DNA of 64,000 bases from Desemzia incerta (GTDB lineage Bacteria; Bacillota; Bacilli; Lactobacillales; Carnobacteriaceae). The stretch spans positions 91,795 to 155,794 of the forward strand of contig NZ_FOXW01000002.1 of assembly GCF_900115825.1 (NCBI RefSeq), given 5' to 3'. Every line of letters starts with the position of its first letter. Positions within the stretch are counted from its first letter, which is position 1. The notes beneath the pieces were generated by a model. It was given only the letters and a program-made list of their open reading frames with translations, searched no databases and was not told where the DNA came from. Position numbers and translations under genes: made by a program. This document shows, one piece after another, positions 1-64,000 of this stretch.

Positions 1-260
1 GCAGCGGTCTGGAAAATTCCGTTTTCTCCATAATAAACTTCTTCCACATCGGATGGGTAACCCACAATAGTAAAGACCAGATCTGCATTTTGCGCTGCTT
101 CAGCTGGAGTACTTTTCCATTTCGCACCCAACTCTATGACCTCAGTCGCTTTATTTTTGGTACGGTTGTAGACTTGTACCTCGTGGCCAGCTTTTAATAA
201 ATGTTTAACAATGGATGTCCCCATAACACCCGTTCCAATAAACCCAATTCTTTTTTTCAT
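1..260 (-). CDS. 3-hydroxyisobutyrate dehydrogenase family oxidoreductase (partial, cut by window edge)
   Basis: The 86 visible codons start at ATG 260 behind a strong AGGAGGAG ribosome site and run off the window edge, so only the N-terminal third is seen. It opens with the NAD(P)-binding Rossmann motif GFIGTGVMG, followed by an NRT segment and a YPSDVEEVY segment typical of the beta-hydroxyacid dehydrogenase family (3-hydroxyisobutyrate, tartronate semialdehyde or related acids). Substrate cannot be set because the catalytic lysine region lies outside. It is separate from the upstream glycosyltransferase genes; a possible promoter lies at 295-303. Confidence 0.85.
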   Translation of the reverse strand, partial: MKKRIGFIGTGVMGTSIVKHLLKAGHEVQVYNRTKNKATEVIELGAKWKSTPAEAAQNADLVFTIVGYPSDVEEVYYGENGIFQTA

Positions 261-294
261 AAGTACTTATCTCCTCCTCTTATCCCTTGGTAGT

Positions 295-303
295 AGTATA
301 ACA
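295..303 (-). promoter_or_regulatory. Possible extended -10 promoter of the dehydrogenase gene
   Basis: On the minus strand TGT-TATACT forms an extended -10 element about 35 bp upstream of ATG 260. I see no good -35 box, so this rests on the -10 alone. Confidence 0.35.
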
Positions 304-343
304 CGGATTCAATAGAACACTGCGAAAAGCGCTGCAGACTTTC

Positions 344-1369
344 TTACTGAAGTTGGTCCTGCTGGCTGTAAAACTCTAACCATATGCGAGCCAAGCGCTT
401 TTCTGAATAAGCAGCATTGCCTTCAACCGCTTTTTTCTTTACGCTTTGATAAAAATCTTCATCTTGTTTTAGTCGATCAATCGTTTCTTTCATCGCAGTT
501 TTATCTGCAGCAGGGTGATAGTAGCCTTTTAATACTGGTTCATACAATGGCAGATCACGTAACACAACAGGTGTATGACATGCTAAAGATTCCAAAATAC
601 ACATTGGAAACAACTCTTCGTACGACGGTAATAAAAAGACATCAGCTAGATTATAATAGTCTCGCATTTCACTTCGGTTGAGTATGCCGGTAAAGAGCAG
701 ATTTTCAGGCGGATGGTCCATGATTTTTTTAAACTTTTCATACCCGTCTGTTATTTTCCCAAATGAAAATCCTCCTGCCCAAATGAACTGAACATCAGGC
801 ATTTCTTCAGCTAGTTTTACGAAGTCGTATACGCCTTTTCGCTCTTGGACTTGTCCGGCTCCAAATACTACAAATCGGTCAGGTTTGATTCCCAACTTTT
901 CTTTCGCCTGTTTTTTTCGCTCAGAAGAATAGACAAAAAAGTCCTTTTCCGCTACAAAATTTGGAATATATGTAATATCGTTTTCCGCAATGCCGTATTT
1001 TTTTAACTCGTCAATAAAAATAGGATTAACCACTACTAGATGGTCCATCCTTTTATAGAAAGATATGACGTATTTATAAAATACTTCTTCTATGAGTTTT
1101 GGCAAATGAATACTGCCTTTTAGTGTGGAAGGCAAAAAGTGAACATAACCTATTCTTCTTCCAAATCGCTTCCTAAAAAAAGTGCTGATATAAAAATGTA
1201 AATCGATTGTATGATAATGGCTGATAGCTGATTTCGAAAACCGATTGATAGAAAGATCGATAGAATCTTTATGGTATGTTTTTAACAATTGCAGCAATTC
1301 AATATAAGCACTGCCTACACCTTGACCTTTTACTTTATCAGCAGAAGAAAACATATTTATATGAAGCAT
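344..1369 (-). CDS. bgsA: GT4 glycosyltransferase, BgsA/LafB type (second sugar of the glycolipid anchor)
   Basis: 341 residues from ATG 1369, which has GGAGAGG 9 bp upstream; the longer frame to 1414 would overlap the preceding gene. The N-terminus (MLHINMFSSADKVKGQG) and the C-terminal nucleotide-sugar region with the acidic pair in PSYEELFPMCILESLA are those of GT-B fold family 4 enzymes. Together with the gene just upstream, it matches the enterococcal BgsB-BgsA or Listeria LafA-LafB pair, which add two sugars to diacylglycerol to make the lipoteichoic acid anchor. The upstream stop is only 4 bp away, so translation is probably coupled. Which second sugar is added (glucose or galactose) cannot be read from sequence. 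Confidence 0.8.
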   Translation of the reverse strand: MLHINMFSSADKVKGQGVGSAYIELLQLLKTYHKDSIDLSINRFSKSAISHYHTIDLHFYISTFFRKRFGRRIGYVHFLPSTLKGSIHLPKLIEEVFYKYVISFYKRMDHLVVVNPIFIDELKKYGIAENDITYIPNFVAEKDFFVYSSERKKQAKEKLGIKPDRFVVFGAGQVQERKGVYDFVKLAEEMPDVQFIWAGGFSFGKITDGYEKFKKIMDHPPENLLFTGILNRSEMRDYYNLADVFLLPSYEELFPMCILESLACHTPVVLRDLPLYEPVLKGYYHPAADKTAMKETIDRLKQDEDFYQSVKKKAVEGNAAYSEKRLARIWLEFYSQQDQLQ

Positions 1370-1373
1370 GACT

Positions 1374-2567
1374 TTAACCTCTCCTAACTGATTTTCGGTA
1401 ATATTTTGGCTCAACCGGTTTTTCCAGCTGATAAGATTGCATCGCTTCTCGGTAATATTTCAGGACTTCTTCACCAAACACCGTTGACGAAATCGATTGA
1501 AGCAAGTTTTTACGATCTATAGGGTTACTTTTTTGAGCATCCCTATTCTTTAGATAGTCTAGAACCGTCTGACCTAATTCTTCGTCATACCGGTATGTTT
1601 TACCCAGCTTGCCGCTATAGATCAACATATCCGTATAAGGGCTAGACTTAGCTACAATGTTTGTTCCAGCAGCGATCGCTTCAATGTATGTCAGACCTTG
1701 AGATTCAGATGTAGAAGCATTAACATACAAATCCGAAGCTTGATAGTAAGCATTCACTTCATCTACATGGACTTCTCCAGTAAAACGAACAGATGGAGCG
1801 ATGTTCAACGCCTCACTCAACTGCTCCAATTCACTACGAATAGGCCCGTCGCCAACTACAATTAATTTAGCGGTCGGATATTCGCCTAACACAGTCGGAA
1901 AAGCTTTTAAGATAGCCTCTATATTTTTTTCATGCGCTAAACGACTCAAAGATAACAACACCAATTCATCTTCTTCAATAGCCAATTCTTCGCGAATATT
2001 TCGTGTTGATGGGGCTCTTAATTTTTCCAAATTGACACCTGTAGGGATCACTCGGATGTCTTGTTTTACGCCGTAGAACAACAATTTATTTTTGGCTTTT
2101 TCACTTGGAGCAATTACTCCAGCCGTTTGATTGCAAAAATATTTGGAAACGACTTTTACATGTGATGGACGCAAAACTTTCCCTTTAGCCACGTAATGCA
2201 GATAGTCTTCATACATCGTGTGATACGTGTGCACGCAAGGAATCCCCAGTTGCCGCGCTACGTATTTGCCAGTTAACCCCAAGCTAAATTCAGTATGCGT
2301 ATGAACTAAATCAAGGCGCAACTCTTTGGATTTTTTCAATGCAGTCAACATGCCGCGAAAAGCCACACGTCTATCTTTAAAAGAAAAGAAAGGAATACTA
2401 GCAAATCGCACGATACCCGGTTCATATTTATCAGCTTTAGGATCTGTCGTTGTAAAAATTACTACTTCATGTCCATGAGCTTCCAATTCTTCCTTTAATG
2501 TTTGGATAGATGTCGCTACCCCACTGACTTGGGGGAAATACGAATCAGTGAAAATTCCTATTCTCAT
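1374..2567 (-). CDS. bgsB: 1,2-diacylglycerol 3-glucosyltransferase, BgsB/LafA type
   Basis: 397 residues. A GTG at 2579 sits directly on the AAAGGAG ribosome site, so ATG 2567 is preferred. The N-terminus MRIGIFTDSYFPQVSGVATS, the HTHTEFSLG and YHTMYEDYLHY segments and the STSESQGLTYIEAIAAG donor-binding region are typical of GT4 glucosyltransferases that transfer glucose from UDP-glucose to diacylglycerol at the cytoplasmic face of the membrane. No transmembrane segment is evident, as usual for these peripheral enzymes. It is first in a two-gene operon with the processive enzyme downstream. Function is by family and gene pairing. Confidence 0.85.
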   Translation of the reverse strand: MRIGIFTDSYFPQVSGVATSIQTLKEELEAHGHEVVIFTTTDPKADKYEPGIVRFASIPFFSFKDRRVAFRGMLTALKKSKELRLDLVHTHTEFSLGLTGKYVARQLGIPCVHTYHTMYEDYLHYVAKGKVLRPSHVKVVSKYFCNQTAGVIAPSEKAKNKLLFYGVKQDIRVIPTGVNLEKLRAPSTRNIREELAIEEDELVLLSLSRLAHEKNIEAILKAFPTVLGEYPTAKLIVVGDGPIRSELEQLSEALNIAPSVRFTGEVHVDEVNAYYQASDLYVNASTSESQGLTYIEAIAAGTNIVAKSSPYTDMLIYSGKLGKTYRYDEELGQTVLDYLKNRDAQKSNPIDRKNLLQSISSTVFGEEVLKYYREAMQSYQLEKPVEPKYYRKSVRRG

Positions 2568-2740
2568 TTTTATTTTCACTCCTTTAATAAGATTATACGG
2601 ATTTTCAGTAAAAAAAACAGTGCAAATAAAGTAAATATTTCATTTTCATTGTTTTTTGATGGATTGCTCATCATAATCTTACCTTAACATAGATGGATAA
2701 AGAAATAATCCATCTTTAGCAGTAGAAAAAGCACTTTATA

Positions 2741-2778
2741 CAAAAAAAAACTTGGTTTAGGAATTCCTAAACCAAGTG
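2741..2778 (-). terminator. Rho-independent terminator of ptsHI
   Basis: An 11 bp perfect stem (CTTGGTTTAGG / CCTAAACCAAG, loop AATT) is followed on the minus strand by nine T residues, 26 bp after the ptsI stop. Confidence 0.93.
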
Positions 2779-2803
2779 TTTTATAATTATTATCTTTATG
2801 GTT

Positions 2804-4525
2804 TTATTTTAGATATTCTTCAACTAAACCAACAACTTCTTCAGCAGTGTCGCATTCATTGATTGCTCTGTCTGCCAATTCAGCCATTTTTGTTGAATCC
2901 AATGTTTTCATTAAGCTGCGTGTTTTTAACACACTTGATGCACTCATTGAGAACTCGTCTAAACCAAGACCTAATAATAATGGAACAGCCGTTTGATCCC
3001 CAGCCATTTCTCCACACATACCAGCCCATTTGCCTTCTTTATGCGCTGAATCAATAACATTCTTGATCAAGCGTAAGATTGAAGGGTTGTAAGGTTGATA
3101 CAAGTAAGAAACGCGCTCATTCATACGGTCAGCAGCCATTGTGTATTGGATCAAGTCATTCGTTCCAATACTAAAGAAATCTACTTCTTTAGCAAATTTG
3201 TCTGCAATTACAGCTGCAGCAGGAATTTCAATCATGATACCAACTTGGATAGAATCAGAAACTTCAACACCATCTTTGATCAAGTTTTCTTTTTCTTCCA
3301 ATAAAATAGCTTTAGCTTCACGGAATTCGCCTAAAGTAGCGATCATTGGGAACATGATACGCAAGTTGCCATGAACTGATGCACGTAATAGAGCACGCAA
3401 TTGTGTTCTGAACATGTCAGATTCATTTAAACTGATACGGATTGCACGATATCCCAAGAACGGGTTCATTTCATGAGGTAAATCTAAGTAAGGAAGTTCT
3501 TTATCTCCACCGATGTCCATTGTACGAACAACGACTGGTTTTTCTCCCATACTTTCTAACACTGTTTTGTAAGCTGTGTATTGATCATCTTCCGTTGGGA
3601 AATCTGATGAGTCCATATACAAGAATTCAGTACGGTACAAGCCAACTGCCTCAGCTCCGTTATTGTGAACTCCGTCTAAATCTTTAGGAGTACCAATATT
3701 CGCAGCTAATTCAATGTGTTTCCCGTCGGCTGTTACAGTATCTTCTTCTTTTAATTTTTCCCACTCAGCTTTTTGATTTTCAAATTCTTCAGCTTTTACA
3801 GAGTAAGTGTTGATTGTGTCAGCATCTGGTTTAATGAATACTTGACCTTCTAAACCGTCAACGATGATTTCATCCCCATCTACTACACGACTTGTAATAT
3901 CTTTTGAACCAACGATAGCTGGAATTTCAAGAGAACGAGCCATAATAGCAGAATGTGAAGTACGACCTCCGATATCAGTTACGAAAGCCTTAACGTATTT
4001 ACGGTTTAATTGAGCAGTATCACTTGGTGTTAAATCATGTGCGATCACAATCACTTCTTCATCTATTGTTGAAGGACTAGGTAATTTCACACCTAATAAA
4101 TGAGCTAAAACGCGTTTGCGAACATCTTTGATGTCAGCTGCTCGTTCTTGCATATATGGATTGTCTTCCATTCCTTCAAAGATAGAAATAAATGTATCAG
4201 TAGCTTCTTGAAGCGCACTCTCAGCATTTACTTTGTTGTCTTTGATGTTGCTTTCGACCGTTCCAATCAAATCAGGATCTGAAAGGACCATCAAATGCGC
4301 ATCAAAAACTTGAGCTTCTTCTTCGCCTAAACTTTTCGCTGCATTCTCACGAATCAAGCTCAACTCTTCTTTAGCTTTAGCCAATGCATCAGTAATACGT
4401 TGAATTTCACTCTCTGAATCTTCAACTGATTTTTTGGTGAAAGTTAAATCCGGCTCGATAAGCATATAGGTTTTTGCAATAGCAATACCATCACTAGCTG
4501 CAATCCCTTTCAGTACGTCTACCAT
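2804..4525 (-). CDS. ptsI: Phosphoenolpyruvate-protein phosphotransferase (Enzyme I)
   Basis: 573 residues, normal length for Enzyme I. It takes phosphate from phosphoenolpyruvate and passes it to HPr, driving all PTS sugar uptake. The phosphorylated histidine is His191 in [13 protein letters not shown]; the PEP-binding barrel carries [12 protein letters not shown] and the C-terminal MCGEMAGD with the conserved cysteine. The start ATG overlaps the ptsH stop by one base (TAATG), so the pair is translationally coupled. The operon ends in the strong terminator at 2741-2778. Confidence 0.98.
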
Positions 4526-4791
4526 TATTCTGATAATCCTTCTTTCTTCATTGTTTCTGCGATTCCAGAAATTGCTTCAGCTTCGTCTGCTCCTTCAGCA
4601 GAAATCGTAACGTCTGCGCCTTGGCCAACACCTAAAGACATAACGCCCATGATTGATTTCAAGTTTACAGATTTACCTTTGTATTCAAGGTTGATATCTG
4701 AGTTGTATTTGCTTGCTGATTGTACTAATAATGTAGCTGGACGTGCATGGATTCCTGTTTCAGCTACGATATGAAATTCGCGTTTTTCCAT
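4525..4791 (-). CDS. ptsH: Phosphocarrier protein HPr
   Basis: 88 residues, the usual HPr length. His15 in GIHARPAT is the site phosphorylated by Enzyme I, and Ser47 in [11 protein letters not shown] is the regulatory serine phosphorylated by HPr kinase in Firmicutes, which makes HPr the co-repressor of CcpA. Ribosome site GGGG lies upstream of the ATG. It is the first gene of the ptsHI operon; the upstream region holds a 13 bp palindrome at 4851-4863 and a cre-like site at 4939-4953. Confidence 0.98.
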
Positions 4792-4845
4792 AATGGTTAT
4801 TCCCCTTTATTTCAAATATTTTTTTATTTAGAGTCAGTTTCATCT

Positions 4846-4863
4846 ATAATACTGTTAAACAGT
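4846..4863 (-). promoter_or_regulatory. Candidate -10 element and adjoining palindrome upstream of ptsH
   Basis: A TATTAT element (minus strand, 4846-4851) overlaps by one base the perfect 13 bp palindrome ACTGTTTAACAGT (4851-4863). No clear -35 box is seen. The palindrome could be an operator, but no known family is assigned. Confidence 0.35.
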
Positions 4864-4938
4864 AAAAGACATAGTTAAAAATAACCCTTTCAAAAATTAG
4901 ATTACCATTTTTTCAATCATTTCACAACTCTTTTTACA

Positions 4939-4953
4939 TTGTAAACGCTAAAT
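4939..4953 (-). promoter_or_regulatory. cre-like site upstream of ptsH
   Basis: TTGTAAACGCTAAAT (plus-strand reading) fits the CcpA consensus WTGNAANCGNWNNCW except at one position. It lies between the small upstream gene and ptsH. HPr is itself the CcpA partner, so carbon control of ptsHI would be plausible. Confidence 0.35.
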
Positions 4954-4969
4954 CGGAGATAAATTTAAT

Positions 4970-5158
4970 CTATTCTCTCGTTTTACGTCTATAGACAACG
5001 TTTCCACCTAATCCAGCTTCACCTATAACGTTATTTTTTTCTGGATGCTGATTCCATGCTTCTAAAAAAATCATGAACTCATCTTTTGGAATAATGATTT
5101 TTTCCACTTCCCCATTACTTAATGCAAAAAGTTTTTGCTGCATTTCTTCTTTAGTCAA
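4970..5158 (-). CDS. Small conserved-looking protein of unknown function
   Basis: 62 residues if read from TTG 5158, which sits six bases after a GAGGTGG ribosome site; the longer frame begins at a GTG (5167) that overlaps that site. The product is highly charged, has no membrane segment, and ends in RRKTRE. It looks like a genuine gene because it has a well-placed ribosome site, an uninterrupted frame and a hydrophilic composition, but I do not recognise a family. It is read in the same direction as ptsHI, about 180 bp upstream of ptsH. Confidence 0.6.
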   Translation of the reverse strand: MTKEEMQQKLFALSNGEVEKIIIPKDEFMIFLEAWNQHPEKNNVIGEAGLGGNVVYRRKTRE

Positions 5159-5285
5159 CTTAACCACCTCATTTTTCTGTTGTGTCTAGTGTATCACTTT
5201 CATAAAACAGAAAATAGTTGTATCTTAGCTTTGTAAATAAAAACTTATTTATGCAGCAGGCAACTAATTTTCACGAGAAAAAAAC

Positions 5286-5314
5286 TTGAAAGTCAGGAAT
5301 GGTCAGTGTATAAT
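5286..5314 (+). promoter_or_regulatory. clpE promoter
   Basis: TTGAAA (5286-5291), a 17 bp spacer and a perfect TATAAT (5309-5314), about 75 bp upstream of the clpE start. Confidence 0.88.
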
Positions 5315-5342
5315 AAATTCATAAAGGTCAGACAAAGTCAAA
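5291..5342 (+). promoter_or_regulatory. Two CtsR operators in the clpE promoter
   Basis: The CtsR heptad repeat (RGTCAAANANRGTCAAA) appears twice. The downstream copy GGTCAGACAAAGTCAAA (5326-5342) has one mismatch. The upstream copy AGTCAGGAATGGTCAGT (5291-5307) fills the spacer between the -35 and -10 boxes. CtsR is the class III heat-shock repressor of clp genes in Firmicutes, so clpE is expected to be induced by heat and protein damage. Confidence 0.88.
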
Positions 5343-5387
5343 TTCACGTCTGGCTGATGAATCAATCTTTGAAAGGTTGTGTAAATT

Positions 5388-7619
5388 ATGTTATGTCAAA
5401 ATTGCCATCAAAATGAAGCTACTATTCATTTGTATACTAGTATGAATGGTCAAAAAGGTCAATTAGACCTATGCCAAAACTGCTACCAAGAATTGAAAAA
5501 CGCACAAGCTCGCGGAATGGGAAATAACCGCCCACCTCAAAATCCTTTTGGGTTTGGAAATTTAGATGATTTATTCCGTTCTATGCAAGGCGGAACAAGA
5601 GAATATCCTAATTCTGACGTCCCTCCTACTCAAACTGGAGGCGGCAGAGGCAATCAGCCTCCAACCAGAAGAAAATCGGGTTTACTGGGAGAATACGGTA
5701 CTAACTTGACCGACTTAGCAAAATCAGGAGCCATTGATCCAGTTATCGGCAGAGACCAGGAAATCGAACGAGTATTAGAAATCTTGAACCGCCGTACAAA
5801 AAATAATCCTGTATTGATCGGTGATCCTGGTGTTGGTAAGACCGCTGTTGTTGAAGGTTTAGCGCAAAAAATCGTAGACGGCGATGTTCCTCAAAAATTA
5901 ATGAACAAGGAAGTCATCCGTTTAGATGTTGCTTCATTAGTACAAGGAACGGGTATTCGTGGTCAATTTGAAGAGCGTATGCAACAATTGATGAATGAAT
6001 TGAAGCAAAATAATAACATTATCTTGTTTATTGATGAGATTCATGAAATCGTAGGCGCAGGTAGTGCAGACGGCAGTATGGATGCAGGGAATATTTTAAA
6101 ACCTGCCCTAGCTCGAGGCGAACTTCAATTAGTTGGTGCTACCACGCTAAGAGAATACCGTTCGATCGAAAAAGACGGTGCTTTAGAGCGTCGTTTACAA
6201 CCAGTGCGTGTAGATGAACCTACCCTTGATGAGACCTTTAGTATCTTAAAAGGGATTCAAAAGAAATACGAAGAATACCATCAAGTAAAATATACAGATG
6301 AGGCTATACGAAGCGCAATCAACTTATCTGACCGTTATATTCAGGATCGCTTCTTGCCGGATAAAGCAATCGATTTGTTAGATGAATCTGGTTCTAAGAA
6401 GAACCTGACCATCCAAACTATTGATCCGCAGATCATAGAAGAAAAAATTGCTGAAGCTGCTCAAGAAAAACAAGCTGCTCTGCAAAATGAAGACTATGAA
6501 AAAGCTGCATTTTATAGAGACCAAGCTGCTAAATACGCAGCAATGCGAGATCAACAACAACCAGATTCAGAAAAACCGGTCGTTACTGAGCAAGATATGA
6601 TCAATATCATTGAATTAAAAACAAACATCCCTGTTGGTGACTTAAAAGAAAAAGAACAAACTCAATTGCGCAACTTAGATACTGACTTGAAAAAACATGT
6701 CATCGGTCAAGATGCTGCTATTGAAAAAATTGCTAAAGCTATCCGCAGAAACCGCGTTGGTTTCAATAAAAAAGGCAGACCTATTGGTTCATTCTTGTTT
6801 ATCGGACCAACTGGTGTCGGAAAAACAGAATTAGCTAAGCAATTAGCATTTGAATTGTTCGGCAGCAAGGATTCATATGTACGTTTTGACATGAGTGAAT
6901 ACATGGAAAAACACAGTGTCTCTAAATTGATCGGTTCTCCTCCAGGCTATGTTGGTTACGAAGAAGCTGGTCAATTAACTGAAAAAGTTCGCCGTAACCC
7001 ATACAGCATTTTGTTGTTGGATGAGATTGAAAAAGCTCACCCAGATGTATTGCACATGTTCTTGCAAATTCTTGACGATGGTCGTTTGACGGATGCACAA
7101 GGAAGAACTGTAAGCTTTAAAGATACGATCATTATCATGACAAGTAATGTTGGACAAGGCGAAGTTGAGGCTAGTGTCGGATTTGCGGCTACTAATCAAG
7201 CAAACCGAAGTTCAGTCTTGAACCATTTAACAGACTACTTCAAACCAGAGTTTATCAACCGCTTTGACGGCATCATCGAATTTAATACGTTGAGTAAAGA
7301 AAACTTGCTACGTATTGTTGATTTGATGATTCTAGATGTGAATCGCATGCTTCAAGATCAACGCATCACCTTAGATGTCGATCAACAAGCGAAAGAAAAA
7401 TTAGTAGATCTTGGATATGATCCTAAGATGGGCGCTCGTCCGCTAAGAAGAGTGATCCAAGAACAAATAGAAGACCGTGTAGCTGATTTCTATTTGGATC
7501 ATCCAAATGCTAAAGACTTGATTTGTACGATTGAAGAAGATGAAATCACTATAAAGGAAAAAGAAATCGTTGAGGTCAGAGAAGAAAGCGAAGATTCTTC
7601 ATCAGAGACAACAGAATAA
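5388..7619 (+). CDS. clpE: ATP-dependent Clp protease ATP-binding subunit ClpE
   Basis: 743 residues, typical of ClpE. The N-terminal zinc finger (Cys3, Cys6, Cys29, Cys32) separates ClpE from ClpC and ClpB. Two AAA+ modules follow: Walker A GDPGVGKT at about 145-152 with Walker [10 protein letters not shown], and GPTGVGKT near 473-480 with [18 protein letters not shown] motif lies near 365-380 in the middle domain. It unfolds damaged proteins for ClpP in the cytoplasm. The gene stands alone between CtsR operators and a strong terminator. Its ribosome site (AAAGG) is modest. Confidence 0.97.
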
Positions 7620-7657
7620 TTTTTGATACAACTTCTCACTATAGGTTTTCAATACCG

Positions 7658-7708
7658 TGCCCTTTGAAGTAAGAATAAAGACTTCTTATCTTCAAAGGGC
7701 ATTTTTTC
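7658..7708 (+). terminator. Rho-independent terminator of clpE
   Basis: Long stem (TGCCCTTTGAAG...CTTCAAAGGGCA with one bulge) followed by TTTTTT, about 40 bp after the clpE stop. Confidence 0.92.
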
Positions 7709-7729
7709 TTTCAAATAGTAAATAATATT

Positions 7730-7758
7730 TTGAAAAAAGGTTTCGTGAGGTTTATAAT
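7730..7758 (+). promoter_or_regulatory. Promoter of the DUF1827 gene
   Basis: TTGAAA (7730-7735), 17 bp spacer, TATAAT (7753-7758). It lies inside the longest possible reading frame, which supports the downstream start at 7802. Confidence 0.85.
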
Positions 7759-7801
7759 AAAACCAAATAATAAAATTTTAAAGAAGAACGAGGTGGACAA
7801 C

Positions 7802-8077
7802 ATGAAACTAATCGATGTAACCAATAGCCATTCTCTTTTAGTAAGTAGTCAGTTAGAAAATACTGATGCCGTTTTTATAAAAGTCTTTTCATTAGGTCCC
7901 ACCACAGTAATTTTCTCCGGCGCGCCTACACATGAAGATGTTATTCTTGAAAATAAGAAACGAAATATAAAGAGTACTGAAATCCAATACGCTATTGAAC
8001 GTATTTTAGAAGCCGATCCAAGCGAGGTAGAAATCTTTGAAGCTCCGCATCTCGTAGAAATTTCTATTAAACGCTGA
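7802..8077 (+). CDS. DUF1827 family protein
   Basis: 91 residues from ATG 7802, which follows a GAGGTGG ribosome site; upstream in-frame ATG codons lie in the promoter. The sequence (MKLIDVTNSHSLLVSSQLEN, then a short beta-rich region and EIQYAIERIL helix) resembles the DUF1827 family of lactic acid bacteria, recalled rather than searched. No catalytic motif or membrane segment is visible. It has its own promoter and shares a terminator with prfC. Function unknown. Confidence 0.8.
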   Translation: MKLIDVTNSHSLLVSSQLENTDAVFIKVFSLGPTTVIFSGAPTHEDVILENKKRNIKSTEIQYAIERILEADPSEVEIFEAPHLVEISIKR

Positions 8078-8159
8078 CCTTATTTATCGGTATAATCCCA
8101 ACAGACAGAAGCCAGCATTCATTTTCATTTGTTTAAGTTGACTGTCTCATTCCACTCAT

Positions 8160-8198
8160 AAAAAAATGACCGCTGAATGATTCAGCGGTCATTTTTTT
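8160..8198. terminator. Bidirectional terminator between the DUF1827 gene and prfC
   Basis: Perfect stem ATGACCGCTGAA / TTCAGCGGTCAT with A7 on the left and T7 on the right serves the converging transcripts. Confidence 0.92.
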
Positions 8199-8206
8199 AT
8201 ATTTTT

Positions 8207-9790
8207 TTACAACAATGTTTTTAATTCAACATCGGGATATTTGTCTGAGAACCAACGCATTGCAAATTCATTTTCAAACAAGAACAACGGGTTGCCAAAA
8301 CGGTCTTTCGCTAGGATGTTTCGACTAGACGACATGTTCTCATCTAAATCATCGACATCGATCCAACGAGCGATTTTATGCCCCATTGGAGACATAATGA
8401 TTTCTGAATTGTATTCACCTAGCATTCTGTGTTGGAACACTTCGAATTGCAGCTGACCAACAGCACCGATAATATAATCTTCCGTGTGGTATGTTTTATA
8501 CAATTGAATAGCACCTTCTTGCACCAATTGTTGAACACCTTTATGGAATGATTTTTGTTTCATTACATTTTTAGCTGAAACTTTCATAAACAATTCAGGA
8601 GTAAATTGGGGCAAATCTTCAAACTCAATTTTTAAATTGTTTTCGTAAATCGTGTCTCCAATTTGGAAGTTTCCAGTATCGTATAACCCAATGATATCTC
8701 CTGCAACAGCATGCTCTACTGTCTCGCGTGTCTCAGCCATAAATTGTGTCGAATTAGACAATCTCATTTTCTTAGAGGTTCTTGCTAAAGTGACATCTAT
8801 TCCACGTTCAAACTTACCAGAACAAATTCGTACAAATGCGATTCGGTCTCTATGAGCTGGGTCCATATTCGCTTGAATTTTAAAGACAAATCCAGAAAAT
8901 TTTTCTTCTGATGGACTTATTTGTTCTTCATTTTTTGTTTCATGAGCAGATGGACCAGGCGCAAATTCTAGATAAGTATCTAAAAATGTTTGCACACCAA
9001 AATTGGTCAATGCAGAACCAAAAAATACAGGCGTCAATTCTCCGGCTTGAATTTTTTCTCTCGAAAATTCATTTCCAGCTTCACTTAACAATTGGGCATC
9101 CTCAAGTGCTTGCGTATATAAGCTGTATTGTTTTAATGGATGATCTCCAATGATCTCCCCATCTTCATCTAATGGAGCATAAGATTCGCCATTTAAGCCA
9201 TTGATTTCAGGGCGATGCACTTCTACACGATTATTATAAAGGTCGTATAATCCTAATAAACCTTTCCCCATACCAATCGGCCAATTCATTGGGTAAGCAT
9301 CAATTTCTAACACTTCTTCCAATTCATCAATCAAATCTAACGGCTCTCTTCCATCCCGGTCTAATTTATTGATGAAGGTAAAAATAGGAATACCTCTCAT
9401 GCGACAAACTTTAAATAATTTCTTTGTTTGCGGCTCAATCCCTTTGGCACTGTCAATAACCATTACTGCACTATCCACAGCCATCAAAGTACGGTAAGTA
9501 TCTTCAGAAAAATCCTCATGTCCAGGAGTATCTAAAATGTTGATTCTTTTGCCGCTATAATCAAATTGCATCACTGAACTGGTTACTGAGATCCCACGTT
9601 GTTTTTCAATTTCCATCCAGTCTGATTTAGCAAATTTTCCAGATTTTTTCCCTTTTACAGTACCCGCCTGACGAATCGCTCCACCGAAAAGCAATAATTG
9701 CTCGGTAATCGTCGTTTTCCCAGCATCCGGGTGAGAAATAATCGCAAAAGTTCTACGAGATGCCACTTCTTCTTTTAATGTTTGCTTCAT
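8207..9790 (-). CDS. prfC: Peptide chain release factor 3
   Basis: 527 residues from ATG 9790 (AGAGGG site 8 bp upstream; a TTG two codons earlier is too close). RF3 is the translational GTPase that recycles RF1/RF2 after termination. GTP-binding motifs are plain: P-loop SHPDAGKT, G3 DTPGHEDF, G4 [10 protein letters not shown]. The C-terminal region with [15 protein letters not shown] matches RF3 rather than EF-G. A single gene between a promoter at 9823-9850 and the shared terminator. Confidence 0.97.
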
Positions 9791-9822
9791 ATTCAAATCC
9801 CTCTTTTAAATTTCTTTTAATT

Positions 9823-9850
9823 TTTATATAAGCAGAATCTCTTGATTCAA
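9823..9850 (-). promoter_or_regulatory. Candidate prfC promoter
   Basis: Minus strand TTGAAT (9845-9850), 16 bp spacer, TATAAA (9823-9828), 33 bp upstream of the start codon. Confidence 0.6.
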
Positions 9851-9990
9851 TCATCCTTAAGAATCTTTTCTGCACTAATCAAGCTTTACTATCTACAACT
9901 AATTAATTATAACATAATTTAAAAACGAGAGCGAGATAAATCTAAATCCTAGAATAGCTTCGATGTGAGGAAAATAAAAACTTAAGAACA

Positions 9991-10027
9991 AAAAAATGAC
10001 TGAAGTAAGACTCCAGTCATTTTTTTC
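9991..10027 (-). terminator. Terminator of nox
   Basis: Stem AAAAAAATGACTG / CAGTCATTTTTTT 16 bp after the nox stop, ending in T7 on the minus strand. Confidence 0.9.
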
Positions 10028-10042
10028 TTTTTAAATTAAGGA

Positions 10043-11416
10043 TTAAACAGTTACTTCTGTACCTGTTGCGATTTTTCTTTCTTGTTCTACTGCTGCTTGT
10101 GCAAGCAAGTTCAAGTAGTTCCAAGGACGATCGAATACTGGTTGGAAGAAGAAGTCAACATATGCCAAATCTTCGATAGTCATTTTGTTTTGTACAGCTA
10201 ATGACAATGTATTAGCTGATTGAGTGATGTCATATTTAGACATTACTTGTCCACCAACGATGCGGTTTGTTCCAACTTCATAAACTAATTTCATCAATAC
10301 TTTTTCATTTGTCGGCATGAATTCTGGACGGTAGTAGTCTTCAACTACAACTGAACGAACATCTAATCCGAAATGAGAAGCACTGTTTACGTTTACTCCT
10401 GTAGAACCGATGTTGAAACCGAACAAGTACAATCCAGATGTAGATTGTGTTCCACGGTATTTAACACTTGGTTCAACAATGTTTTTACCAACTAAAGTTC
10501 CCATGCGAACAGCGTTAGTTGCTAATGGAATATATGCAGATCCACCATTTGGATTGTAATGAACTGCACAGCTGTCTCCAGCAGCGTAAATATCTTTATC
10601 GCTTGTTCTCATGTATTCATCAACAATAATAGCGCCATTTGGCAACATATCTACTTTGTCTTTTAACAATTCATTGTTTGGACGGAAACCAACACACATG
10701 ATAACCATTTCAGTTTCAAATGAATTTTCAGAAGTGACAACTTTAGTTACTTCTCCATTTTCATTCGCTTCAAAGCCATTTACAGTTTGGTTTAGTGCTA
10801 ATTTGATTCCACGTTCTTGCAAATCGTGTTCTAAGATATCTGTGAATTCTGGATCTAGGTATTTGTTTAAAATACGGTCTAATCCATCAATCAACGTAAC
10901 ATCTTTTCCAGATTCAGCAAAAGCTTCCACTAATTCAATACCAATGTAACCTCCACCAACAATAACAACTTTTTGTTTGTCTTTTGCTTGGCGAATGATT
11001 TCATTAGCTTGGTTGTAGTTTTTACATAATAAAATGTTTTTAGACTCAATACCAGAGATTGGTGGAACAATCGGCCATGAACCTGTTGTATTCACTAATT
11101 TGTCGTATGATTCTTCAAAGACTTCACCAGTTTGCATATTTTCTACAGTAACTTTTTTAGCAACAGTATCGATATTTGTAACATTGTGTTCCATGTGCAC
11201 AGTTGCGCCCATTTCAGTTAATTCTTCAGGATTTGAATAGAATAAACCTGCTGGATCTTTCACAACGCCACCAACATACAATGCGATTCCGCATGATAAG
11301 AATGACACATTATCATTTCGTTCAAAAACTGTTACTTCAGTATTTGGATGCTCATTAAGAATTGTTTTTACTGCTGATGTTCCAGCATGCGTACATCCTA
11401 CAACGACTACTTTCAC
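10043..11416 (-). CDS. nox: NADH oxidase (flavoprotein, Nox/CoA-disulfide reductase family)
   Basis: 457 residues from GTG 11416 behind GGAGG. The N-terminal FAD motif (VVVVGCTHAG, with His10), the redox cysteine Cys42 in SFLSCG and the NAD-binding VIVGGGYIGIELVEAF motif mark a NADH oxidase that reduces O2 through a sulfenic cysteine, normally to water, regenerating NAD+ for fermentation. Single gene with its own promoter and terminator. Whether the product is water or peroxide cannot be proved from sequence; the cysteine favours water. Confidence 0.92.
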   Translation of the reverse strand: MKVVVVGCTHAGTSAVKTILNEHPNTEVTVFERNDNVSFLSCGIALYVGGVVKDPAGLFYSNPEELTEMGATVHMEHNVTNIDTVAKKVTVENMQTGEVFEESYDKLVNTTGSWPIVPPISGIESKNILLCKNYNQANEIIRQAKDKQKVVIVGGGYIGIELVEAFAESGKDVTLIDGLDRILNKYLDPEFTDILEHDLQERGIKLALNQTVNGFEANENGEVTKVVTSENSFETEMVIMCVGFRPNNELLKDKVDMLPNGAIIVDEYMRTSDKDIYAAGDSCAVHYNPNGGSAYIPLATNAVRMGTLVGKNIVEPSVKYRGTQSTSGLYLFGFNIGSTGVNVNSASHFGLDVRSVVVEDYYRPEFMPTNEKVLMKLVYEVGTNRIVGGQVMSKYDITQSANTLSLAVQNKMTIEDLAYVDFFFQPVFDRPWNYLNLLAQAAVEQERKIATGTEVTV

Positions 11417-11471
11417 TATGAATCCTCCTATTTAGATCACTTATACGGATCATTTTCAACGGTATTTTATG

Positions 11472-11494
11472 TTAAGAACATTTATTATTCTTAA
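11472..11494. promoter_or_regulatory. Inverted repeat in the nox leader
   Basis: TTAAGAA, 9 bp, TTCTTAA lies between the putative nox promoter and its start. It could be an operator or an mRNA structure; it does not fit the Rex consensus. Confidence 0.35.
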
Positions 11495-11505
11495 GCACAG
11501 CTCAT

Positions 11506-11535
11506 AGAATACTACACTCTTCACAAACTTGTCAA
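11506..11535 (-). promoter_or_regulatory. Candidate nox promoter
   Basis: Minus strand TTGACA (11530-11535), 18 bp spacer, TATTCT (11506-11511). Confidence 0.6.
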
Positions 11536-11540
11536 TGGTT

Positions 11541-12665
11541 TTAGTCAGAAGTTCGTGCATTTTTTTTCAAATTTGCGTATCTGAACTCTTTTCTCAATTT
11601 ATACATGTTGTGTAAGTAGATGATGATCGTTTTTGTTACCGCATACGTAGGAACGGCCATAATCATTCCCAAGACTCCTGCTAAGTTTCCTGCGACCAAA
11701 AGGATGATGATAATTGTTAATGGGTGGATATCCAAAGATTTACCAATAATATTCGGCGAAATCAAATTGCTCTCGATTTGTTGAATCACCAGAACCACTA
11801 AAGCTACTTTTACTGCTTGAACCGGAGAGATCGTTAAGGCCAAGACAACTGCCGGAGCCGCTCCAATAAATGGTCCTAAATAAGGAATAATGTTGGTTAC
11901 CCCAGCAATCAATCCAAACAGTAAAGCATACGGCAAACCGATCAGCATATAGCCTAGATAAGTAAAGATACCAATAAATAAACAAACTAAAGCTTGCCCA
12001 CTTATATAAGAAGAAATCGTTTGATTCATTTGACCTAGTAAGCCGATCATTTCTGTTCGGTATTCTGCAGGCAAGAACCGAGAAATCGCTTGAGGCAATT
12101 TTTCACCATCCCGGAACATGTAAAACAAAATGATTGGAACAGTTACTACGAAAATAGCTGTATTTGCCACTATGCCTACTAAAGAACTCAGACTAGAAGT
12201 AACATTGGTAATCAGGAAATTCGAGACGTTCTTGATGCTTAATCCAAACGAATCGATCAATTCGTCTACGTTGATTTCTTGAAACCATTGCTGCTCTTCC
12301 CATTTTGTCAATTGTGTTTCAAGGTCAGAGACAACTTTAGGCAGACTTTCTAATAGTTGCGCTACTTGAGTAACAATAGCTGGTATCAACGTCAAAATTA
12401 AAATCACTACCACACTAATGAACGCCAATAACACAATGGGAGCAGCAATTTTCCTCTTGATATTGATTTTTTCCAGCAAGGAAGCTATAGGATTCAATAG
12501 ATAGTACAAAAAACCAGCGGTTAAAATGGGTAAAAACAATGTCGCGATAAACGTTGTTACGGGATAAAACACGAAATCGATCTGGGTCATGATATAGAAG
12601 GTTGTTACGACGACTAACAACCATACAGACCAAAACATTAATCGGGAGTCCTTAAGTTTATTCAT
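11541..12665 (-). CDS. AI-2E family transporter (membrane permease)
   Basis: 374 residues with about eight hydrophobic segments and a polar central domain near 90-160, the layout of the AI-2E/YdiK/PerM family. The family was named for an autoinducer exporter, but members include Na+/H+ antiporters and many uncharacterised permeases, so the substrate is open. The conserved GLIAGVTNIIPYLGPFIGA segment is present. Ribosome site GAGG sits 11 bp upstream. It follows the M42 peptidase gene by 74 bp with no terminator between, so the two are probably co-transcribed. Confidence 0.85.
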   Translation of the reverse strand: MNKLKDSRLMFWSVWLLVVVTTFYIMTQIDFVFYPVTTFIATLFLPILTAGFLYYLLNPIASLLEKINIKRKIAAPIVLLAFISVVVILILTLIPAIVTQVAQLLESLPKVVSDLETQLTKWEEQQWFQEINVDELIDSFGLSIKNVSNFLITNVTSSLSSLVGIVANTAIFVVTVPIILFYMFRDGEKLPQAISRFLPAEYRTEMIGLLGQMNQTISSYISGQALVCLFIGIFTYLGYMLIGLPYALLFGLIAGVTNIIPYLGPFIGAAPAVVLALTISPVQAVKVALVVLVIQQIESNLISPNIIGKSLDIHPLTIIIILLVAGNLAGVLGMIMAVPTYAVTKTIIIYLHNMYKLRKEFRYANLKKNARTSD

Positions 12666-12739
12666 TTAATTTTTTTCCTCTTTCTTAAAACATAATGGTT
12701 GATCTAACTACTGGCGATATAAAATAGTACAAAATTCAA

Positions 12740-13774
12740 TTACTCGATGATAGATAACAAATAGCGTTCTACCAGATTTTCAGTGGCTTTGATTGAATCG
12801 TTGTGCGTTCTTTCGTACGCATGGCTGGCATCAATTCCAGCCCCAATTAAAGCATGACGAACGTCTGCCCCGGCTTTCATCGCTGCTGAAGCATCACTGC
12901 CATAAAAAGGATAGATATCCAATTGATAAGGAATTTGATGCTTTTCACACAGTTGAGTCAATTGCTTTCTGAATTGGTAATGATAAGGCCCACTGGCATC
13001 TTTTACACAAATCGAAACGGAATATTCATCTGTTTGCTGGTCATCTCCCATAGCTCCCATATCTACCGCTAAATACTCAACAACTTTATCTGAGATATTG
13101 GAGTTTCCGCCATATCCGATTTCTTCATTATTTGAAATAAAGAAATGTGTCGTATGCGGAAGAGTGATCTTTTCTTTGACTATTTTTGATAGAAATTGCA
13201 GCAAAATAGCTACACTCACTTTGTCATCCAAGTGACGTGATTTGATAAATCCTGAATCTGTAATTTCCGTACGCGGATCAAAACTGATGAAATCTCCTAC
13301 AGAAATCCCTAATGCTTTAGTTTCTTCCGCTGTAGTAACTTTTTCATCGATTCTTACTTCTATATTATCTTGATTTCTTGCAGCTTCTCCAGCATCTTTA
13401 TAGACATGCACACTAGTTTGATGCATAAGTATGGTTCCTTTATAGGTCTCACCTCTCGTAGTATGGATCGTACAATACTCTCCTTCTATCGCGTTGAAGC
13501 GGAACCCTCCAATCAAGTCGATTTTTAATCTTCCATCTGGTTTGACAGCTCGTACCATTGCTCCTAATGTATCAACATGGGCTGTAATAAATCTCTCTTG
13601 TTCTGTGTTTTCTCCTTCAACCGTTATCATCAAGCTGCCTTTGCGGTTGATTACAGGTGTGTATCCTTCTTTTTCCATCATTTCTTTGATCACAGAAATG
13701 ATTTCATACGTATTTCCTGTTGGGGAAGGGATATTCGTTAACTGTTTCACTTTGTCGATTGTTTGCTCAGTCAT
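12740..13774 (-). CDS. M42 family metallopeptidase (glutamyl aminopeptidase type)
   Basis: 344 residues. Metal ligands are visible in AHVDTLGAM, RHLDDKVS, NNEEIGYGG, and AVDMGAM near the middle, with a final histidine in DASHAYERTH. M42 enzymes are large cytoplasmic aminopeptidases that trim peptides after proteolysis. This copy differs clearly from the two others in the window (32112 and 59407): it has DTLG and EEIG in place of DEVG and EEVG. Ribosome site TGGAG precedes the ATG. No strong terminator after it; likely operon with the AI-2E permease. Confidence 0.9.
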   Translation of the reverse strand: MTEQTIDKVKQLTNIPSPTGNTYEIISVIKEMMEKEGYTPVINRKGSLMITVEGENTEQERFITAHVDTLGAMVRAVKPDGRLKIDLIGGFRFNAIEGEYCTIHTTRGETYKGTILMHQTSVHVYKDAGEAARNQDNIEVRIDEKVTTAEETKALGISVGDFISFDPRTEITDSGFIKSRHLDDKVSVAILLQFLSKIVKEKITLPHTTHFFISNNEEIGYGGNSNISDKVVEYLAVDMGAMGDDQQTDEYSVSICVKDASGPYHYQFRKQLTQLCEKHQIPYQLDIYPFYGSDASAAMKAGADVRHALIGAGIDASHAYERTHNDSIKATENLVERYLLSIIE

Positions 13775-13904
13775 CCTATTGCTCCATTCTATTCTATTTT
13801 TTATTATTTTCAGTATAAGCTAAAGTGTTAGAGAAAGAAAGACGGTATACATGTAGTCCGAAAATAGTATCTCCCCTTCAGACTACTTGATCTCCCAAAC
13901 AAAT

Positions 13905-16040
13905 TTAGCTTGTTTCTTTTTTATCAAATGGTTTAAAAGCCAATTCTTGCTTTTCATTTATCATCAAGGCTGCTGAAAACAAGTGACCACTTTTCTTTTT
14001 GAATCCTTTTAACACTTGCGTTTCTCCTTGTTCCAGTAGTTTTCTGACGGTTGCCGGTGAGAGTGTCTTACCTACGAACTTTTTGGGGATCAAGAACCCG
14101 CAACCTTTGCTATACCCCGTACAGCCATAAATCTTCCCTTTATCGATGATCGTTTGTCTGCACTTAGGACAAATACCTATAGGCTCTCTGTCAGTTTTTC
14201 CCGCAGTCGCTTTGTCAGACCAATCATGTGTATTCAACGTTTCAACAGCTGAAGTCAATGTGTGTTGAATAAACTGTTCTATATTGGCCAAAAAAGCTTT
14301 TTGAGTTCCTTCTTCACTTTTGATTTTTTTCAAATAGGTTTCCCATTTCGCAGTCATTTCTGGACTGCTTAACAACGTATTTTCTACCGCCTCACATAAG
14401 ATTTCACCTTTCGCGGTAACCGTAACCGTATTCTTTTTAACGTCAATATACTGTTGGTGTTTTAGCGTCTCCAAAACGTTTGCTCTAGTCGCTTCTGTTC
14501 CAATTCCTTCTGTTTCTTTTAGGATCTCTTTTTCTTCCGCATTGTCTAATTCTTTTCCACACGTTTTCATTGCTGTGATGAGTGTACCTTCTGTATAAAA
14601 CTTAGGCGGTGTGGTCATTCCTTTTGACGTTTTCAATTCAGTTTCTACTGGTTCGTCTTTCTTTAATGGCGGGAGTTCCACCTGATCATCTTTACTTGTT
14701 TTTTTAGTAGACGCATATTCTAGTTTTCTCCACCCATCTTCTAAGACCACTTTTCCTTTACTCACGAAATCAAGCTGTTTGATGTCAACTGTGACTTTCG
14801 TTTCATCATACACGTAGTTCGTTTCAAACATCGCTAGCGTCCGTTTTAAAACAGTATAGTAAATTTGTTTTTGTATAGCAGACAATTTATCTAGTTGCTT
14901 TTGAGCAGGTATTTTCTTAGTCGGGATAATAGCATAATGTTCTTGGACTTTTGAATCGTCCACATACTGTTTTCTCTTACTCGTATTCGGCTGTTCTATT
15001 TTATAGTTCAGCAACTGCTCATAGTCTTTTCTCTTTTCCAGCAAATAAGCAAATTCAGACCCAGTGATGTGTCTGCAATCACTTCTGGGATAACTCAATA
15101 ATTTGGCTTCATACAACGACTGAACATGTTTCAATGTATCAGAAGGACTGATTTTATATTTTTTGTTAATCAAACTTTGCAAGTCGCTTAATGAAAATAA
15201 TAAAGGTGATGGTTGAGAGATTCTTTTTGTCTCTACATCTGTTATCTTGCCGGAGTTGTGTGCTGATAAGCCATGTTTTTGAATCACGTCTAACAGTTCT
15301 TTTTTGGATGAGAATTTTTTATGGTATTTTGCTTGAAATACACCTTTTTCAGCTGTAACTTCTGCGTGCAATTCAAAAAACGGCTGTGGAACAAACTTTT
15401 CGATTTCTTTTTGCCGTTGATAAATCATATACAATGTTGGAGTCTGTACACGACCTACGCTAAAAACTCCTTCATTGATTCCTTTAGCTTGTAAAGATAA
15501 GGTATAAAAGCGAGACAAATTGATGCCTACAAGCCAATCACTAACCTGCCTTGTTTGAGCTTCGATATAAGAAGAATAAAATTCTTTACCGTCTCTTAAT
15601 CGAGCAAAACCTTTTTGAATTTCTTCCGTCTCCAGTGAATTGATCCACAGCCGTTTAATGATTTTATTCTCGGCCTTCGCTTGATGAATAATAGATCGGG
15701 CAATATTTTCTCCTTCTCGATCACTATCTGTAGCAATAATGATTTCATCAGCTTCTTTTAACAATTTTTTTACCACTGTAAATTGTTTCGCCTTTCCAGC
15801 CCCTACTTTAAAACGAAAATTTTCTGGGATAATAGGCAGTTCTTTCATGCTCCATTTTTTCCATTCTTTTTTATAGGTCTCCGGAGGGGCTAATTCGATC
15901 AGATGTCCGTATCCCCAGGTGATGACAAACTCATTTGATGCAGACAAGGTGATATAACCATCTTTTTTAGTATATTTCCCAAAGGATTCAGCATAAGCTT
16001 GTGCTTGGGAAGGCTTCTCTGCCAGGACGACTTTTTTCAT
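13905..16040 (-). CDS. topB: DNA topoisomerase III
   Basis: 711 residues from ATG 16040 (a TTG at 16058 is in frame but less likely). Type IA topoisomerase: TOPRIM domain with VLAEKPSQA and DSDREGENIARSI, hinge SVGRVQTPTLYMIYQRQKEI, and the catalytic tyrosine in LLSYPRSDC. The C-terminus carries a small zinc-ribbon-like element (CPKC...GCTGYSKGCGF). It relaxes and decatenates DNA. It stands alone, divergent from the acetyltransferase gene. Such topB genes also occur on mobile elements, but nothing mobile is visible here. Confidence 0.95.
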   Translation of the reverse strand: MKKVVLAEKPSQAQAYAESFGKYTKKDGYITLSASNEFVITWGYGHLIELAPPETYKKEWKKWSMKELPIIPENFRFKVGAGKAKQFTVVKKLLKEADEIIIATDSDREGENIARSIIHQAKAENKIIKRLWINSLETEEIQKGFARLRDGKEFYSSYIEAQTRQVSDWLVGINLSRFYTLSLQAKGINEGVFSVGRVQTPTLYMIYQRQKEIEKFVPQPFFELHAEVTAEKGVFQAKYHKKFSSKKELLDVIQKHGLSAHNSGKITDVETKRISQPSPLLFSLSDLQSLINKKYKISPSDTLKHVQSLYEAKLLSYPRSDCRHITGSEFAYLLEKRKDYEQLLNYKIEQPNTSKRKQYVDDSKVQEHYAIIPTKKIPAQKQLDKLSAIQKQIYYTVLKRTLAMFETNYVYDETKVTVDIKQLDFVSKGKVVLEDGWRKLEYASTKKTSKDDQVELPPLKKDEPVETELKTSKGMTTPPKFYTEGTLITAMKTCGKELDNAEEKEILKETEGIGTEATRANVLETLKHQQYIDVKKNTVTVTAKGEILCEAVENTLLSSPEMTAKWETYLKKIKSEEGTQKAFLANIEQFIQHTLTSAVETLNTHDWSDKATAGKTDREPIGICPKCRQTIIDKGKIYGCTGYSKGCGFLIPKKFVGKTLSPATVRKLLEQGETQVLKGFKKKSGHLFSAALMINEKQELAFKPFDKKETS

Positions 16041-16296
16041 ACTTCTCACTACCTTCAATTGGAAATTTTAATCTACTTACGTCACCATTTGAGTGACCTT
16101 ATTGCACTCATCAAAAAGATTCATTACTTATATAATACTTTATTTACGGCGGCTTTTTTTATAAAAACTGCTTTTTTACTAAAATAATAGCATTGATTAT
16201 GAATCATATGATCTTCGCTCATTTCACTTTGAAATTGTTCTTTTACTTTCCTTATGTTACTCTATTTATCAAATAGAAAAAAGTGAGGCAGGGCAA

Positions 16297-16731
16297 ATGA
16301 ACTTTGAATGGACAACAGATATTGAATCTTCTATCTATAAAGACTCTTTAGCTCTACGGACAAAAGTTTTTGTAGAAGAACAAAAAGTACCGGTAGAATT
16401 GGAAATCGACGAACTGGAAAGTAAAACAATCCATGTTGTTGGATACAACCATCAACATGCTATCGCTACTGCACGTATTTATGAAAAAAGTCCCCATACT
16501 TACAAGGTACAACGCGTAGCGGTAGACTCTGAATTACGTGGCCAGAAAGTCGGTATGCAGCTTATGCAAGAAGTCGAAAGATATGTTTCTTCTCTTGAAG
16601 GAAAAGCGATGATCTTAGAAGCTCAAGATTACGCCATTCCATTCTATGAAAAATTAGGCTTTATTATTACAGATCCAAATGGGTTTATGGATGCAGGGAT
16701 ACCTCATCATGCAATGGCAAAACAATTGTGA
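16297..16731 (+). CDS. GNAT family N-acetyltransferase (ElaA/YjcF-like)
   Basis: 144 residues. The acetyl-CoA binding motif is seen as VQRVAVDSELRGQKVGMQLM, and the C-terminal half has AQDYAIPFYEKLGF. Length and the early LRTKVFVEEQKVPVELEID segment resemble ElaA/YjcF-type acetyltransferases; the acceptor is unknown. Ribosome site GTGAGG precedes ATG 16297. Single gene followed by a strong terminator. Confidence 0.9.
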   Translation: MNFEWTTDIESSIYKDSLALRTKVFVEEQKVPVELEIDELESKTIHVVGYNHQHAIATARIYEKSPHTYKVQRVAVDSELRGQKVGMQLMQEVERYVSSLEGKAMILEAQDYAIPFYEKLGFIITDPNGFMDAGIPHHAMAKQL

Positions 16732-16753
16732 GTTGACGATGATTCGATAAAGT

Positions 16754-16788
16754 AAAAGGAAGCTGAGACAGTCTCAGCTTCCTTTTTT
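16754..16788. terminator. Bidirectional terminator between the acetyltransferase gene and mgtE
   Basis: Near-perfect palindrome AAAGGAAGCTGAGAC / GTCTCAGCTTCCTTT flanked by A and T runs. Confidence 0.92.
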
Positions 16789-16819
16789 CGCTTTAATTTT
16801 TTATCAAAAAGCATCATGT

Positions 16820-18181
16820 CTATAAGGCTGTTAAAAAATAAGCAGCGATATTGAAGTAAATAAACACACTCGTTAAATCGCTTAAAGTGGTAATGAACGG
16901 TCCACTAGCCACTGCAGGATCAAAACCTAATTTATCCATCAAAACAGGGATGAAACTTCCCGCCAAATTGGCGATTGTAATGGCAAATAACATGGCTACA
17001 CCGATAACCAACCCTAAAACCATATTAGATTGCCATATTCCTACCAGCAAGAAAACAGTTATCCCAGTCACTAAACCTGTAATCAATCCAGATGAGAGTT
17101 CTCCTAAAATCATCCGCCCAATCGTTCTGCTTTTATCTTCTTTTTCTGCTAGTCTTCGAACGGCTACCGCTAGTGACTGAGTACCTGCATTCCCAGCAGT
17201 TCCTGTAATCAAAGATATAAAGACGGCCAATATGCTGACTTCACTGACCATATTTTCATAATTGCTGATTAATGTTGAAGTTCCCATACCAAGGAACAAC
17301 AATGTTACTAACCAAGGCAACCTCTTAGAAGCCACCACAAAAGGATTTTCTGATCTTTCATCCACGTCTACCCCGGCCAAACCAGAATAGTCGCTTCTTG
17401 CTTCTTCATCAATAACATCGATAATATCATCAACCGTAATAATACCGACTAAACGGTCCACTAAGTCTATAACCGGAACAGCCAGTAAGTCGTAGTCCCG
17501 AATAGTATGAGCGACTTCTTCTTGATCGTCAGTCACATGGACTGAAATCAATCTGGTGCCCATAACGTTTTCTACTAACTCATCATCTTTTCTAGTTATC
17601 AAATCCCTCAAGGATAAAACTCCTACAAGTTGTTTTTTCGAATTTACTACATATAGATAATAAATTGTCTCTGCTTCTTCAGACTGTCTTTTCACTTCTA
17701 ATAAAGCTTCTTTGATCGTCAATCCTGCCGCGATAGAAACAAATTCAGTCGTCATGATTGATCCAGCGGTGTTGTCTTCATAGACTAACAGATCGCTGAT
17801 TTCTTCTGCTTCATCTAAAGGCATCAGATCTAAGTATTCTTTTTGCTGTTCTTGCTCTAACTGGTTTAAAATATCTACGGCATTATCTGTGTACATCTCA
17901 CTTAACATATCTGCTGCATACTGGATATTCATCTCTTGTAAATAGTCTTCGATGAATTCTTCATCTTCTTCGATGGTATCGAACAAGTCAGCCATTTCTT
18001 CTGGCGAAAGAAACGCATAGATTTTCTTTCTCTCTTCATTGGCTAATGACAAATAGAATTGCCCTTGATCATAAGTATGTAGCGAAAGAAAGTACCTTCT
18101 GAAATTATTGATATCCCCAGCTATTAAGTATTCTCTTAAAAATTGTAATTTGTCTTCGATTTTTTCTGAGTTATCATTCAC
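16820..18181 (-). CDS. mgtE: Magnesium transporter MgtE
   Basis: 453 residues from a GTG start with GGAAG 8 bp upstream. Cytoplasmic N-domain (1-130) of acidic helices, a CBS pair (about 140-260) that senses Mg2+, a long connecting helix and five transmembrane helices (about 285-453) with the conserved TGTAGNAGTQ and DPAVASGPFITTLSD pore motifs. It is the last gene of the relQ-nadK-rluD-mgtE run, 33 bp after rluD. No M-box riboswitch is seen, as expected for an internal gene. Confidence 0.95.
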   Translation of the reverse strand: MNDNSEKIEDKLQFLREYLIAGDINNFRRYFLSLHTYDQGQFYLSLANEERKKIYAFLSPEEMADLFDTIEEDEEFIEDYLQEMNIQYAADMLSEMYTDNAVDILNQLEQEQQKEYLDLMPLDEAEEISDLLVYEDNTAGSIMTTEFVSIAAGLTIKEALLEVKRQSEEAETIYYLYVVNSKKQLVGVLSLRDLITRKDDELVENVMGTRLISVHVTDDQEEVAHTIRDYDLLAVPVIDLVDRLVGIITVDDIIDVIDEEARSDYSGLAGVDVDERSENPFVVASKRLPWLVTLLFLGMGTSTLISNYENMVSEVSILAVFISLITGTAGNAGTQSLAVAVRRLAEKEDKSRTIGRMILGELSSGLITGLVTGITVFLLVGIWQSNMVLGLVIGVAMLFAITIANLAGSFIPVLMDKLGFDPAVASGPFITTLSDLTSVFIYFNIAAYFLTAL

Positions 18182-18214
18182 GAAAATTCTTCCTTTCTAC
18201 TAGGTAACGCATGT

Positions 18215-19102
18215 TTATTGTTGTTGTTTCCAAGCTTGGAAATCTTCAGGATATTCAGCGGTGATCGTGACTGACTTCTCTAAAAATGGATGGTGAAATG
18301 TCAGCTCACGGCAATGCAAAGCTTGGCGCTTGATCCATGGATTTTCTTTTCCGCCGTAAAGAGTGTCGCTGATCAGCGGGAGTCCCATCCAACTAAAATG
18401 AACACGGATCTGATGAGTTCTGCCTGTATGCAATTGAATATCTACCAGCGAACTGTCTGAATATTCTTTCTTCACCCAATATTCAGTTAAAGCTGCTTTT
18501 CCGCTTTCATGGACTCTCCTCGTGATGATTGAATCACTTGTCCGAGCGATAGGCGCATCAATATATCCATGAGCCTGTTTTAACCGACCCGAAACGACAG
18601 CTGTATATTTTTTGATGACTTCTTTGTCTCTCAATGCTTGATCGATCAGTGCGTGGGCATAACGATGCTTAGCAAAAAACATCAAGCCGGATGTATCTCT
18701 ATCCAGCCTAGTCACTATATGAATGACTTTGTTGGAATATTGTTTTTGAATAAAATAGCCTTTCACGCGATTAGCCATCGTATCTTTTGGGTGTACATTT
18801 GATGGGATAGACGCTACTCCAGCTGGTTTGTTGACGATCAAAAAATGATCATCTTCAAAAACGATATCGATTGGCAAATCCGAAGGAAGAATATTAGGTG
18901 TACCTTCGTCATCTGGGACAGTAACCTTTACTATATCATTTTTTCCTAATTTATACACAGCATTTACCTCATGACCGTTCACTTCTATTTTTCCGCCATG
19001 AAACTTTACTTGTGCTAACAAACCTCTAGAAATGCCCTGTTGTTTTAAAAAAGATTTTACTTGTATCAATTGTTCATTTTCGTATTGCCATTTAAAGATC
19101 AT
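18215..19102 (-). CDS. rluD: RluA-family 23S rRNA pseudouridine synthase (RluD-like, YjbO)
   Basis: 295 residues. An S4-like RNA-binding segment at the N-terminus (SRGLLAQVKFHGGKIEVNG) precedes the catalytic motif HIVTRLDRDTSGLMFFAK, where the aspartate attacks uridine, and the LHTGRTHQIRVHF motif. It overlaps the nadK gene by 11 bp, so the two are coupled. The same neighbours occur as yjbN-yjbO in B. subtilis. The exact rRNA target cannot be told from sequence. Confidence 0.9.
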   Translation of the reverse strand: MIFKWQYENEQLIQVKSFLKQQGISRGLLAQVKFHGGKIEVNGHEVNAVYKLGKNDIVKVTVPDDEGTPNILPSDLPIDIVFEDDHFLIVNKPAGVASIPSNVHPKDTMANRVKGYFIQKQYSNKVIHIVTRLDRDTSGLMFFAKHRYAHALIDQALRDKEVIKKYTAVVSGRLKQAHGYIDAPIARTSDSIITRRVHESGKAALTEYWVKKEYSDSSLVDIQLHTGRTHQIRVHFSWMGLPLISDTLYGGKENPWIKRQALHCRELTFHHPFLEKSVTITAEYPEDFQAWKQQQ

Positions 19103-19904
19103 TCTGTTTATTCGCTCCTATAAAACCTGCTTCTACACGATTCCAGAAATGGGTATGTCTGTATCGAGCAAAATGGATTCGTTCTTTCGCTACACGATAA
19201 GATAATTCTACAATATTTTTTTCTGAGGATGTCAAATGATCGATGGTTAAGACAAATCCTTCAGAGGTTACGGGTCTCAAAGTCAACCATTCATCAGTAG
19301 GGATGATCATCGGTGAACTCAATGTACGAAAAACTCGATTATTTATTGAGGCAATTTCTGCGATTTGAAGAGCATTGATTCGCGGATGGATAACAGCGCC
19401 GCCTACGGATTTATTATATCCTGTAGAGCCTGTTGGAGTTGAAATACACATTCCGTCTCCTCTAAAACGTTCAAAAAATTCATCTTTGATGTATACGTCA
19501 CAAACCATCGTTCCATCCAATCGTTTGATCGTCGATTCATTTAGTGCAAGAAAATGGGCAGGTTCTTTTCTTCCTTGATAAATTGCAGACACATCCAATA
19601 GAGGATAACTGACACTCTCACCCTTATCTCTTACTAAACTTTGGACCAACTCCTCAATCTCGTAATCTCGCCAGTCTGTATAAAAGCCTAAATGCCCAGT
19701 ATGAACACCTACAAAGCGTACTTGGTTCAATAAATGGGCGTAACGATGAAAAGCAGAGAGCAACGTTCCGTCTCCCCCTACCGTAACGACAACATCTGGA
19801 TTCTTATTGTCTAAAGTCAAACCAGCTTGAAGTGCGGTTTCTCGAAATTGCTTTACTAATGCAACTGATTTCTCACTATCATTGCTCACTATTCCTACTC
19901 TCAC
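19092..19904 (-). CDS. nadK: NAD kinase
   Basis: 270 residues from GTG 19904 with GGAGGAGG upstream. It phosphorylates NAD to NADP. The signature GGDGTLLSAFHRY, the NEST motif and GDGMCISTPTGSTGYNKSVGG are intact. It lies 45 bp downstream of relQ and overlaps rluD by 11 bp. Confidence 0.96.
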   Translation of the reverse strand: MRVGIVSNDSEKSVALVKQFRETALQAGLTLDNKNPDVVVTVGGDGTLLSAFHRYAHLLNQVRFVGVHTGHLGFYTDWRDYEIEELVQSLVRDKGESVSYPLLDVSAIYQGRKEPAHFLALNESTIKRLDGTMVCDVYIKDEFFERFRGDGMCISTPTGSTGYNKSVGGAVIHPRINALQIAEIASINNRVFRTLSSPMIIPTDEWLTLRPVTSEGFVLTIDHLTSSEKNIVELSYRVAKERIHFARYRHTHFWNRVEAGFIGANKQNDL

Positions 19905-19949
19905 GGTTAGCCTCCTCCTGATTCTGCCATTTTACTTTCTCCTTCGTTT

Positions 19950-20537
19950 TTAACGAATTTCTTCTCTAATCTGAGACATCTCTTCATCCAACCTGAAAGC
20001 TGCTTCGGCTGCTCTTTCGAGACGAACTCTTAAATCTTTCGGCAAATCATCTTGGTATTTATAATTCAACGAATGCTCTATCGTTGCCCAAAAGTTCATG
20101 GCTAATGTTCTGATTTGTATTTCCACTAACACATTTTTTTCGCCATCTATCAATTGCACCGGATATTCTACGATGATGTGATACGAACGGTATCCACTAT
20201 CTTTTTTATGAGAAATGTAATCTTTTTCTTCAACAATTTTCATATCATTTCGTTTTTGGATCAATGCCACTATGTCTCTTATATCATCTACAAATTGGCA
20301 CATAATACGCAATCCAGCAATGTCTTGCATTTCATCTTCAAGTTTTTCATAAGGTATATCCCGCAACACCATTTTTCCTAAAATACTGTCTATAGGTTTG
20401 ACTCGTCCTGTGACGAATTCAATAGGGTTGTGTATATTTTCTGTATGGTATTGTCTGCGTATCCCTCTTAATTTCACTTTCAATTCTTCTACGGCTTGTG
20501 AATAAGGCGATAAAAATTCTGACCAGTTCTCAATCAT
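19950..20537 (-). CDS. relQ: Small alarmone synthetase RelQ (GTP pyrophosphokinase)
   Basis: 195 residues. Synthetase-only RelA/SpoT domain with GRVKPIDSILGKM, DIAGLRIMCQFVDDI, DSGYRSYHIIVEYPV and EIQIRTLAMNFWATIEHSLNYKY. It makes (p)ppGpp from GTP/GDP and ATP without a hydrolase or TGS/ACT region, as in B. subtilis YjbM and enterococcal RelQ. It ends at QIREEIR, somewhat shorter at the C-terminus than the roughly 210-residue homologues I recall. First gene of the relQ-nadK-rluD-mgtE run and divergent from the CYTH gene. Confidence 0.95.
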   Translation of the reverse strand: MIENWSEFLSPYSQAVEELKVKLRGIRRQYHTENIHNPIEFVTGRVKPIDSILGKMVLRDIPYEKLEDEMQDIAGLRIMCQFVDDIRDIVALIQKRNDMKIVEEKDYISHKKDSGYRSYHIIVEYPVQLIDGEKNVLVEIQIRTLAMNFWATIEHSLNYKYQDDLPKDLRVRLERAAEAAFRLDEEMSQIREEIR

Positions 20538-20699
20538 AGCTGCAACCTTCTTTACCTATTTCTTATCGATTTACTTTCTAATTCTCAATAGTACTAGTTT
20601 AACACATTTTAAAACAAAGAAGAAACTTCAAGTAAGGCTGAACTATGGTAAAATACTTTAGATGCAATAAAAAGGAATCGTCATTAAGGAGAGAATCGT

Positions 20700-21299
20700 A
20701 TGAGCGAAGAATTGGAAATAGAATTCAAAAATCTACTAAGCAAATCAGAATATAATGAGTTGCTGAATATTTTCAATGCGCGCGAAAAAGACTTTTTTTC
20801 GCAAGAAAATCATTATTTTGATACGGCAGATAGTCGGTTAAGAAAACTGAATTCAGGATTGAGAATCAGATTGCTGCCCCAATCAGCTGAGTTGACCTTA
20901 AAAACTCCTCTTGGACTGCATTTGTTGGAGACAACCGACCAGATGACATTAGAGGAAGCACATGCTTATTTAGCTGGCAGCACCATCAAAAAGGATGGTA
21001 TGGTAGGCAGAAAATTAACAGAAATGAACATTTTAATAGAAGATTTACGCATTATTGGTTCTTTAAAGACTGTAAGATTCGAAACATCCGTACCAGAAGG
21101 TCTGGTTGTTCTTGATAAAAGTACCTATGCAGGAAAATTAGATTATGAATTAGAATTTGAAGCACAAGATCATCATGAAGGGTTAGACTTTTTCAATCAG
21201 TTTTTAGAAAAATACGCAATCCCAAGAAGAATAGGAAAAAATAAAATAGCGCGTATGAAAGAGGCAATGGACGAAAACGAACGAAATGTGAAGCCTTAA
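20700..21299 (+). CDS. CYTH domain protein (YjbK-like)
   Basis: 199 residues from an ATG after AAGGAG. The N-terminal LEIEFK carries the ExExK signature of the CYTH superfamily (triphosphate tunnel metalloenzymes). Basic and acidic tunnel residues follow in LRIRLL, ELTLKTPLG and YELEFEAQ. CYTH enzymes act on triphosphate groups; this subgroup is the YjbK type beside relQ in many Firmicutes. Substrate unknown; a link to nucleotide or alarmone metabolism is inference from the neighbour. Confidence 0.9.
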   Translation: MSEELEIEFKNLLSKSEYNELLNIFNAREKDFFSQENHYFDTADSRLRKLNSGLRIRLLPQSAELTLKTPLGLHLLETTDQMTLEEAHAYLAGSTIKKDGMVGRKLTEMNILIEDLRIIGSLKTVRFETSVPEGLVVLDKSTYAGKLDYELEFEAQDHHEGLDFFNQFLEKYAIPRRIGKNKIARMKEAMDENERNVKP

Positions 21300-21311
21300 A
21301 AGGCTGTTTTT
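21292..21311 (+). terminator. Short terminator overlapping the CYTH stop codon
   Basis: A 6 bp stem (AGCCTT / AAGGCT) containing the TAA stop, followed by GTTTTT. Short, so only moderate support. Confidence 0.45.
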
Positions 21312-21478
21312 CCGGGGTTTTTGTAAAATTTGTGGCAAGTTTGTTACAAGCTTGTCTTTTTTTTCCATTTTTTGATTCAGTCCATTATCACTTTTCGTCT
21401 ATTTTTGATAAAGTGTCTATGTTGCCACAAAGAGTTGAGGTAACTAAAACAAAAAAATAAACTATATAAGGTGACGAC

Positions 21479-22117
21479 ATGCTTACTACAAAAAAAATAA
21501 TCGAGTTTTATTTATTTATTAATCCATTAGAAAAAGAAAGTTTTGAAAATTTGCAAAACATATTAGCTTTTGCTGAAACCAGACAAGAAAAAGTTTCTAT
21601 CCAAATCATGCCATTATTGAATTTATCTAGCTTTAACCATTTTATGTATAAACATAATCTTTCAGAAACAGATTTAACAACCAGAAATAAATTATTTGCT
21701 CAAACTTACGATATGTCTTTATCTTTTATTGCTGCTTCTATGCAAGGAAAGAAAAAAGGCCGCAAATTCTTATTGAATTTGCAAGATGCTGTATTGAATC
21801 AAGGTCGCACTTATTCTGAAGAATTACTTGTAGAGATGGCTGAAAAATCAAAAATCGATGTTCCTATGTTTTTCGACGATAAACAATCTGATTTTGCAAA
21901 AACGGCTTTCTCAGCTGATCAAAAAGTAGCGCGAGACATGAAAGTTGAAACTGCACCTTCTTGTGTGATGTTCAATGAATCATTGTATGAGTATGGTTTG
22001 TTACTAGAACATGAAGTTTCTTATTCTTTACTAAATAACTTGTATGACATCTCTCCTAACCAACTAGACACAGTGATGAAAAAAAATGTATTTCCAACAT
22101 TAAGAGTGTTAAATTAA
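21479..22117 (+). CDS. spxH: SpxH/YjbH-like DsbA-family adaptor protein
   Basis: 212 residues from an ATG after AAGGTGA. Thioredoxin-fold DsbA-type protein with an inserted helical domain and a cis-proline region near APSCVMF. The CxxC expected after the first strand is missing: the segment reads FINPLEKES. SpxH delivers Spx to ClpXP for degradation in Firmicutes, and this copy lies in the same block as spx, mecA and pepF. Without the cysteine pair it is unlikely to act as an oxidoreductase. Identification rests on fold, length and synteny. Confidence 0.82.
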   Translation: MLTTKKIIEFYLFINPLEKESFENLQNILAFAETRQEKVSIQIMPLLNLSSFNHFMYKHNLSETDLTTRNKLFAQTYDMSLSFIAASMQGKKKGRKFLLNLQDAVLNQGRTYSEELLVEMAEKSKIDVPMFFDDKQSDFAKTAFSADQKVARDMKVETAPSCVMFNESLYEYGLLLEHEVSYSLLNNLYDISPNQLDTVMKKNVFPTLRVLN

Positions 22118-22132
22118 CCGACAGGCTACATC

Positions 22133-22160
22133 AAAAGACTTCTTTAAGAAGTCTTTTTTT
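22133..22160 (+). terminator. Terminator of spxH
   Basis: Stem AAGACTTCTT / AAGAAGTCTT followed by T7. Confidence 0.88.
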
Positions 22161-22189
22161 ATGGTTTAACTTGTTTTATAACCAACTAC

Positions 22190-22227
22190 AAAAAAAAGAG
22201 ATGGACAACAGTGTCCATCTCTTTTTT
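22190..22227 (-). terminator. Terminator of pepF
   Basis: Stem AGAGATGGACA / TGTCCATCTCT flanked by A and T runs, 25 bp after the pepF stop on the minus strand. Confidence 0.92.
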
Positions 22228-22251
22228 ATACACCACTTTTAATGGCTAAGT

Positions 22252-24072
22252 TTAGTCTGCTTTTACTTCTTTTATTAATTCTTCTAATTCGTTCAAACGT
22301 CTTTCGAAGACAGCCATAGCTTTTTCAATGTAGTCTTTTTCTGTCATATCCACGCCAGCTTTTTTCATAACTTCAATCGGAAAGTCGCTATTACCAGATT
22401 TTAGATACGTTAGGTATTTATCTAATGCGCCTTCTTCTCCACTCATGATTTTATCTGCTAAAGCAGTAGCTGCAGAGAATCCTGTTGAATATTGATACAC
22501 ATAATAATTGTAGTAGAAATGAGGAATGCGAGACCATTCGTAAGCAATTTCGGGATCTTTTTCTACTGCAGGGCCATAATAACGAGCATTTAGTTCTCCA
22601 TAATAGTTCGTTAAAAACTCTGCTGTTAAAGGAGTTCCCTTTCTAGCTTCTTCATGTATTGTGTGTTCGAACTCAGCAAATTGAGTTTGACGGAAAATAG
22701 TTCCTTTAAACCCATCCAAATAATGGTTTAAAATGTACACACGTACTTTTGGATCCGTTACCGTTTGCAGCAGATATTCTGTTAAGATGTTCTCATTAGT
22801 TGTAGAGGCAATCTCCGCTAAGAAAATAGAGTAATCTCCATATACATATGGTTGATTTTTTCTCGTAAAGTAACTGTGAGCACTGTGCCCTAATTCATGC
22901 ACTAACGTATACAAATTGTTTAAAGAATCGTGCCAATTCAATAAAATGTAAGGATTGGTCGCATAAGCTCCGGATGAGTAAGCTCCACTTCGTTTTCCAG
23001 TATTTTCAACCACATCGATCCAGCGGTTTTCAAAAGCTTCTTCCAAGACAGCCTCATACTCTTTTCCAAGAGGTTGAAGAGCTTTCATCGTTTCCTCTTT
23101 GGCTTCCTCATATGTATACTTGATCCCAGCTTCTCCTGTGATTGGTGTATACATATCATACATATGCAATTCGTCTACTCCCAACAATTCTTTTCTAAGG
23201 GCTACGTAACGGTGAAGCAATGGCAAATGTTCTGCTACCACTTCAATCAAATTATCGTGAACTGATTCCGGAATATGATTATTTGCTAAAGCAGCCTCTC
23301 TGGCAGAGCCATAATGGTGCACTTTCGCATTGTAATTATGGTATTTCACATTTGATCCCAACGTACTGGCAAAGGTGTTTTTTAATCCTTGATATACACT
23401 GTAAAGTTTTTTGAAAGCTTGTTCACGTACCGAACGATTTGTGCTTTCCAGCAATTCTCCAAATACCCCATGAGATAGTTGGACATCTTCGCCGTTTTCA
23501 TCTTTTATAGTAGGAAATTGGATATCTGCATTGTTCAACACACTAAACGTCTTGCTTGAAGCCCCAAATATTTCACTAGCTCCTGCTAATAAAGCTTCTT
23601 CATTTGCAGATAGAATATGATCTCGGTTATCAGTCATCTGATCGATAAAGTGACGGTAAACAGCTAGTTCTTTATTTTCTTCAAAATAACTGTTTAGTTG
23701 ATTTTCAGGAATTTCTAGTACTTCTGGTTCAAACCAAGCCATTGCTTCTCCAGATTTGGCTGCCAATAAAGAAGCTGAATCATACATACCTTGATAGGTA
23801 GAATTAGCTGTATCCTGATCATTTTTTAAATGAGCGTATACATAGACTGTTTCAAGTTTGTTAGAAACATCTAATAACGTTTCGACAGCTTGTTGGAATG
23901 TTGTTGCACCTTCTTGCAATTTACCCTTAAACCCAGTTATTTTAGCTAAACTTCCTTCAACATCCTGGTAGGCTTTTTCAAATTCAGCATCTGAATTAAA
24001 AATAACTGTTAGATCCCAAGTCAGTTCTTCTGGTACTTCATGTCGTTTTGGTAATTTGTTTGATTCACTCAT
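22252..24072 (-). CDS. pepF: Oligoendopeptidase F (M3B)
   Basis: 606 residues, the normal PepF length. Zinc motif HELGHSAHSYF with the downstream glutamate in FLAEIASTTNE. It cuts peptides of about 7 to 17 residues in the cytoplasm. Ribosome site AGGAGG 9 bp upstream of the ATG. In B. subtilis the homologue sits between coiA and yjbH, as here; coiA lies upstream on the same strand, separated by a terminator. Confidence 0.97.
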   Translation of the reverse strand: MSESNKLPKRHEVPEELTWDLTVIFNSDAEFEKAYQDVEGSLAKITGFKGKLQEGATTFQQAVETLLDVSNKLETVYVYAHLKNDQDTANSTYQGMYDSASLLAAKSGEAMAWFEPEVLEIPENQLNSYFEENKELAVYRHFIDQMTDNRDHILSANEEALLAGASEIFGASSKTFSVLNNADIQFPTIKDENGEDVQLSHGVFGELLESTNRSVREQAFKKLYSVYQGLKNTFASTLGSNVKYHNYNAKVHHYGSAREAALANNHIPESVHDNLIEVVAEHLPLLHRYVALRKELLGVDELHMYDMYTPITGEAGIKYTYEEAKEETMKALQPLGKEYEAVLEEAFENRWIDVVENTGKRSGAYSSGAYATNPYILLNWHDSLNNLYTLVHELGHSAHSYFTRKNQPYVYGDYSIFLAEIASTTNENILTEYLLQTVTDPKVRVYILNHYLDGFKGTIFRQTQFAEFEHTIHEEARKGTPLTAEFLTNYYGELNARYYGPAVEKDPEIAYEWSRIPHFYYNYYVYQYSTGFSAATALADKIMSGEEGALDKYLTYLKSGNSDFPIEVMKKAGVDMTEKDYIEKAMAVFERRLNELEELIKEVKAD

Positions 24073-24130
24073 AGCACATAACCTCCTAAATTTTCATCAC
24101 TTTCTAATCTTAACATAATTTTCACATAAA

Positions 24131-24171
24131 AAAAGTGAGAGCTGCATTTTTTTCTGTTTTACAGCTCTTTT
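24131..24171 (-). terminator. Probable terminator of coiA
   Basis: Stem AGAGCTG / CAGCTCT whose loop includes the coiA stop codon, then CACTTTTTTT on the minus strand. Confidence 0.55.
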
Positions 24172-25322
24172 TTGTCCAATTTTTCAAATTCGTCTAGTTT
24201 CTCACTTTCGTATTTGTATGTATAAGGCAGATTATTAATCCGCCATTCCCTTGCATTCAACGAAGTAAGAACAGTCTGTTTTTCCAGTTTTGATAAATAA
24301 GAATAGAACACTTTTTCCTTTATTGTATTTTCAATAAAAGGTAAAAGACAAAAATGGAATTCTTTATTTTTTTTCATATCCTCTATTTTTGTATCCAATT
24401 CTTCCTTTGAAAATATTTTTCCGCTGCCCTTTTCTTTTATCCATTCTAGAAGAATCATTTTCCAGAAATGTGGGATCGTTTTAATGATCCATTCATTCTC
24501 TACAGGTATGTATACTTCTTTAGGTAGGGAAATCAGTGAATATCCATGATAATAAATATATTTTTGAAATTCGACCATCTTTGGATTTTGATAGAGTCTT
24601 CCTTTTATTAAGTATTCATGGCTTTTTTGGTAAGAAAAATTATGGGTTATTTCATTTGTTGGAACCGTTGATTCGGACATATCGAACCATTTTTTTAATC
24701 CGGCCAAATCAACGAGCATTACCCTTTTTCTGACCGAACCGCCTGGCTGGTCAACGGATATATTGGCATAGATTTCGAATAACTGTTTATCTTCTCTTAA
24801 ACAAATAAAATAAATCCCTAAAAGTGGATGATGTCTCAGAAATAGTTGTTGAAAAGGAGTCACCTGTCTTTTTAATTGAAATTTGCTGCCGGCAATCCAT
24901 AGAACTTCATACCCGTTTTTTCGATACCCTTCTGTTCGCTCCAACATTTTTTCAAATGATAACGGACTGCACTGAAATTCTATCGCTATCGGTCGGTCTG
25001 CCTCTGGCCAAATCAATAAGTCCGGTCTTTGATGCAACTCCGGCAAATAGGCTTCTAATTGACAAGGAATATTTTCATTTGAGAACCATTCAAATAATAA
25101 TTTTTTTCCTGCTAAATGTTCTTGAGTCTCTCCTTCTGAAAAAAGCGAACAGTTGCTATGTCTGAAGTGAGCAAAATGCGCTTGAATAACTTTGCCGCTT
25201 TTTAAAAATACTTTTTCATGACAACCTGGACAGAAATAAACGTGTTGCACCTCCTGGTTATTCCCTTTATTGATTTGGTCAGCAGTAATGTGTTCATTTT
25301 TAACCGTTAAAGCTACATACAT
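24159..25322 (-). CDS. coiA: Competence protein CoiA
   Basis: 387 residues from ATG 25322; a GTG at 25331 lies on the AAGGAG ribosome site. The N-terminus has a zinc-like CPGC and several histidines (HFAHFRH). A nuclease-like core follows: RPDLLIW then IAIEFQCSPLS, the pattern of PD-(D/E)XK folds. CoiA is needed after DNA uptake, for recombination during transformation. Position between pepF and mecA is as in B. subtilis. No competence regulation site is seen nearby. Confidence 0.9.
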   Translation of the reverse strand: MYVALTVKNEHITADQINKGNNQEVQHVYFCPGCHEKVFLKSGKVIQAHFAHFRHSNCSLFSEGETQEHLAGKKLLFEWFSNENIPCQLEAYLPELHQRPDLLIWPEADRPIAIEFQCSPLSFEKMLERTEGYRKNGYEVLWIAGSKFQLKRQVTPFQQLFLRHHPLLGIYFICLREDKQLFEIYANISVDQPGGSVRKRVMLVDLAGLKKWFDMSESTVPTNEITHNFSYQKSHEYLIKGRLYQNPKMVEFQKYIYYHGYSLISLPKEVYIPVENEWIIKTIPHFWKMILLEWIKEKGSGKIFSKEELDTKIEDMKKNKEFHFCLLPFIENTIKEKVFYSYLSKLEKQTVLTSLNAREWRINNLPYTYKYESEKLDEFEKLDKKEL

Positions 25323-25486
25323 CCTTATCACTCCTTATTCATCATGATTCCTTATGGATAATATGCGCAAAAAAATAGACTTTTCTTATAAAAAATGATA
25401 TTTTGACAATTTTTAATTATATATAAAGAAAGACGCTCATGCTTTTAGGAGGCGGTATAGAGAAGACCCCTTGATTTTCTATACAC

Positions 25487-25526
25487 AAAAATACCTGATG
25501 AGAAAACAAATTCTCATCAGGTGTTT
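25487..25526 (-). terminator. Terminator of mecA
   Basis: 12 bp stem ACCTGATGAGAA / TTCTCATCAGGT with ATTTTT after it on the minus strand. Confidence 0.88.
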
Positions 25527-25544
25527 TGCACATAGTATTCTAGT

Positions 25545-26222
25545 TTACTTAAAAAAGTAGCGAAGTGTCTCTAATGCACTTCTTTCAATGATTGATTTGC
25601 CGTACTCTTCAAGAATACCACTGGTTACATTGGTTTTCTTAGCAAATTCCAGCACTAAAGCTGTTTCGCGTTCCATATTGAAGATTTGCGCCCCATCTAC
25701 GAAGAGGACGATTTCTAAATAGTAGCGATTGTTGTAATAATAAACATTTGACACAGCGTTATTCAAATACAATATTTTTGATAAACTGATTAGATCTTCA
25801 AAATCTTCAAATTCCACAACCAATTCTTTCGTTTGATTTGATGGATCACCTAAATACATATCGATTTCATCCATATCAGTATCTAAATTTTGATTATCAG
25901 AAGTAATTCGGTCTTGAATGTACTGAGTTATCTCATCTTTACTAAAATTTTCAGCATCAGATAAGTCCAAATGGTCAGCAGAAGGGCCTTCTTTACTAAT
26001 AAATAATTCAAGTCCATTTCCTTTAGGTAAAACTTGAAAAGTTATGGCATCAGATTCATGGAACTGTTCATCAATATCTACTTCTTCCAAAATACTATAA
26101 AAGAAATTTTCAATTTGTTTACGGTTTCCTAAGAGATCTAAAAATTTAATTCCTCTTTCTTCTAAATCAGAATTATCAATTTCTACTCGAATGGTATCTT
26201 CATTAATACGTTCCATTTCCAT
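25545..26222 (-). CDS. mecA: Adaptor protein MecA
   Basis: 225 residues. N-terminal substrate-binding domain (MEMERINEDTIRVEIDNSDL), an acidic linker near 95-130, and a C-terminal ClpC-binding domain rich in aromatic residues (VYYYNNRYYLEIVLF). MecA targets proteins such as ComK or ComX to ClpCP. This is the proteolysis adaptor, not the methicillin-resistance PBP2a gene of the same name. It lies between coiA and spx on the same strand but is bounded by terminators. Confidence 0.95.
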   Translation of the reverse strand: MEMERINEDTIRVEIDNSDLEERGIKFLDLLGNRKQIENFFYSILEEVDIDEQFHESDAITFQVLPKGNGLELFISKEGPSADHLDLSDAENFSKDEITQYIQDRITSDNQNLDTDMDEIDMYLGDPSNQTKELVVEFEDFEDLISLSKILYLNNAVSNVYYYNNRYYLEIVLFVDGAQIFNMERETALVLEFAKKTNVTSGILEEYGKSIIERSALETLRYFFK

Positions 26223-26352
26223 AGTCCTGCACCTACTTTCTATGCAATTCCATTGAATTGCTAGCTAAAAGCTCATTTATATCTATAGATTTATTGTATA
26301 GGAAATTATTTAAATGTAAAGCCAAAAAACTGTAAACTACTAGCTGGAGGGT

Positions 26353-26393
26353 AAAAAAATAGAGCTGGACCAAGATTATTGGTTCAAGCTCTG
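26353..26393 (-). terminator. Terminator of spx
   Basis: Imperfect stem (AGAGCTTGAACCAA / TTGGTCCAGCTCT) followed by ATTTTTTT on the minus strand, about 100 bp after the spx stop. Confidence 0.8.
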
Positions 26394-26497
26394 TTAAATT
26401 TTCGCTTTTAGACAAACAGTAAAAATCAACTTCATTACTCAATGTTTATGGATACGACATTTCTTTGAGTCGTTAACCTTTGCTTAACCTTTTGTGT

Positions 26498-26896
26498 TCA
26501 AATTCCTGCTATTAGTTGTGCTTTTTGTAACTCTAATGCACGAACTTCTCTTGGCAAGAAACGACGAATTTCATCTTCATTGTAACCTACTTGCAGACGT
26601 TTTTCGTCTACCATGATAGGGCGACGTAATAAACCAGGGTTTTCTTGGATCACATCGTATAATTCTTGTAAATTCATATCGTCTAAATCGATGTTTAATT
26701 CTTGGAAAGCTTTTGAACGAGTCGAAATAATTTCTTCCGTACCGTCTTCTGTCATACGTAAAATGGATTTGATTTCTGTAATCGTTAACCCTTCAGAAAA
26801 AATATTTCTTTCTACATAAGGAATATCATTTTCTTCTAACCACGCTCTCGCTTTTCGACATGATGTGCAGCTTGGTGATGTAAATAAAGTAACCAT
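26498..26896 (-). CDS. spx: Global redox regulator Spx
   Basis: 132 residues, ArsC-like fold. The redox switch Cys10-Thr-Ser-Cys13 is intact, and the [24 protein letters not shown] region that contacts RNA polymerase alpha is present. Spx binds the alpha C-terminal domain and redirects transcription under thiol stress; it is degraded by ClpXP with SpxH, which is encoded 4.4 kb away. Upstream lies a 515 bp intergenic region with an exact PerR-box match at 27128-27142. Confidence 0.96.
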
Positions 26897-27005
26897 ATGT
26901 ATTCTCTCCTTTGTAATGAGCTAGTTTTTTTATCAATGGTTGATGTATCACTTGCTAACTTACAAGGATTATTATAACGAATGATTTATACAAAGTCTAC
27001 CCCTT

Positions 27006-27025
27006 TTTGACATTTTTTTGTCAAA
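27006..27025. repeat. Short inverted repeat in the spx-trpS region
   Basis: TTTGACA and TGTCAAA separated by six T residues, perfect over 7 bp each side. Could be an operator or a weak terminator; function unassigned. Confidence 0.4.
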
Positions 27026-27127
27026 TTTAGTTATTATTTTTGTATATTTTAGTCACTTTTATTATTCCGTTCACAATAATAATCTGCAAACCTTTTTAAA
27101 TCAACGTTATTTTATACTTGTGTATAT

Positions 27128-27142
27128 TTATAATAATTATAA
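27128..27142. promoter_or_regulatory. PerR-box match upstream of spx
   Basis: TTATAATAATTATAA fits the PerR consensus TTATAATNATTATAA at every position. On the minus strand it covers a TATAAT -10 (27136-27141) with a TTCAGA -35 at 27160-27165 and an 18 bp spacer, 232 bp or more upstream of spx. AT-rich context raises the chance of a fortuitous match. Confidence 0.55.
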
Positions 27143-27339
27143 ATAAGTTATTATTACATTCTGAACTTTTTCCGCCTTTTTAGTGAAAACCCTTTAATGT
27201 CAACTTTCTTAAAACAATTTCCATTTTCACTTATCATTTTTTTCGAAATAGTAGACACCTAACAAGTTTTAATAATTTTTCCTTTTATTTAAGGAAAGAC
27301 CTAAATTTTCAAGGTTTTAAGCAAATATTTCCTATTTTT

Positions 27340-27369
27340 CATAACAAACGGCTCTTTTTTTGTTATGAT
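27340..27369 (+). promoter_or_regulatory. trpS extended -10 promoter with overlapping inverted repeat
   Basis: TGT-TATGAT (27361-27369) is an extended -10 about 43 bp before the start. The arms CATAACAAA (27340-27348) and TTTGTTATG (27359-27367) form a perfect 9 bp inverted repeat whose right arm overlaps the -10. Confidence 0.45.
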
Positions 27370-27408
27370 ATCTAGGGAGCAAGAATTGTATAGATACAGG
27401 GAGTGTAA

Positions 27409-28416
<1,008 letters not shown>

Positions 28417-28500
28417 TAATCGCTATTAAAAAGATCTGTGTCATTAATCCACAGCAATCAAGGGTGAACAAACACAGAAAAGTTACACTTGTTTCAAAAT

Positions 28501-28563
28501 AAAAAAGACTGAACAAAGTCATGCCCAATTTTTGGGCGGTAAACTTTGTTCAGTCCTTTTTTT
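28501..28563. terminator. Bidirectional terminator between trpS and lplA
   Basis: Long stem GACTGAACAAAGT / ACTTTGTTCAGTC with an inner GCCCAATTTTTGGGC hairpin, A run left and T run right. Confidence 0.9.
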
Positions 28564-29581
28564 AATAAATCAAATGGACTAATTCTTCTCTAGTAATATC
28601 TCCAAAATACTTCTTGATGTCTATTTCATCAAATGCTGCGGAAATCGTTTTTGCTTCGTATTTAATGCCGGTTAATTTTTCTTCCACATCAGAAATTTCT
28701 CCTAGTCCAAAGAAATCTCCGTATATTTTGATGTCTTGGATGATACCTTTTTCAACGTTCAATTTCACATCGATAGATCCTATAGCAAATCGTTGACTTC
28801 TTTCAATGTCAAAGTCGGGTGATTTCCCATAATTCCATTCCCAATTTCCAGTGTATTGTTTCGAGAACTCTTCTATTTTATCCCAGTCTTTTTCTGTTAA
28901 TTTGAATTCTTTAACCTCTTCAACAGAGTCGACTTCAAAAATGTTCAATAACAATCTTTCACGGAATTGCTTCGTATTCATAAATTGGAATTCATCAGAC
29001 ATAAATGGTTTGATGTTGGTTACGCGACTTCTAACAGACTTGATTCCTTTAGATTCCAACTTTTCTTTTTTTGGTTTTAAAGCTTTTACTACTGCATCGA
29101 TTTCGCTGTCAAACATGATCGTTCCATGAGCTGTCATACGCCCATTTTTGGAGTACATTGCATTACCAGAAAATTTTTGTCCATTGATCAGCAAATCATT
29201 CCGTCCTTTTAGTTCAGCACCTTCGACCCCGATTTTATGCAAGGCTGTAATTACCGGTTCAGTAAATTTGCTGAAGTTACGGAAAGAATCCCCATCATCT
29301 TTTGTGATAAAACAAAAAGACAGATTTCCGAAATCATGGTAAACAGCACCGCCGCCAGAAAAACGACGCACGACATGAATATTGTTTTGTTCTACATAAT
29401 CGCGGTTTACTTCCTCATATGCATTTTGGTTTTTTCCTATTATAATGGAAGGCTCATTGATATAGAACAACAAAATCGGTTCATCGAGATGAATTTCATT
29501 CAATAAATAATATTCAATCGCTAAATTTAATCTAGGATCTGTTATTTCTTCTCCATTGCGCTCATTTTTTACGTAATACAC
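28562..29581 (-). CDS. lplA: Lipoate-protein ligase
   Basis: 339 residues from GTG 29581; the ATG at 29608 would put the AAAGGGGA ribosome site inside the gene. Signature RRFSGGGAVYHD and the catalytic lysine in GQKFSGNAMY are present, followed by the C-terminal accessory domain (WEWNYGKSPDF). It attaches scavenged lipoate to E2 subunits or GcvH in two steps with ATP. It lies 64 bp downstream of the metallo-beta-lactamase fold gene, like yhfI-lplJ in B. subtilis. Confidence 0.93.
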   Translation of the reverse strand: MYYVKNERNGEEITDPRLNLAIEYYLLNEIHLDEPILLFYINEPSIIIGKNQNAYEEVNRDYVEQNNIHVVRRFSGGGAVYHDFGNLSFCFITKDDGDSFRNFSKFTEPVITALHKIGVEGAELKGRNDLLINGQKFSGNAMYSKNGRMTAHGTIMFDSEIDAVVKALKPKKEKLESKGIKSVRSRVTNIKPFMSDEFQFMNTKQFRERLLLNIFEVDSVEEVKEFKLTEKDWDKIEEFSKQYTGNWEWNYGKSPDFDIERSQRFAIGSIDVKLNVEKGIIQDIKIYGDFFGLGEISDVEEKLTGIKYEAKTISAAFDEIDIKKYFGDITREELVHLIY

Positions 29582-29645
29582 ACTGCATTCCCCTTTTCTT
29601 ATAATCACTTCATCCTACTAATTCATGAATCTCTATTCCGTTGCT

Positions 29646-30386
29646 TCAAATGGTAATCAGCAGATCCTTCTCTGCTAATAGGACTTCTTGAGAACCAAAT
29701 TCTGCTGCAGCTTGTTCTTTCAATAAAGCTAAATCACCTTGTTGGGGCAAATGAGTCAACACTAATTTTTTAACTTGTGCTTCTTTTGCTATTCTCCCTA
29801 CCTCGGTTGCTGTCATATGCACTCGATGATTCTCCATTCCATGAAAGAAATTTGTATCAGCCAGCAACAGATCAGCATCTTTTGAAAAAGGGATAAAGCC
29901 TTCTAGATAACCTGAATCTGCTGTAAAGACCAACACTTTCCCCGTATTGACTTCTTCGATGCGAAGGGCAAAACAAGGTACAGGATGCAAGGTCTTCATA
30001 GCTGTAATCTCAAAAGGCCCCACTGTAAAAGCCTCATTCTCTCTGTAGGCTATTCCTTTTGAAACGCGGTCCATTGTCAATCGATCAAAATTCTCTTTAT
30101 CTTCCTCATGACCGTAGATAGGTACAATTGGGGCACGGTTCTCACCTATCCCCTTCAATTGACGAGTAAACTGGAATACCCCTAAATCCGCTATATGGTC
30201 ATGATGATAATGAGAAATCAAAACAGCATCTATATCTAATGGATCTATATGGTTTTCTAACGCAATCAGCGATGCACTTCCTGCATCTAACCATAAATGG
30301 TAGCCATCAGATTCAATCAAATAAGAGCTGGTTCCTCCATTTCTTGTGGGATAACCTCCCCAATAACCTAAAATTGTCAGTTCCAT
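29646..30386 (-). CDS. Metallo-beta-lactamase fold hydrolase (YhfI-like)
   Basis: 247 residues from ATG 30386 behind GGGAGG; the 276-residue frame would include non-coding sequence. Metal-binding HYHHDHIADLG, then HPVPCFALRIE, DSGY and a final THL motif resemble RNase Z-like and phosphodiesterase members of the superfamily. Substrate unknown. Followed by lplA as in the B. subtilis yhfI-lplJ pair. Confidence 0.85.
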   Translation of the reverse strand: MELTILGYWGGYPTRNGGTSSYLIESDGYHLWLDAGSASLIALENHIDPLDIDAVLISHYHHDHIADLGVFQFTRQLKGIGENRAPIVPIYGHEEDKENFDRLTMDRVSKGIAYRENEAFTVGPFEITAMKTLHPVPCFALRIEEVNTGKVLVFTADSGYLEGFIPFSKDADLLLADTNFFHGMENHRVHMTATEVGRIAKEAQVKKLVLTHLPQQGDLALLKEQAAAEFGSQEVLLAEKDLLITI

Positions 30387-30551
30387 CATCTTACCTCCCA
30401 ATTTTCTTTCCTCCACTTTAGTCCAGTGGGGGTTAAAAATCAAACAACCACTTTGTTTTGGTTTTGTTCGTTTCATTTATCATAACTAAAATCTTACTTT
30501 AGAATTAAATTCACAAACACTACTTTACAGTATTTCAGAAAAATATGAAAT

Positions 30552-30586
30552 AAAAAAAACATTCAAATCGTTAAATTTGAATGTTT
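30552..30586 (-). terminator. Terminator of the hemY-like gene
   Basis: Stem AACATTCAAAT / ATTTGAATGTT followed by T8 on the minus strand. Confidence 0.9.
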
Positions 30587-30605
30587 TCTCGCTTTCAATC
30601 TTGTA

Positions 30606-32012
30606 TTAAAGACAATTCTGTTTTTTTATCACTTCTACCAACTGTTCACCAATTTCGTTTCCTTGTCTGATACAGTGGTTTAAACCGAAACCTTCTAAAC
30701 CGTTTCCGCCTATTAAGACACCAGGATATTTCTCTTCCAACATTGGACCAACAACTTCTTTCATCGTCTGCTCTTGGTGAACAGAAAAATGAGGAATGGC
30801 GTCTGGCCAACGTTTGATGATACGATAATTTGGTTTTTCTGTTACGCCAAGGATCATTTCTAAATCGGCTAAGATTTTTTCTTCGATCTCTTTATTGCTT
30901 AACGAAACAATCATGTCTTCACCTTTACGACCAAAATTCACTCCAAGCAACACTTCTTTAGAGCCGTATAAACTTGGCCATTTTTTTCCTAGAAAAGTAA
31001 TGGAAGAAACAAATGAATCATTTCTTCTAGGAGTCAATATCCCAAAACCATCAGGATAGTTCTTGATCGATTCTGGGTTAAAACTAAAAACAATATATCC
31101 AATAGAAGCGGTTTTGATTTGAGAAAATTGTTTATTCAGTTCTTTATCTTTAAACAGCTTTGTATACTCAGTTGTTGGTGTTGCGACACAAATCGCACCT
31201 ACACGAACCTCTTCTTTAAGATTTATATTGAGAATGTATGTATTCTCTACACCAGGTTTGATTTCAACTACCTTTTTACTGTACTGGATATGAGGCTTTA
31301 GGATTTCTTCAAGTTTATCGGTTAATACTGAAAGACCATGAGCAAATGTAGCATAATTTCCTGAACGATCTTCTAGTTCGGGATGCTCTTGTAAGGCTTT
31401 TTCAATCGTTCCATACTTTTGTTCTAACTCAAAAACCGTTTCACGATTAGCTCTAACACCCATATCATCAATATCGTTGGCGTAAACTTTTGAAAAGAAA
31501 GGCTCTAACATCAGCTCAACAATTTCATCACCAAGTCTTCTCTTTAAGAAACTGCTCACTTCAATATCCTCTGTTAACTGCTCTGGCTGCAAGAAACGAT
31601 CTTTAAACGTAGCCACTTTCCCGTTAAAAGAAAGCATTTTACTTTTCCAAATATCCATTTTGTTCATCGGGATACCTTTATACGTCGGAAAAGAATTATG
31701 GTGCAACTCATTATAGTAGAATAGATCTTGTTTACCGCCTTCACTATAGACAAGTTGGTCTTCAATTCCCAATTCTTTAATTAATTCCAAGGCTTCTGGA
31801 TAGCGAGTATCAATAGATTCTGCACCTAAATCCAGGTATTGATTCTCTACTTTCATACTGTAGATTTTACCGCCGACTCTAAGAGAACTCTCTAAAATAA
31901 TCAGCTCAAATGGTAAATCTTCCGCCTCAATTTTCTGTTTGATACGATAAGCAGCCGTCAGACCCGTTATACCTCCACCGATCACTGCAATCCTTTTTTT
32001 TGCTCGCTTCAT
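30606..32012 (-). CDS. hemY: HemY/CgoX-type porphyrinogen oxidase
   Basis: 468 residues from ATG 32012 (CAGGTGAT upstream; the TTG at 32054 has no proper ribosome site). FAD motif AVIGGGITGLTAAY, then GGKIYSMKVENQYLDLGAESI, a central FAD/substrate region and the C-terminal LIGGNGLEGFGLNHCIRQG. The family oxidises coproporphyrinogen or protoporphyrinogen with O2. No other haem gene is in the window. It could also be a divergent flavin oxidase of the amine oxidase superfamily, but length and N-terminus fit HemY well. Confidence 0.82.
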   Translation of the reverse strand: MKRAKKRIAVIGGGITGLTAAYRIKQKIEAEDLPFELIILESSLRVGGKIYSMKVENQYLDLGAESIDTRYPEALELIKELGIEDQLVYSEGGKQDLFYYNELHHNSFPTYKGIPMNKMDIWKSKMLSFNGKVATFKDRFLQPEQLTEDIEVSSFLKRRLGDEIVELMLEPFFSKVYANDIDDMGVRANRETVFELEQKYGTIEKALQEHPELEDRSGNYATFAHGLSVLTDKLEEILKPHIQYSKKVVEIKPGVENTYILNINLKEEVRVGAICVATPTTEYTKLFKDKELNKQFSQIKTASIGYIVFSFNPESIKNYPDGFGILTPRRNDSFVSSITFLGKKWPSLYGSKEVLLGVNFGRKGEDMIVSLSNKEIEEKILADLEMILGVTEKPNYRIIKRWPDAIPHFSVHQEQTMKEVVGPMLEEKYPGVLIGGNGLEGFGLNHCIRQGNEIGEQLVEVIKKQNCL

Positions 32013-32111
32013 GCTATTATCACCTGCCAACAACTCGAATTCATTTACCAACAACCTTCTCTAAAAATACTTACTTTATTAACTATTCAGAGTTTTAATG
32101 CATATTTTTCA

Positions 32112-33194
32112 CTAGTCGAACGTAATACTTTTTACTGTTTCAGCATCTAATCGTTTAACGACTTCAGTCATCAACTTTACCGTATTCATGTAATCTTCTT
32201 CATGAATAACGGATGTATGAGAATGCAGATAACGAACCGGTACCGTCACAGCTAGAGAAGGGATTCCGTTGTGAGAAACGTGCTGACTTCCAGCATCGGT
32301 TCCCCCACCCATTATGACTGTCAGCTGATAAGGTATGTTCAATTCTTCTGCTATTTTAATAACAAAATCGCGTAATCCTTTATGAGCAACCATAGAAGCA
32401 TCATATAAAATGATTTGAGGACCTTCTCCCAATTTAGAGTCTGCTTCTTTAGCTGTCATACCTGGTGTATCACCAGCCGTTCCAGTATCTAACGCAAACG
32501 CAATATCAGGATTAACTAAATGAGTAGCTGTTTTTGCTCCTCTTAACCCCACTTCTTCTTGGACATTACCTACTCCATAAGCTATGTTAGGATGGTCCGA
32601 TTGACTCAAATTTTCCAAAACTTTTAATGTTACAGCTGTTCCAATACGATTGTCCCAAGCTTTTGCTAATAAAAACTTCGAATCGTTCAGTCTTCTAAAC
32701 TCAGTATAAGGAGTAATCATATCTCCTAATTTCACACCCCAAGAAGCAACTTCTTCTTTGCTTCCAGCTCCTATATCAATAAACATATCTTTTATATCGT
32801 AGGCTTTTTCACGTACTTCTTTTGTGAGAACATGAGGCGGCTTACAACCAATAACTCCATGGACTACCTTACCAGAACTTGTAGTGATCTCTACTTGTTG
32901 AGCTAACATGACATTTGCCCACCATCCGCCTAGAGGAGTAAAATGGATAAAACCATCATCTGTGATAGAAGTCGCCATAAAGCCTACTTCATCTAAATGA
33001 CTGGCAAAAAGAATTTTGGGTCCTGATTGATCCCCTGTTTTTTTAGCAATAATACTGCCTAAATTATCATATGTAATCGAGTCTGCAATAGGATCTGCAT
33101 ACTTTTTAAATACTTTACGAACTTGTCCCTCATTTCCAGGGACTCCTTTAGCATCCGTTAGTTCTTTTAAAAAATCGATATCTGTATTTTCCAA
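32112..33194 (-). CDS. M42 family glutamyl aminopeptidase
   Basis: 360 residues if started at TTG 33194, six bases after GGAGGGG; the ATG at 33209 is upstream of that site and seems unlikely. Metal and catalytic residues are in [29 protein letters not shown] and ALDTGTAGD, with a final [11 protein letters not shown]. Cytoplasmic dodecameric aminopeptidase family. It shows strong similarity in motifs to the third copy at 59407, so they look like paralogues. Confidence 0.9.
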
Positions 33195-33517
33195 ATTGGA
33201 CCCCTCCATCTGTTTTTCACATCATCCTCTTTATTATATCATGTATTATTTCGTTTTGGTTAAATACCACTGAATTAAATTTCTTTAATTGTGAACATCT
33301 AGTTCTAATTTATAGGCAATTTTTTGAAACAAATTAGATTCCAATTTAAAACCTTTTTAAAAACAATCGTTTCTTCTATACTATAAAGTTTTTTCTAGTT
33401 TCTGTCTCTTTATTTGTCTTTTTTATGATGTAAAGAAAGAAAACTTTATTCATTTCTAAAAAAAAAGTCCGAAATGATTTTCTCTTTATAAGAAAATCAT
33501 TTCGGACTGTATCGTCA
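33195..33517. other. Intergenic region upstream of the M42 gene
   Basis: AT-rich, no gene seen. It contains the terminator of the DUF1232 gene at 33457-33508 and presumably the promoter of the M42 peptidase, but I see no confident -35/-10 pair. Confidence 0.6.
33457..33508 (-). terminator. Terminator of the DUF1232 gene
   Basis: Long stem AGTCCGAAATGATTTTCT / AGAAAATCATTTCGGACT (loop of a few bases) followed by T9 on the minus strand. Confidence 0.93.
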
Positions 33518-33799
33518 TTAAGCTTTTTCTGCTTCTTTTATAGGAGTTGGATGTTCTGATGGAGTTTCGTCACTCAACATTTTGTCTATGACCAAAAAGA
33601 GAATCGGCAATAAAATATCGTCTGCGTAACCTGCTAGTGGAACAAAATCAGGAATGATATCTATTGGGCTGATGATGTAAAGAATCATCCCTAATACAGC
33701 AAGTTTCTTTTTACCTTTTACATTAGAGTTGAACAGCGCCAGACATAATGACTTGATTTTGTTTACAGGAGTCTTCACCGTTTTTTTTCTCATTTTCAT
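33518..33799 (-). CDS. DUF1232 (YkvA) family membrane protein
   Basis: 93 residues. The signature YIISPIDIIPDFVPLAGYADD is that of the DUF1232 family, with one hydrophobic segment before it (about 34-45) and one after (about 62-75). The N-terminus is very basic and the C-terminus acidic. Ribosome site AAAGGA precedes the ATG. Function unknown. Single gene with its own terminator. Confidence 0.88.
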   Translation of the reverse strand: MKMRKKTVKTPVNKIKSLCLALFNSNVKGKKKLAVLGMILYIISPIDIIPDFVPLAGYADDILLPILFLVIDKMLSDETPSEHPTPIKEAEKA

Positions 33800-33928
33800 T
33801 GTACATTGTCCTTTGCCTATAATATTTTACAACAAAGACGTTTTCAGTTTCTTTGCTATGTCATTATTATAAGTCACTATACACAATAAATAATCAGACT
33901 AAAGGATGACTTTTGAACTTAAAGTAAG

Positions 33929-35602
33929 TTACTGTACGATATCGGCCCATTTGTAGGTGTACTCTGCTCCAACAGGATGAGCAATAATGCCGTCTACTTT
34001 GTCCTTTTGTAAAACAGCTTTATATTCTTGATAAATAGGCGCGATAATACCTTCGTTTAATAGTTGTTTTTCCGCTTCCAACAATAACTTCCATCGTTGG
34101 CTCGGCGATATTTCAACTGATTCAGCGTCTGCAATGAGAGCATCATAATTTTCACTTGAAAAACCAGTATTATTGTTTCCATTGTTCGTTGTAAACAATC
34201 CTAGAAAGTTGATTGGATCTGCATAATCCGCACCCCATCCAGCTAACTGAATATCGTAATTTTGTTCTTCGTCTGCCGTTAATCGAGCATAAAAAGGCTT
34301 ATTAGAGATATTGATTTGCAACTCAGGAAAAACATCCATTAAGTTTTTTTGCAGATAAACCAACGAATCTCTGCCTACTTGAGTATCGTCCCCAATAATT
34401 TCTAATGAAAGTTTGTCTACACCCAATTCTTCTAATCCTTTTTTAAATAGCTCTACTGCTTCTTGTCTATTGTAAGGCATTAAATAGCCGTTTTGTTTCC
34501 TAAAGTCTGTACCAGTCTCAGGGTCATATGCAAAACGTTCAGGAACTAACCCATCTGCCTCGATTGACCCGTTGCGCAAAACTTTTTCGACAAAACCTGA
34601 TTTATCAATAGCTTTAGCAAGAGCTTTTCGAATATTCTCGTTCGCCAACGGTGTAGGTTCACCATCTTTGTTTTGATTAAATTTCAAATAATAAACCGAA
34701 GAGGTTGGGATGTATTCTAACTCCGGATGATCCTTCTCTAACTCAATGAATTCACCAGTCAGCATGATATGATCCACTAAATCATTATTGTATAAATTCA
34801 ATGCTGTATAAGTTTCTTTCACTACATCAACATTGATAGTGTTCAAATTAACTGAGTCGCGGTCCCAATACTGTTCATTTTTTTCATATACCCAGCTCAA
34901 CCCTGTGCCATCCCACTCTTTTAGTACAAAAGGTCCATTATATAAGAGAGTTTCACTCGACCTAGCATATTCATATCCCATTTCCATTACAAACTCTTCT
35001 TTTTGCGGGAAGAAAACTGGAAGAGTCAACAAATTGCTGAAGTAAGTGAACGGTTTTGTCAGTTCTACTTGTAATGTTTTATCGTCTAAAGCTGTTGCAC
35101 CCAGTTCATTTGAATCCAATTCGCCGGATATGATTGCATTGGCGTTCTTAACGATATCTTGAATCAAATGGCTGCCAACACCTTTCGTTTCAGGATCGAC
35201 TAACCGTCTCCAAGCAAATACGAAATCGTGGGCCGTGACCGGTTCTCCATTTGACCAAACTGCCTCTTCTTTGATCTTAAATGTATAGGTCAGCCCATCT
35301 TCGGTAATAACAGGCTCCTCTGCTGCCATTCCAAGAACGATCTCTCCGTCTTTTCCTTGTCGATAAAGTCCTTCAAAAACATTGTTCATCACGTTTCCGC
35401 TAACGATGTCTCGCTGCATGACCGTATCCATTGTGGGTATTTCAGATGACTCTGTTAAGTTTAATACATTTTCGTTATTGTGTCTGTTCGTATACTCTTC
35501 TGTTAGATATGGGTTACCAGATTGCTTCTCACATGCTCCCATAAAAATCAGTACAGCAACTAACGGCACAAGAACGTTTTTCAATTTTTTAACGCTTCTC
35601 AT
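33929..35602 (-). CDS. Peptide ABC transporter substrate-binding lipoprotein (OppA family)
   Basis: 557 residues. A lipoprotein signal peptide is clear: basic MRSVKKLK, a hydrophobic stretch, and lipobox FMGAC with Cys24. The mature part is an SBP family 5 protein (EPVITEDGLTYTFKIKEEAVWSNGEPVTAHDFVFAWRR region; the D-W-G-A-D-Y site near GWGADYADP). It would bind oligopeptides outside the membrane. No permease or ATPase genes are adjacent, so it is an orphan binding protein. Ribosome site GGGAG. Confidence 0.92.
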   Translation of the reverse strand: MRSVKKLKNVLVPLVAVLIFMGACEKQSGNPYLTEEYTNRHNNENVLNLTESSEIPTMDTVMQRDIVSGNVMNNVFEGLYRQGKDGEIVLGMAAEEPVITEDGLTYTFKIKEEAVWSNGEPVTAHDFVFAWRRLVDPETKGVGSHLIQDIVKNANAIISGELDSNELGATALDDKTLQVELTKPFTYFSNLLTLPVFFPQKEEFVMEMGYEYARSSETLLYNGPFVLKEWDGTGLSWVYEKNEQYWDRDSVNLNTINVDVVKETYTALNLYNNDLVDHIMLTGEFIELEKDHPELEYIPTSSVYYLKFNQNKDGEPTPLANENIRKALAKAIDKSGFVEKVLRNGSIEADGLVPERFAYDPETGTDFRKQNGYLMPYNRQEAVELFKKGLEELGVDKLSLEIIGDDTQVGRDSLVYLQKNLMDVFPELQINISNKPFYARLTADEEQNYDIQLAGWGADYADPINFLGLFTTNNGNNNTGFSSENYDALIADAESVEISPSQRWKLLLEAEKQLLNEGIIAPIYQEYKAVLQKDKVDGIIAHPVGAEYTYKWADIVQ

Positions 35603-35755
35603 TTTACATTCTCCCTAATCTAAAAGGCTACCTTACTAAATTACTTGGTTCACCTCTGCTCTACCTATTGATATTATCATCAAACTTTACTGCTTACAAT
35701 GCTTTATTGAATAGTTCAAAAATCTTAACAAGCACTTAGAGGACGCTTATTAGAC

Positions 35756-35791
35756 AAAAAAAAAAGCACCTTCTTAACGAAGGTACTTTTA
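35756..35791 (-). terminator. Terminator of infC-rpmI-rplT
   Basis: Stem AAAAGTACCTTC / GAAGGTGCTTTT with one mismatch, then a long T run on the minus strand. Confidence 0.9.
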
Positions 35792-35799
35792 AAATCGAT

Positions 35800-36159
35800 T
35801 TATTTGTTTAATGCTGATTTAGCTTGTTCAGCTAAAGCTGTGAATGCTGCTGCATCTGTAATAGCGATGTCAGATAACATTTTACGGTTAATATCGATTC
35901 CAGCAAGTTTAAGACCATGCATTAATGTGCTGTAGCTCATGTCGTTCATACGAGCAGCTGCATTGATACGAGTAATCCATAATTTACGGAAGTTACGTTT
36001 TGTAGTACGACGGTCTCTGTATGCATACAAGTAAGACTTCATTACTTGTTGGTTAGCTACTTTGAATAAAGTATTTTTAGAACCGTAATAACCTTTTGCT
36101 AATTTTAAAACTTTTTTACGACGTTGGCGTGTTACTGATCCACCTTTTACACGTGGCAT
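35800..36159 (-). CDS. rplT: 50S ribosomal protein L20
   Basis: 119 residues, standard length. Very basic N-terminal tail ([26 protein letters not shown]) and the globular RNA-binding C-terminus ([21 protein letters not shown]). L20 also acts as repressor of its own operon in B. subtilis by binding the leader RNA; a leader of that type precedes infC here. Last gene of infC-rpmI-rplT. Confidence 0.98.
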
Positions 36160-36261
36160 AATAATTTCCTCCTTTAAGCAATCCCTTACTAGGAAAACTT
36201 AACAAAATATGATTTTAGTTGTTCTCTGTTACAAGAGAACCTTTTATCGTTATGAAATAAA

Positions 36262-36462
36262 TTATTTCATTTGTGAAAGCATTTGACGAATACGTTTGAA
36301 ATCGCCTTTTGAAACCATTGCTGATTTACGCAATTTACGTTTTTGTTTTTGCGATTTGTTTGCAAACATATGGCTCGTTTTAGCGTGATGACGTTTTAAT
36401 CCGCCATTACCTGTTCTTTTGAAACGTTTTGCTGAACCACGGTGTGTTTTTTGTTTTGGCAT
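36262..36462 (-). CDS. rpmI: 50S ribosomal protein L35
   Basis: 66 residues, standard length. Motifs [18 protein letters not shown] and [15 protein letters not shown] are typical of L35. It lies 23 bp after infC and 102 bp before rplT. Confidence 0.98.
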
Positions 36463-36485
36463 CTGTATATCCTCCTAAAGTCTTC

Positions 36486-37010
36486 TTACTTATCAGTAGT
36501 TTGAGGTGCTAACATCATAAACATGCTGCGACCTTCCATTTTAGCTGCTGTTTCTAAAACAGCGATATCAGCTACTTCTTTATAGAAACGGTCAAGAACT
36601 TCTTTCCCGATTTCTTTATGTGTAATAGCACGTCCTTTGAAACGGATAGAAGCTTTCACTTTATCTCCTTTTTCAAGGAACTTACGTGCATTACGAAGTT
36701 TCGTATTAAAGTCACCAATATCAATAGTTGGGCTTAGACGAACTTCTTTTACACTAATGGTTTTTTGATTTTTACGAGCTTCGCGTTCTTTCTTTTGCTG
36801 TTCGTATTGATACTTACCATAGTCCATTACACGAGCAACAGGCGGTTTTGCATTTGGAGAAACAACAAGTAAATCCAAGTTTGCTTCTTCAGCAATCTTT
36901 AAGGCTTCACTTTTTGAGATCACACCAATTTGTTCACCATCGCTACCAATAACTCGCAATTCATGTGCACGAATGTTTTCATTTAACATCATATCTTTTG
37001 CTATGGTCAT
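36486..37010 (-). CDS. infC: Translation initiation factor IF-3
   Basis: 174 residues. N-domain with [18 protein letters not shown] and the C-domain with [20 protein letters not shown] and the final [15 protein letters not shown]. The ATG at 37010 lies only three bases after GGAGG; an ATA two codons later would be at the ideal distance. Rare start codons on infC are a known autoregulatory device in E. coli and Bacillus, so the true start is open. Preceded by an L20-type leader. Confidence 0.97.
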
Positions 37011-37186
37011 TCACCTCCGTAAAATTTGAGAGAAAGATCAGCAGAAAAATAGACGGGTTCATTTCTGAACCCGCCCATAAATAAATACGTACTTACGCCG
37101 TGCGTAAGACATCTTCGTTTATATCTAGCCCAGAGACTTTTCGTCAACTAAGGCGAGAAGCGGGTGCTTCTGCTTTGTTTTCTCAA
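37011..37186 (-). ncRNA. L20-type leader with attenuator of infC-rpmI-rplT
   Basis: About 175 nt of untranslated leader from the promoter to infC. Minus-strand hairpins include AGAAGC-ACCC-GCTTCT and CTTACG...CGTAAG, then the terminator stem CGGGTTC / GAACCCG followed by TCTATTTTT (37043-37073). The layout matches the L20 leader of Firmicutes, in which free L20 favours early termination. Classification from structure and position only. Confidence 0.78.
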
Positions 37187-37193
37187 CTTCTAT

Positions 37194-37222
37194 ATTATAT
37201 GATTATTTGAGCCGAATGTCAA
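37194..37222 (-). promoter_or_regulatory. Promoter of infC-rpmI-rplT
   Basis: Minus strand consensus TTGACA (37217-37222), 17 bp spacer, perfect TATAAT (37194-37199). Confidence 0.93.
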
Positions 37223-37246
37223 CACCTTTTTCGAAGATAGAACTAT

Positions 37247-39193
37247 TTATCGTGTTACTTTACCAAATGTTCTGATTTCATCACCGATCATTTGCATAAA
37301 TGCATCTAGTCCTTGGACATGAGTTTCTTTGTGTCCATATCTGCGGACAGTTACAGATTGATCCTTCAACTCGTTATCTCCCACAACGATTTGGTATGGA
37401 ATTTTTTGAGTTTGAGATGCACGAATCTTGTATCCCATTTTCTCGTTACGGTCATCAAGTTCTACTCGCATACCTAATTTTTGCATACGTTCTTTGATTT
37501 CAGCAGCATATCCTGTATGAAGATCCAAGTTAACAGGAATAATAGTTGCTTGAACTGGTGCCAACCATGTTGGGAAAGCTCCTTTGTATTCTTCGATCAA
37601 GTAAGCCACAAAACGTTCCATTGTAGAAACGATTCCACGGTGGATAACAACTGGACGGTGGTTGTTTTCTCCGTCTTCACCTACGTATGTTAAATCAAAA
37701 CGTTCTGGAAGCAAGAAGTCTAGTTGAATAGTTGAAAGAGTTTCTTCAATACCAATAGCTGTTTTTACTAAAACGTCTAATTTAGGACCATAGAAAGCTG
37801 CTTCGCCTTCTGCTTCGAAGTACTCTAATTCCATATCATCCATAGCTGCTTTAAGCATTGTCTGAGCTTTGTTCCACATATCATCGTCATCAAAGTATTT
37901 CTCAGTATTGTTAGGATCACGATAACTTAAACGGAAACGGTAATCAGTGATATCGAAGTCATCATAAACGGCCAACATCAATTCTAGTGTGCGTTTGAAT
38001 TCATCTTGAATTTGATCAGGACGCACAAATGTATGTCCATCGTTCAATGTCATTTCACGAACACGTTGTAATCCAGATAATGCTCCACTTTTTTCATAAC
38101 GGTGCATTTGGCCCAATTCAGCGATACGAATCGGCAATTCGCGGTAACTGTGAATGTCATTTTTATAAACCATCATGTGATGCGGACAGTTCATCGGACG
38201 CAAAACGAGCATTTCGCCATCTCCCATGTCCATTGGCGGGAACATGTCTTCATGGTAGTGATCCCAGTGACCAGAAGTTTTATATAGGTTCACATCAGCC
38301 ATAATAGGTGTGTAAACGTGTTGGTAGCCTAAACTCACTTCACGATCTGTGATGTAGCGTTCGATCGTACGACGAATCGTAGCACCTTTTGGCAGCCAGA
38401 ATGGTAGACCTGAACCAACTTCAGGCGAAATCATAAATAAGTCGAGTTCTTTTCCTAATTTACGGTGATCACGTTGTTTCGCTTCTTCACGCATTTGCAA
38501 GAATTCTTTCAAATCTTTCTTGTCAAAGAATGCAGTACCGTAAATACGTTGCATCATTTTATTGTCAGAGTTCCCTCTCCAATAAGCTCCTGCTAAAGAC
38601 AATAGCTTGAAGACTTGAATACGTCCAGTTGAAGGTACGTGAACTCCGCGGCACAAGTCTACAAAATCACCTTGGTCGTAAACGGTAATAATATCGTCTT
38701 CTGGAAGCGCAGTGATCAATTCCACTTTATATGGATCTTCTTTAAATAACTCTAATGCTTCAGCACGAGAAACTTGTTTACGGACAATCGGATTATTTTC
38801 TTTAACGATTTTCATCATTTCTGCTTCGATCTTAGGTAAGTCTTCTTCAGTGATCGGTTGTTCCGTATCTGTATCGTAGTAAAAACCAGTCTCAATAGCT
38901 GGTCCTACACCAAAGTGGATATCTGGGTATAAACGGCGAAGAGCATTTGCCATTAAATGAGCTGTAGAATGACGCAAAATCTGCAATGCGTCATCATGTT
39001 CTGGTGTTACGATCTCAATGTTCCCATCAACTTCCAATGGACGATCATAATCCACCAATTCACCATTGAATTTACCAGCTAGTCCTTTTTTTGAAAGGCT
39101 TTTGCTGATACTTGCTGCAATTTCTTGTGTTGTTGATCCAGAAGGAAATTCTTTTACTGCTCCATCTGGAAATGTTACGTTAATCGTTGACAT
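37247..39193 (-). CDS. thrS: Threonine-tRNA ligase
   Basis: 648 residues from ATG 39193 behind GGAGG; the longer frame runs into the T-box terminator and is not real. TGS domain ([19 protein letters not shown]), the editing domain with [16 protein letters not shown], and a class II catalytic core holding the zinc residues in [11 protein letters not shown] and a C-terminal anticodon-binding domain. Regulated by the T-box leader upstream. Confidence 0.98.
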
Positions 39194-39235
39194 AATACGT
39201 TCCTCCATATCCTGTAATAGATTTCGTTGAAATAC

Positions 39236-39505
39236 GTTTAGAAAAAATAAAAAGTCCCATTTATGATTCATACAAATCATAAATGGGACGTCAAATTTAC
39301 GTGGTTCCACCCAAGTTTAGCGCAAACACTTACGTTTGTAGGTATCAGGCTCTCTTGGCTAAATAACGCTAGCTAAACGGCTGGATGCTACTGTAAGTTC
39401 ACATCCGCTCTCGAAAGTGGTCAATACAAGTCCATTTTAGGAAATTCTCAGCAATTCTTTCCCTCTCTGTAAAACGTGCCGCTTCTATTGGTGTCTTTCT
39501 CAACG
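39236..39505 (-). ncRNA. T-box riboswitch controlling thrS
   Basis: The invariant T-box sequence appears on the minus strand as TGGGTGGAACCACG (39299-39312), followed by the terminator. Upstream are AGAGAGGGAAAG and GCTGAGA, the AG bulge and distal loop elements of Stem I. The likely specifier segment reads ACC ACT (39416-39421), both threonine codons. Uncharged tRNA-Thr is expected to promote read-through into thrS. Confidence 0.93.
39246..39289 (-). terminator. T-box terminator upstream of thrS
   Basis: Stem GTCCCATTTATGATT / AATCATAAATGGGAC followed by TTTTTATTTTTT on the minus strand. Confidence 0.93.
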
Positions 39506-39633
39506 ATTTTTATATCACATACATTAAACCACGTTTACCGTTTAGGCGCAAGCATTTTTGAGAAGATTTTTTGAGTACTACAATGATTTGACAGATTTAA
39601 TTTTAGCGATTCAACTGCTTTTTCTTTGTGCAC

Positions 39634-39671
39634 ACAAAAATCCGACCCAGCAGATTCGGAGTCGGATTTTC
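39634..39671 (-). terminator. Terminator of nrdR-dnaB-dnaI
   Basis: Stem AAAATCCGAC / GTCGGATTTT followed by TTGTG; a few bp after the dnaI stop. Confidence 0.8.
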
Positions 39672-39676
39672 ATTGA

Positions 39677-40618
39677 TTAATTATTTTCGTATTGCTGCTG
39701 ACGTCTATTAACACCTTGCATCGTGACTTCTTTCGCCAAAAAGCGCACCCTTTCCATAATACGTTGAGCTTTTAACGGCTCATCTTCTCCACGTTGAGAA
39801 AACGTCAGATGCTCTTCCAATTGTTTCATATCTAAGTTAGACGAAAAGAACGTCGGCAATTGTTCTTGCATGCGGTACTGTAAAATAACTCCCAGCACAT
39901 CATCACGAATCCAACTAGACATGGAGTCTGCTCCGATGTCATCCAACATCAAAATAGGAGCTCGTTTAACGGCTTCTATTTTTTCACCGGTAGTGTTTTC
40001 ACCAATAGATTGCTTCATTTCCACTGCAAACGAAGGAAAATGCATCAATGTAGATGGGAATCCACTCTCTGCTAAATCGTGTGCTATGGCTCCCAGCAAA
40101 TACGTTTTCCCTACACCAAACGAACCTTGCAAATACAACCCGCGATGAAATTTTTTAGGAGCTGTCAAGTAGGCTTCAATAAAATCCATAGCTTCCATTT
40201 TAGCTTGCAATCTTTCGGAGGTATTCTGAAAGTCATCCAGTGTTGCTTCCCGTATCCCTTTTGGCATATCCATTGAATGAATTAGGTTTTTGATGCTTTT
40301 CTCCCGTTGTTTTGCTACTAGTTCAGCTGTAGGTACATAGGTTACATCAATGTAGTGATGGTTCATAATTAAGTTAGGCTGGTATCCTGGAGCCAATTGA
40401 TTTTCTTTGTTCTCTTGATACTTTTTCTTTTCATTGACAAATTCATATAATTTAGCAGCACTTTTTTCTATCGCACTGTTATCCAACATCTCAGAATGTT
40501 CTTGGATAAAACTGACTACATCCGGATCTCTCATGACTTCTTTCATCAATTGATTGAATTCTTCATTCCATTTGCGTTCCTTGATGATTTTTGTCAGGCT
40601 CTTTCCTATATCATCCAT
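39677..40618 (-). CDS. dnaI: Primosomal protein DnaI (helicase loader)
   Basis: 313 residues. Helical N-terminal domain, then an AAA+ ATPase with Walker A GSFGVGKTYLLG, Walker B APILMLDDIGADSMS and a final arginine-rich end. Loads the replicative helicase DnaC. It follows dnaB by 3 bp, so the two are coupled, as in B. subtilis. Confidence 0.96.
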   Translation of the reverse strand: MDDIGKSLTKIIKERKWNEEFNQLMKEVMRDPDVVSFIQEHSEMLDNSAIEKSAAKLYEFVNEKKKYQENKENQLAPGYQPNLIMNHHYIDVTYVPTAELVAKQREKSIKNLIHSMDMPKGIREATLDDFQNTSERLQAKMEAMDFIEAYLTAPKKFHRGLYLQGSFGVGKTYLLGAIAHDLAESGFPSTLMHFPSFAVEMKQSIGENTTGEKIEAVKRAPILMLDDIGADSMSSWIRDDVLGVILQYRMQEQLPTFFSSNLDMKQLEEHLTFSQRGEDEPLKAQRIMERVRFLAKEVTMQGVNRRQQQYENN

Positions 40619-40621
40619 TTT

Positions 40622-42070
40622 TTACTCACCTTCTTTTTGCATATTTCGAATACGTGCCAATCTTTCCTGAAGTTGTTTCTCAACCTCTGGACTTATTGCA
40701 GTCTCTTCGGGTGCTTTATATCCTTCTTTAGCCCATTCAGGCAGTTTTTCTTTTCGGACAGTATGTTTATTTCGCGAATAACTGTTGTTTGAACGAGAAC
40801 CGGCTGCTTGTTTCCGCTCTTGGTTTTTCTTATATTTATCCGCATTTTCTTGGTACATATCACGCACCTTTTTCAAAGCCGCTTCAGGAGTCGTGATTTT
40901 ATTTTGAGCCCAGTCATTTGAAATTTTATAAGCCAATCCCTTTTCGAAGACCACATTCCCTTGTATGACCAAAATATAATGGATCAAAATATTGATCACG
41001 GCGTTTGGTAATCGAGATTTTTTAACAACGTCTTCCAACGTCCACTCTTCTGGTTTAGAAATGTACCCGTTTTTCTGTTCTTTGATGCTTCTCATAAATT
41101 CTGCTGGAGAATATTGATGACTGGATTCAATAATCGCAATATCGTAATCAGAAAAGCCTTGTCCCTTCAAGTTTTGCTGATGTTGTACTTGTGTAGTAGC
41201 TATTTCTTCCATCTCTTGTTGGACCACATCATTCAGCTGTACTTTCTCATTCGTTTTGCGATGGAAATCATCCACAACGTTTTTCTTTAATAAACGAGCA
41301 TCAATCGTTCCTGTGTTGATATCGGATGCCTCTAATATATATTGCTGCATCGCCAACTCATCTACTCCATACATATGATGCAGCGTCAAGATCGTTTCTC
41401 GGATATCCGCAGTCACTGATGACCGATTGACATAGTGTTGGTTAAGACTGTTAAAGAAAAAGTTCCAATCAAATGAATCTGAATCCAAAGTAATTTTTGA
41501 CGTCGACGCATCACCGATCAATGTCCCTGAAGTTTTGAACAGTTCTTCATGCTGTTTTATTTGATTCGTATTCAAATGGTAAACATCTAAGAACGATCTT
41601 GTGATCTCTAAAAAGGAGTTTTGATCTACAGGTTCTACCGAAAATCGATTTCTGAGTTGTTTAAATTTCCGTTCGCCCACCCTCTCCAATAATAACAAGC
41701 TAAACAAGTCTTCTTCAAAAAAAGCTTTACTGGATTGGGGCTTTTGAAGTTCATAAACATACAATTTTTCAGGTTCCGTTTGTACGAATGTCTTCAGTAA
41801 GCCGATAGCTTCTAACCGAATTCTAGCCTGATACACTTCAGGCATTCCAATATTCAGCAAAGCCAATAATTCTGCATGAAGAATTCCTTCACTCCAATAG
41901 GTGTCTTTTTCTGTTTCAGTCCATAAAGTCATGTATAAACTGTAAGCCGTCGATCCGATCAAAGGTTGATACAAAAAGGTGAGTATCTGTTGGTCGATAT
42001 CCGAAAGCAAACTACTTTGTCTTACCATAAACCCATCTTTTGGACTAAGATTTTTCCAAGGATACGACAT
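40622..42070 (-). CDS. dnaB: Replication initiation and membrane attachment protein DnaB
   Basis: 482 residues. This is the Gram-positive DnaB (helicase co-loader with DnaD and DnaI), not the helicase. Two DnaD/DnaB-type helical domains are seen; the second has the conserved YxxxIRDMxxEW-like pattern as FMRSIKEQKNGYISKPEEWTLEDVV region. A basic, Ser/Asn/Arg-rich linker near 410-440 precedes the tail. Ribosome site GGGAG. Middle gene of nrdR-dnaB-dnaI. Confidence 0.93.
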   Translation of the reverse strand: MSYPWKNLSPKDGFMVRQSSLLSDIDQQILTFLYQPLIGSTAYSLYMTLWTETEKDTYWSEGILHAELLALLNIGMPEVYQARIRLEAIGLLKTFVQTEPEKLYVYELQKPQSSKAFFEEDLFSLLLLERVGERKFKQLRNRFSVEPVDQNSFLEITRSFLDVYHLNTNQIKQHEELFKTSGTLIGDASTSKITLDSDSFDWNFFFNSLNQHYVNRSSVTADIRETILTLHHMYGVDELAMQQYILEASDINTGTIDARLLKKNVVDDFHRKTNEKVQLNDVVQQEMEEIATTQVQHQQNLKGQGFSDYDIAIIESSHQYSPAEFMRSIKEQKNGYISKPEEWTLEDVVKKSRLPNAVINILIHYILVIQGNVVFEKGLAYKISNDWAQNKITTPEAALKKVRDMYQENADKYKKNQERKQAAGSRSNNSYSRNKHTVRKEKLPEWAKEGYKAPEETAISPEVEKQLQERLARIRNMQKEGE

Positions 42071-42094
42071 GTTTGATTACTCCCTTCGTACCAT

Positions 42095-42562
42095 TTATTT
42101 CTTCTCGGTTTTTTTTCGTTCCAACTCTTTCATTTCTTCCATAAATACATCAATGTCTTTAAATTGACGGTACACACTTGCGAAACGAATATACGCCACA
42201 TCATCAACCTCTGCTAATTTTTCCATGACATGTTCTCCGATAACGGTAGAAGAAACTTCATTCTCTCCCAAATTGCGCAGTTCGTTTTCAATTTCATTGA
42301 CCATTTTCTCCATTTGGTCCATAGGCACAGGTCTTTTTTCACATGACCGGATAATGCCCTTTAGGATCTTTTCGCGATTGAATTCTTCACGGTCTCCATT
42401 TTTTTTCACGATTAATAACGGAACACGTTCGATTCTTTCAAAAGTTGTAAAACGGTATCGACACGATTCACATTCTCTGCGACGTCTTATAGCTCGTCCT
42501 TCGTCTGCAGGACGACTGTCAACGACTCTGGTTCCATTATTTTGACAGCGAGGGCATTGCAC
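42095..42562 (-). CDS. nrdR: Transcriptional repressor NrdR
   Basis: 155 residues from GTG 42562. N-terminal zinc ribbon with Cys3-Pro-Arg-Cys6 and the CESC pair (residues 31-34), then an ATP-cone domain ([23 protein letters not shown]). NrdR represses ribonucleotide reductase genes according to dATP. First gene of the dnaB-dnaI run, 24 bp before dnaB. Confidence 0.97.
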
Positions 42563-42725
42563 TGTTCATCATCCTTTTTTAAGCTGTATTTTTATTAAAA
42601 AGTTCGCATTTCGCCTTATTATATGAATTATTATACCATACATTTAGTTGCTTAAAAACACTCTAAATGCTGAATATATAAGGATAATCATTTCATTTCC
42701 TAATTGTTTCGTTTTAACAGTATAC

Positions 42726-42772
42726 AAAAAGACTAGCCGCATGGTTTGTCGATCTACGGGGCTAGTCTTTGG
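42726..42772 (-). terminator. Terminator of polA-mutM-coaE
   Basis: Stem AAAGACTAGCC / GGCTAGTCTTT with a long loop and TTTTT on the minus strand, beginning 2 bp after the coaE stop. Confidence 0.82.
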
Positions 42773-42774
42773 TC

Positions 42775-43374
42775 TTAATGTAAAAAATGTTGTTTCTCTA
42801 ACCAATTCATTACTTGTATTCGAGTATTCTCTTTAGTTCCATTATTATCAATCACGAAATCGGCTTTTAACATTTTATCCATGATCGGTTCTTGAGCAGC
42901 TATTTTCTGGCGAGCTGTCTGCTCATCAATTTGGTCCCGTTCCATCAATCGCTGTAATTGGACATCTGGAGTAGTCGCTACCACCATGACTTGGTCAACC
43001 ACCTCCTGATAACCACTTTCGAATAATAATGGAATATCTAAAACGACCAGCGGATGATTCTCTTCGATGTACCGTTCTTTTTCATCATGAATCCACTCTG
43101 CGATCAAATCTCCCAGAATCCGATTCAGTTTCTCTAACTCCTTTGGATTCTCGAAGACAATTTTGCCTAAAGCTTTTCTATCTAGCTGCCCGTTTGAAAT
43201 CACTTGATGGCCGAAGACTACTTCAATTCGTTTTAAACCCTCGGTCCCTGCTTTTACGACTTCCCGAGCTCCAACATCAGCATCAACTACTGGAATCCCA
43301 TTCTCTTTGAAGAGATTACTGACGGTTGATTTTCCAGTAGCAATTCCGCCTGTTAATCCTAAAATAAGAGACAT
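42775..43374 (-). CDS. coaE: Dephospho-CoA kinase
   Basis: 199 residues from ATG 43374 behind GGAGG; upstream codons of the longer frame overlap the ribosome site. P-loop GLTGGIATGKST, then VVDADVGAREVV and LDIPLLFESG. Catalyses the last step of coenzyme A synthesis. Third gene of polA-mutM-coaE, 40 bp after mutM. Confidence 0.97.
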   Translation of the reverse strand: MSLILGLTGGIATGKSTVSNLFKENGIPVVDADVGAREVVKAGTEGLKRIEVVFGHQVISNGQLDRKALGKIVFENPKELEKLNRILGDLIAEWIHDEKERYIEENHPLVVLDIPLLFESGYQEVVDQVMVVATTPDVQLQRLMERDQIDEQTARQKIAAQEPIMDKMLKADFVIDNNGTKENTRIQVMNWLEKQHFLH

Positions 43375-43414
43375 CGCTGCTCCTCCATCCCTACTGCTTA
43401 CGTACATTCTTAGA

Positions 43415-44269
43415 TCACATTACAGGTAATACATTTTCTTCTGTCAGTTTTTGACAATGAGCACAGAAGTGTGTCCCGCGTTGAGCGACTTTAGTTTTTT
43501 GAATCGGGTTTCCACAACGAACACACGGTTCTCCAGTTTGACCATAAACTTTCAGATCTTGCTGGAAATTCCCTGATTCTCCTAAGGCATTTAAATAAGT
43601 TCTTATCGTTGTTCCTCCAGCTTGAATAGCTTTTCCCAACACTTCGATGATAGATTGATGCAATACAGCTGCTTCATTGGGTGTCAAAGAATTTCCCGGT
43701 CTTAAAGGATGGATACCAGCTTGAAACAAAGCTTCGTCTACATAAATATTTCCCAGACCCGTTACGAGGTTTTGGTCCAATAATGCAGGCTTGACAGCTT
43801 TTTTGATTCTGCTTAGTTTAGCTTGAAAAGGTTCTAACAAAAATACATCTGCAAAAGGTTCAGGACCTAAACGCTGAATCCCGGCAACCGTTTCTTCTTG
43901 TCCCCGCAACACTAATTCCATACGACCGAACTTTCGCACGTCTAAATAACGGATATCTCTTCCATCTTTCAAATGAAAGACGACATGTGTATGCAATTTG
44001 AGTGGTTCATCAGTGGGCACCACTTCATACTTACCTTCCATTCTCAAATGGGAAATAAGTGTATAGCGATCAAAATCCAGCAGCAAGAACTTTCCTCTGC
44101 GTCTAATTTGTTGTAGTTGTTCACCGACTAATGCTTTTTTAAACGATTCGCCAACTCTGGATCCAGTTATGATTCTCTCCCAAAAAATTTCTACTTCTTG
44201 AATAACGGCTTTTTCTACTAAGTTTTCCAGCCCTTTACGGACCGTTTCTACTTCTGGTAATTCTGGCAA
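43415..44269 (-). CDS. mutM: Formamidopyrimidine-DNA glycosylase
   Basis: 284 residues from TTG 44269, nine bases after GGAGG. Only this start leaves proline as residue 2 (PELPEVETV), the catalytic N-terminus of the enzyme after methionine removal; the ATG at 44293 would destroy activity. Glu3 and Lys in VRLEGKY-type region (LRMEGKYE) are present, and the C-terminal zinc finger is CVRC...FCAHC. Removes 8-oxoguanine. Lies between polA and coaE. Confidence 0.96.
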   Translation of the reverse strand: MPELPEVETVRKGLENLVEKAVIQEVEIFWERIITGSRVGESFKKALVGEQLQQIRRRGKFLLLDFDRYTLISHLRMEGKYEVVPTDEPLKLHTHVVFHLKDGRDIRYLDVRKFGRMELVLRGQEETVAGIQRLGPEPFADVFLLEPFQAKLSRIKKAVKPALLDQNLVTGLGNIYVDEALFQAGIHPLRPGNSLTPNEAAVLHQSIIEVLGKAIQAGGTTIRTYLNALGESGNFQQDLKVYGQTGEPCVRCGNPIQKTKVAQRGTHFCAHCQKLTEENVLPVM

Positions 44270-44298
44270 CCTGTATTTCCTCCATTCGTGCAAAAAAC

Positions 44299-46959
44299 TT
44301 ATTTGGCATCATACCAACTTTGACCGAAGTCGCTTTCTACTTTTAAAGGTACATTTAATTCAACCGCATGTTCCATCACATCTTCAACCAATTTCTGTAA
44401 TGCTGGAATCTCCTCTTCAGGCGCTTCAAAGATCAGCTCATCATGTACTTGCAGTAACATAGTAGCTTTTAAATCAGACTCCTTTAAAGCTTGAGCAATT
44501 TTGATCATTGCTACTTTCAAAATATCAGCTGCACTTCCTTGAATCGGCGTATTAATTGCTGTTCTTTCCGCAAAAGACCGTAAGTTGAAGTTACGCGAAT
44601 TGATTTCCGGCAGATAGCGGCGGCGATTAAACAATGTCTCTACAAAACCTTTTTCTTTGGCTTCGCGAACTACCTCGTGCATATACGTTTCGATACCTGG
44701 ATATTTTTTAAAGTAAGTATCGATGAACTGTTGTGCTTCTTTTCTTGTGATCCCAAGATTTTGAGATAAACCGTAATCACTGATACCATAAACGATTCCG
44801 AAGTTGACAGCTTTGGCACGACGACGAATATTAGACGTTACCTCTTCCGGCTTTTCAACACCAAATACACGCATCGCTGTGCTTGTGTGGATATCTTGTT
44901 CCTCTATAAAGGCCTCTTTCATATGCTCGTCATTAGAGATATGAGCCAATACCCGCAATTCGATTTGAGAGTAGTCAGAAGCAAAAATTTTCCACCCTTC
45001 TTCGCGTGGGACAAAGGCTTGTCTGATTTTCCGCCCTTCTTCTAAGCGTATCGGGATATTCTGCAAGTTGGGATCTACTGAACTCAAACGACCAGTACGT
45101 GCGATAGTTTGCATATAGCGCGTATGGACTCTGCCTGTATCTTCACGAACCACTTTTAACAATCCTTCCACATAAGTAGATTGGATTTTAGCAATTTGAC
45201 GGTAGTCTAGAATGTATTCAACGATTGGAGCTTGGTCTTGCAATTTTTCCAACACGTCAACTGCAGTAGAGTATCCCGTTTTCGTTTTCTTGATAACCGG
45301 GTAGCCCATTTTTTCAAATAAGATCACGCCTAATTGTTTAGGAGAATTGATGTTAAATTCTTCCCCTGCTTCAGCATAGATTTTTTGTTCGATCTCTTTC
45401 AACCGAGCAGAGAACTCTTCTCTCATTTCTTCTAAACGATGACCGTTCACTGTGATTCCTTGTATTTCCATATCTGCAAGGATTTTAGCCAGCGGCAACT
45501 CCATATCCGCAAAAAGTTCTTTTTGGTGATTATTCTCTAATTGTTCCATTAAATCAGGACCTAAAACAGCAATTGCTTTCACTTTACGTGCCAAATGTGT
45601 GTGCATTTCCGTGATGTCCTCAGGGACTTTAATTTTTGCACCTTTTCCATAAACAGTTTCATCATTTGCTACATCATGATAGTTGTATTCTTCTGCAATC
45701 GCAGCTAAATCGTTAGAGTTGTCTTTAACGTCAAGCAAATATGCTTCTAGTAAAACATCGTATTTTACTGCTGCTAATTTGATGCCATAGCGATTCAATG
45801 CTACGTACGTTTGTTTGGCATCAAATGTAGCTTTAGTAAGAGACTCATTCTCTGCCCATTCTTTAAATAAAGGAGACGTTAATATGTCTTCAGCGGCACC
45901 TACATAAATGTGGTCCTCATTTCCCCAACTTACACCAACCACTTCAGCTGTGTGGTAGTTATCACTCAACAACTGTACATAAACAGCCATATCATCTGTA
46001 AACATCTCACTGGTAACTTCTGTCACCACTTCAAAATTGATTTCTGTTCGCTTAGCTTCTTTCTCTTCATCTAATTCTGAAGTGTCTAATTTGCTCAAAT
46101 GAGATTTGAAGTCCATTTCTTTATAAAATTCGGCTAATTTTTTTAAATCTGCACCTTTATACTCTACATCTTCAATAGCGATTTCAAGCGGTGAATTCGT
46201 ATCAATCGTTGCTAGACGTTTGCTCAAGAATGCTGTTTCTTTATCATTGATCAGATTTTCTTTTCGTTTACTTGGTTTCATGCTGTCGATATTTTCATAA
46301 ACGCCTTCAACTGAACCAAATTCTTCTAATAATTTTAAAGCTGTTTTTTCTCCGATTTTTGTGACACCAGGAATATTATCCGAGCTGTCTCCTGCCAGAC
46401 CTTTCATATCAATGATTTGTAAAGGAGTGATCCCCATCTCTTCTTTGATCGATTCCACTGTATAAGGTTTCAGATCGGAAACGCCTTTTTTCGTAATATC
46501 TACACGAACATTTTCTTTTGCTAATTGAGTTAGATCTCGATCACCAGAAATCACTACAACATCAAATTTTTCTGGGTCAGCCTGTACCGATAAAGTTCCA
46601 ATGATATCATCAGCTTCGTAGTTAGCTAATTCGTAATGTGCTATCCCGAATCCTTTCAACAAATCTCTTAAGTACGGCATTTGCTCTGTGAACTCGCGCG
46701 GTGTTTTAGAACGACCAGCTTTGTATTCTGGAAAATATTCTGTCCGGAATGTTGTATTTCCAGCATCGAATGCTACCAGAACATGAGTCGGTTTTTCTGT
46801 ATTTAATACGCTTTGGATCATATTATGGAAACCATACAGTGCATTTGTATGCAGTCCATAATGATTTTTGAATTTCTCTAATTGACCATGCAACCCAAAA
46901 AATGCGCGGAAAGCCACACTGCTGCCGTCTATCAGTACTAATTTATTTTTTTTAGCCAT
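44299..46959 (-). CDS. polA: DNA polymerase I
   Basis: 886 residues from ATG 46959; the ATG at 46974 overlaps the GAGGAG site. 5'-3' exonuclease domain (1-300, GDRDLTQLA, SDNIPGV), a degenerate middle domain, and the polymerase domain with DYSQIELRVLAHIS and the final VHDELIFE. The middle domain lacks the DxE pair of a working 3'-5' proofreading site (it reads VYVQLLSDNY), as in Bacillus-type Pol I. Repair and Okazaki processing. First gene of polA-mutM-coaE. Confidence 0.97.
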   Translation of the reverse strand: MAKKNKLVLIDGSSVAFRAFFGLHGQLEKFKNHYGLHTNALYGFHNMIQSVLNTEKPTHVLVAFDAGNTTFRTEYFPEYKAGRSKTPREFTEQMPYLRDLLKGFGIAHYELANYEADDIIGTLSVQADPEKFDVVVISGDRDLTQLAKENVRVDITKKGVSDLKPYTVESIKEEMGITPLQIIDMKGLAGDSSDNIPGVTKIGEKTALKLLEEFGSVEGVYENIDSMKPSKRKENLINDKETAFLSKRLATIDTNSPLEIAIEDVEYKGADLKKLAEFYKEMDFKSHLSKLDTSELDEEKEAKRTEINFEVVTEVTSEMFTDDMAVYVQLLSDNYHTAEVVGVSWGNEDHIYVGAAEDILTSPLFKEWAENESLTKATFDAKQTYVALNRYGIKLAAVKYDVLLEAYLLDVKDNSNDLAAIAEEYNYHDVANDETVYGKGAKIKVPEDITEMHTHLARKVKAIAVLGPDLMEQLENNHQKELFADMELPLAKILADMEIQGITVNGHRLEEMREEFSARLKEIEQKIYAEAGEEFNINSPKQLGVILFEKMGYPVIKKTKTGYSTAVDVLEKLQDQAPIVEYILDYRQIAKIQSTYVEGLLKVVREDTGRVHTRYMQTIARTGRLSSVDPNLQNIPIRLEEGRKIRQAFVPREEGWKIFASDYSQIELRVLAHISNDEHMKEAFIEEQDIHTSTAMRVFGVEKPEEVTSNIRRRAKAVNFGIVYGISDYGLSQNLGITRKEAQQFIDTYFKKYPGIETYMHEVVREAKEKGFVETLFNRRRYLPEINSRNFNLRSFAERTAINTPIQGSAADILKVAMIKIAQALKESDLKATMLLQVHDELIFEAPEEEIPALQKLVEDVMEHAVELNVPLKVESDFGQSWYDAK

Positions 46960-47087
46960 TTTATATCTCCTCATAAATGTTATTTAGCTGCTTTTTTACT
47001 GCGCCAATATAGTTTTTCTCTTTATTATTCTATCAAAAATGACAATAGATAGCGAGAATCGAACCATGTACTCCATCTACACGAGGA

Positions 47088-47125
47088 CAAAAAACAAAGA
47101 GACCAGTTTCCTAGTCTCTTTTTGA
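47088..47125 (-). terminator. Terminator of the ATP-grasp gene
   Basis: Stem AAAGAGACTAG / CTGGTCTCTTT followed by GTTTTTT on the minus strand. Confidence 0.88.
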
Positions 47126-48358
47126 TTAGTTCTTTTCCCAATTTAAATTTTTGTATTTTTTAAAGTAATTGATTTGACGTAAAGTCATGAACGCCTTGCG
47201 CTTCCATCCTTTATCATGTCTGTAAAACAAAGGATTTTTGTATTTGCCTTCTTTGATCAATTTTCGAACTTCAGCGGCTACTTCCGGGTTCGAAACATGA
47301 CGTTTCAAAACACCTTTTGGAATCACAGCAAACAAATGATCGCTTTGTACATATTGTAATTCTTTTTCTTTATGGTAAATCACGTCATCAACGATCATCT
47401 TGGCAATATTATGTCCGCTCTGAGTCAAGTAGTAACTTGAACGTCCTTGACGAATATTGACTTCAAATACTTTAAACGTATTGTCGCGCTCATCATATTT
47501 GATATCAAAATTAGCAAATCCAGTATAATTGATAGCTTGCATAAATTTGACCAACTTATCCATCATCGGTTTGTTTTCTCGTACGATCAAAGAGGTATAA
47601 TTCCCTACACCTGATTTAGTCGGTTCTTGAAGGACCACTTGCGCAAATGAGATCAATTGTGGACTCGCTTTACGATCTGCATAATATACAGCATCCCACA
47701 TGTAAGTATCATCTCCGGGAATGTAATCTTGGATGATCAACTCATCTGTATAACCACTATTTTTGATTTTATTGATTACACGATGCAACTCGTCTTCATT
47801 ATTTACTTTGAATACTTTTTGCATTCCTTCAAATGGATGTTTGTAGTACTCAATACCATTACTTGGCTTAACAATTAATGGGAAAGGCACTTTTTCATTA
47901 AAAGGTGTTTCGTCTTTACAAGAGTAAAAGAAAGTCAATGGAGCATCTAGACCATGCTCTGCACATAATTGGTAAAAATTCTTTTTCAAGAATAATTTAG
48001 GAACCCACTCTTTATCAATGTAGCTAAAAACGAAATCTTCAGATAAGGCCTCTTTATTATTAATGATAAAAGTGACATAAGTATCGTTTGTTCCAATCAA
48101 TATCAGCTTTTCATAATATTGATGGTATTCTTTAGCCAGTTTCTTCAAGTAGTCGATAAAAAAAGCTGTATCATCGATTTTATCTGTATAATAAAATTTC
48201 TCGATGATCGTACTGCCTGTTGTATAAGGAATAGGTGCTTTTCCTACAACAATTGGTTTTATTCCATATTCTTCGTGAAAAGAAATCGACATGGTATAGC
48301 AATTCAAGTCGGTACCTATAATAATAGGAAGGAATTTTTTTTTGTCAGTTTCTTTCAT
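47126..48358 (-). CDS. ATP-grasp carboxylate-amine ligase, D-aspartate ligase-like
   Basis: 410 residues from ATG 48358 behind GAGGAG. ATP-grasp fold: PLIVKPSNGIEYY with the nucleotide-binding lysine, IIQDYIPGDDTYMW, and the metal-binding FEVNIRQGRSSYYL. As recalled, the last two elements are like the Aslfm D-aspartate ligase of Enterococcus faecium, which adds D-Asp to the peptidoglycan stem peptide. The murC gene lies just upstream. Substrate is therefore inferred, and another amino acid or a poly-amino-acid role is possible. Confidence 0.78.
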   Translation of the reverse strand: MKETDKKKFLPIIIGTDLNCYTMSISFHEEYGIKPIVVGKAPIPYTTGSTIIEKFYYTDKIDDTAFFIDYLKKLAKEYHQYYEKLILIGTNDTYVTFIINNKEALSEDFVFSYIDKEWVPKLFLKKNFYQLCAEHGLDAPLTFFYSCKDETPFNEKVPFPLIVKPSNGIEYYKHPFEGMQKVFKVNNEDELHRVINKIKNSGYTDELIIQDYIPGDDTYMWDAVYYADRKASPQLISFAQVVLQEPTKSGVGNYTSLIVRENKPMMDKLVKFMQAINYTGFANFDIKYDERDNTFKVFEVNIRQGRSSYYLTQSGHNIAKMIVDDVIYHKEKELQYVQSDHLFAVIPKGVLKRHVSNPEVAAEVRKLIKEGKYKNPLFYRHDKGWKRKAFMTLRQINYFKKYKNLNWEKN

Positions 48359-48534
48359 TCTGTCTTCTCCTCTTATTAGCATATTTAAACGGTGATTTGC
48401 GTAAGTTCTCCGTCAATGTAACTGTTGCTTATCTAAATTCGTTTTGTCCGTTAACCTTGCTAATTATAAATTAGGCTAACAAAACAGTCAAGATAAGCAA
48501 CTTTTGACTACATAAATAATCTCATCTTGATGAT

Positions 48535-48570
48535 AGAAAAAAAGAGATAGATAATTCTATCCCTTTTTAT
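48535..48570 (-). terminator. Terminator of murC
   Basis: Stem AGGGATAGA / TCTATCTCT followed by T7 on the minus strand. Confidence 0.85.
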
Positions 48571-48576
48571 TTGATT

Positions 48577-49908
48577 TTACTGATTGCTTAAAGAAGTTTG
48601 ACTTAAAATCGTTTCATAAGCTGTTTCGAATTTTTGGACATCACCTGCACCCATGAAAATAACGACTGCATCATGATGGGCCAATAAAGGAGACATATCG
48701 TCCTCTGTAAGAATCGGCGCTCCACTTTCGATTTTCGCAGCTAAGTCCTCGATCTTGACTTCGCCTTTTTCTTCTCTTGCCGAACCGAAAATATCACATA
48801 AATAAACGCTATCGGCTAAGCTTAAAGCTTCTCCAAATTCACTCATCAATGCTACTGTACGCGTAAATGTATGAGGTTGGAAGACTGCAATGATTTCTTT
48901 ATCCGGGTACTTTTGACGAGCAGCATCAATTGTAGCACGAATCTCTGAAGGATGATGAGCGTAATCATCAATGATCGTCATATCTTCCATCTTTTTCTCT
49001 GTAAAGCGGCGTTTCACACCTTTAAAGGTCATCAAATTCTCTTTTACTTGTTCCATATCAATGTTCTCGTAATGGCAAATCGCAATCACTGCTAAAGCAT
49101 TCAAGACATTGTGTTTTCCAAAAGTAGGAATCTCAAAATGACCAAAATATTCATTGTCATTATAAACATCAAACTCAGAACCCGTTGTAGAACGAGTCAG
49201 ATTTTTTGCTTGGAATTGATTGTTGTCTTCAAAGCCATAATACACAACTGGAACACTTGCTTGTAGTTTTTGCAGCTGTTCGTCATCTCCACAAGCAATA
49301 ATGCTTTTTTTAACTTGATTGGCCAACGTTTGAAAAGCATCTACTACGTCTTCTAAACTTGTAAAGTAATCAGGGTGATCGTAGTCAATATTGGTAATGA
49401 TCGCGTAGTCTGGTTTGTAGGCTAAGAAATGGCGACGGTACTCACATGCTTCCAACACGAAGAAGTCAGCATCAGGTACTCCGTGCCCAGTTCCATCTCC
49501 GATCAAATAACTCGTCTCTTCTATATTGCCTATAACGTGGGATAATAAACCAGTGGTACTCGTTTTACCATGAGAACCTGTAATAGCGATACTGGTATAA
49601 TTGTTAATTAACTCAGCTAAGAATTCGTGGTAACGAATGACTTCTAAACCAAGTTCTTTTGCCGCAACGATTTCCTCGTGTGTGTCTGGAAAAGCATTTC
49701 CTGCGATAATGATTTGTCCTTTTTGAATGTTTTGTTTGTCGAAAGGCATAATAGGAATGTGAGATTCTTCAAGATTCTTTTGAGTAAAGAAGTATTTTTC
49801 AATATCGGAACCTTGAACTTTGAAGCCTTTGTCATGCATGATCAAAGCTAAAGCACTCATTCCAGACCCCTTTATTCCTACAAAATGATACGTCATTTCT
49901 TCATTCAT
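48577..49908 (-). CDS. murC: UDP-N-acetylmuramate-L-alanine ligase
   Basis: 443 residues from ATG 49908 (GGAGG upstream); the 502-residue frame adds a non-homologous leader. Rossmann motif [19 protein letters not shown] motif [11 protein letters not shown] and the C-terminal FQPHTFTRT. Adds L-alanine to UDP-MurNAc, the first stem-peptide step. Single gene with a terminator; an extended -10 lies at 50123-50131. Confidence 0.97.
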
Positions 49909-50417
49909 CTGTTCATATCCTCCATACTGTGAATCAACTAATAAAAACTGGTCAGATCCAACACTTTGATTTTTGTTCATCTCATTTTTTTTTACATAGA
50001 AAAATAAATCAACTTTTGAGAAAACACACCTTACATTCTCTCTATTCCTCAGCTGATTTCCATAGGTTGTCTTGTCATAAATCAAGCCTTACTTATCTTT
50101 TGTATAGGCTCAGAACGGATACAGTATACCACGATTTAAATCAGACTGAAACTCAAAAATACTAAAAAACTTATTGTTGTAACGTCTTCCCAATAATAAA
50201 CCGCCTTCATTGCAAATGTGTATCGGAGTTAAGACGATTCTATGAACAACTATGCTCTATTTAGGCTTTTTCCTACCAATTTTATCTTTAGTTGCGCTTC
50301 AGCCTGTCTCTAATGCAAAATGAATTCCATTCCTACTATGTAAAATACTAGCGAAAATCGTTTCATTGGAGTAAAGTATAAATTGTTAACGAACACATTA
50401 AAAGGAGGATTTTTCGC
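49909..50417. other. 509 bp intergenic region between divergent murC and the aldo/keto reductase
   Basis: No convincing gene on either strand. It should hold both promoters: a murC element at 50123-50131 and, for the reductase, only a poor candidate near 50379. No structured RNA or repeat was recognised. Confidence 0.6.
50123..50131 (-). promoter_or_regulatory. Candidate murC extended -10 promoter
   Basis: Minus strand TGG-TATACT about 215 bp upstream of murC. No good -35 box. Confidence 0.4.
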
Positions 50418-51242
50418 ATGGCTCAAAAGAACACATTTGTTTTTCACAATGGTATAGAGATTCCACATATTGGTTTTGGTACTTGGCAGATTCCTAATGA
50501 TGAGGTGTATGAACCAGTTACTGTTGCTTTAAAAACTGGATACCGCCACATTGATACAGCTGCTGCTTATCAAAACGAAGAAAACGTTGGAAAAGCGATC
50601 AAAGATTTCGGTTTGAAACGAGAAGAAGTATTCATTACCAGTAAATTACGTGCGAGCATTAAAGGGTACGAGTCTACTTTGGAAGAATTTGAAAAAACAA
50701 TTTCTAAATTAGGCGTAGATTACTTGGATCTATATCTGATCCATGCTCCTTGGCCTTGGGAAGAAAAAGGAAAAGACTGTAGTGAAGGCAACGTACAATC
50801 TTGGAAAGCAATGGAAAAATTGTACAACGATGGCAAGATAAAGGCTATCGGGGTGTCCAACTTCGAAATTTCAGATCTGCAACCGATTCTTGATCAGTGC
50901 GATATCGTGCCGATGGCTAACCAAATTCCTTTCTACATTGGTCGTTACCAAGCTCAAAAAGAATTAGTCGATTTCTGTCATGAACACAACATTGTTGTAG
51001 AAGCTTACTCACCTCTTGCTACAGGTGAATTATTAAATGGTAAAGAAATCACTGAATTGGCAGAAAAATATGATGTTACTCCAGCTCAAATTTGTTTACG
51101 TTACTGTTTAGAAAAAAACACTCTGCCATTACCTAAATCAACACATGAAGAACGTATTGTTGAAAACATGCAGCTGGACTTTACGTTATCAAAAGAAGAC
51201 GTAGCTTTATTAGATGCTGTTAAAGATGTACGTCAATCGTAG
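50418..51242 (+). CDS. Aldo/keto reductase
   Basis: 274 residues from ATG after AAAGGAGG. The catalytic tetrad is visible: Asp and Tyr in YRHIDTAAAYQNEENVG, Lys in ITSKLRA, His in YLIHAPWP. NADPH-binding end LPKSTHEERI. Reduces carbonyls; closest in layout to the YtbE/2,5-diketogluconate reductase group. Substrate unknown. Single gene with a strong terminator. Confidence 0.93.
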   Translation: MAQKNTFVFHNGIEIPHIGFGTWQIPNDEVYEPVTVALKTGYRHIDTAAAYQNEENVGKAIKDFGLKREEVFITSKLRASIKGYESTLEEFEKTISKLGVDYLDLYLIHAPWPWEEKGKDCSEGNVQSWKAMEKLYNDGKIKAIGVSNFEISDLQPILDQCDIVPMANQIPFYIGRYQAQKELVDFCHEHNIVVEAYSPLATGELLNGKEITELAEKYDVTPAQICLRYCLEKNTLPLPKSTHEERIVENMQLDFTLSKEDVALLDAVKDVRQS

Positions 51243-51269
51243 ACAAAACAAAAACCCTTACTTGCAGAA

Positions 51270-51312
51270 GTTGAAAGAACTCACTGGCTCTGTTCCAGTG
51301 AGTTCTTTTCTT
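51270..51312 (+). terminator. Terminator of the aldo/keto reductase gene
   Basis: Stem GAACTCACTGG / CCAGTGAGTTC followed by TTTTC. Confidence 0.85.
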
Positions 51313-51360
51313 ATTTAAATGAGAAACATCACCTTTTTGAGTTTTTTCGTCAACTTGCAG

Positions 51361-51389
51361 TTGTCAGATCAAAAACAGATTGCTAAAGT
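51361..51389 (+). promoter_or_regulatory. Candidate promoter of the glcD-like gene
   Basis: TTGTCA (51361-51366), 17 bp spacer, TAAAGT (51384-51389). An inverted repeat AAATGG-8-CCATTT at 51397-51416 lies just downstream. Confidence 0.5.
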
Positions 51390-51446
51390 GTTAATGAAAT
51401 GGTTTCCAAGCCATTTAGTATGTATTTCGAAAGGAGTTTTTTGAAA

Positions 51447-52847
51447 GTGAATAAAGTGTGTGCTATACCTGAAAAAGAATTGTCTCTATTAACAGACATC
51501 ATTTCCGATCCGAATCGTTTATTGGTAGGAGAATCTATCCCGGAGGATTATTTATCTGACGAGTACGTTAAAGAAACAGGCAAAGTGTACGCTGTTGCTT
51601 TACCTCTAACTAAAGAAGAAATCATTCAATTGGTCAAATTTGCTCAATCAGTAGAATTACCAATCATCGTTCGCGGAGCTGGAACGGGACTATCCGGTGC
51701 TACTGCACCGATGAAAGGTGAATTGGTCATTGACGTTCATTTGATGAATCACATCATCGGACTGGATGAAGAAACCCTTACTCTAACAGTTGAACCAGGA
51801 GTCTTACTGGGCGAAATTCAAGAATTTATCGAAAAGAAAGGCTATTTTTATCCGCCTGATCCAGGATCTAAACACTCTTCTATTGGAGGGAATGTCGCTA
51901 CCAATGCTGGTGGGATGAGAGCCGTAAAATACGGTGTTACACGAGATTATGTAAGAGAAATGGATGTTGTTTTAGCTAATGGCGAAGAAATGACACTGGG
52001 CTCTTTAAACATTAAAAGCAGTTCTGGATACGATTTGAAAGATTTGTTCATTGGTTCTGAAGGTACTCTTGGTATCACAACATTAATAAAACTAAAAGTC
52101 ATCCCTATTCCTAAAGCAAGTCTGTCTGCTATCGTTGCCTTCTCAAATTTACAAGATGCCACTAACGCAGTATTGGATATTTTAAAACATGGTGTGGATC
52201 CAACTGCCTTGGAGTTCTTCGAAAAAGAGGGAATCGCCATCAGTGAAAGAGAAAACAACATGCTCTTCCCTGTTCAAAATGGACAAGCGTTTCTATTGAT
52301 GACACTTGACGGCGACAGCAGTGAGTCTATTGCACGCCGTATGACTTTATTGGAAGAAACGGTCAAACAACACAACTTAGTTGAATTATTACCTTTAACT
52401 GACCCTGCCGATGAAAAAACAGCTTGGTTTTTACGCGACACATTATTGACAGCTGTTGTCAATTACACCGAGCAAGTAACGATGGATGAAGTAGTGCCTA
52501 TCAATCAATTAGCTGCTTTATATCAATACACAAAAGAATTAGAAGCCGAAAGCGGATTAAGTATGATCAGTTTTGGACACGCAGGAGATGGCAACTTACA
52601 TACGTGTGTAGCTCGAGGAAAAGTCACCGATCAAACAGAATGGGAAACGAAACGTGATGACGTTCTACACAAATTGTACGCTAAAATCAACGAGTTAGGC
52701 GGTCTGCCCTCAGCTGAACACGGTATTGGAGTGATCAAAAAGCCTTACTTCAAAGAAATGACTGCTGATATCAACATTGAAATGATGCGCAAGATCAAGT
52801 CAGTCTTTGATCCAGAAAATCGCTTGAATCCTACAAAATTATTTTAA
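51447..52847 (+). CDS. FAD-linked 2-hydroxyacid oxidase, GlcD family
   Basis: 466 residues from GTG 51447, ten bases after AAAGGAG; ATG 51399 lies over an inverted repeat and upstream of the ribosome site. FAD domain type 4: PIIVRGAGTGLSGATAP, DPGSKHSSIGGNVATNAGG and a C-terminal domain with the HAGDGNLHT metal-like motif and LPSAEHGIGVIKK. Family members oxidise glycolate or D-lactate. No GlcE/GlcF partner is nearby, so a single-subunit enzyme is likely. Substrate is inference. Confidence 0.85.
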   Translation: MNKVCAIPEKELSLLTDIISDPNRLLVGESIPEDYLSDEYVKETGKVYAVALPLTKEEIIQLVKFAQSVELPIIVRGAGTGLSGATAPMKGELVIDVHLMNHIIGLDEETLTLTVEPGVLLGEIQEFIEKKGYFYPPDPGSKHSSIGGNVATNAGGMRAVKYGVTRDYVREMDVVLANGEEMTLGSLNIKSSSGYDLKDLFIGSEGTLGITTLIKLKVIPIPKASLSAIVAFSNLQDATNAVLDILKHGVDPTALEFFEKEGIAISERENNMLFPVQNGQAFLLMTLDGDSSESIARRMTLLEETVKQHNLVELLPLTDPADEKTAWFLRDTLLTAVVNYTEQVTMDEVVPINQLAALYQYTKELEAESGLSMISFGHAGDGNLHTCVARGKVTDQTEWETKRDDVLHKLYAKINELGGLPSAEHGIGVIKKPYFKEMTADINIEMMRKIKSVFDPENRLNPTKLF

Positions 52848-52857
52848 TCTAAAGTAT

Positions 52858-52899
52858 AAAAAAGAATGGAGACCTCATTTCTGGTCTCCATTCTTTTTG
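52858..52899. terminator. Bidirectional terminator between the glcD-like and CoA-disulfide reductase genes
   Basis: Stem AAAGAATGGAGACC / GGTCTCCATTCTTT with A and T runs on the two sides. Confidence 0.9.
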
Positions 52900-52902
52900 C
52901 TT

Positions 52903-54567
52903 TTATTTTTGCTGTTTCATTTTTTTATACAGTTGGTAGTTCTTATTGCCGCCAGAAAGATTGTATACTTCTTTAAACCCTTTATTCAATAAAAGATTCT
53001 GAGCAGCATTTCCTGTAACACCTTTATTGCAATAAGCAACTGTAGGAAGTTGAGGATCCAATTCTTTTGAACGTTCTCTTAATTCAGCTAACGGGATATG
53101 AATCGCACCTTCTACATGTAATGTCTCATAATCTTTTTTCCCGCGTGTATCAATAATCTGCATCGATACATTGTTCTGCTGTTTTTCCATCAATTCTTTA
53201 GGGGTGATCAATGGATTGCGATGCAAAGCATTCTCCAGAGCCATTCCAGTATACAGGACAGGATCTTTTGTCGTAGCAAATGGCGGTGCATAGGCTAAAT
53301 CTAAATGAAACAAATCTTCTGCTTTAGCTCCAAAACTGATGGCTGTGGCTATCACGTCAATTCGTTTGTCTACTCCATTTTCCCCCATAGCTTGAGCACC
53401 TAACAGACGTCCAGTCTTTTTATCTGCAATAGCCTTTATTGTCAGTTCCTTCCCACCCAAGTATTGGGCGTGGTCCGGTTTGATACTGAAAAGCACTTCA
53501 ATCTCGTAACCTTCCTTGGTTGCTTCTTTTTCGGTCAATCCGGTTTGTCCTATTTGCATATCAAATAATCGGAATATTCCTGTTCCCAGCACTCCTCTAT
53601 GTTCTAATTCCCCACCGGTTATCACGTCCCCAGCGATACGGCCCATCTTATTCGCGGTTGAACCTAGCGGACGATAAACAGGTTTTCCAGTAATCACTGA
53701 AAAGCTTTCTGCTGCATCACCTACTGCGTATATATCAGGAATATTGGTCTGCATTTTCCGGTTCACAGCAATAGCTCTAGAATCTCCTAAAGCCACACCG
53801 ATTTCTTGAGCCAGCTGAGTATTTGGCCTTACTCCGGCAGCTAAAATCACTAAGTCTGTATCAATAGCTGCTCCATTTGCAGTAATAACTTTTTCAATCG
53901 TTTTCTCTCCTAGGATTTCTTTGACTGTATCCTCTAAGTGAAGAATAATACCTTTAGTGCGCAAATATTCTTCCGCTCTAAACGTCATATCCGCGTCCAT
54001 CGAAGGCATGATTTGGTCCTCTAATTGGACGATCGTCACCTCAAGTCCTTTGTGAGTCAGCTGTTCCGTCAATTCCAAACCGATAAATCCGGTTCCGACA
54101 ATCAATGCTTTTTTAGGTTGATGGGTAGAGAGAAACTGATGGATATCACGATTGTCTTGAATACTGCGTACTTGAAATACATTCTCATAGCTCGTTTGGT
54201 CAAACGGAGGCGGAGTAAAAGGAGATGCTCCTGTAGCAAAAACCAACACATCATAATGATCTTGTTTTACTTCTCCCGTTTTTAAATCAGTGACCATAAT
54301 GTTTTTTTCTTCTCGATTGACTTTTGTGACTTGGTGCTCTGTAAAAATGTCTACAGCGTATCTCTTTTTGAACCACTCTGCATTACGAGGAACCAAAGTG
54401 TCGATTGATTCAACCTCTCCTCCGATTTGATACGGAATCCCGCAAACTGAATACGAAATATCTTTTCCTTGATCGTAGACAACGATTTCTGCTTCTTCTG
54501 TATTTCTTCTTGCTTTAGCCGCAACAGATGTACCAGCTGCCACCGATCCAATAATCACTATTCTCAT
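52903..54567 (-). CDS. CoA-disulfide reductase with C-terminal rhodanese domain
   Basis: 554 residues. FAD motif VIIGSVAAGTSVAAKARR, redox Cys42 in YSVCGIPYQIGGE, and the NAD motif IVGTGFIGLEL. From about 460 the chain becomes a rhodanese domain (MQIIDTRGKKDYE, active AYCNKGVTGN). This fusion is known as the CoADR-RHD class, thought to reduce CoA-persulfide or disulfide using NAD(P)H. Cytoplasmic. It is distinct from the shorter NADH oxidase at 10043. Single gene. Confidence 0.9.
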   Translation of the reverse strand: MRIVIIGSVAAGTSVAAKARRNTEEAEIVVYDQGKDISYSVCGIPYQIGGEVESIDTLVPRNAEWFKKRYAVDIFTEHQVTKVNREEKNIMVTDLKTGEVKQDHYDVLVFATGASPFTPPPFDQTSYENVFQVRSIQDNRDIHQFLSTHQPKKALIVGTGFIGLELTEQLTHKGLEVTIVQLEDQIMPSMDADMTFRAEEYLRTKGIILHLEDTVKEILGEKTIEKVITANGAAIDTDLVILAAGVRPNTQLAQEIGVALGDSRAIAVNRKMQTNIPDIYAVGDAAESFSVITGKPVYRPLGSTANKMGRIAGDVITGGELEHRGVLGTGIFRLFDMQIGQTGLTEKEATKEGYEIEVLFSIKPDHAQYLGGKELTIKAIADKKTGRLLGAQAMGENGVDKRIDVIATAISFGAKAEDLFHLDLAYAPPFATTKDPVLYTGMALENALHRNPLITPKELMEKQQNNVSMQIIDTRGKKDYETLHVEGAIHIPLAELRERSKELDPQLPTVAYCNKGVTGNAAQNLLLNKGFKEVYNLSGGNKNYQLYKKMKQQK

Positions 54568-54649
54568 TCTTGCACCTCATTTTTCTTTTCATCCCATATC
54601 ATATATTTCAAATATAAATGAGTCTCCAGCTATTGTCAAAGGACTTTGA

Positions 54650-54696
54650 TGCAAAAAGAAAACGAGAATTCCCATTTAAATTGGGAATCCTCGTTT
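54650..54696 (-). terminator. Terminator of the ftsK/sftA-like gene
   Basis: Stem AACGAGGATTCCCA / TGGGAATTCTCGTT (one mismatch) and TTTCTTTTT on the minus strand. Confidence 0.85.
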
Positions 54697-54702
54697 ACTC
54701 AT

Positions 54703-57700
54703 CTATAGAAACTTTTCTTCATAATCAGACCTTGTTAAAAACACATCTCTTGGTCTGGACCCTTTATTTTCTGAAATTAAATTTTTGCTTTCTAATGCAT
54801 CGATCAAGTTTGACGCTCGGTTAAACCCGATTTTGAATTTTCTTTGCAGTGAAGAAGCCGATACTGTTCCTTCGTCTATAATAAACGGCAATACTTCGTC
54901 CAATAATTCGTCTTTTCCTTCCAGCGCCTCAGCTTTGGCTAAAAGAGATTCTGATTGGAAGAGATAATTGGGTTCTTGTTGTTCTTTTACAAAATCTACA
55001 ATACCGTCAATTTCTTCCTCAACATATGTCCCTTGGATTCTGACTGGTTGGCTGGCACCATTTCCTTGGAATAACATATCCCCTCTTCCAAGCAGCTTTT
55101 CGGCTCCGCCTGTATCCAAAATGGTTCTGGAATCCACTTGGCTGGAAACCATGAAAGCTATTCGAGTCGGAATATTGTTTTTAATCGTTCCGGTCACGAC
55201 ATCAACACTCGGACGTTGTGTCGCTACGATCAAATGGATTCCTGCTGCTCGAGCTTTTTGAGTGATTCGAGCAATCGACTCTTGGACTTCGTTGCTGGCT
55301 ACCATCATTAAGTCGGCTAACTCATCGATGATAATAACGATGTAAGGCATTTTTAAGGCATGGTCCCCTCTTGCTTCAGCCTTTTTATTGAAATGCTCAA
55401 TATTGCGAACTCCGCCGGCAGCTAATTTCTGATACCGTTCTTCCATCTCATTTACAGCCCATTTCAGCGCCTCATTTGCTGCTTTAGGTTCCGAGATTAC
55501 AGGAGATAATAAGTGCGGCAAATCATTGTATGGCGCCAATTCAACTGCTTTCGGGTCAATCAAAATCAGTTTCACTTCATTAGGGGTTGCTTTATACAAC
55601 AAACTGACCAATAAAGAGTTGATAAAGACACTCTTACCTGAACCGGTGGCTCCTGCAATCAAACCATGCGGCATTTTATCGATGGTAGATACAACCGCTT
55701 CGCCGGCCAGGTTGACTCCCATTGCGATCGTCAATGGGGAATCACTGTTTTCAAATGCTTCACTTTCAATCACCTCAGAGATCATAACCGGACGGGATTT
55801 CAAGTTGGGGATTTCTACCCCGACTGTACTTTTACCAGGTATTGGAGCTTCTATTCGAATATCTTTAGCTGCTAAAGCCAGTTTTAGATCATCTGAGAGA
55901 TTCGTGATTTTATTTACTTTCACGCCTCGACCCAATTGCAATTCAAACTGCGTAATAGCAGGACCTATCGTCCATCCTACAACTTGAGCTTCAATATTGA
56001 AAGCTTCCAATGTCTCGTTCAAACACTCGGCTTGTTCTAATACCCAATCATCTATAGCATTCGGTTCAAAAGTAATCGGTTCATTCAACAAATCTAATGA
56101 AGGAAATTGGTAGTGTAAGGATTGGTTCTCTGCAGCTAATCTGCCTTCCACAGGTTTCCATTCTTCTGTATCCATTTCTTGATTCTCTTCTTCGTTTTCT
56201 TCTTGGTCAATGACTTCACTTTGATGAGCCTCTTCAGGTTCTGTGTAAAGTGTATCAGGTTCATTAGTAAAGCTATCCTCGATGGAACGTGAAGTTTCAT
56301 CTTCTTTGGTTGTATCTTCCGGGATCATCACATCAGCTTTTGATTCTTCTAAAAGAAGTGGAGATTCTTCCTTCCCCTCTTGAAGGTCATTCACCTCATT
56401 CGATGATTCTTCTAATAAGATGGATTGTTCAGTTTCGTTTTCTTCTACTTCAATGATTTCTGCATCCACTACAACAGGCTCTTTTGATGGAACAAATTCC
56501 TCTTTCGAAACAGCAGAATCTGGAGTTGGGTCTTCCAATAAGCTTTCTAATTCATCCGTATACGCTCCACCTTGAGTCATCTGAGCCAACAATTCAGTGA
56601 TTGTGGCAGGATATGCAGCAGTCGAATCGCTAGCTGATTCTTCTTGTTCCACTTCTATTGGAGTATTCTCTACTTCTTCAACATCCAATGCTGATGTTTC
56701 TAAAGAAACTTCTGTCTCCATTTGAGAAGGCTCTTCTATAACCGACTCTAGCTCATTTCCCTCTTCTTCTTGATGGACTTTTTCAATCTTTTCAGTAAAG
56801 GCAGCTGAGTCATCAAAGGATTCTTCTTGATTTGATTCTGCGATTTCCTCTGCTGCTGGTTCTGCGATTTGAATGGATTCCTCGACAACCTCTTCTTCAA
56901 ATTCTGTGTCAACTTTTGTTGCAACAGGTTGATTTTCAGCCGTCATCGGAGTATCTAAAATAGCTTCCAATTCTTTAGGATCTTCACCTTGATTAGCTCT
57001 TGCCAACAACTCTGAAATTGTTGCAGGTTGAGAGTTTTCTCTTGAATTCGATTCCTCAAAATAGCGAGCGATGTTTTTCCCTTTATTCAATCTCTCATCT
57101 TGCTCTTCTTGAATCATCCCTGCTAAAGAGCGAGATAAACCTCTTTTTTTGGTTTCTTTCAGCATATTGTTTTCTGGAACTTGTTCAGACACAAATGATT
57201 CTTCTTCAAGAAAATCATTCGACACTTCTTCCTCTTCTTTAGGCACTAAAAGTTCGTCTGACGCGTCGTCTTCAACGGTTGAAGAGTCTTCTGTGATTTC
57301 TTCATTCAAGTCGATTTCATCATTTTCCTCCAACAGCAAAAGATCCTTTTCCGCTTTTGGAGTTTCAAGCACTTCTTGTTCAGAACTGCTGTCCGTTTGT
57401 TCAAATTGTTCTTTTCCTAATTCAGACAAATAGTCTTCAAACAGGAGAAAGTCTTCATGTTCTTTTGTTAGATTTTGATAAATGATTGCATACTGAATGG
57501 ATTCTTTTTTCTCTTCTCTTCTTTCTTGGTAACCATAAAAAGGAGAAGGTACTTTTTTTACTTTAAATGGTGTTGAACTTCGATCTTCTTGATAAGGGGT
57601 GACTTTATGAGTCAAACCCTTTTTAGACAATGTTGGTTCAGTGGCTGGTTTAGCTTCATGGTGTTTAAAAAACGGAATATCGTTTGTAGGACTTTTTTCT

Positions 57701-57792
57701 TGTTGTTTTCTAACTTCACGAGGAGTCGTTTTCTGAACAGTTCTCTCTGATTGAAGTCGTCTATGAAAGACTGGGCCTTGGTATTTGGCCAT
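54703..57792 (-). CDS. sftA: Soluble FtsK/SpoIIIE-type DNA translocase (SftA-like)
   Basis: 1029 residues from ATG 57792 behind GGAGGAG; the ATG at 57828 reads the ribosome site as arginines. No transmembrane segments, unlike FtsK and SpoIIIE, so it fits B. subtilis SftA (YtpS). Basic N-terminus, long acidic Glu/Ser-rich linker (about 110-560), then the motor with Walker A GATGSGKSVFINS, Walker B VIIIDELADLMMVA, and a winged-helix gamma domain at the end (DNA-sequence reader). The linker holds a duplicated motif at 256-282 and 395-422. Neighbour ytpR is as in B. subtilis. Confidence 0.9.
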   Translation of the reverse strand: MAKYQGPVFHRRLQSERTVQKTTPREVRKQQEKSPTNDIPFFKHHEAKPATEPTLSKKGLTHKVTPYQEDRSSTPFKVKKVPSPFYGYQERREEKKESIQYAIIYQNLTKEHEDFLLFEDYLSELGKEQFEQTDSSSEQEVLETPKAEKDLLLLEENDEIDLNEEITEDSSTVEDDASDELLVPKEEEEVSNDFLEEESFVSEQVPENNMLKETKKRGLSRSLAGMIQEEQDERLNKGKNIARYFEESNSRENSQPATISELLARANQGEDPKELEAILDTPMTAENQPVATKVDTEFEEEVVEESIQIAEPAAEEIAESNQEESFDDSAAFTEKIEKVHQEEEGNELESVIEEPSQMETEVSLETSALDVEEVENTPIEVEQEESASDSTAAYPATITELLAQMTQGGAYTDELESLLEDPTPDSAVSKEEFVPSKEPVVVDAEIIEVEENETEQSILLEESSNEVNDLQEGKEESPLLLEESKADVMIPEDTTKEDETSRSIEDSFTNEPDTLYTEPEEAHQSEVIDQEENEEENQEMDTEEWKPVEGRLAAENQSLHYQFPSLDLLNEPITFEPNAIDDWVLEQAECLNETLEAFNIEAQVVGWTIGPAITQFELQLGRGVKVNKITNLSDDLKLALAAKDIRIEAPIPGKSTVGVEIPNLKSRPVMISEVIESEAFENSDSPLTIAMGVNLAGEAVVSTIDKMPHGLIAGATGSGKSVFINSLLVSLLYKATPNEVKLILIDPKAVELAPYNDLPHLLSPVISEPKAANEALKWAVNEMEERYQKLAAGGVRNIEHFNKKAEARGDHALKMPYIVIIIDELADLMMVASNEVQESIARITQKARAAGIHLIVATQRPSVDVVTGTIKNNIPTRIAFMVSSQVDSRTILDTGGAEKLLGRGDMLFQGNGASQPVRIQGTYVEEEIDGIVDFVKEQQEPNYLFQSESLLAKAEALEGKDELLDEVLPFIIDEGTVSASSLQRKFKIGFNRASNLIDALESKNLISENKGSRPRDVFLTRSDYEEKFL

Positions 57793-57912
57793 AGTCGCTC
57801 TCCTCCTTCTGACTTGGTACTCAGCCATTTTATCATAATTTGAGTATAGTTAGTAGGCTTGTTCGAAAGTTCTCTGATTCGATTTTTTTAAGTTCACTGC
57901 TTTTTTCCTCTA

Positions 57913-57952
57913 TAAAAAAGGCTGTCAACTAAAATTCATTAGTCGACAGCCT
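57913..57952 (-). terminator. Terminator of ytpR
   Basis: Stem AGGCTGTCGACTAA / TTAGTTGACAGCCT followed by T6 on the minus strand. Confidence 0.88.
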
Positions 57953-57967
57953 ATGACAATTTTGATC

Positions 57968-58579
57968 TTAACCTTTAAATGCTTCTCCAGTAACAGCAGT
58001 TTCTGGTAAAACCAAGATTCCTTTTTCGTTTGGTGCATCTTCCAGTTCTAATTCTCGTGCTGAACAAATCATTCCATAGCTTGGTTCACCACGTAATTCG
58101 CCATCCCAGATCACTAAACCGTTTGGCATAATAGCTCCCACTTTAGCGACAACTACTTTTTGGCCTTCAGCAATGTTTGAAGCTCCACAAACGATTTGTA
58201 CTACTTCACCATTGTCAATTTCAGTTTGCGTAATCGACAAATGATCTGAGTCAGGATGCGGCACACATTCTTTAACATGTCCTACAACAAACTTAGGCGT
58301 GTTGTCAGCCGTTAGTGTTTCTTCAAATCCTGATTCGGCTAACGCTTGATTCAATAGTTCAACATCTTTTTCAGATAGCACTACAGGACCGTTTCCTTCA
58401 ATTGTCATGGTTTCAGAAACATTAAAAAAATTGTATCCTACAGTTTCGTTTGATTCAGCATCGAATATACGAGCGATATTCCCTTTGCGTTCAAAACCTT
58501 GGGCTTCTTTTTCACTGTTTTTCAGCATCAGGAGTAACGTATCTCCAACGCCTTCTTTGTTATAACTGCTTACGATCAT
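57968..58579 (-). CDS. ytpR: tRNA-binding domain protein YtpR
   Basis: 203 residues. The N-terminal 95 residues are the YtpR-type domain; the C-terminal half is an EMAP-like tRNA-binding OB fold (VGHVKECVPHPDSDHLSIT, IVCGASNIAEGQKVVVAKVGA), as in the front of phenylalanyl-tRNA synthetase beta. No catalytic site. The start overlaps the region of the uspA stop (TAATAATG). A free-standing RNA-binding protein; its target is unknown. Confidence 0.92.
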   Translation of the reverse strand: MIVSSYNKEGVGDTLLLMLKNSEKEAQGFERKGNIARIFDAESNETVGYNFFNVSETMTIEGNGPVVLSEKDVELLNQALAESGFEETLTADNTPKFVVGHVKECVPHPDSDHLSITQTEIDNGEVVQIVCGASNIAEGQKVVVAKVGAIMPNGLVIWDGELRGEPSYGMICSARELELEDAPNEKGILVLPETAVTGEAFKG

Positions 58580-58581
58580 TA

Positions 58582-59049
58582 TTATTCCTCATTTTCTAAT
58601 TCATTTTTTACAATCAGAACGTCACACGGAGCTGTGCGTAAAATATACTCGCTGACACTTCCAATCATCCAACGTTCAATAGCATTCAATCCAGTCTGTC
58701 CGACGATGATCAAATCTACTTTATGACGTTTAGGCAATTCTTCAGCTAATAAGGTTCTAGGGTGCCCTTTTGCGATTTCTACGCTGACATTTGAGACTCC
58801 TTGTGCTTGTGCTTCTTGTTTGTATTTTTCTAGTTGTTCAGTCATTACTTCTGATTCTGATACAATGCCCTCAGTATATAATGCTGGCATTCCCATACTA
58901 TAGGTTCGGGTATCAACGACATGTGCGATTACTAAATCACTATGATTTCGTACAGCGATTCTTGTGGCTTTTTTAAAAGCTCTCTCTGCGGAATCACTTC
59001 CGTCTACTGCAACCATAACTCTTCTGTATTCTTGAATAACTTCTGTCAT
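58582..59049 (-). CDS. Universal stress protein UspA family
   Basis: 155 residues from an ATG after GGAGG. N-terminal VMVAVDGSDSAERAF and the C-terminal ATP-binding G-2x-G-9x-G-S motif are both intact (GQTGLNAIERWMIGS), so it should bind ATP. Cytoplasmic stress protein of unknown partner. It sits between the thioredoxin-like gene and ytpR, where B. subtilis has ytpQ instead. Confidence 0.93.
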   Translation of the reverse strand: MTEVIQEYRRVMVAVDGSDSAERAFKKATRIAVRNHSDLVIAHVVDTRTYSMGMPALYTEGIVSESEVMTEQLEKYKQEAQAQGVSNVSVEIAKGHPRTLLAEELPKRHKVDLIIVGQTGLNAIERWMIGSVSEYILRTAPCDVLIVKNELENEE

Positions 59050-59076
59050 GATAATCCCTCCAATTTAGTTTTCAGT

Positions 59077-59388
59077 CTATAATGTTGAGATAAATGATTC
59101 TATTTCTTCTTTTGTCTTGCGATCTTTATTAACGAAGCGTCCAATTTCACTTCCATTTTCAAAAGCTACAAAACTTGGGATGCCAAAAATAGAAAGATCT
59201 CCGCATAAATCAATAAACTTGTCGCGATCAACTTCAACAAATGTCATATCCGGATGGTTTTCTACGATTTCAGGCATAACGGGTTTGATGAACGAACAAT
59301 CTCCGCACCAGTCTGCTGTGAAGAAAAAGATTGTCTTGCCTTTAGCGGTTAACGGTTCAAATTCTTCAATAGTCATTAATTTTTGCAT
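59077..59388 (-). CDS. Thioredoxin-like protein (YtpP type)
   Basis: 103 residues. Active site WCGDC in place of the usual WCGPC, after the strand FFFTAD, and the cis-proline in FGIPSFVAFENG. Reductase or thiol-disulfide function is likely, though the Asp substitution shifts it from classic thioredoxin. Ribosome site weak (GAGCGG). It follows the M42 gene by 18 bp, so the two should be co-transcribed. Confidence 0.9.
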   Translation of the reverse strand: MQKLMTIEEFEPLTAKGKTIFFFTADWCGDCSFIKPVMPEIVENHPDMTFVEVDRDKFIDLCGDLSIFGIPSFVAFENGSEIGRFVNKDRKTKEEIESFISTL

Positions 59389-59406
59389 AAAATCCGCTCT
59401 TTTCGT

Positions 59407-60486
59407 TTAATTATTTTTCATGATTGTTTCTAAAGTGCTGCGATCTAGTGTACGTACGATATGGGTCAGCATTTCTTTAGCCGCTGCGTAGTCATCAATA
59501 TGGAAGACTGTTTGATGAGTATGGATATAACGAGCGCAAACTCCAATTACCGCGCTAGGAACCCCATTGTTCATTACTTGAGCCGCTCCAGCATCCGTAC
59601 CGCCTTTAGAGACAAAATACTGATAAGGAATATTGTTTGTTTCAGCTGTATCCAATAAGAATTCACGCATTCCTTTAAGAGTAATCATTCCTGGATCTTG
59701 CAGACGCAACAAGAATCCTTCTCCTAAGTGTCCGAATTTAGATTTGTCACCTGTTAAGTCATCTGCTGCAGAACAATCTACTGCAAAAAACAAGTCCGGT
59801 TTCAGCATATTAACAGCGCCTTTAGTACCGCGCAAACCAACTTCTTCTTGAACATTTGCTCCTGCGATCAAGGTATTCGGTAAAGCTTCACCAGCTAGTT
59901 CTTTCAATAATTCTACTACAACGGTAGTTCCGTAACGGTTGTCCCAAGCTTTAGAAAGAATCTTTTTGCCATTTGCCATTTTAACCGTTTCTACAGCAGG
60001 AACAATGGCATCACCCGGACGTACACCGTAAGATTCTGCTTCTTCTTTTGAGTCAAAACCAGCATCAAACAAAATATCGGCTATATCTGGTGCTCCGCCT
60101 TTACCGTCTGTTCCTCTTAACAAATGAGGCGGTACAGAAGAAGACACACATGGATAGTCTCCCTTAGCAGTTTGAAGAGTAAATCGTTGTGCTGAAACTA
60201 CATAAGGGTTCCAACCACCAAGTGGGACAACTCTGAATAGACCTTCATTGGTGATTTGAGAAATCATAAACCCAACTTCATCCATATGAGCAGCTACCAT
60301 GATTCTTGGAGCATCTTCTGTTTTACTCTTTCGAATTCCAAAAACCCCACCTAAACCATCTTGCTTGATTTCGTCCACATAAGGTTCGATTTGCTTACGC
60401 AGCTCTTTACGAACACGGTGTTCGAATCCGCTCGTTCCTTGTAATTCCGTCATTTTCTTGATTAAATCAAATGTTTGTTGTTCCAT
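59407..60486 (-). CDS. M42 family glutamyl aminopeptidase (YtoP-like)
   Basis: 359 residues. [32 protein letters not shown] and AVDCSAADD hold the metal and catalytic residues, and HTHQTVFHIDDY is the final ligand region. Cytoplasmic aminopeptidase. Position next to a YtpP-type thioredoxin and ytzB matches B. subtilis ytoP. It resembles the copy at 32112 more than that at 12740. Confidence 0.93.
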   Translation of the reverse strand: MEQQTFDLIKKMTELQGTSGFEHRVRKELRKQIEPYVDEIKQDGLGGVFGIRKSKTEDAPRIMVAAHMDEVGFMISQITNEGLFRVVPLGGWNPYVVSAQRFTLQTAKGDYPCVSSSVPPHLLRGTDGKGGAPDIADILFDAGFDSKEEAESYGVRPGDAIVPAVETVKMANGKKILSKAWDNRYGTTVVVELLKELAGEALPNTLIAGANVQEEVGLRGTKGAVNMLKPDLFFAVDCSAADDLTGDKSKFGHLGEGFLLRLQDPGMITLKGMREFLLDTAETNNIPYQYFVSKGGTDAGAAQVMNNGVPSAVIGVCARYIHTHQTVFHIDDYAAAKEMLTHIVRTLDRSTLETIMKNN

Positions 60487-60671
60487 AAATTGCAGTCACA
60501 TCATCTACGAATAGAGTTGTGCCGCTCCCCCCTTTCAAGTCTATATTGCATCTTTCTTATCAATTATAACTGATATCCTCTTCAATTTTAAGGTAGAACT
60601 ATCTAATTTCTTTTTTTCCATGAAATAAGCTATACTATACTCATAGACAAATTGAAACTGGAGGTAACTTT

Positions 60672-61010
60672 ATGACACACAAAAATGGTTTTTCCACGAC
60701 CTTAAGTGTCTGTGGAGGTGTCTTGTTCGGCGCCGGAATAGTTAGCGGGTACTTGCTAAATGGTTATGTGAAAAAAAATAAACCGTTGAACGGAGATAAA
60801 ATCCTGAAACGCATCAAAAAAGCCTTTTTAGAAGAAGGCCCTATCGAAGGTTCTTGGATCGAATTGACAAAAGTCCCGATGCAAAAATTTGCTTTAAAAA
60901 CAAAAGTTTATTACGGAGGTATCTCTCGGATTGAAGAAAACCAACTGGTTCAATACGAATTTCTCGCAGATGCCTATACTGGAACTGTATTAGATATTTA
61001 TAGACTATGA
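60672..61010 (+). CDS. Small membrane-anchored protein (YtzB/PepSY-like)
   Basis: 112 residues from ATG after GGAGG. One hydrophobic segment at about 10-32 (SVCGGVLFGAGIVSGYLLNGY) followed by a soluble part with VYYGGISRIEENQLVQYEF and a DAYTGTVLDI end, the pattern of PepSY domains. Likely an anchored extracytoplasmic or cytoplasmic domain; orientation unclear. It is divergent from ytoP and lies beside trmB, as ytzB does in B. subtilis. Confidence 0.78.
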   Translation: MTHKNGFSTTLSVCGGVLFGAGIVSGYLLNGYVKKNKPLNGDKILKRIKKAFLEEGPIEGSWIELTKVPMQKFALKTKVYYGGISRIEENQLVQYEFLADAYTGTVLDIYRL

Positions 61011-61027
61011 TTCTCGTTAACGACTTT

Positions 61028-61072
61028 AAAAAACCCCCACTTCGGAGAGTATCTCCAAAGTGGGGATTTCCT
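61028..61072. terminator. Terminator between the ytzB-like gene and trmB
   Basis: Stem CCCCACTTCGGAGA / TCTCCAAAGTGGGG (one mismatch). The T run after it is weak on the plus side, A run on the left side serves trmB on the minus strand. Confidence 0.75.
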
Positions 61073-61083
61073 TGTATAAAAGC

Positions 61084-61743
61084 TTAGTTTCCTGTTGCTG
61101 TTTTATCTTTGAACTGTGCTTCCACTCGATAAATACGGTTCCCTTTATTGGAGAACTTTTCCTCGTACTCTGTCATCACATTGCCTTCGAAATCACTCTC
61201 ATGTAAATGCAGCCATACTTGCTTCAAGATCATTCCGTATTGAGAAAAACTAGCCAATGAATATTCGAATAATCCTTGGTTGTCTGTTTTGAAATGAATT
61301 TCTCCTTTTGGTACAAGAATCTCTTCATAAACAGAAAGAAAAGATTGATACGTCAATCGTCTTTTTTCATGCTTTTTCTTCGGCCATGGATCAGAAAAGT
61401 TCAAGTAAACTTGGTTGATTTCATTTTCAGCAAAATACTGTGTTAATTCTCCGCCGTTTACTTGCAACAATTGAAGATTCGGCAATTCATTTTCAATCAA
61501 CTTGTCTAGAGCTGTGACAATAACACTCATTTGAATTTCGATTCCGATGTAATTGATCTCTGGATGCAATTTGGCCATTTCATAAATAAAACGACCTTTT
61601 CCAGTCCCAACTTCAATATGGATTGGGTTATCATTTTTAAAACGAGATTGCCATTTGCCTTTCCAATCCTCTGGAGTCTCTGGGATGTATTGAGGGTAGC
61701 TGGCAATTTTAGTTGGCGCCTCTGGTTTATTTCTTAAACGCAT
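61084..61743 (-). CDS. trmB: tRNA (guanine-N7-)-methyltransferase
   Basis: 219 residues, normal TrmB length. SAM motif [17 protein letters not shown], then NYIGIEIQ and the target-binding [17 protein letters not shown]. Methylates G46 in the tRNA variable loop. Ribosome site GGAG. It lies 130 bp after the ytmP-like gene on the same strand with a terminator between. Confidence 0.97.
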
Positions 61744-61782
61744 AGTATTTCTCCTGTCTTTTTTTAGATTAGTGTTTTCAAG

Positions 61783-61820
61783 GAAAAAGGAGCTGGACGT
61801 AATCGTCTTGGCTCCTTCGT
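61783..61820 (-). terminator. Terminator of the ytmP-like gene
   Basis: Stem AAGGAGC...GCTCCTT with extra AGACG/CGTCC pairing, then TTTTTCC on the minus strand. Confidence 0.75.
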
Positions 61821-61873
61821 TCTTATTTGTCTATAATTGAATGATGATAACGATAAATAAGTTCTATAATCGT

Positions 61874-62659
61874 TTATTTTTTATGTTGCATCAATTCTTG
61901 CAATCGGATAATGTCTTGATTCATTTTATGGAACCGAGCTTTTTTATGGTGTTGCTTGATTTGAGATAAGTAATTCATTGCTGCATACCAAGTCATTTTC
62001 TCTGTTAACTCTTCTGTTAACGTTATTCCATAATGAGATAGCCATTCTTCCCATGATGATCTGTCTATGTACTGACATAATAAAACACCTAAGTCCATAG
62101 CAGGATCACACAACATGGCAGAATCCCAATCTACTAAATATAACCGATTTTCATCAGATAATAACCAGTTTTTACGATACACATCTCCATGGCAGACACG
62201 CAACAATGACGAATCCGTGAAAGGAATCGTGTGCATCAAGTGGTTAAATACTTCAGCTAATAATGAATGATTTTTTAAATCCAATGGAAGATTCCTTTGA
62301 TAATCTTGCATCAGATCAGTTGGCCTGATCTCTTGACCTCCAACTCGAGTCAACATTCTTCGTAAGTTTTCAGAATTGTGAATACGGCTTAGTAATTGAG
62401 CTACAGCTAAAGAAGACATTTCTTCTTTCTCCAAGGTCCGACCATTCAGCCATTCTTGTGCTGTTAACACATCACCATTTCCAATACGTTTCGTCCAAAT
62501 CAATCTTGGTGTGATGCCTTCAACAGAAAGCGCAGCTAAAAAAGGTGATGAATTACGCTTCAAAAAAAGCTTCTCCTCAGCCTTGGTTCCCATATAAGCT
62601 TGTCCAGTGTCACCACCGATTGGATGCAATTTCCATCCAGAATTATATTCTAAGTCCAT
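61874..62659 (-). CDS. APH/choline kinase-like phosphotransferase (YtmP-like)
   Basis: 261 residues. Kinase-like motifs: the catalytic loop CHGDVYRKNWLL and the metal DWDSAMLCDPAMDLG, the aminoglycoside-phosphotransferase/choline kinase pattern. The N-terminal lobe has LFLKRNSSPFLAAL. The substrate is unknown; a small metabolite is most likely. Upstream of trmB as in B. subtilis ytmP-ytmQ. Confidence 0.88.
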   Translation of the reverse strand: MDLEYNSGWKLHPIGGDTGQAYMGTKAEEKLFLKRNSSPFLAALSVEGITPRLIWTKRIGNGDVLTAQEWLNGRTLEKEEMSSLAVAQLLSRIHNSENLRRMLTRVGGQEIRPTDLMQDYQRNLPLDLKNHSLLAEVFNHLMHTIPFTDSSLLRVCHGDVYRKNWLLSDENRLYLVDWDSAMLCDPAMDLGVLLCQYIDRSSWEEWLSHYGITLTEELTEKMTWYAAMNYLSQIKQHHKKARFHKMNQDIIRLQELMQHKK

Positions 62660-62960
62660 ACCAAAATCATTCCTTGCTATAATTTAAAAAGCAACTATCT
62701 ACTCTTTGGACAAAAAAAGACAGATATCAGCTCAGACATCCATCCTACTCTTCGTTATCTATTTTAGATACAAAACTACATTCAGTCAAGCAACAAATTG
62801 AAAATTACAGAACTTCTCTTCATGCAACGGTTTCCACTAGACGAATTTTCGTTTTATTTGTTAAATTGCGATTCAATTATTGGTCATTCTATAAAAAACG
62901 TCCCTCACAAGAAGCCTTTTACTTTCTCAACTTCTATCGTAAGGGACTTATTTTAAAGGA
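62660..62960. other. 301 bp intergenic region upstream of the ytmP-like gene
   Basis: No gene is seen. It holds the dat terminator at 62889-62950 and presumably the ytmP promoter, for which I found no confident elements. Confidence 0.6.
62889..62950 (-). terminator. Terminator of dat
   Basis: Stem GTCCCTTAC / GTGAGGGAC with an inner AGAAG/CTTCT pair, followed by GTTTTTT on the minus strand. Confidence 0.78.
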
Positions 62961-63836
62961 TTAGATTAAGGAATTCTCCATAATACTTCCACATTGTGCT
63001 TCAATTTCTTTTATATAAAACTGTTGCAGCATTTCTACGACAGGTCCTCTTTCACCTGTCCCTACCGCTGTGCCATCGATTTCAACGATTGGCATAGCTT
63101 CAATAGTTGTACTGGAAGAAAAAGCTTCATCTGCTTCTTTTAATTGCTCTAACGTAAATTCTTTTTCGATTACTGGAATACCTGCTTTAGCAGCGGCTCT
63201 CAGCAAAACGATTTTTGTAATTCCCGGAAGGATCAAGTTTCCGTCTGGATGCGTATAAATAGTTCCGTCTTTGACCATCCACATATTAGAAGACGAACAC
63301 TCTGTCACGATTCCGTCTCGATGTAAAATGGCTTCATCAAAACCTTTTTTATGAGCCGTGTGTTTTGCCATGATATTCCCTAATAAACTGATAGATTTAA
63401 TGTCACAATGTAACCAGCGAGTGTCTGGTACGACTGCTGCCGTAATCCCTTTAGACATCTTTTCTTCATTTCTAGGTACTACTGTTGTCGATGCTGTAAA
63501 TACTGGAGGAACAACAGTCGGCTCAGGAAAAACATGATCTCTAGGAGAAGCGATTCCTCTAGTGATTTGGAAATAAACATTCCCTGTATCTACTTTATTT
63601 ACATTCAGTAATTCTGCTAAACGTTCTTTCAATTCTGCTTTAGTAAAAGGGGCTTCTAAGTCGATTTTGCTCATACCAGAAAAGAAACGATCGATGTGTT
63701 CATCCAACGTAAAGAACTTGCCATTGTAAGCTCGAACCACGTCATAAATCCCATCTGCAAATTGGTAACCTCTATCTTCTAGATCGATTTTCACTTCAGT
63801 TCTATCGACAATTTGATCATTCCAAATGACTTTCAC
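62961..63836 (-). CDS. dat: D-amino-acid transaminase
   Basis: 291 residues from GTG 63836 behind AGAAGGA. Fold-type IV PLP enzyme: the PLP lysine is Lys147 in HCDIKSISLLGN, with the conserved ECSSSNMWMV and LPGITKIVLL motifs. It makes D-glutamate or D-alanine from the keto acids, feeding peptidoglycan. Length matches the Bacillus DAT. Branched-chain aminotransferase (same fold) is less likely because of the length and N-terminus. Confidence 0.93.
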   Translation of the reverse strand: MKVIWNDQIVDRTEVKIDLEDRGYQFADGIYDVVRAYNGKFFTLDEHIDRFFSGMSKIDLEAPFTKAELKERLAELLNVNKVDTGNVYFQITRGIASPRDHVFPEPTVVPPVFTASTTVVPRNEEKMSKGITAAVVPDTRWLHCDIKSISLLGNIMAKHTAHKKGFDEAILHRDGIVTECSSSNMWMVKDGTIYTHPDGNLILPGITKIVLLRAAAKAGIPVIEKEFTLEQLKEADEAFSSSTTIEAMPIVEIDGTAVGTGERGPVVEMLQQFYIKEIEAQCGSIMENSLI

Positions 63837-64000
63837 TTGATTTCCTTCTCCCTGAAAATTTATTTCCTTTTTATACTATCAAATTTTATTTACGAATGCA
63901 TTATTTTTTTAACGAGTCAGACTAGATTTCTTTCATTATTCAACAACTTTTTTATTCGAGCCGGGAAATAGACTTGACTAAATAAGATACTGAATAAACT

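Follow-up and report, generated by a model that had tools for sequence, protein, structure and literature searches.

A gene for a porphyrinogen oxidase raises a question when the bacterium that carries it appears unable to make haem: what does the enzyme do? Desemzia incerta is a member of Carnobacteriaceae, and a stretch of 64,000 nucleotides of its genome (hereafter the window) contains such a gene, a homologue of hemY/cgoX standing apart from any haem operon. The first-pass annotation of this locus left three options, namely, a remnant, an enzyme that processes imported porphyrin, or another flavin oxidase role. In this study, the gene, its neighbourhood, its distribution in Lactobacillales and the predicted structure of its product were analysed. 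The third option is the best supported, and the other two are weaker. We consider it likely, with a probability of about 0.65, that a former CgoX, vertically descended from hemY, has become an FAD oxidase for a substrate other than coproporphyrinogen III.

The gene, its neighbours and the missing haem genes

The open reading frame, the TIGR00562 match and a GxGxxG motif agree on a full-length porphyrinogen-oxidase homologue with intact FAD motif at 30606–32012, as the first-pass annotation had described; no strand was given there, and the frame was found on the minus strand. The gene and its neighbours are as follows (window positions).

30606..32012, minus strand: orphan HemY/CgoX-derived FAD enzyme, 468 amino acids, intact
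30538..30600, minus strand: terminator-like RNA hairpin with U tract, directly 3' of the orphan stop (−19.9 kcal/mol, z = −6.07)
32112..33209, minus strand: M42-family aminopeptidase (PF05343), upstream neighbour, 99 bases 5' of the orphan ATG
29646..30476, minus strand: metallo-beta-lactamase-fold (MBL) hydrolase, downstream neighbour, of the ancestral hemEHY neighbourhood
28562..29608, minus strand: lipoate-protein ligase LplA, downstream neighbour (TIGR00545, 457.6 bits, cut-off 280), also of the ancestral hemEHY neighbourhood

The ATG lies at 32012 and the final base of the stop codon at 30606, giving 468 codons. A longer start (TTG at 32054) is possible, and an AGGTGA site resembling a ribosome-binding site is located 7 bases 5' of the ATG. 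The protein passed the cut-off of TIGR00562 (protoporphyrinogen oxidase; 231.6 bits, cut-off 97.85), matched the Amino_oxidase domain PF01593, and missed the cut-off of the protoporphyrinogen oxidase equivalog NF008845 (317.6 bits, cut-off 560). On the latter model, the operon HemY of another family of the order (f7) reached 587.4 bits and passed (L069), and a second f7 copy narrowly missed with 551.6 bits (L070). A single copy of the orphan was found in the 2.33-Mb genome of D. incerta (19 contigs, given as 99.99% complete and 2.37% contaminated), and the copy of the closest named relative, Desemzia sp. RIT 804, is 86% identical.

None of 200 shuffles folded as well as the hairpin at 30538..30600, which a simple terminator scan did not list; the promoter and terminator scans gave little above the chance expectation (20 sites for 17.2 expected, and 3 for 2.9). 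The hairpin suggests that the orphan transcript stops before the gene of the MBL hydrolase, which we take to be YhfI-like, so co-transcription with the MBL gene and lplA is unlikely in Desemzia. Co-transcription with the upstream M42 aminopeptidase gene is possible. We considered a functional tie between the orphan and lipoate by way of lplA and set it aside because the neighbourhood is ancestral and the terminator-like hairpin lies 3' of the orphan.

Genome-wide searches of D. incerta found no ferrochelatase (PF00762), URO-D protein (PF01208, HemE), HemQ (PF06778), cytochrome bd subunit I (PF01654) or porphobilinogen deaminase (PF01379), and a B. subtilis positive control matched in each of these five family searches. 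The haem-gene scope comprised these five families, and the HemE search covered the family of Desemzia. UroD, CpfC and ChdC of the coproporphyrin-dependent pathway were thus not found in this genome, and Desemzia appears unable to make haem. The absence of hemE, hemH and other haem genes, claimed by the first-pass annotation for the vicinity of the gene, is borne out genome-wide for the families searched; the whole-genome check that it had proposed gave the same answer for all five.

Distribution and descent from the hemEHY operon

The order sample consisted of 395 genomes, and matches were accepted at E 1e-15 or better. The family of Desemzia (f1) was represented by 18 genomes from 6 genera; f4, f6 and f7 denote other families in the order. 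Matches were obtained in 91 of the 395 genomes (f1, 18; f6, 19; f4, 19; f7, 35). All 18 f1 genomes carry the gene; the identity is 57–100% in 17 of them (one copy truncated by a contig end) and 38% in G016; the 38 carriers in f6 and f4 belong to two further Lactobacillales families. All 35 f7 genomes contain HemH and HemQ and were taken as haem-competent; we guess that f7 is Listeria-like. Among the 56 carriers outside f7, ferrochelatase was found in two and HemQ in none. A hand count gave porphobilinogen deaminase in 10 of these 56 (one f1 and nine f4 genomes, one of the matches a fragment), so the other 46 seem unable to make uroporphyrinogen. Within f1, ferrochelatase was present in 2/18 genomes, cytochrome bd in 7/18, porphobilinogen deaminase in 1/18 and HemQ in 0/18. 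The orphan state is common to all sampled f1 genomes and to genomes of two more families.

A URO-D-domain protein (PF01208) was detected in one f1 genome of 18, that of Desemzia sp. RIT 804 (G001), and its assignment as HemE was rejected (TIGR01464, 39 bits against a cut-off of 302.95). This URO-D superfamily gene (L029:1859-2875) lies behind apparent ABC transporter permease genes and just before infC; it resembles cobalamin methyltransferase models (PRK06252, 84.1 bits) more closely than HemE, without reaching any cut-off, and no counterpart was found in the D. incerta genome. The sole two ferrochelatases among the 56 orphan carriers, in G002 and G003 (L020 and L021), are located far from the orphan hemY. 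They scored approximately 350 bits, like members of family f8, and f7 ferrochelatases approximately 275, which hints at a different origin; both genomes also contain cytochrome bd.

Two further observations concern the state of hemY copies. In one f4 genome (L080, G372), the orphan hemY is split in two pieces, and this broken copy indicates that gene loss is still ongoing in f4. In f7, the g35 genomes have two HemY genes each (noted in G214, G220, G229 and G244); the hemH-adjacent HemY is split or stop-bearing in 4/9 g35 genomes with a whole second copy elsewhere, and this paralogue may be taking over from the one in the operon.

Gene order was compared between orphan and canonical loci. The MBL gene and lplA follow the orphan in 17/18 f1 loci (the contig of the eighteenth ends too early), and an M42 gene lies upstream in 17/18, directly adjacent in 14. 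In f6, lplA was found downstream in 14/14 small loci and MBL in 11/14; in f4, lplA was downstream in all nine loci fetched and MBL in seven. All 30 canonical loci of Bacilli have hemE and hemH flanking hemY, and 4 have lplA close behind. Wider regions of 20 of these 30 loci place hemY after hemE and hemH in every case; 16 of them include the HmoB-like gene, 9 lplA, 6 MBL and 1 M42. Two f7 regions read prsA, ytxH-like, hit, ecsA, ecsB, HmoB-like gene, hemE, hemH and hemY in order, the identities of hemE and hemH being confirmed by profile models. G016 reads prsA, ytxH-like, hit, ecsA, ecsB, HmoB-like gene, hemY, MBL and lplA, and lacks hemE and hemH. We assigned the names HmoB, ecs, hit, prsA and ytxH by reference to B. 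subtilis. By these gene orders, the Desemzia gene is the hemY that remained after the loss of hemE and hemH. The gene is an orthologue of HemY/CgoX, as both the TIGR00562 score above cut-off and the shared hemEHY neighbourhood attest.

The HmoB-like gene matches PF03992 in G016 and f7, and the G003 copy has no Pfam match. Relatives of this gene adjoin the orphan hemY in L030, L031, L032 and L044 (G002–G004 and G016) and are 25–31% identical to the f7 copy. The fate of the HmoB-like gene may mirror that of hemY.

The tree and residue comparisons used 17/18 f1, 14/19 f6 and 8/19 f4 sequences; G009, which a contig end truncates, and the broken G372 were dropped. The 35 canonical rows comprised 5 f7 sequences, taken from 4 of the 35 genomes of that family, and the 30 best-scoring loci of 242 matching genomes of the class, so they lean towards kin of the f7 query. 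In agreement with the gene order, all 35 canonical rows fell on one side of a branch with 100/100 support, and the other side held f1 and f6 without G016 (97/92), f4 (100/99) and G016. The G016 gene is long-branched and falls outside f1, f6 and f4, though its genome belongs to f1; its exact placement is unsure, and the tree was flagged for long branches.

Fold and tetrapyrrole pocket

An AlphaFold2 model of the Desemzia orphan (mean pLDDT 91.5) had CgoX as its top fold matches (9a78, Z 46.0; 3i6d, Z 43.1, rmsd 2.2, 416 residues). Further PPOX and CgoX entries gave Z 39–42, and phytoene desaturase, the putative L-amino-acid oxidase 7EME and MAO-A gave Z about 30. On this model, the scaffold would be that of CgoX and the difference would lie in the pocket. 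The orphan resembles B. subtilis CgoX (3I6D) in fold, FAD residues and ancestral gene neighbourhood; it differs in the replacement of D65, K71, G175, F227, R364 and Y366, in an identity of only approximately 27%, and in a genome in which no hemE, hemH or hemQ was found. It shares the superfamily and the FAD site with the PgoX/PPOX enzymes of plants, animals and Myxococcus, to which the fold match is slightly weaker (Z 39–42) and whose pocket glycine is Lys in Desemzia.

Residues were compared in an alignment of 74 sequences and 3i6d, using B. subtilis CgoX numbering. Six residues were chosen from the published work after the differing columns were known; on this choice, D65, K71, G175, F227, R364 and Y/F366 are all present in 35/35 canonical rows, and the 39 orphans retain none (24 rows), one (13) or two (2). 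Desemzia keeps 0/6, with E65, Y71, K175, Y227, G364 and N366. FAD positions are 7/7 in 38 orphans including Desemzia, and 6/7 in G016. Two further residues from the same papers, I176 and T330, were also counted. Position 176, which in a published model sandwiches ring D together with the flavin, is V in Desemzia and I/V in 30/30 f1/f6 and 35/35 canonical rows, and is lost in f4 and G016; position 330 is T in 32 and S in 3 canonical rows, and T in 0/39 orphans. Position 68 is L in all canonical rows (35/35) and D in 37 orphans, with one N and one M. The new residues are fixed across genera.

The pocket-floor glycine 175, present in 35/35 canonical rows, occurs in 0/39 orphans, which have K (28 rows), E (6), D (2), Q (2) or S (1) instead. 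It is K in 28/30 f1/f6 rows and E, D or Q in f4, so these groups may not share a single substrate. The f1/f6 rows mostly carry K at position 175 and S at position 344, and the f4 rows (L067, L068, L072, L073, L074, L075, L078 and L079) carry E/D/Q and K/R; this possible charge swap may mark two substrate classes.

Published work describes Gly175 as the most invariant pocket residue, with its carbonyl reaching towards the macrocycle, and this glycine as common to the PPOX of plants, animals and Myxococcus (PMC13119163), where the Myxococcus equivalent is G167 (PMC10740692). D65 is placed in a polar network at the flavin, F227 is called strictly conserved in CgoX and R364 highly conserved; K71A is reported with a 50-fold loss, and in B. 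subtilis CgoX the loss was nearly 100-fold in Y366N and 30-fold in I176A (PMC10740692). According to the same paper, K71 and Y366 are variable across CgoX as a whole; the losses given for R364 mutants read as modest or unclear, and a review terms D65 non-conserved (PMC10427985). F227 is mostly replaced by the similar residue Tyr in orphans (30/39). Because K71, Y366 and D65 are reported as variable, R364 losses read as modest or unclear and the change at F227 is mild, G175 weighs most. A long charged or polar side chain at this position, where the macrocycle would lie (K, E, D or Q in 38/39 orphans), probably points to a smaller substrate of greater polarity. Judged from the residues, the orphan is probably no longer a coproporphyrinogen oxidase.

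These results bear on the rival reading that the enzyme is still a porphyrinogen oxidase, which would scavenge or detoxify coproporphyrinogen or protoporphyrinogen imported by the cell; we regard this reading as unlikely. The CgoX fold, the TIGR00562 score, the I/V kept at position 176 in f1/f6, the variability of some altered residues in CgoX at large, and the relatives G002 and G003 with ferrochelatase and cytochrome bd are all consistent with it; against these stand the loss of all six residues in Desemzia and of all but zero to two in the 39 orphans, the pocket glycine among them. Moreover, ferrochelatase, HemQ and cytochrome bd were not found in Desemzia, and retention of the gene tracks neither ferrochelatase (2/56) nor, in f1, cytochrome bd (7/18). 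The processing of imported porphyrin, as the first-pass annotation had suggested, is therefore disfavoured because residues linked to tetrapyrrole binding are replaced and neither ferrochelatase nor HemQ was found to use the product.

An amine- or amino-acid-type oxidase would be a special case of the non-porphyrin FAD oxidase, and a doubtful one; the enzyme superfamily is the sole ground for guessing at an amine- or amino-acid-like substrate. The orphan shares PF01593 and a DLGAE-like motif with flavin amine and amino-acid oxidases (MAO, 7EME), and its LDLGAESID aligns with FLDLGAEWIQ of 7EME and YVDLGGSYV of MAO-B. D61, E65 and D68, near-invariant in f1/f6, replace the canonical ERGPDSFL, and D68 may match amine-contact residues of polyamine oxidases. 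However, the motif is not specific, since the equivalent stretch of tobacco PPOX reads GANTM; f4 and G016 carry S in place of E65; and the overall fold is far nearer to CgoX, with Z about 30 or less for the amine oxidases and 15–20% identity for MAO-A and 7EME. As the apparent closest motif match outside PPOX, 7EME may serve as a lead and no more.

Purifying selection and the meaning of the orphan group

A non-catalytic moonlighting role, such as binding another protein, is improbable. It draws on the PDB-listed integrative model 9a78 of a SYFB-CGOX complex, in which SyfB is presumably the phenylalanyl-tRNA synthetase beta chain of B. subtilis; no paper on 9a78 was among the matches listed. 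The FAD residues are nevertheless retained, and the pocket residues changed and then became near-fixed in f1/f6, which suits an altered substrate rather than lost catalysis.

The orphan gene is under purifying selection and is not decaying. Between D. incerta and its sister Desemzia, dN/dS was 0.060 (dS 1.3, near saturation), and three neighbour genes of the same pair gave 0.038–0.059. Values over 8 pairs from f1, f4 and f6, the Desemzia pair included, ranged from 0.025 to 0.117, and the match was free of internal stops in 18/18 f1 genomes (one cut by a contig end). A functionless, decaying remnant, as the relic hemEHY neighbourhood and the broken G372 copy might suggest, is thus very improbable given these values, the intact frames and the new residues fixed across genera. 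The word remnant from the first-pass annotation holds for the gene order and fails for the gene.

The non-porphyrin FAD oxidase would have arisen as follows. The hemY (cgoX) of the hemEHY operon of Bacilli would have been inherited vertically; hemE and hemH would have been lost in a Lactobacillales ancestor, with hemY kept beside the MBL hydrolase gene and lplA; and the tetrapyrrole pocket would have been rebuilt after the loss of haem synthesis. We infer that the orphan still binds FAD and oxidises something, coproporphyrinogen III no longer being its substrate. By analogy with CgoX, O2 would probably accept the electrons, giving H2O2. H2O2 is known from Desemzia sp. C1, and the orphan was considered as its source; the excerpted paper names lactate, pyruvate and NADH oxidases and not this enzyme (PMC9202405).

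We lean slightly towards the further claim that the orphans form a new enzyme family derived from CgoX, its pocket rebuilt outside porphyrin metabolism, in 18/18 f1 genomes and 38 others. The fold and the family are already known, and the new part is the haem-free, pocket-altered HemY branch. No description of such a haem-free, family-wide, selected and pocket-altered branch was found among the open-access literature matches listed, nor in the available text of PMC10740692, a paper on CgoX/PgoX evolution in which the terms Carnobacter, Lactobacill and orphan are absent. A paper on D. incerta (PMC10964421) contains none of the words oxidase, heme and porphyrin.

For the orphan group, the annotation as protoporphyrinogen oxidase is probably mistaken. 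The gene could have been expected as a leftover; instead, it seems to encode an enzyme that survived the loss of its pathway by taking on another task, with G016 as a visible intermediate. If this reading is true, the name protoporphyrinogen or coproporphyrinogen oxidase misleads metabolic models of these bacteria, which would have a conserved flavoenzyme with a non-porphyrin substrate that is directly testable, and the orphan group would be a natural experiment on the residues that make a porphyrinogen oxidase.
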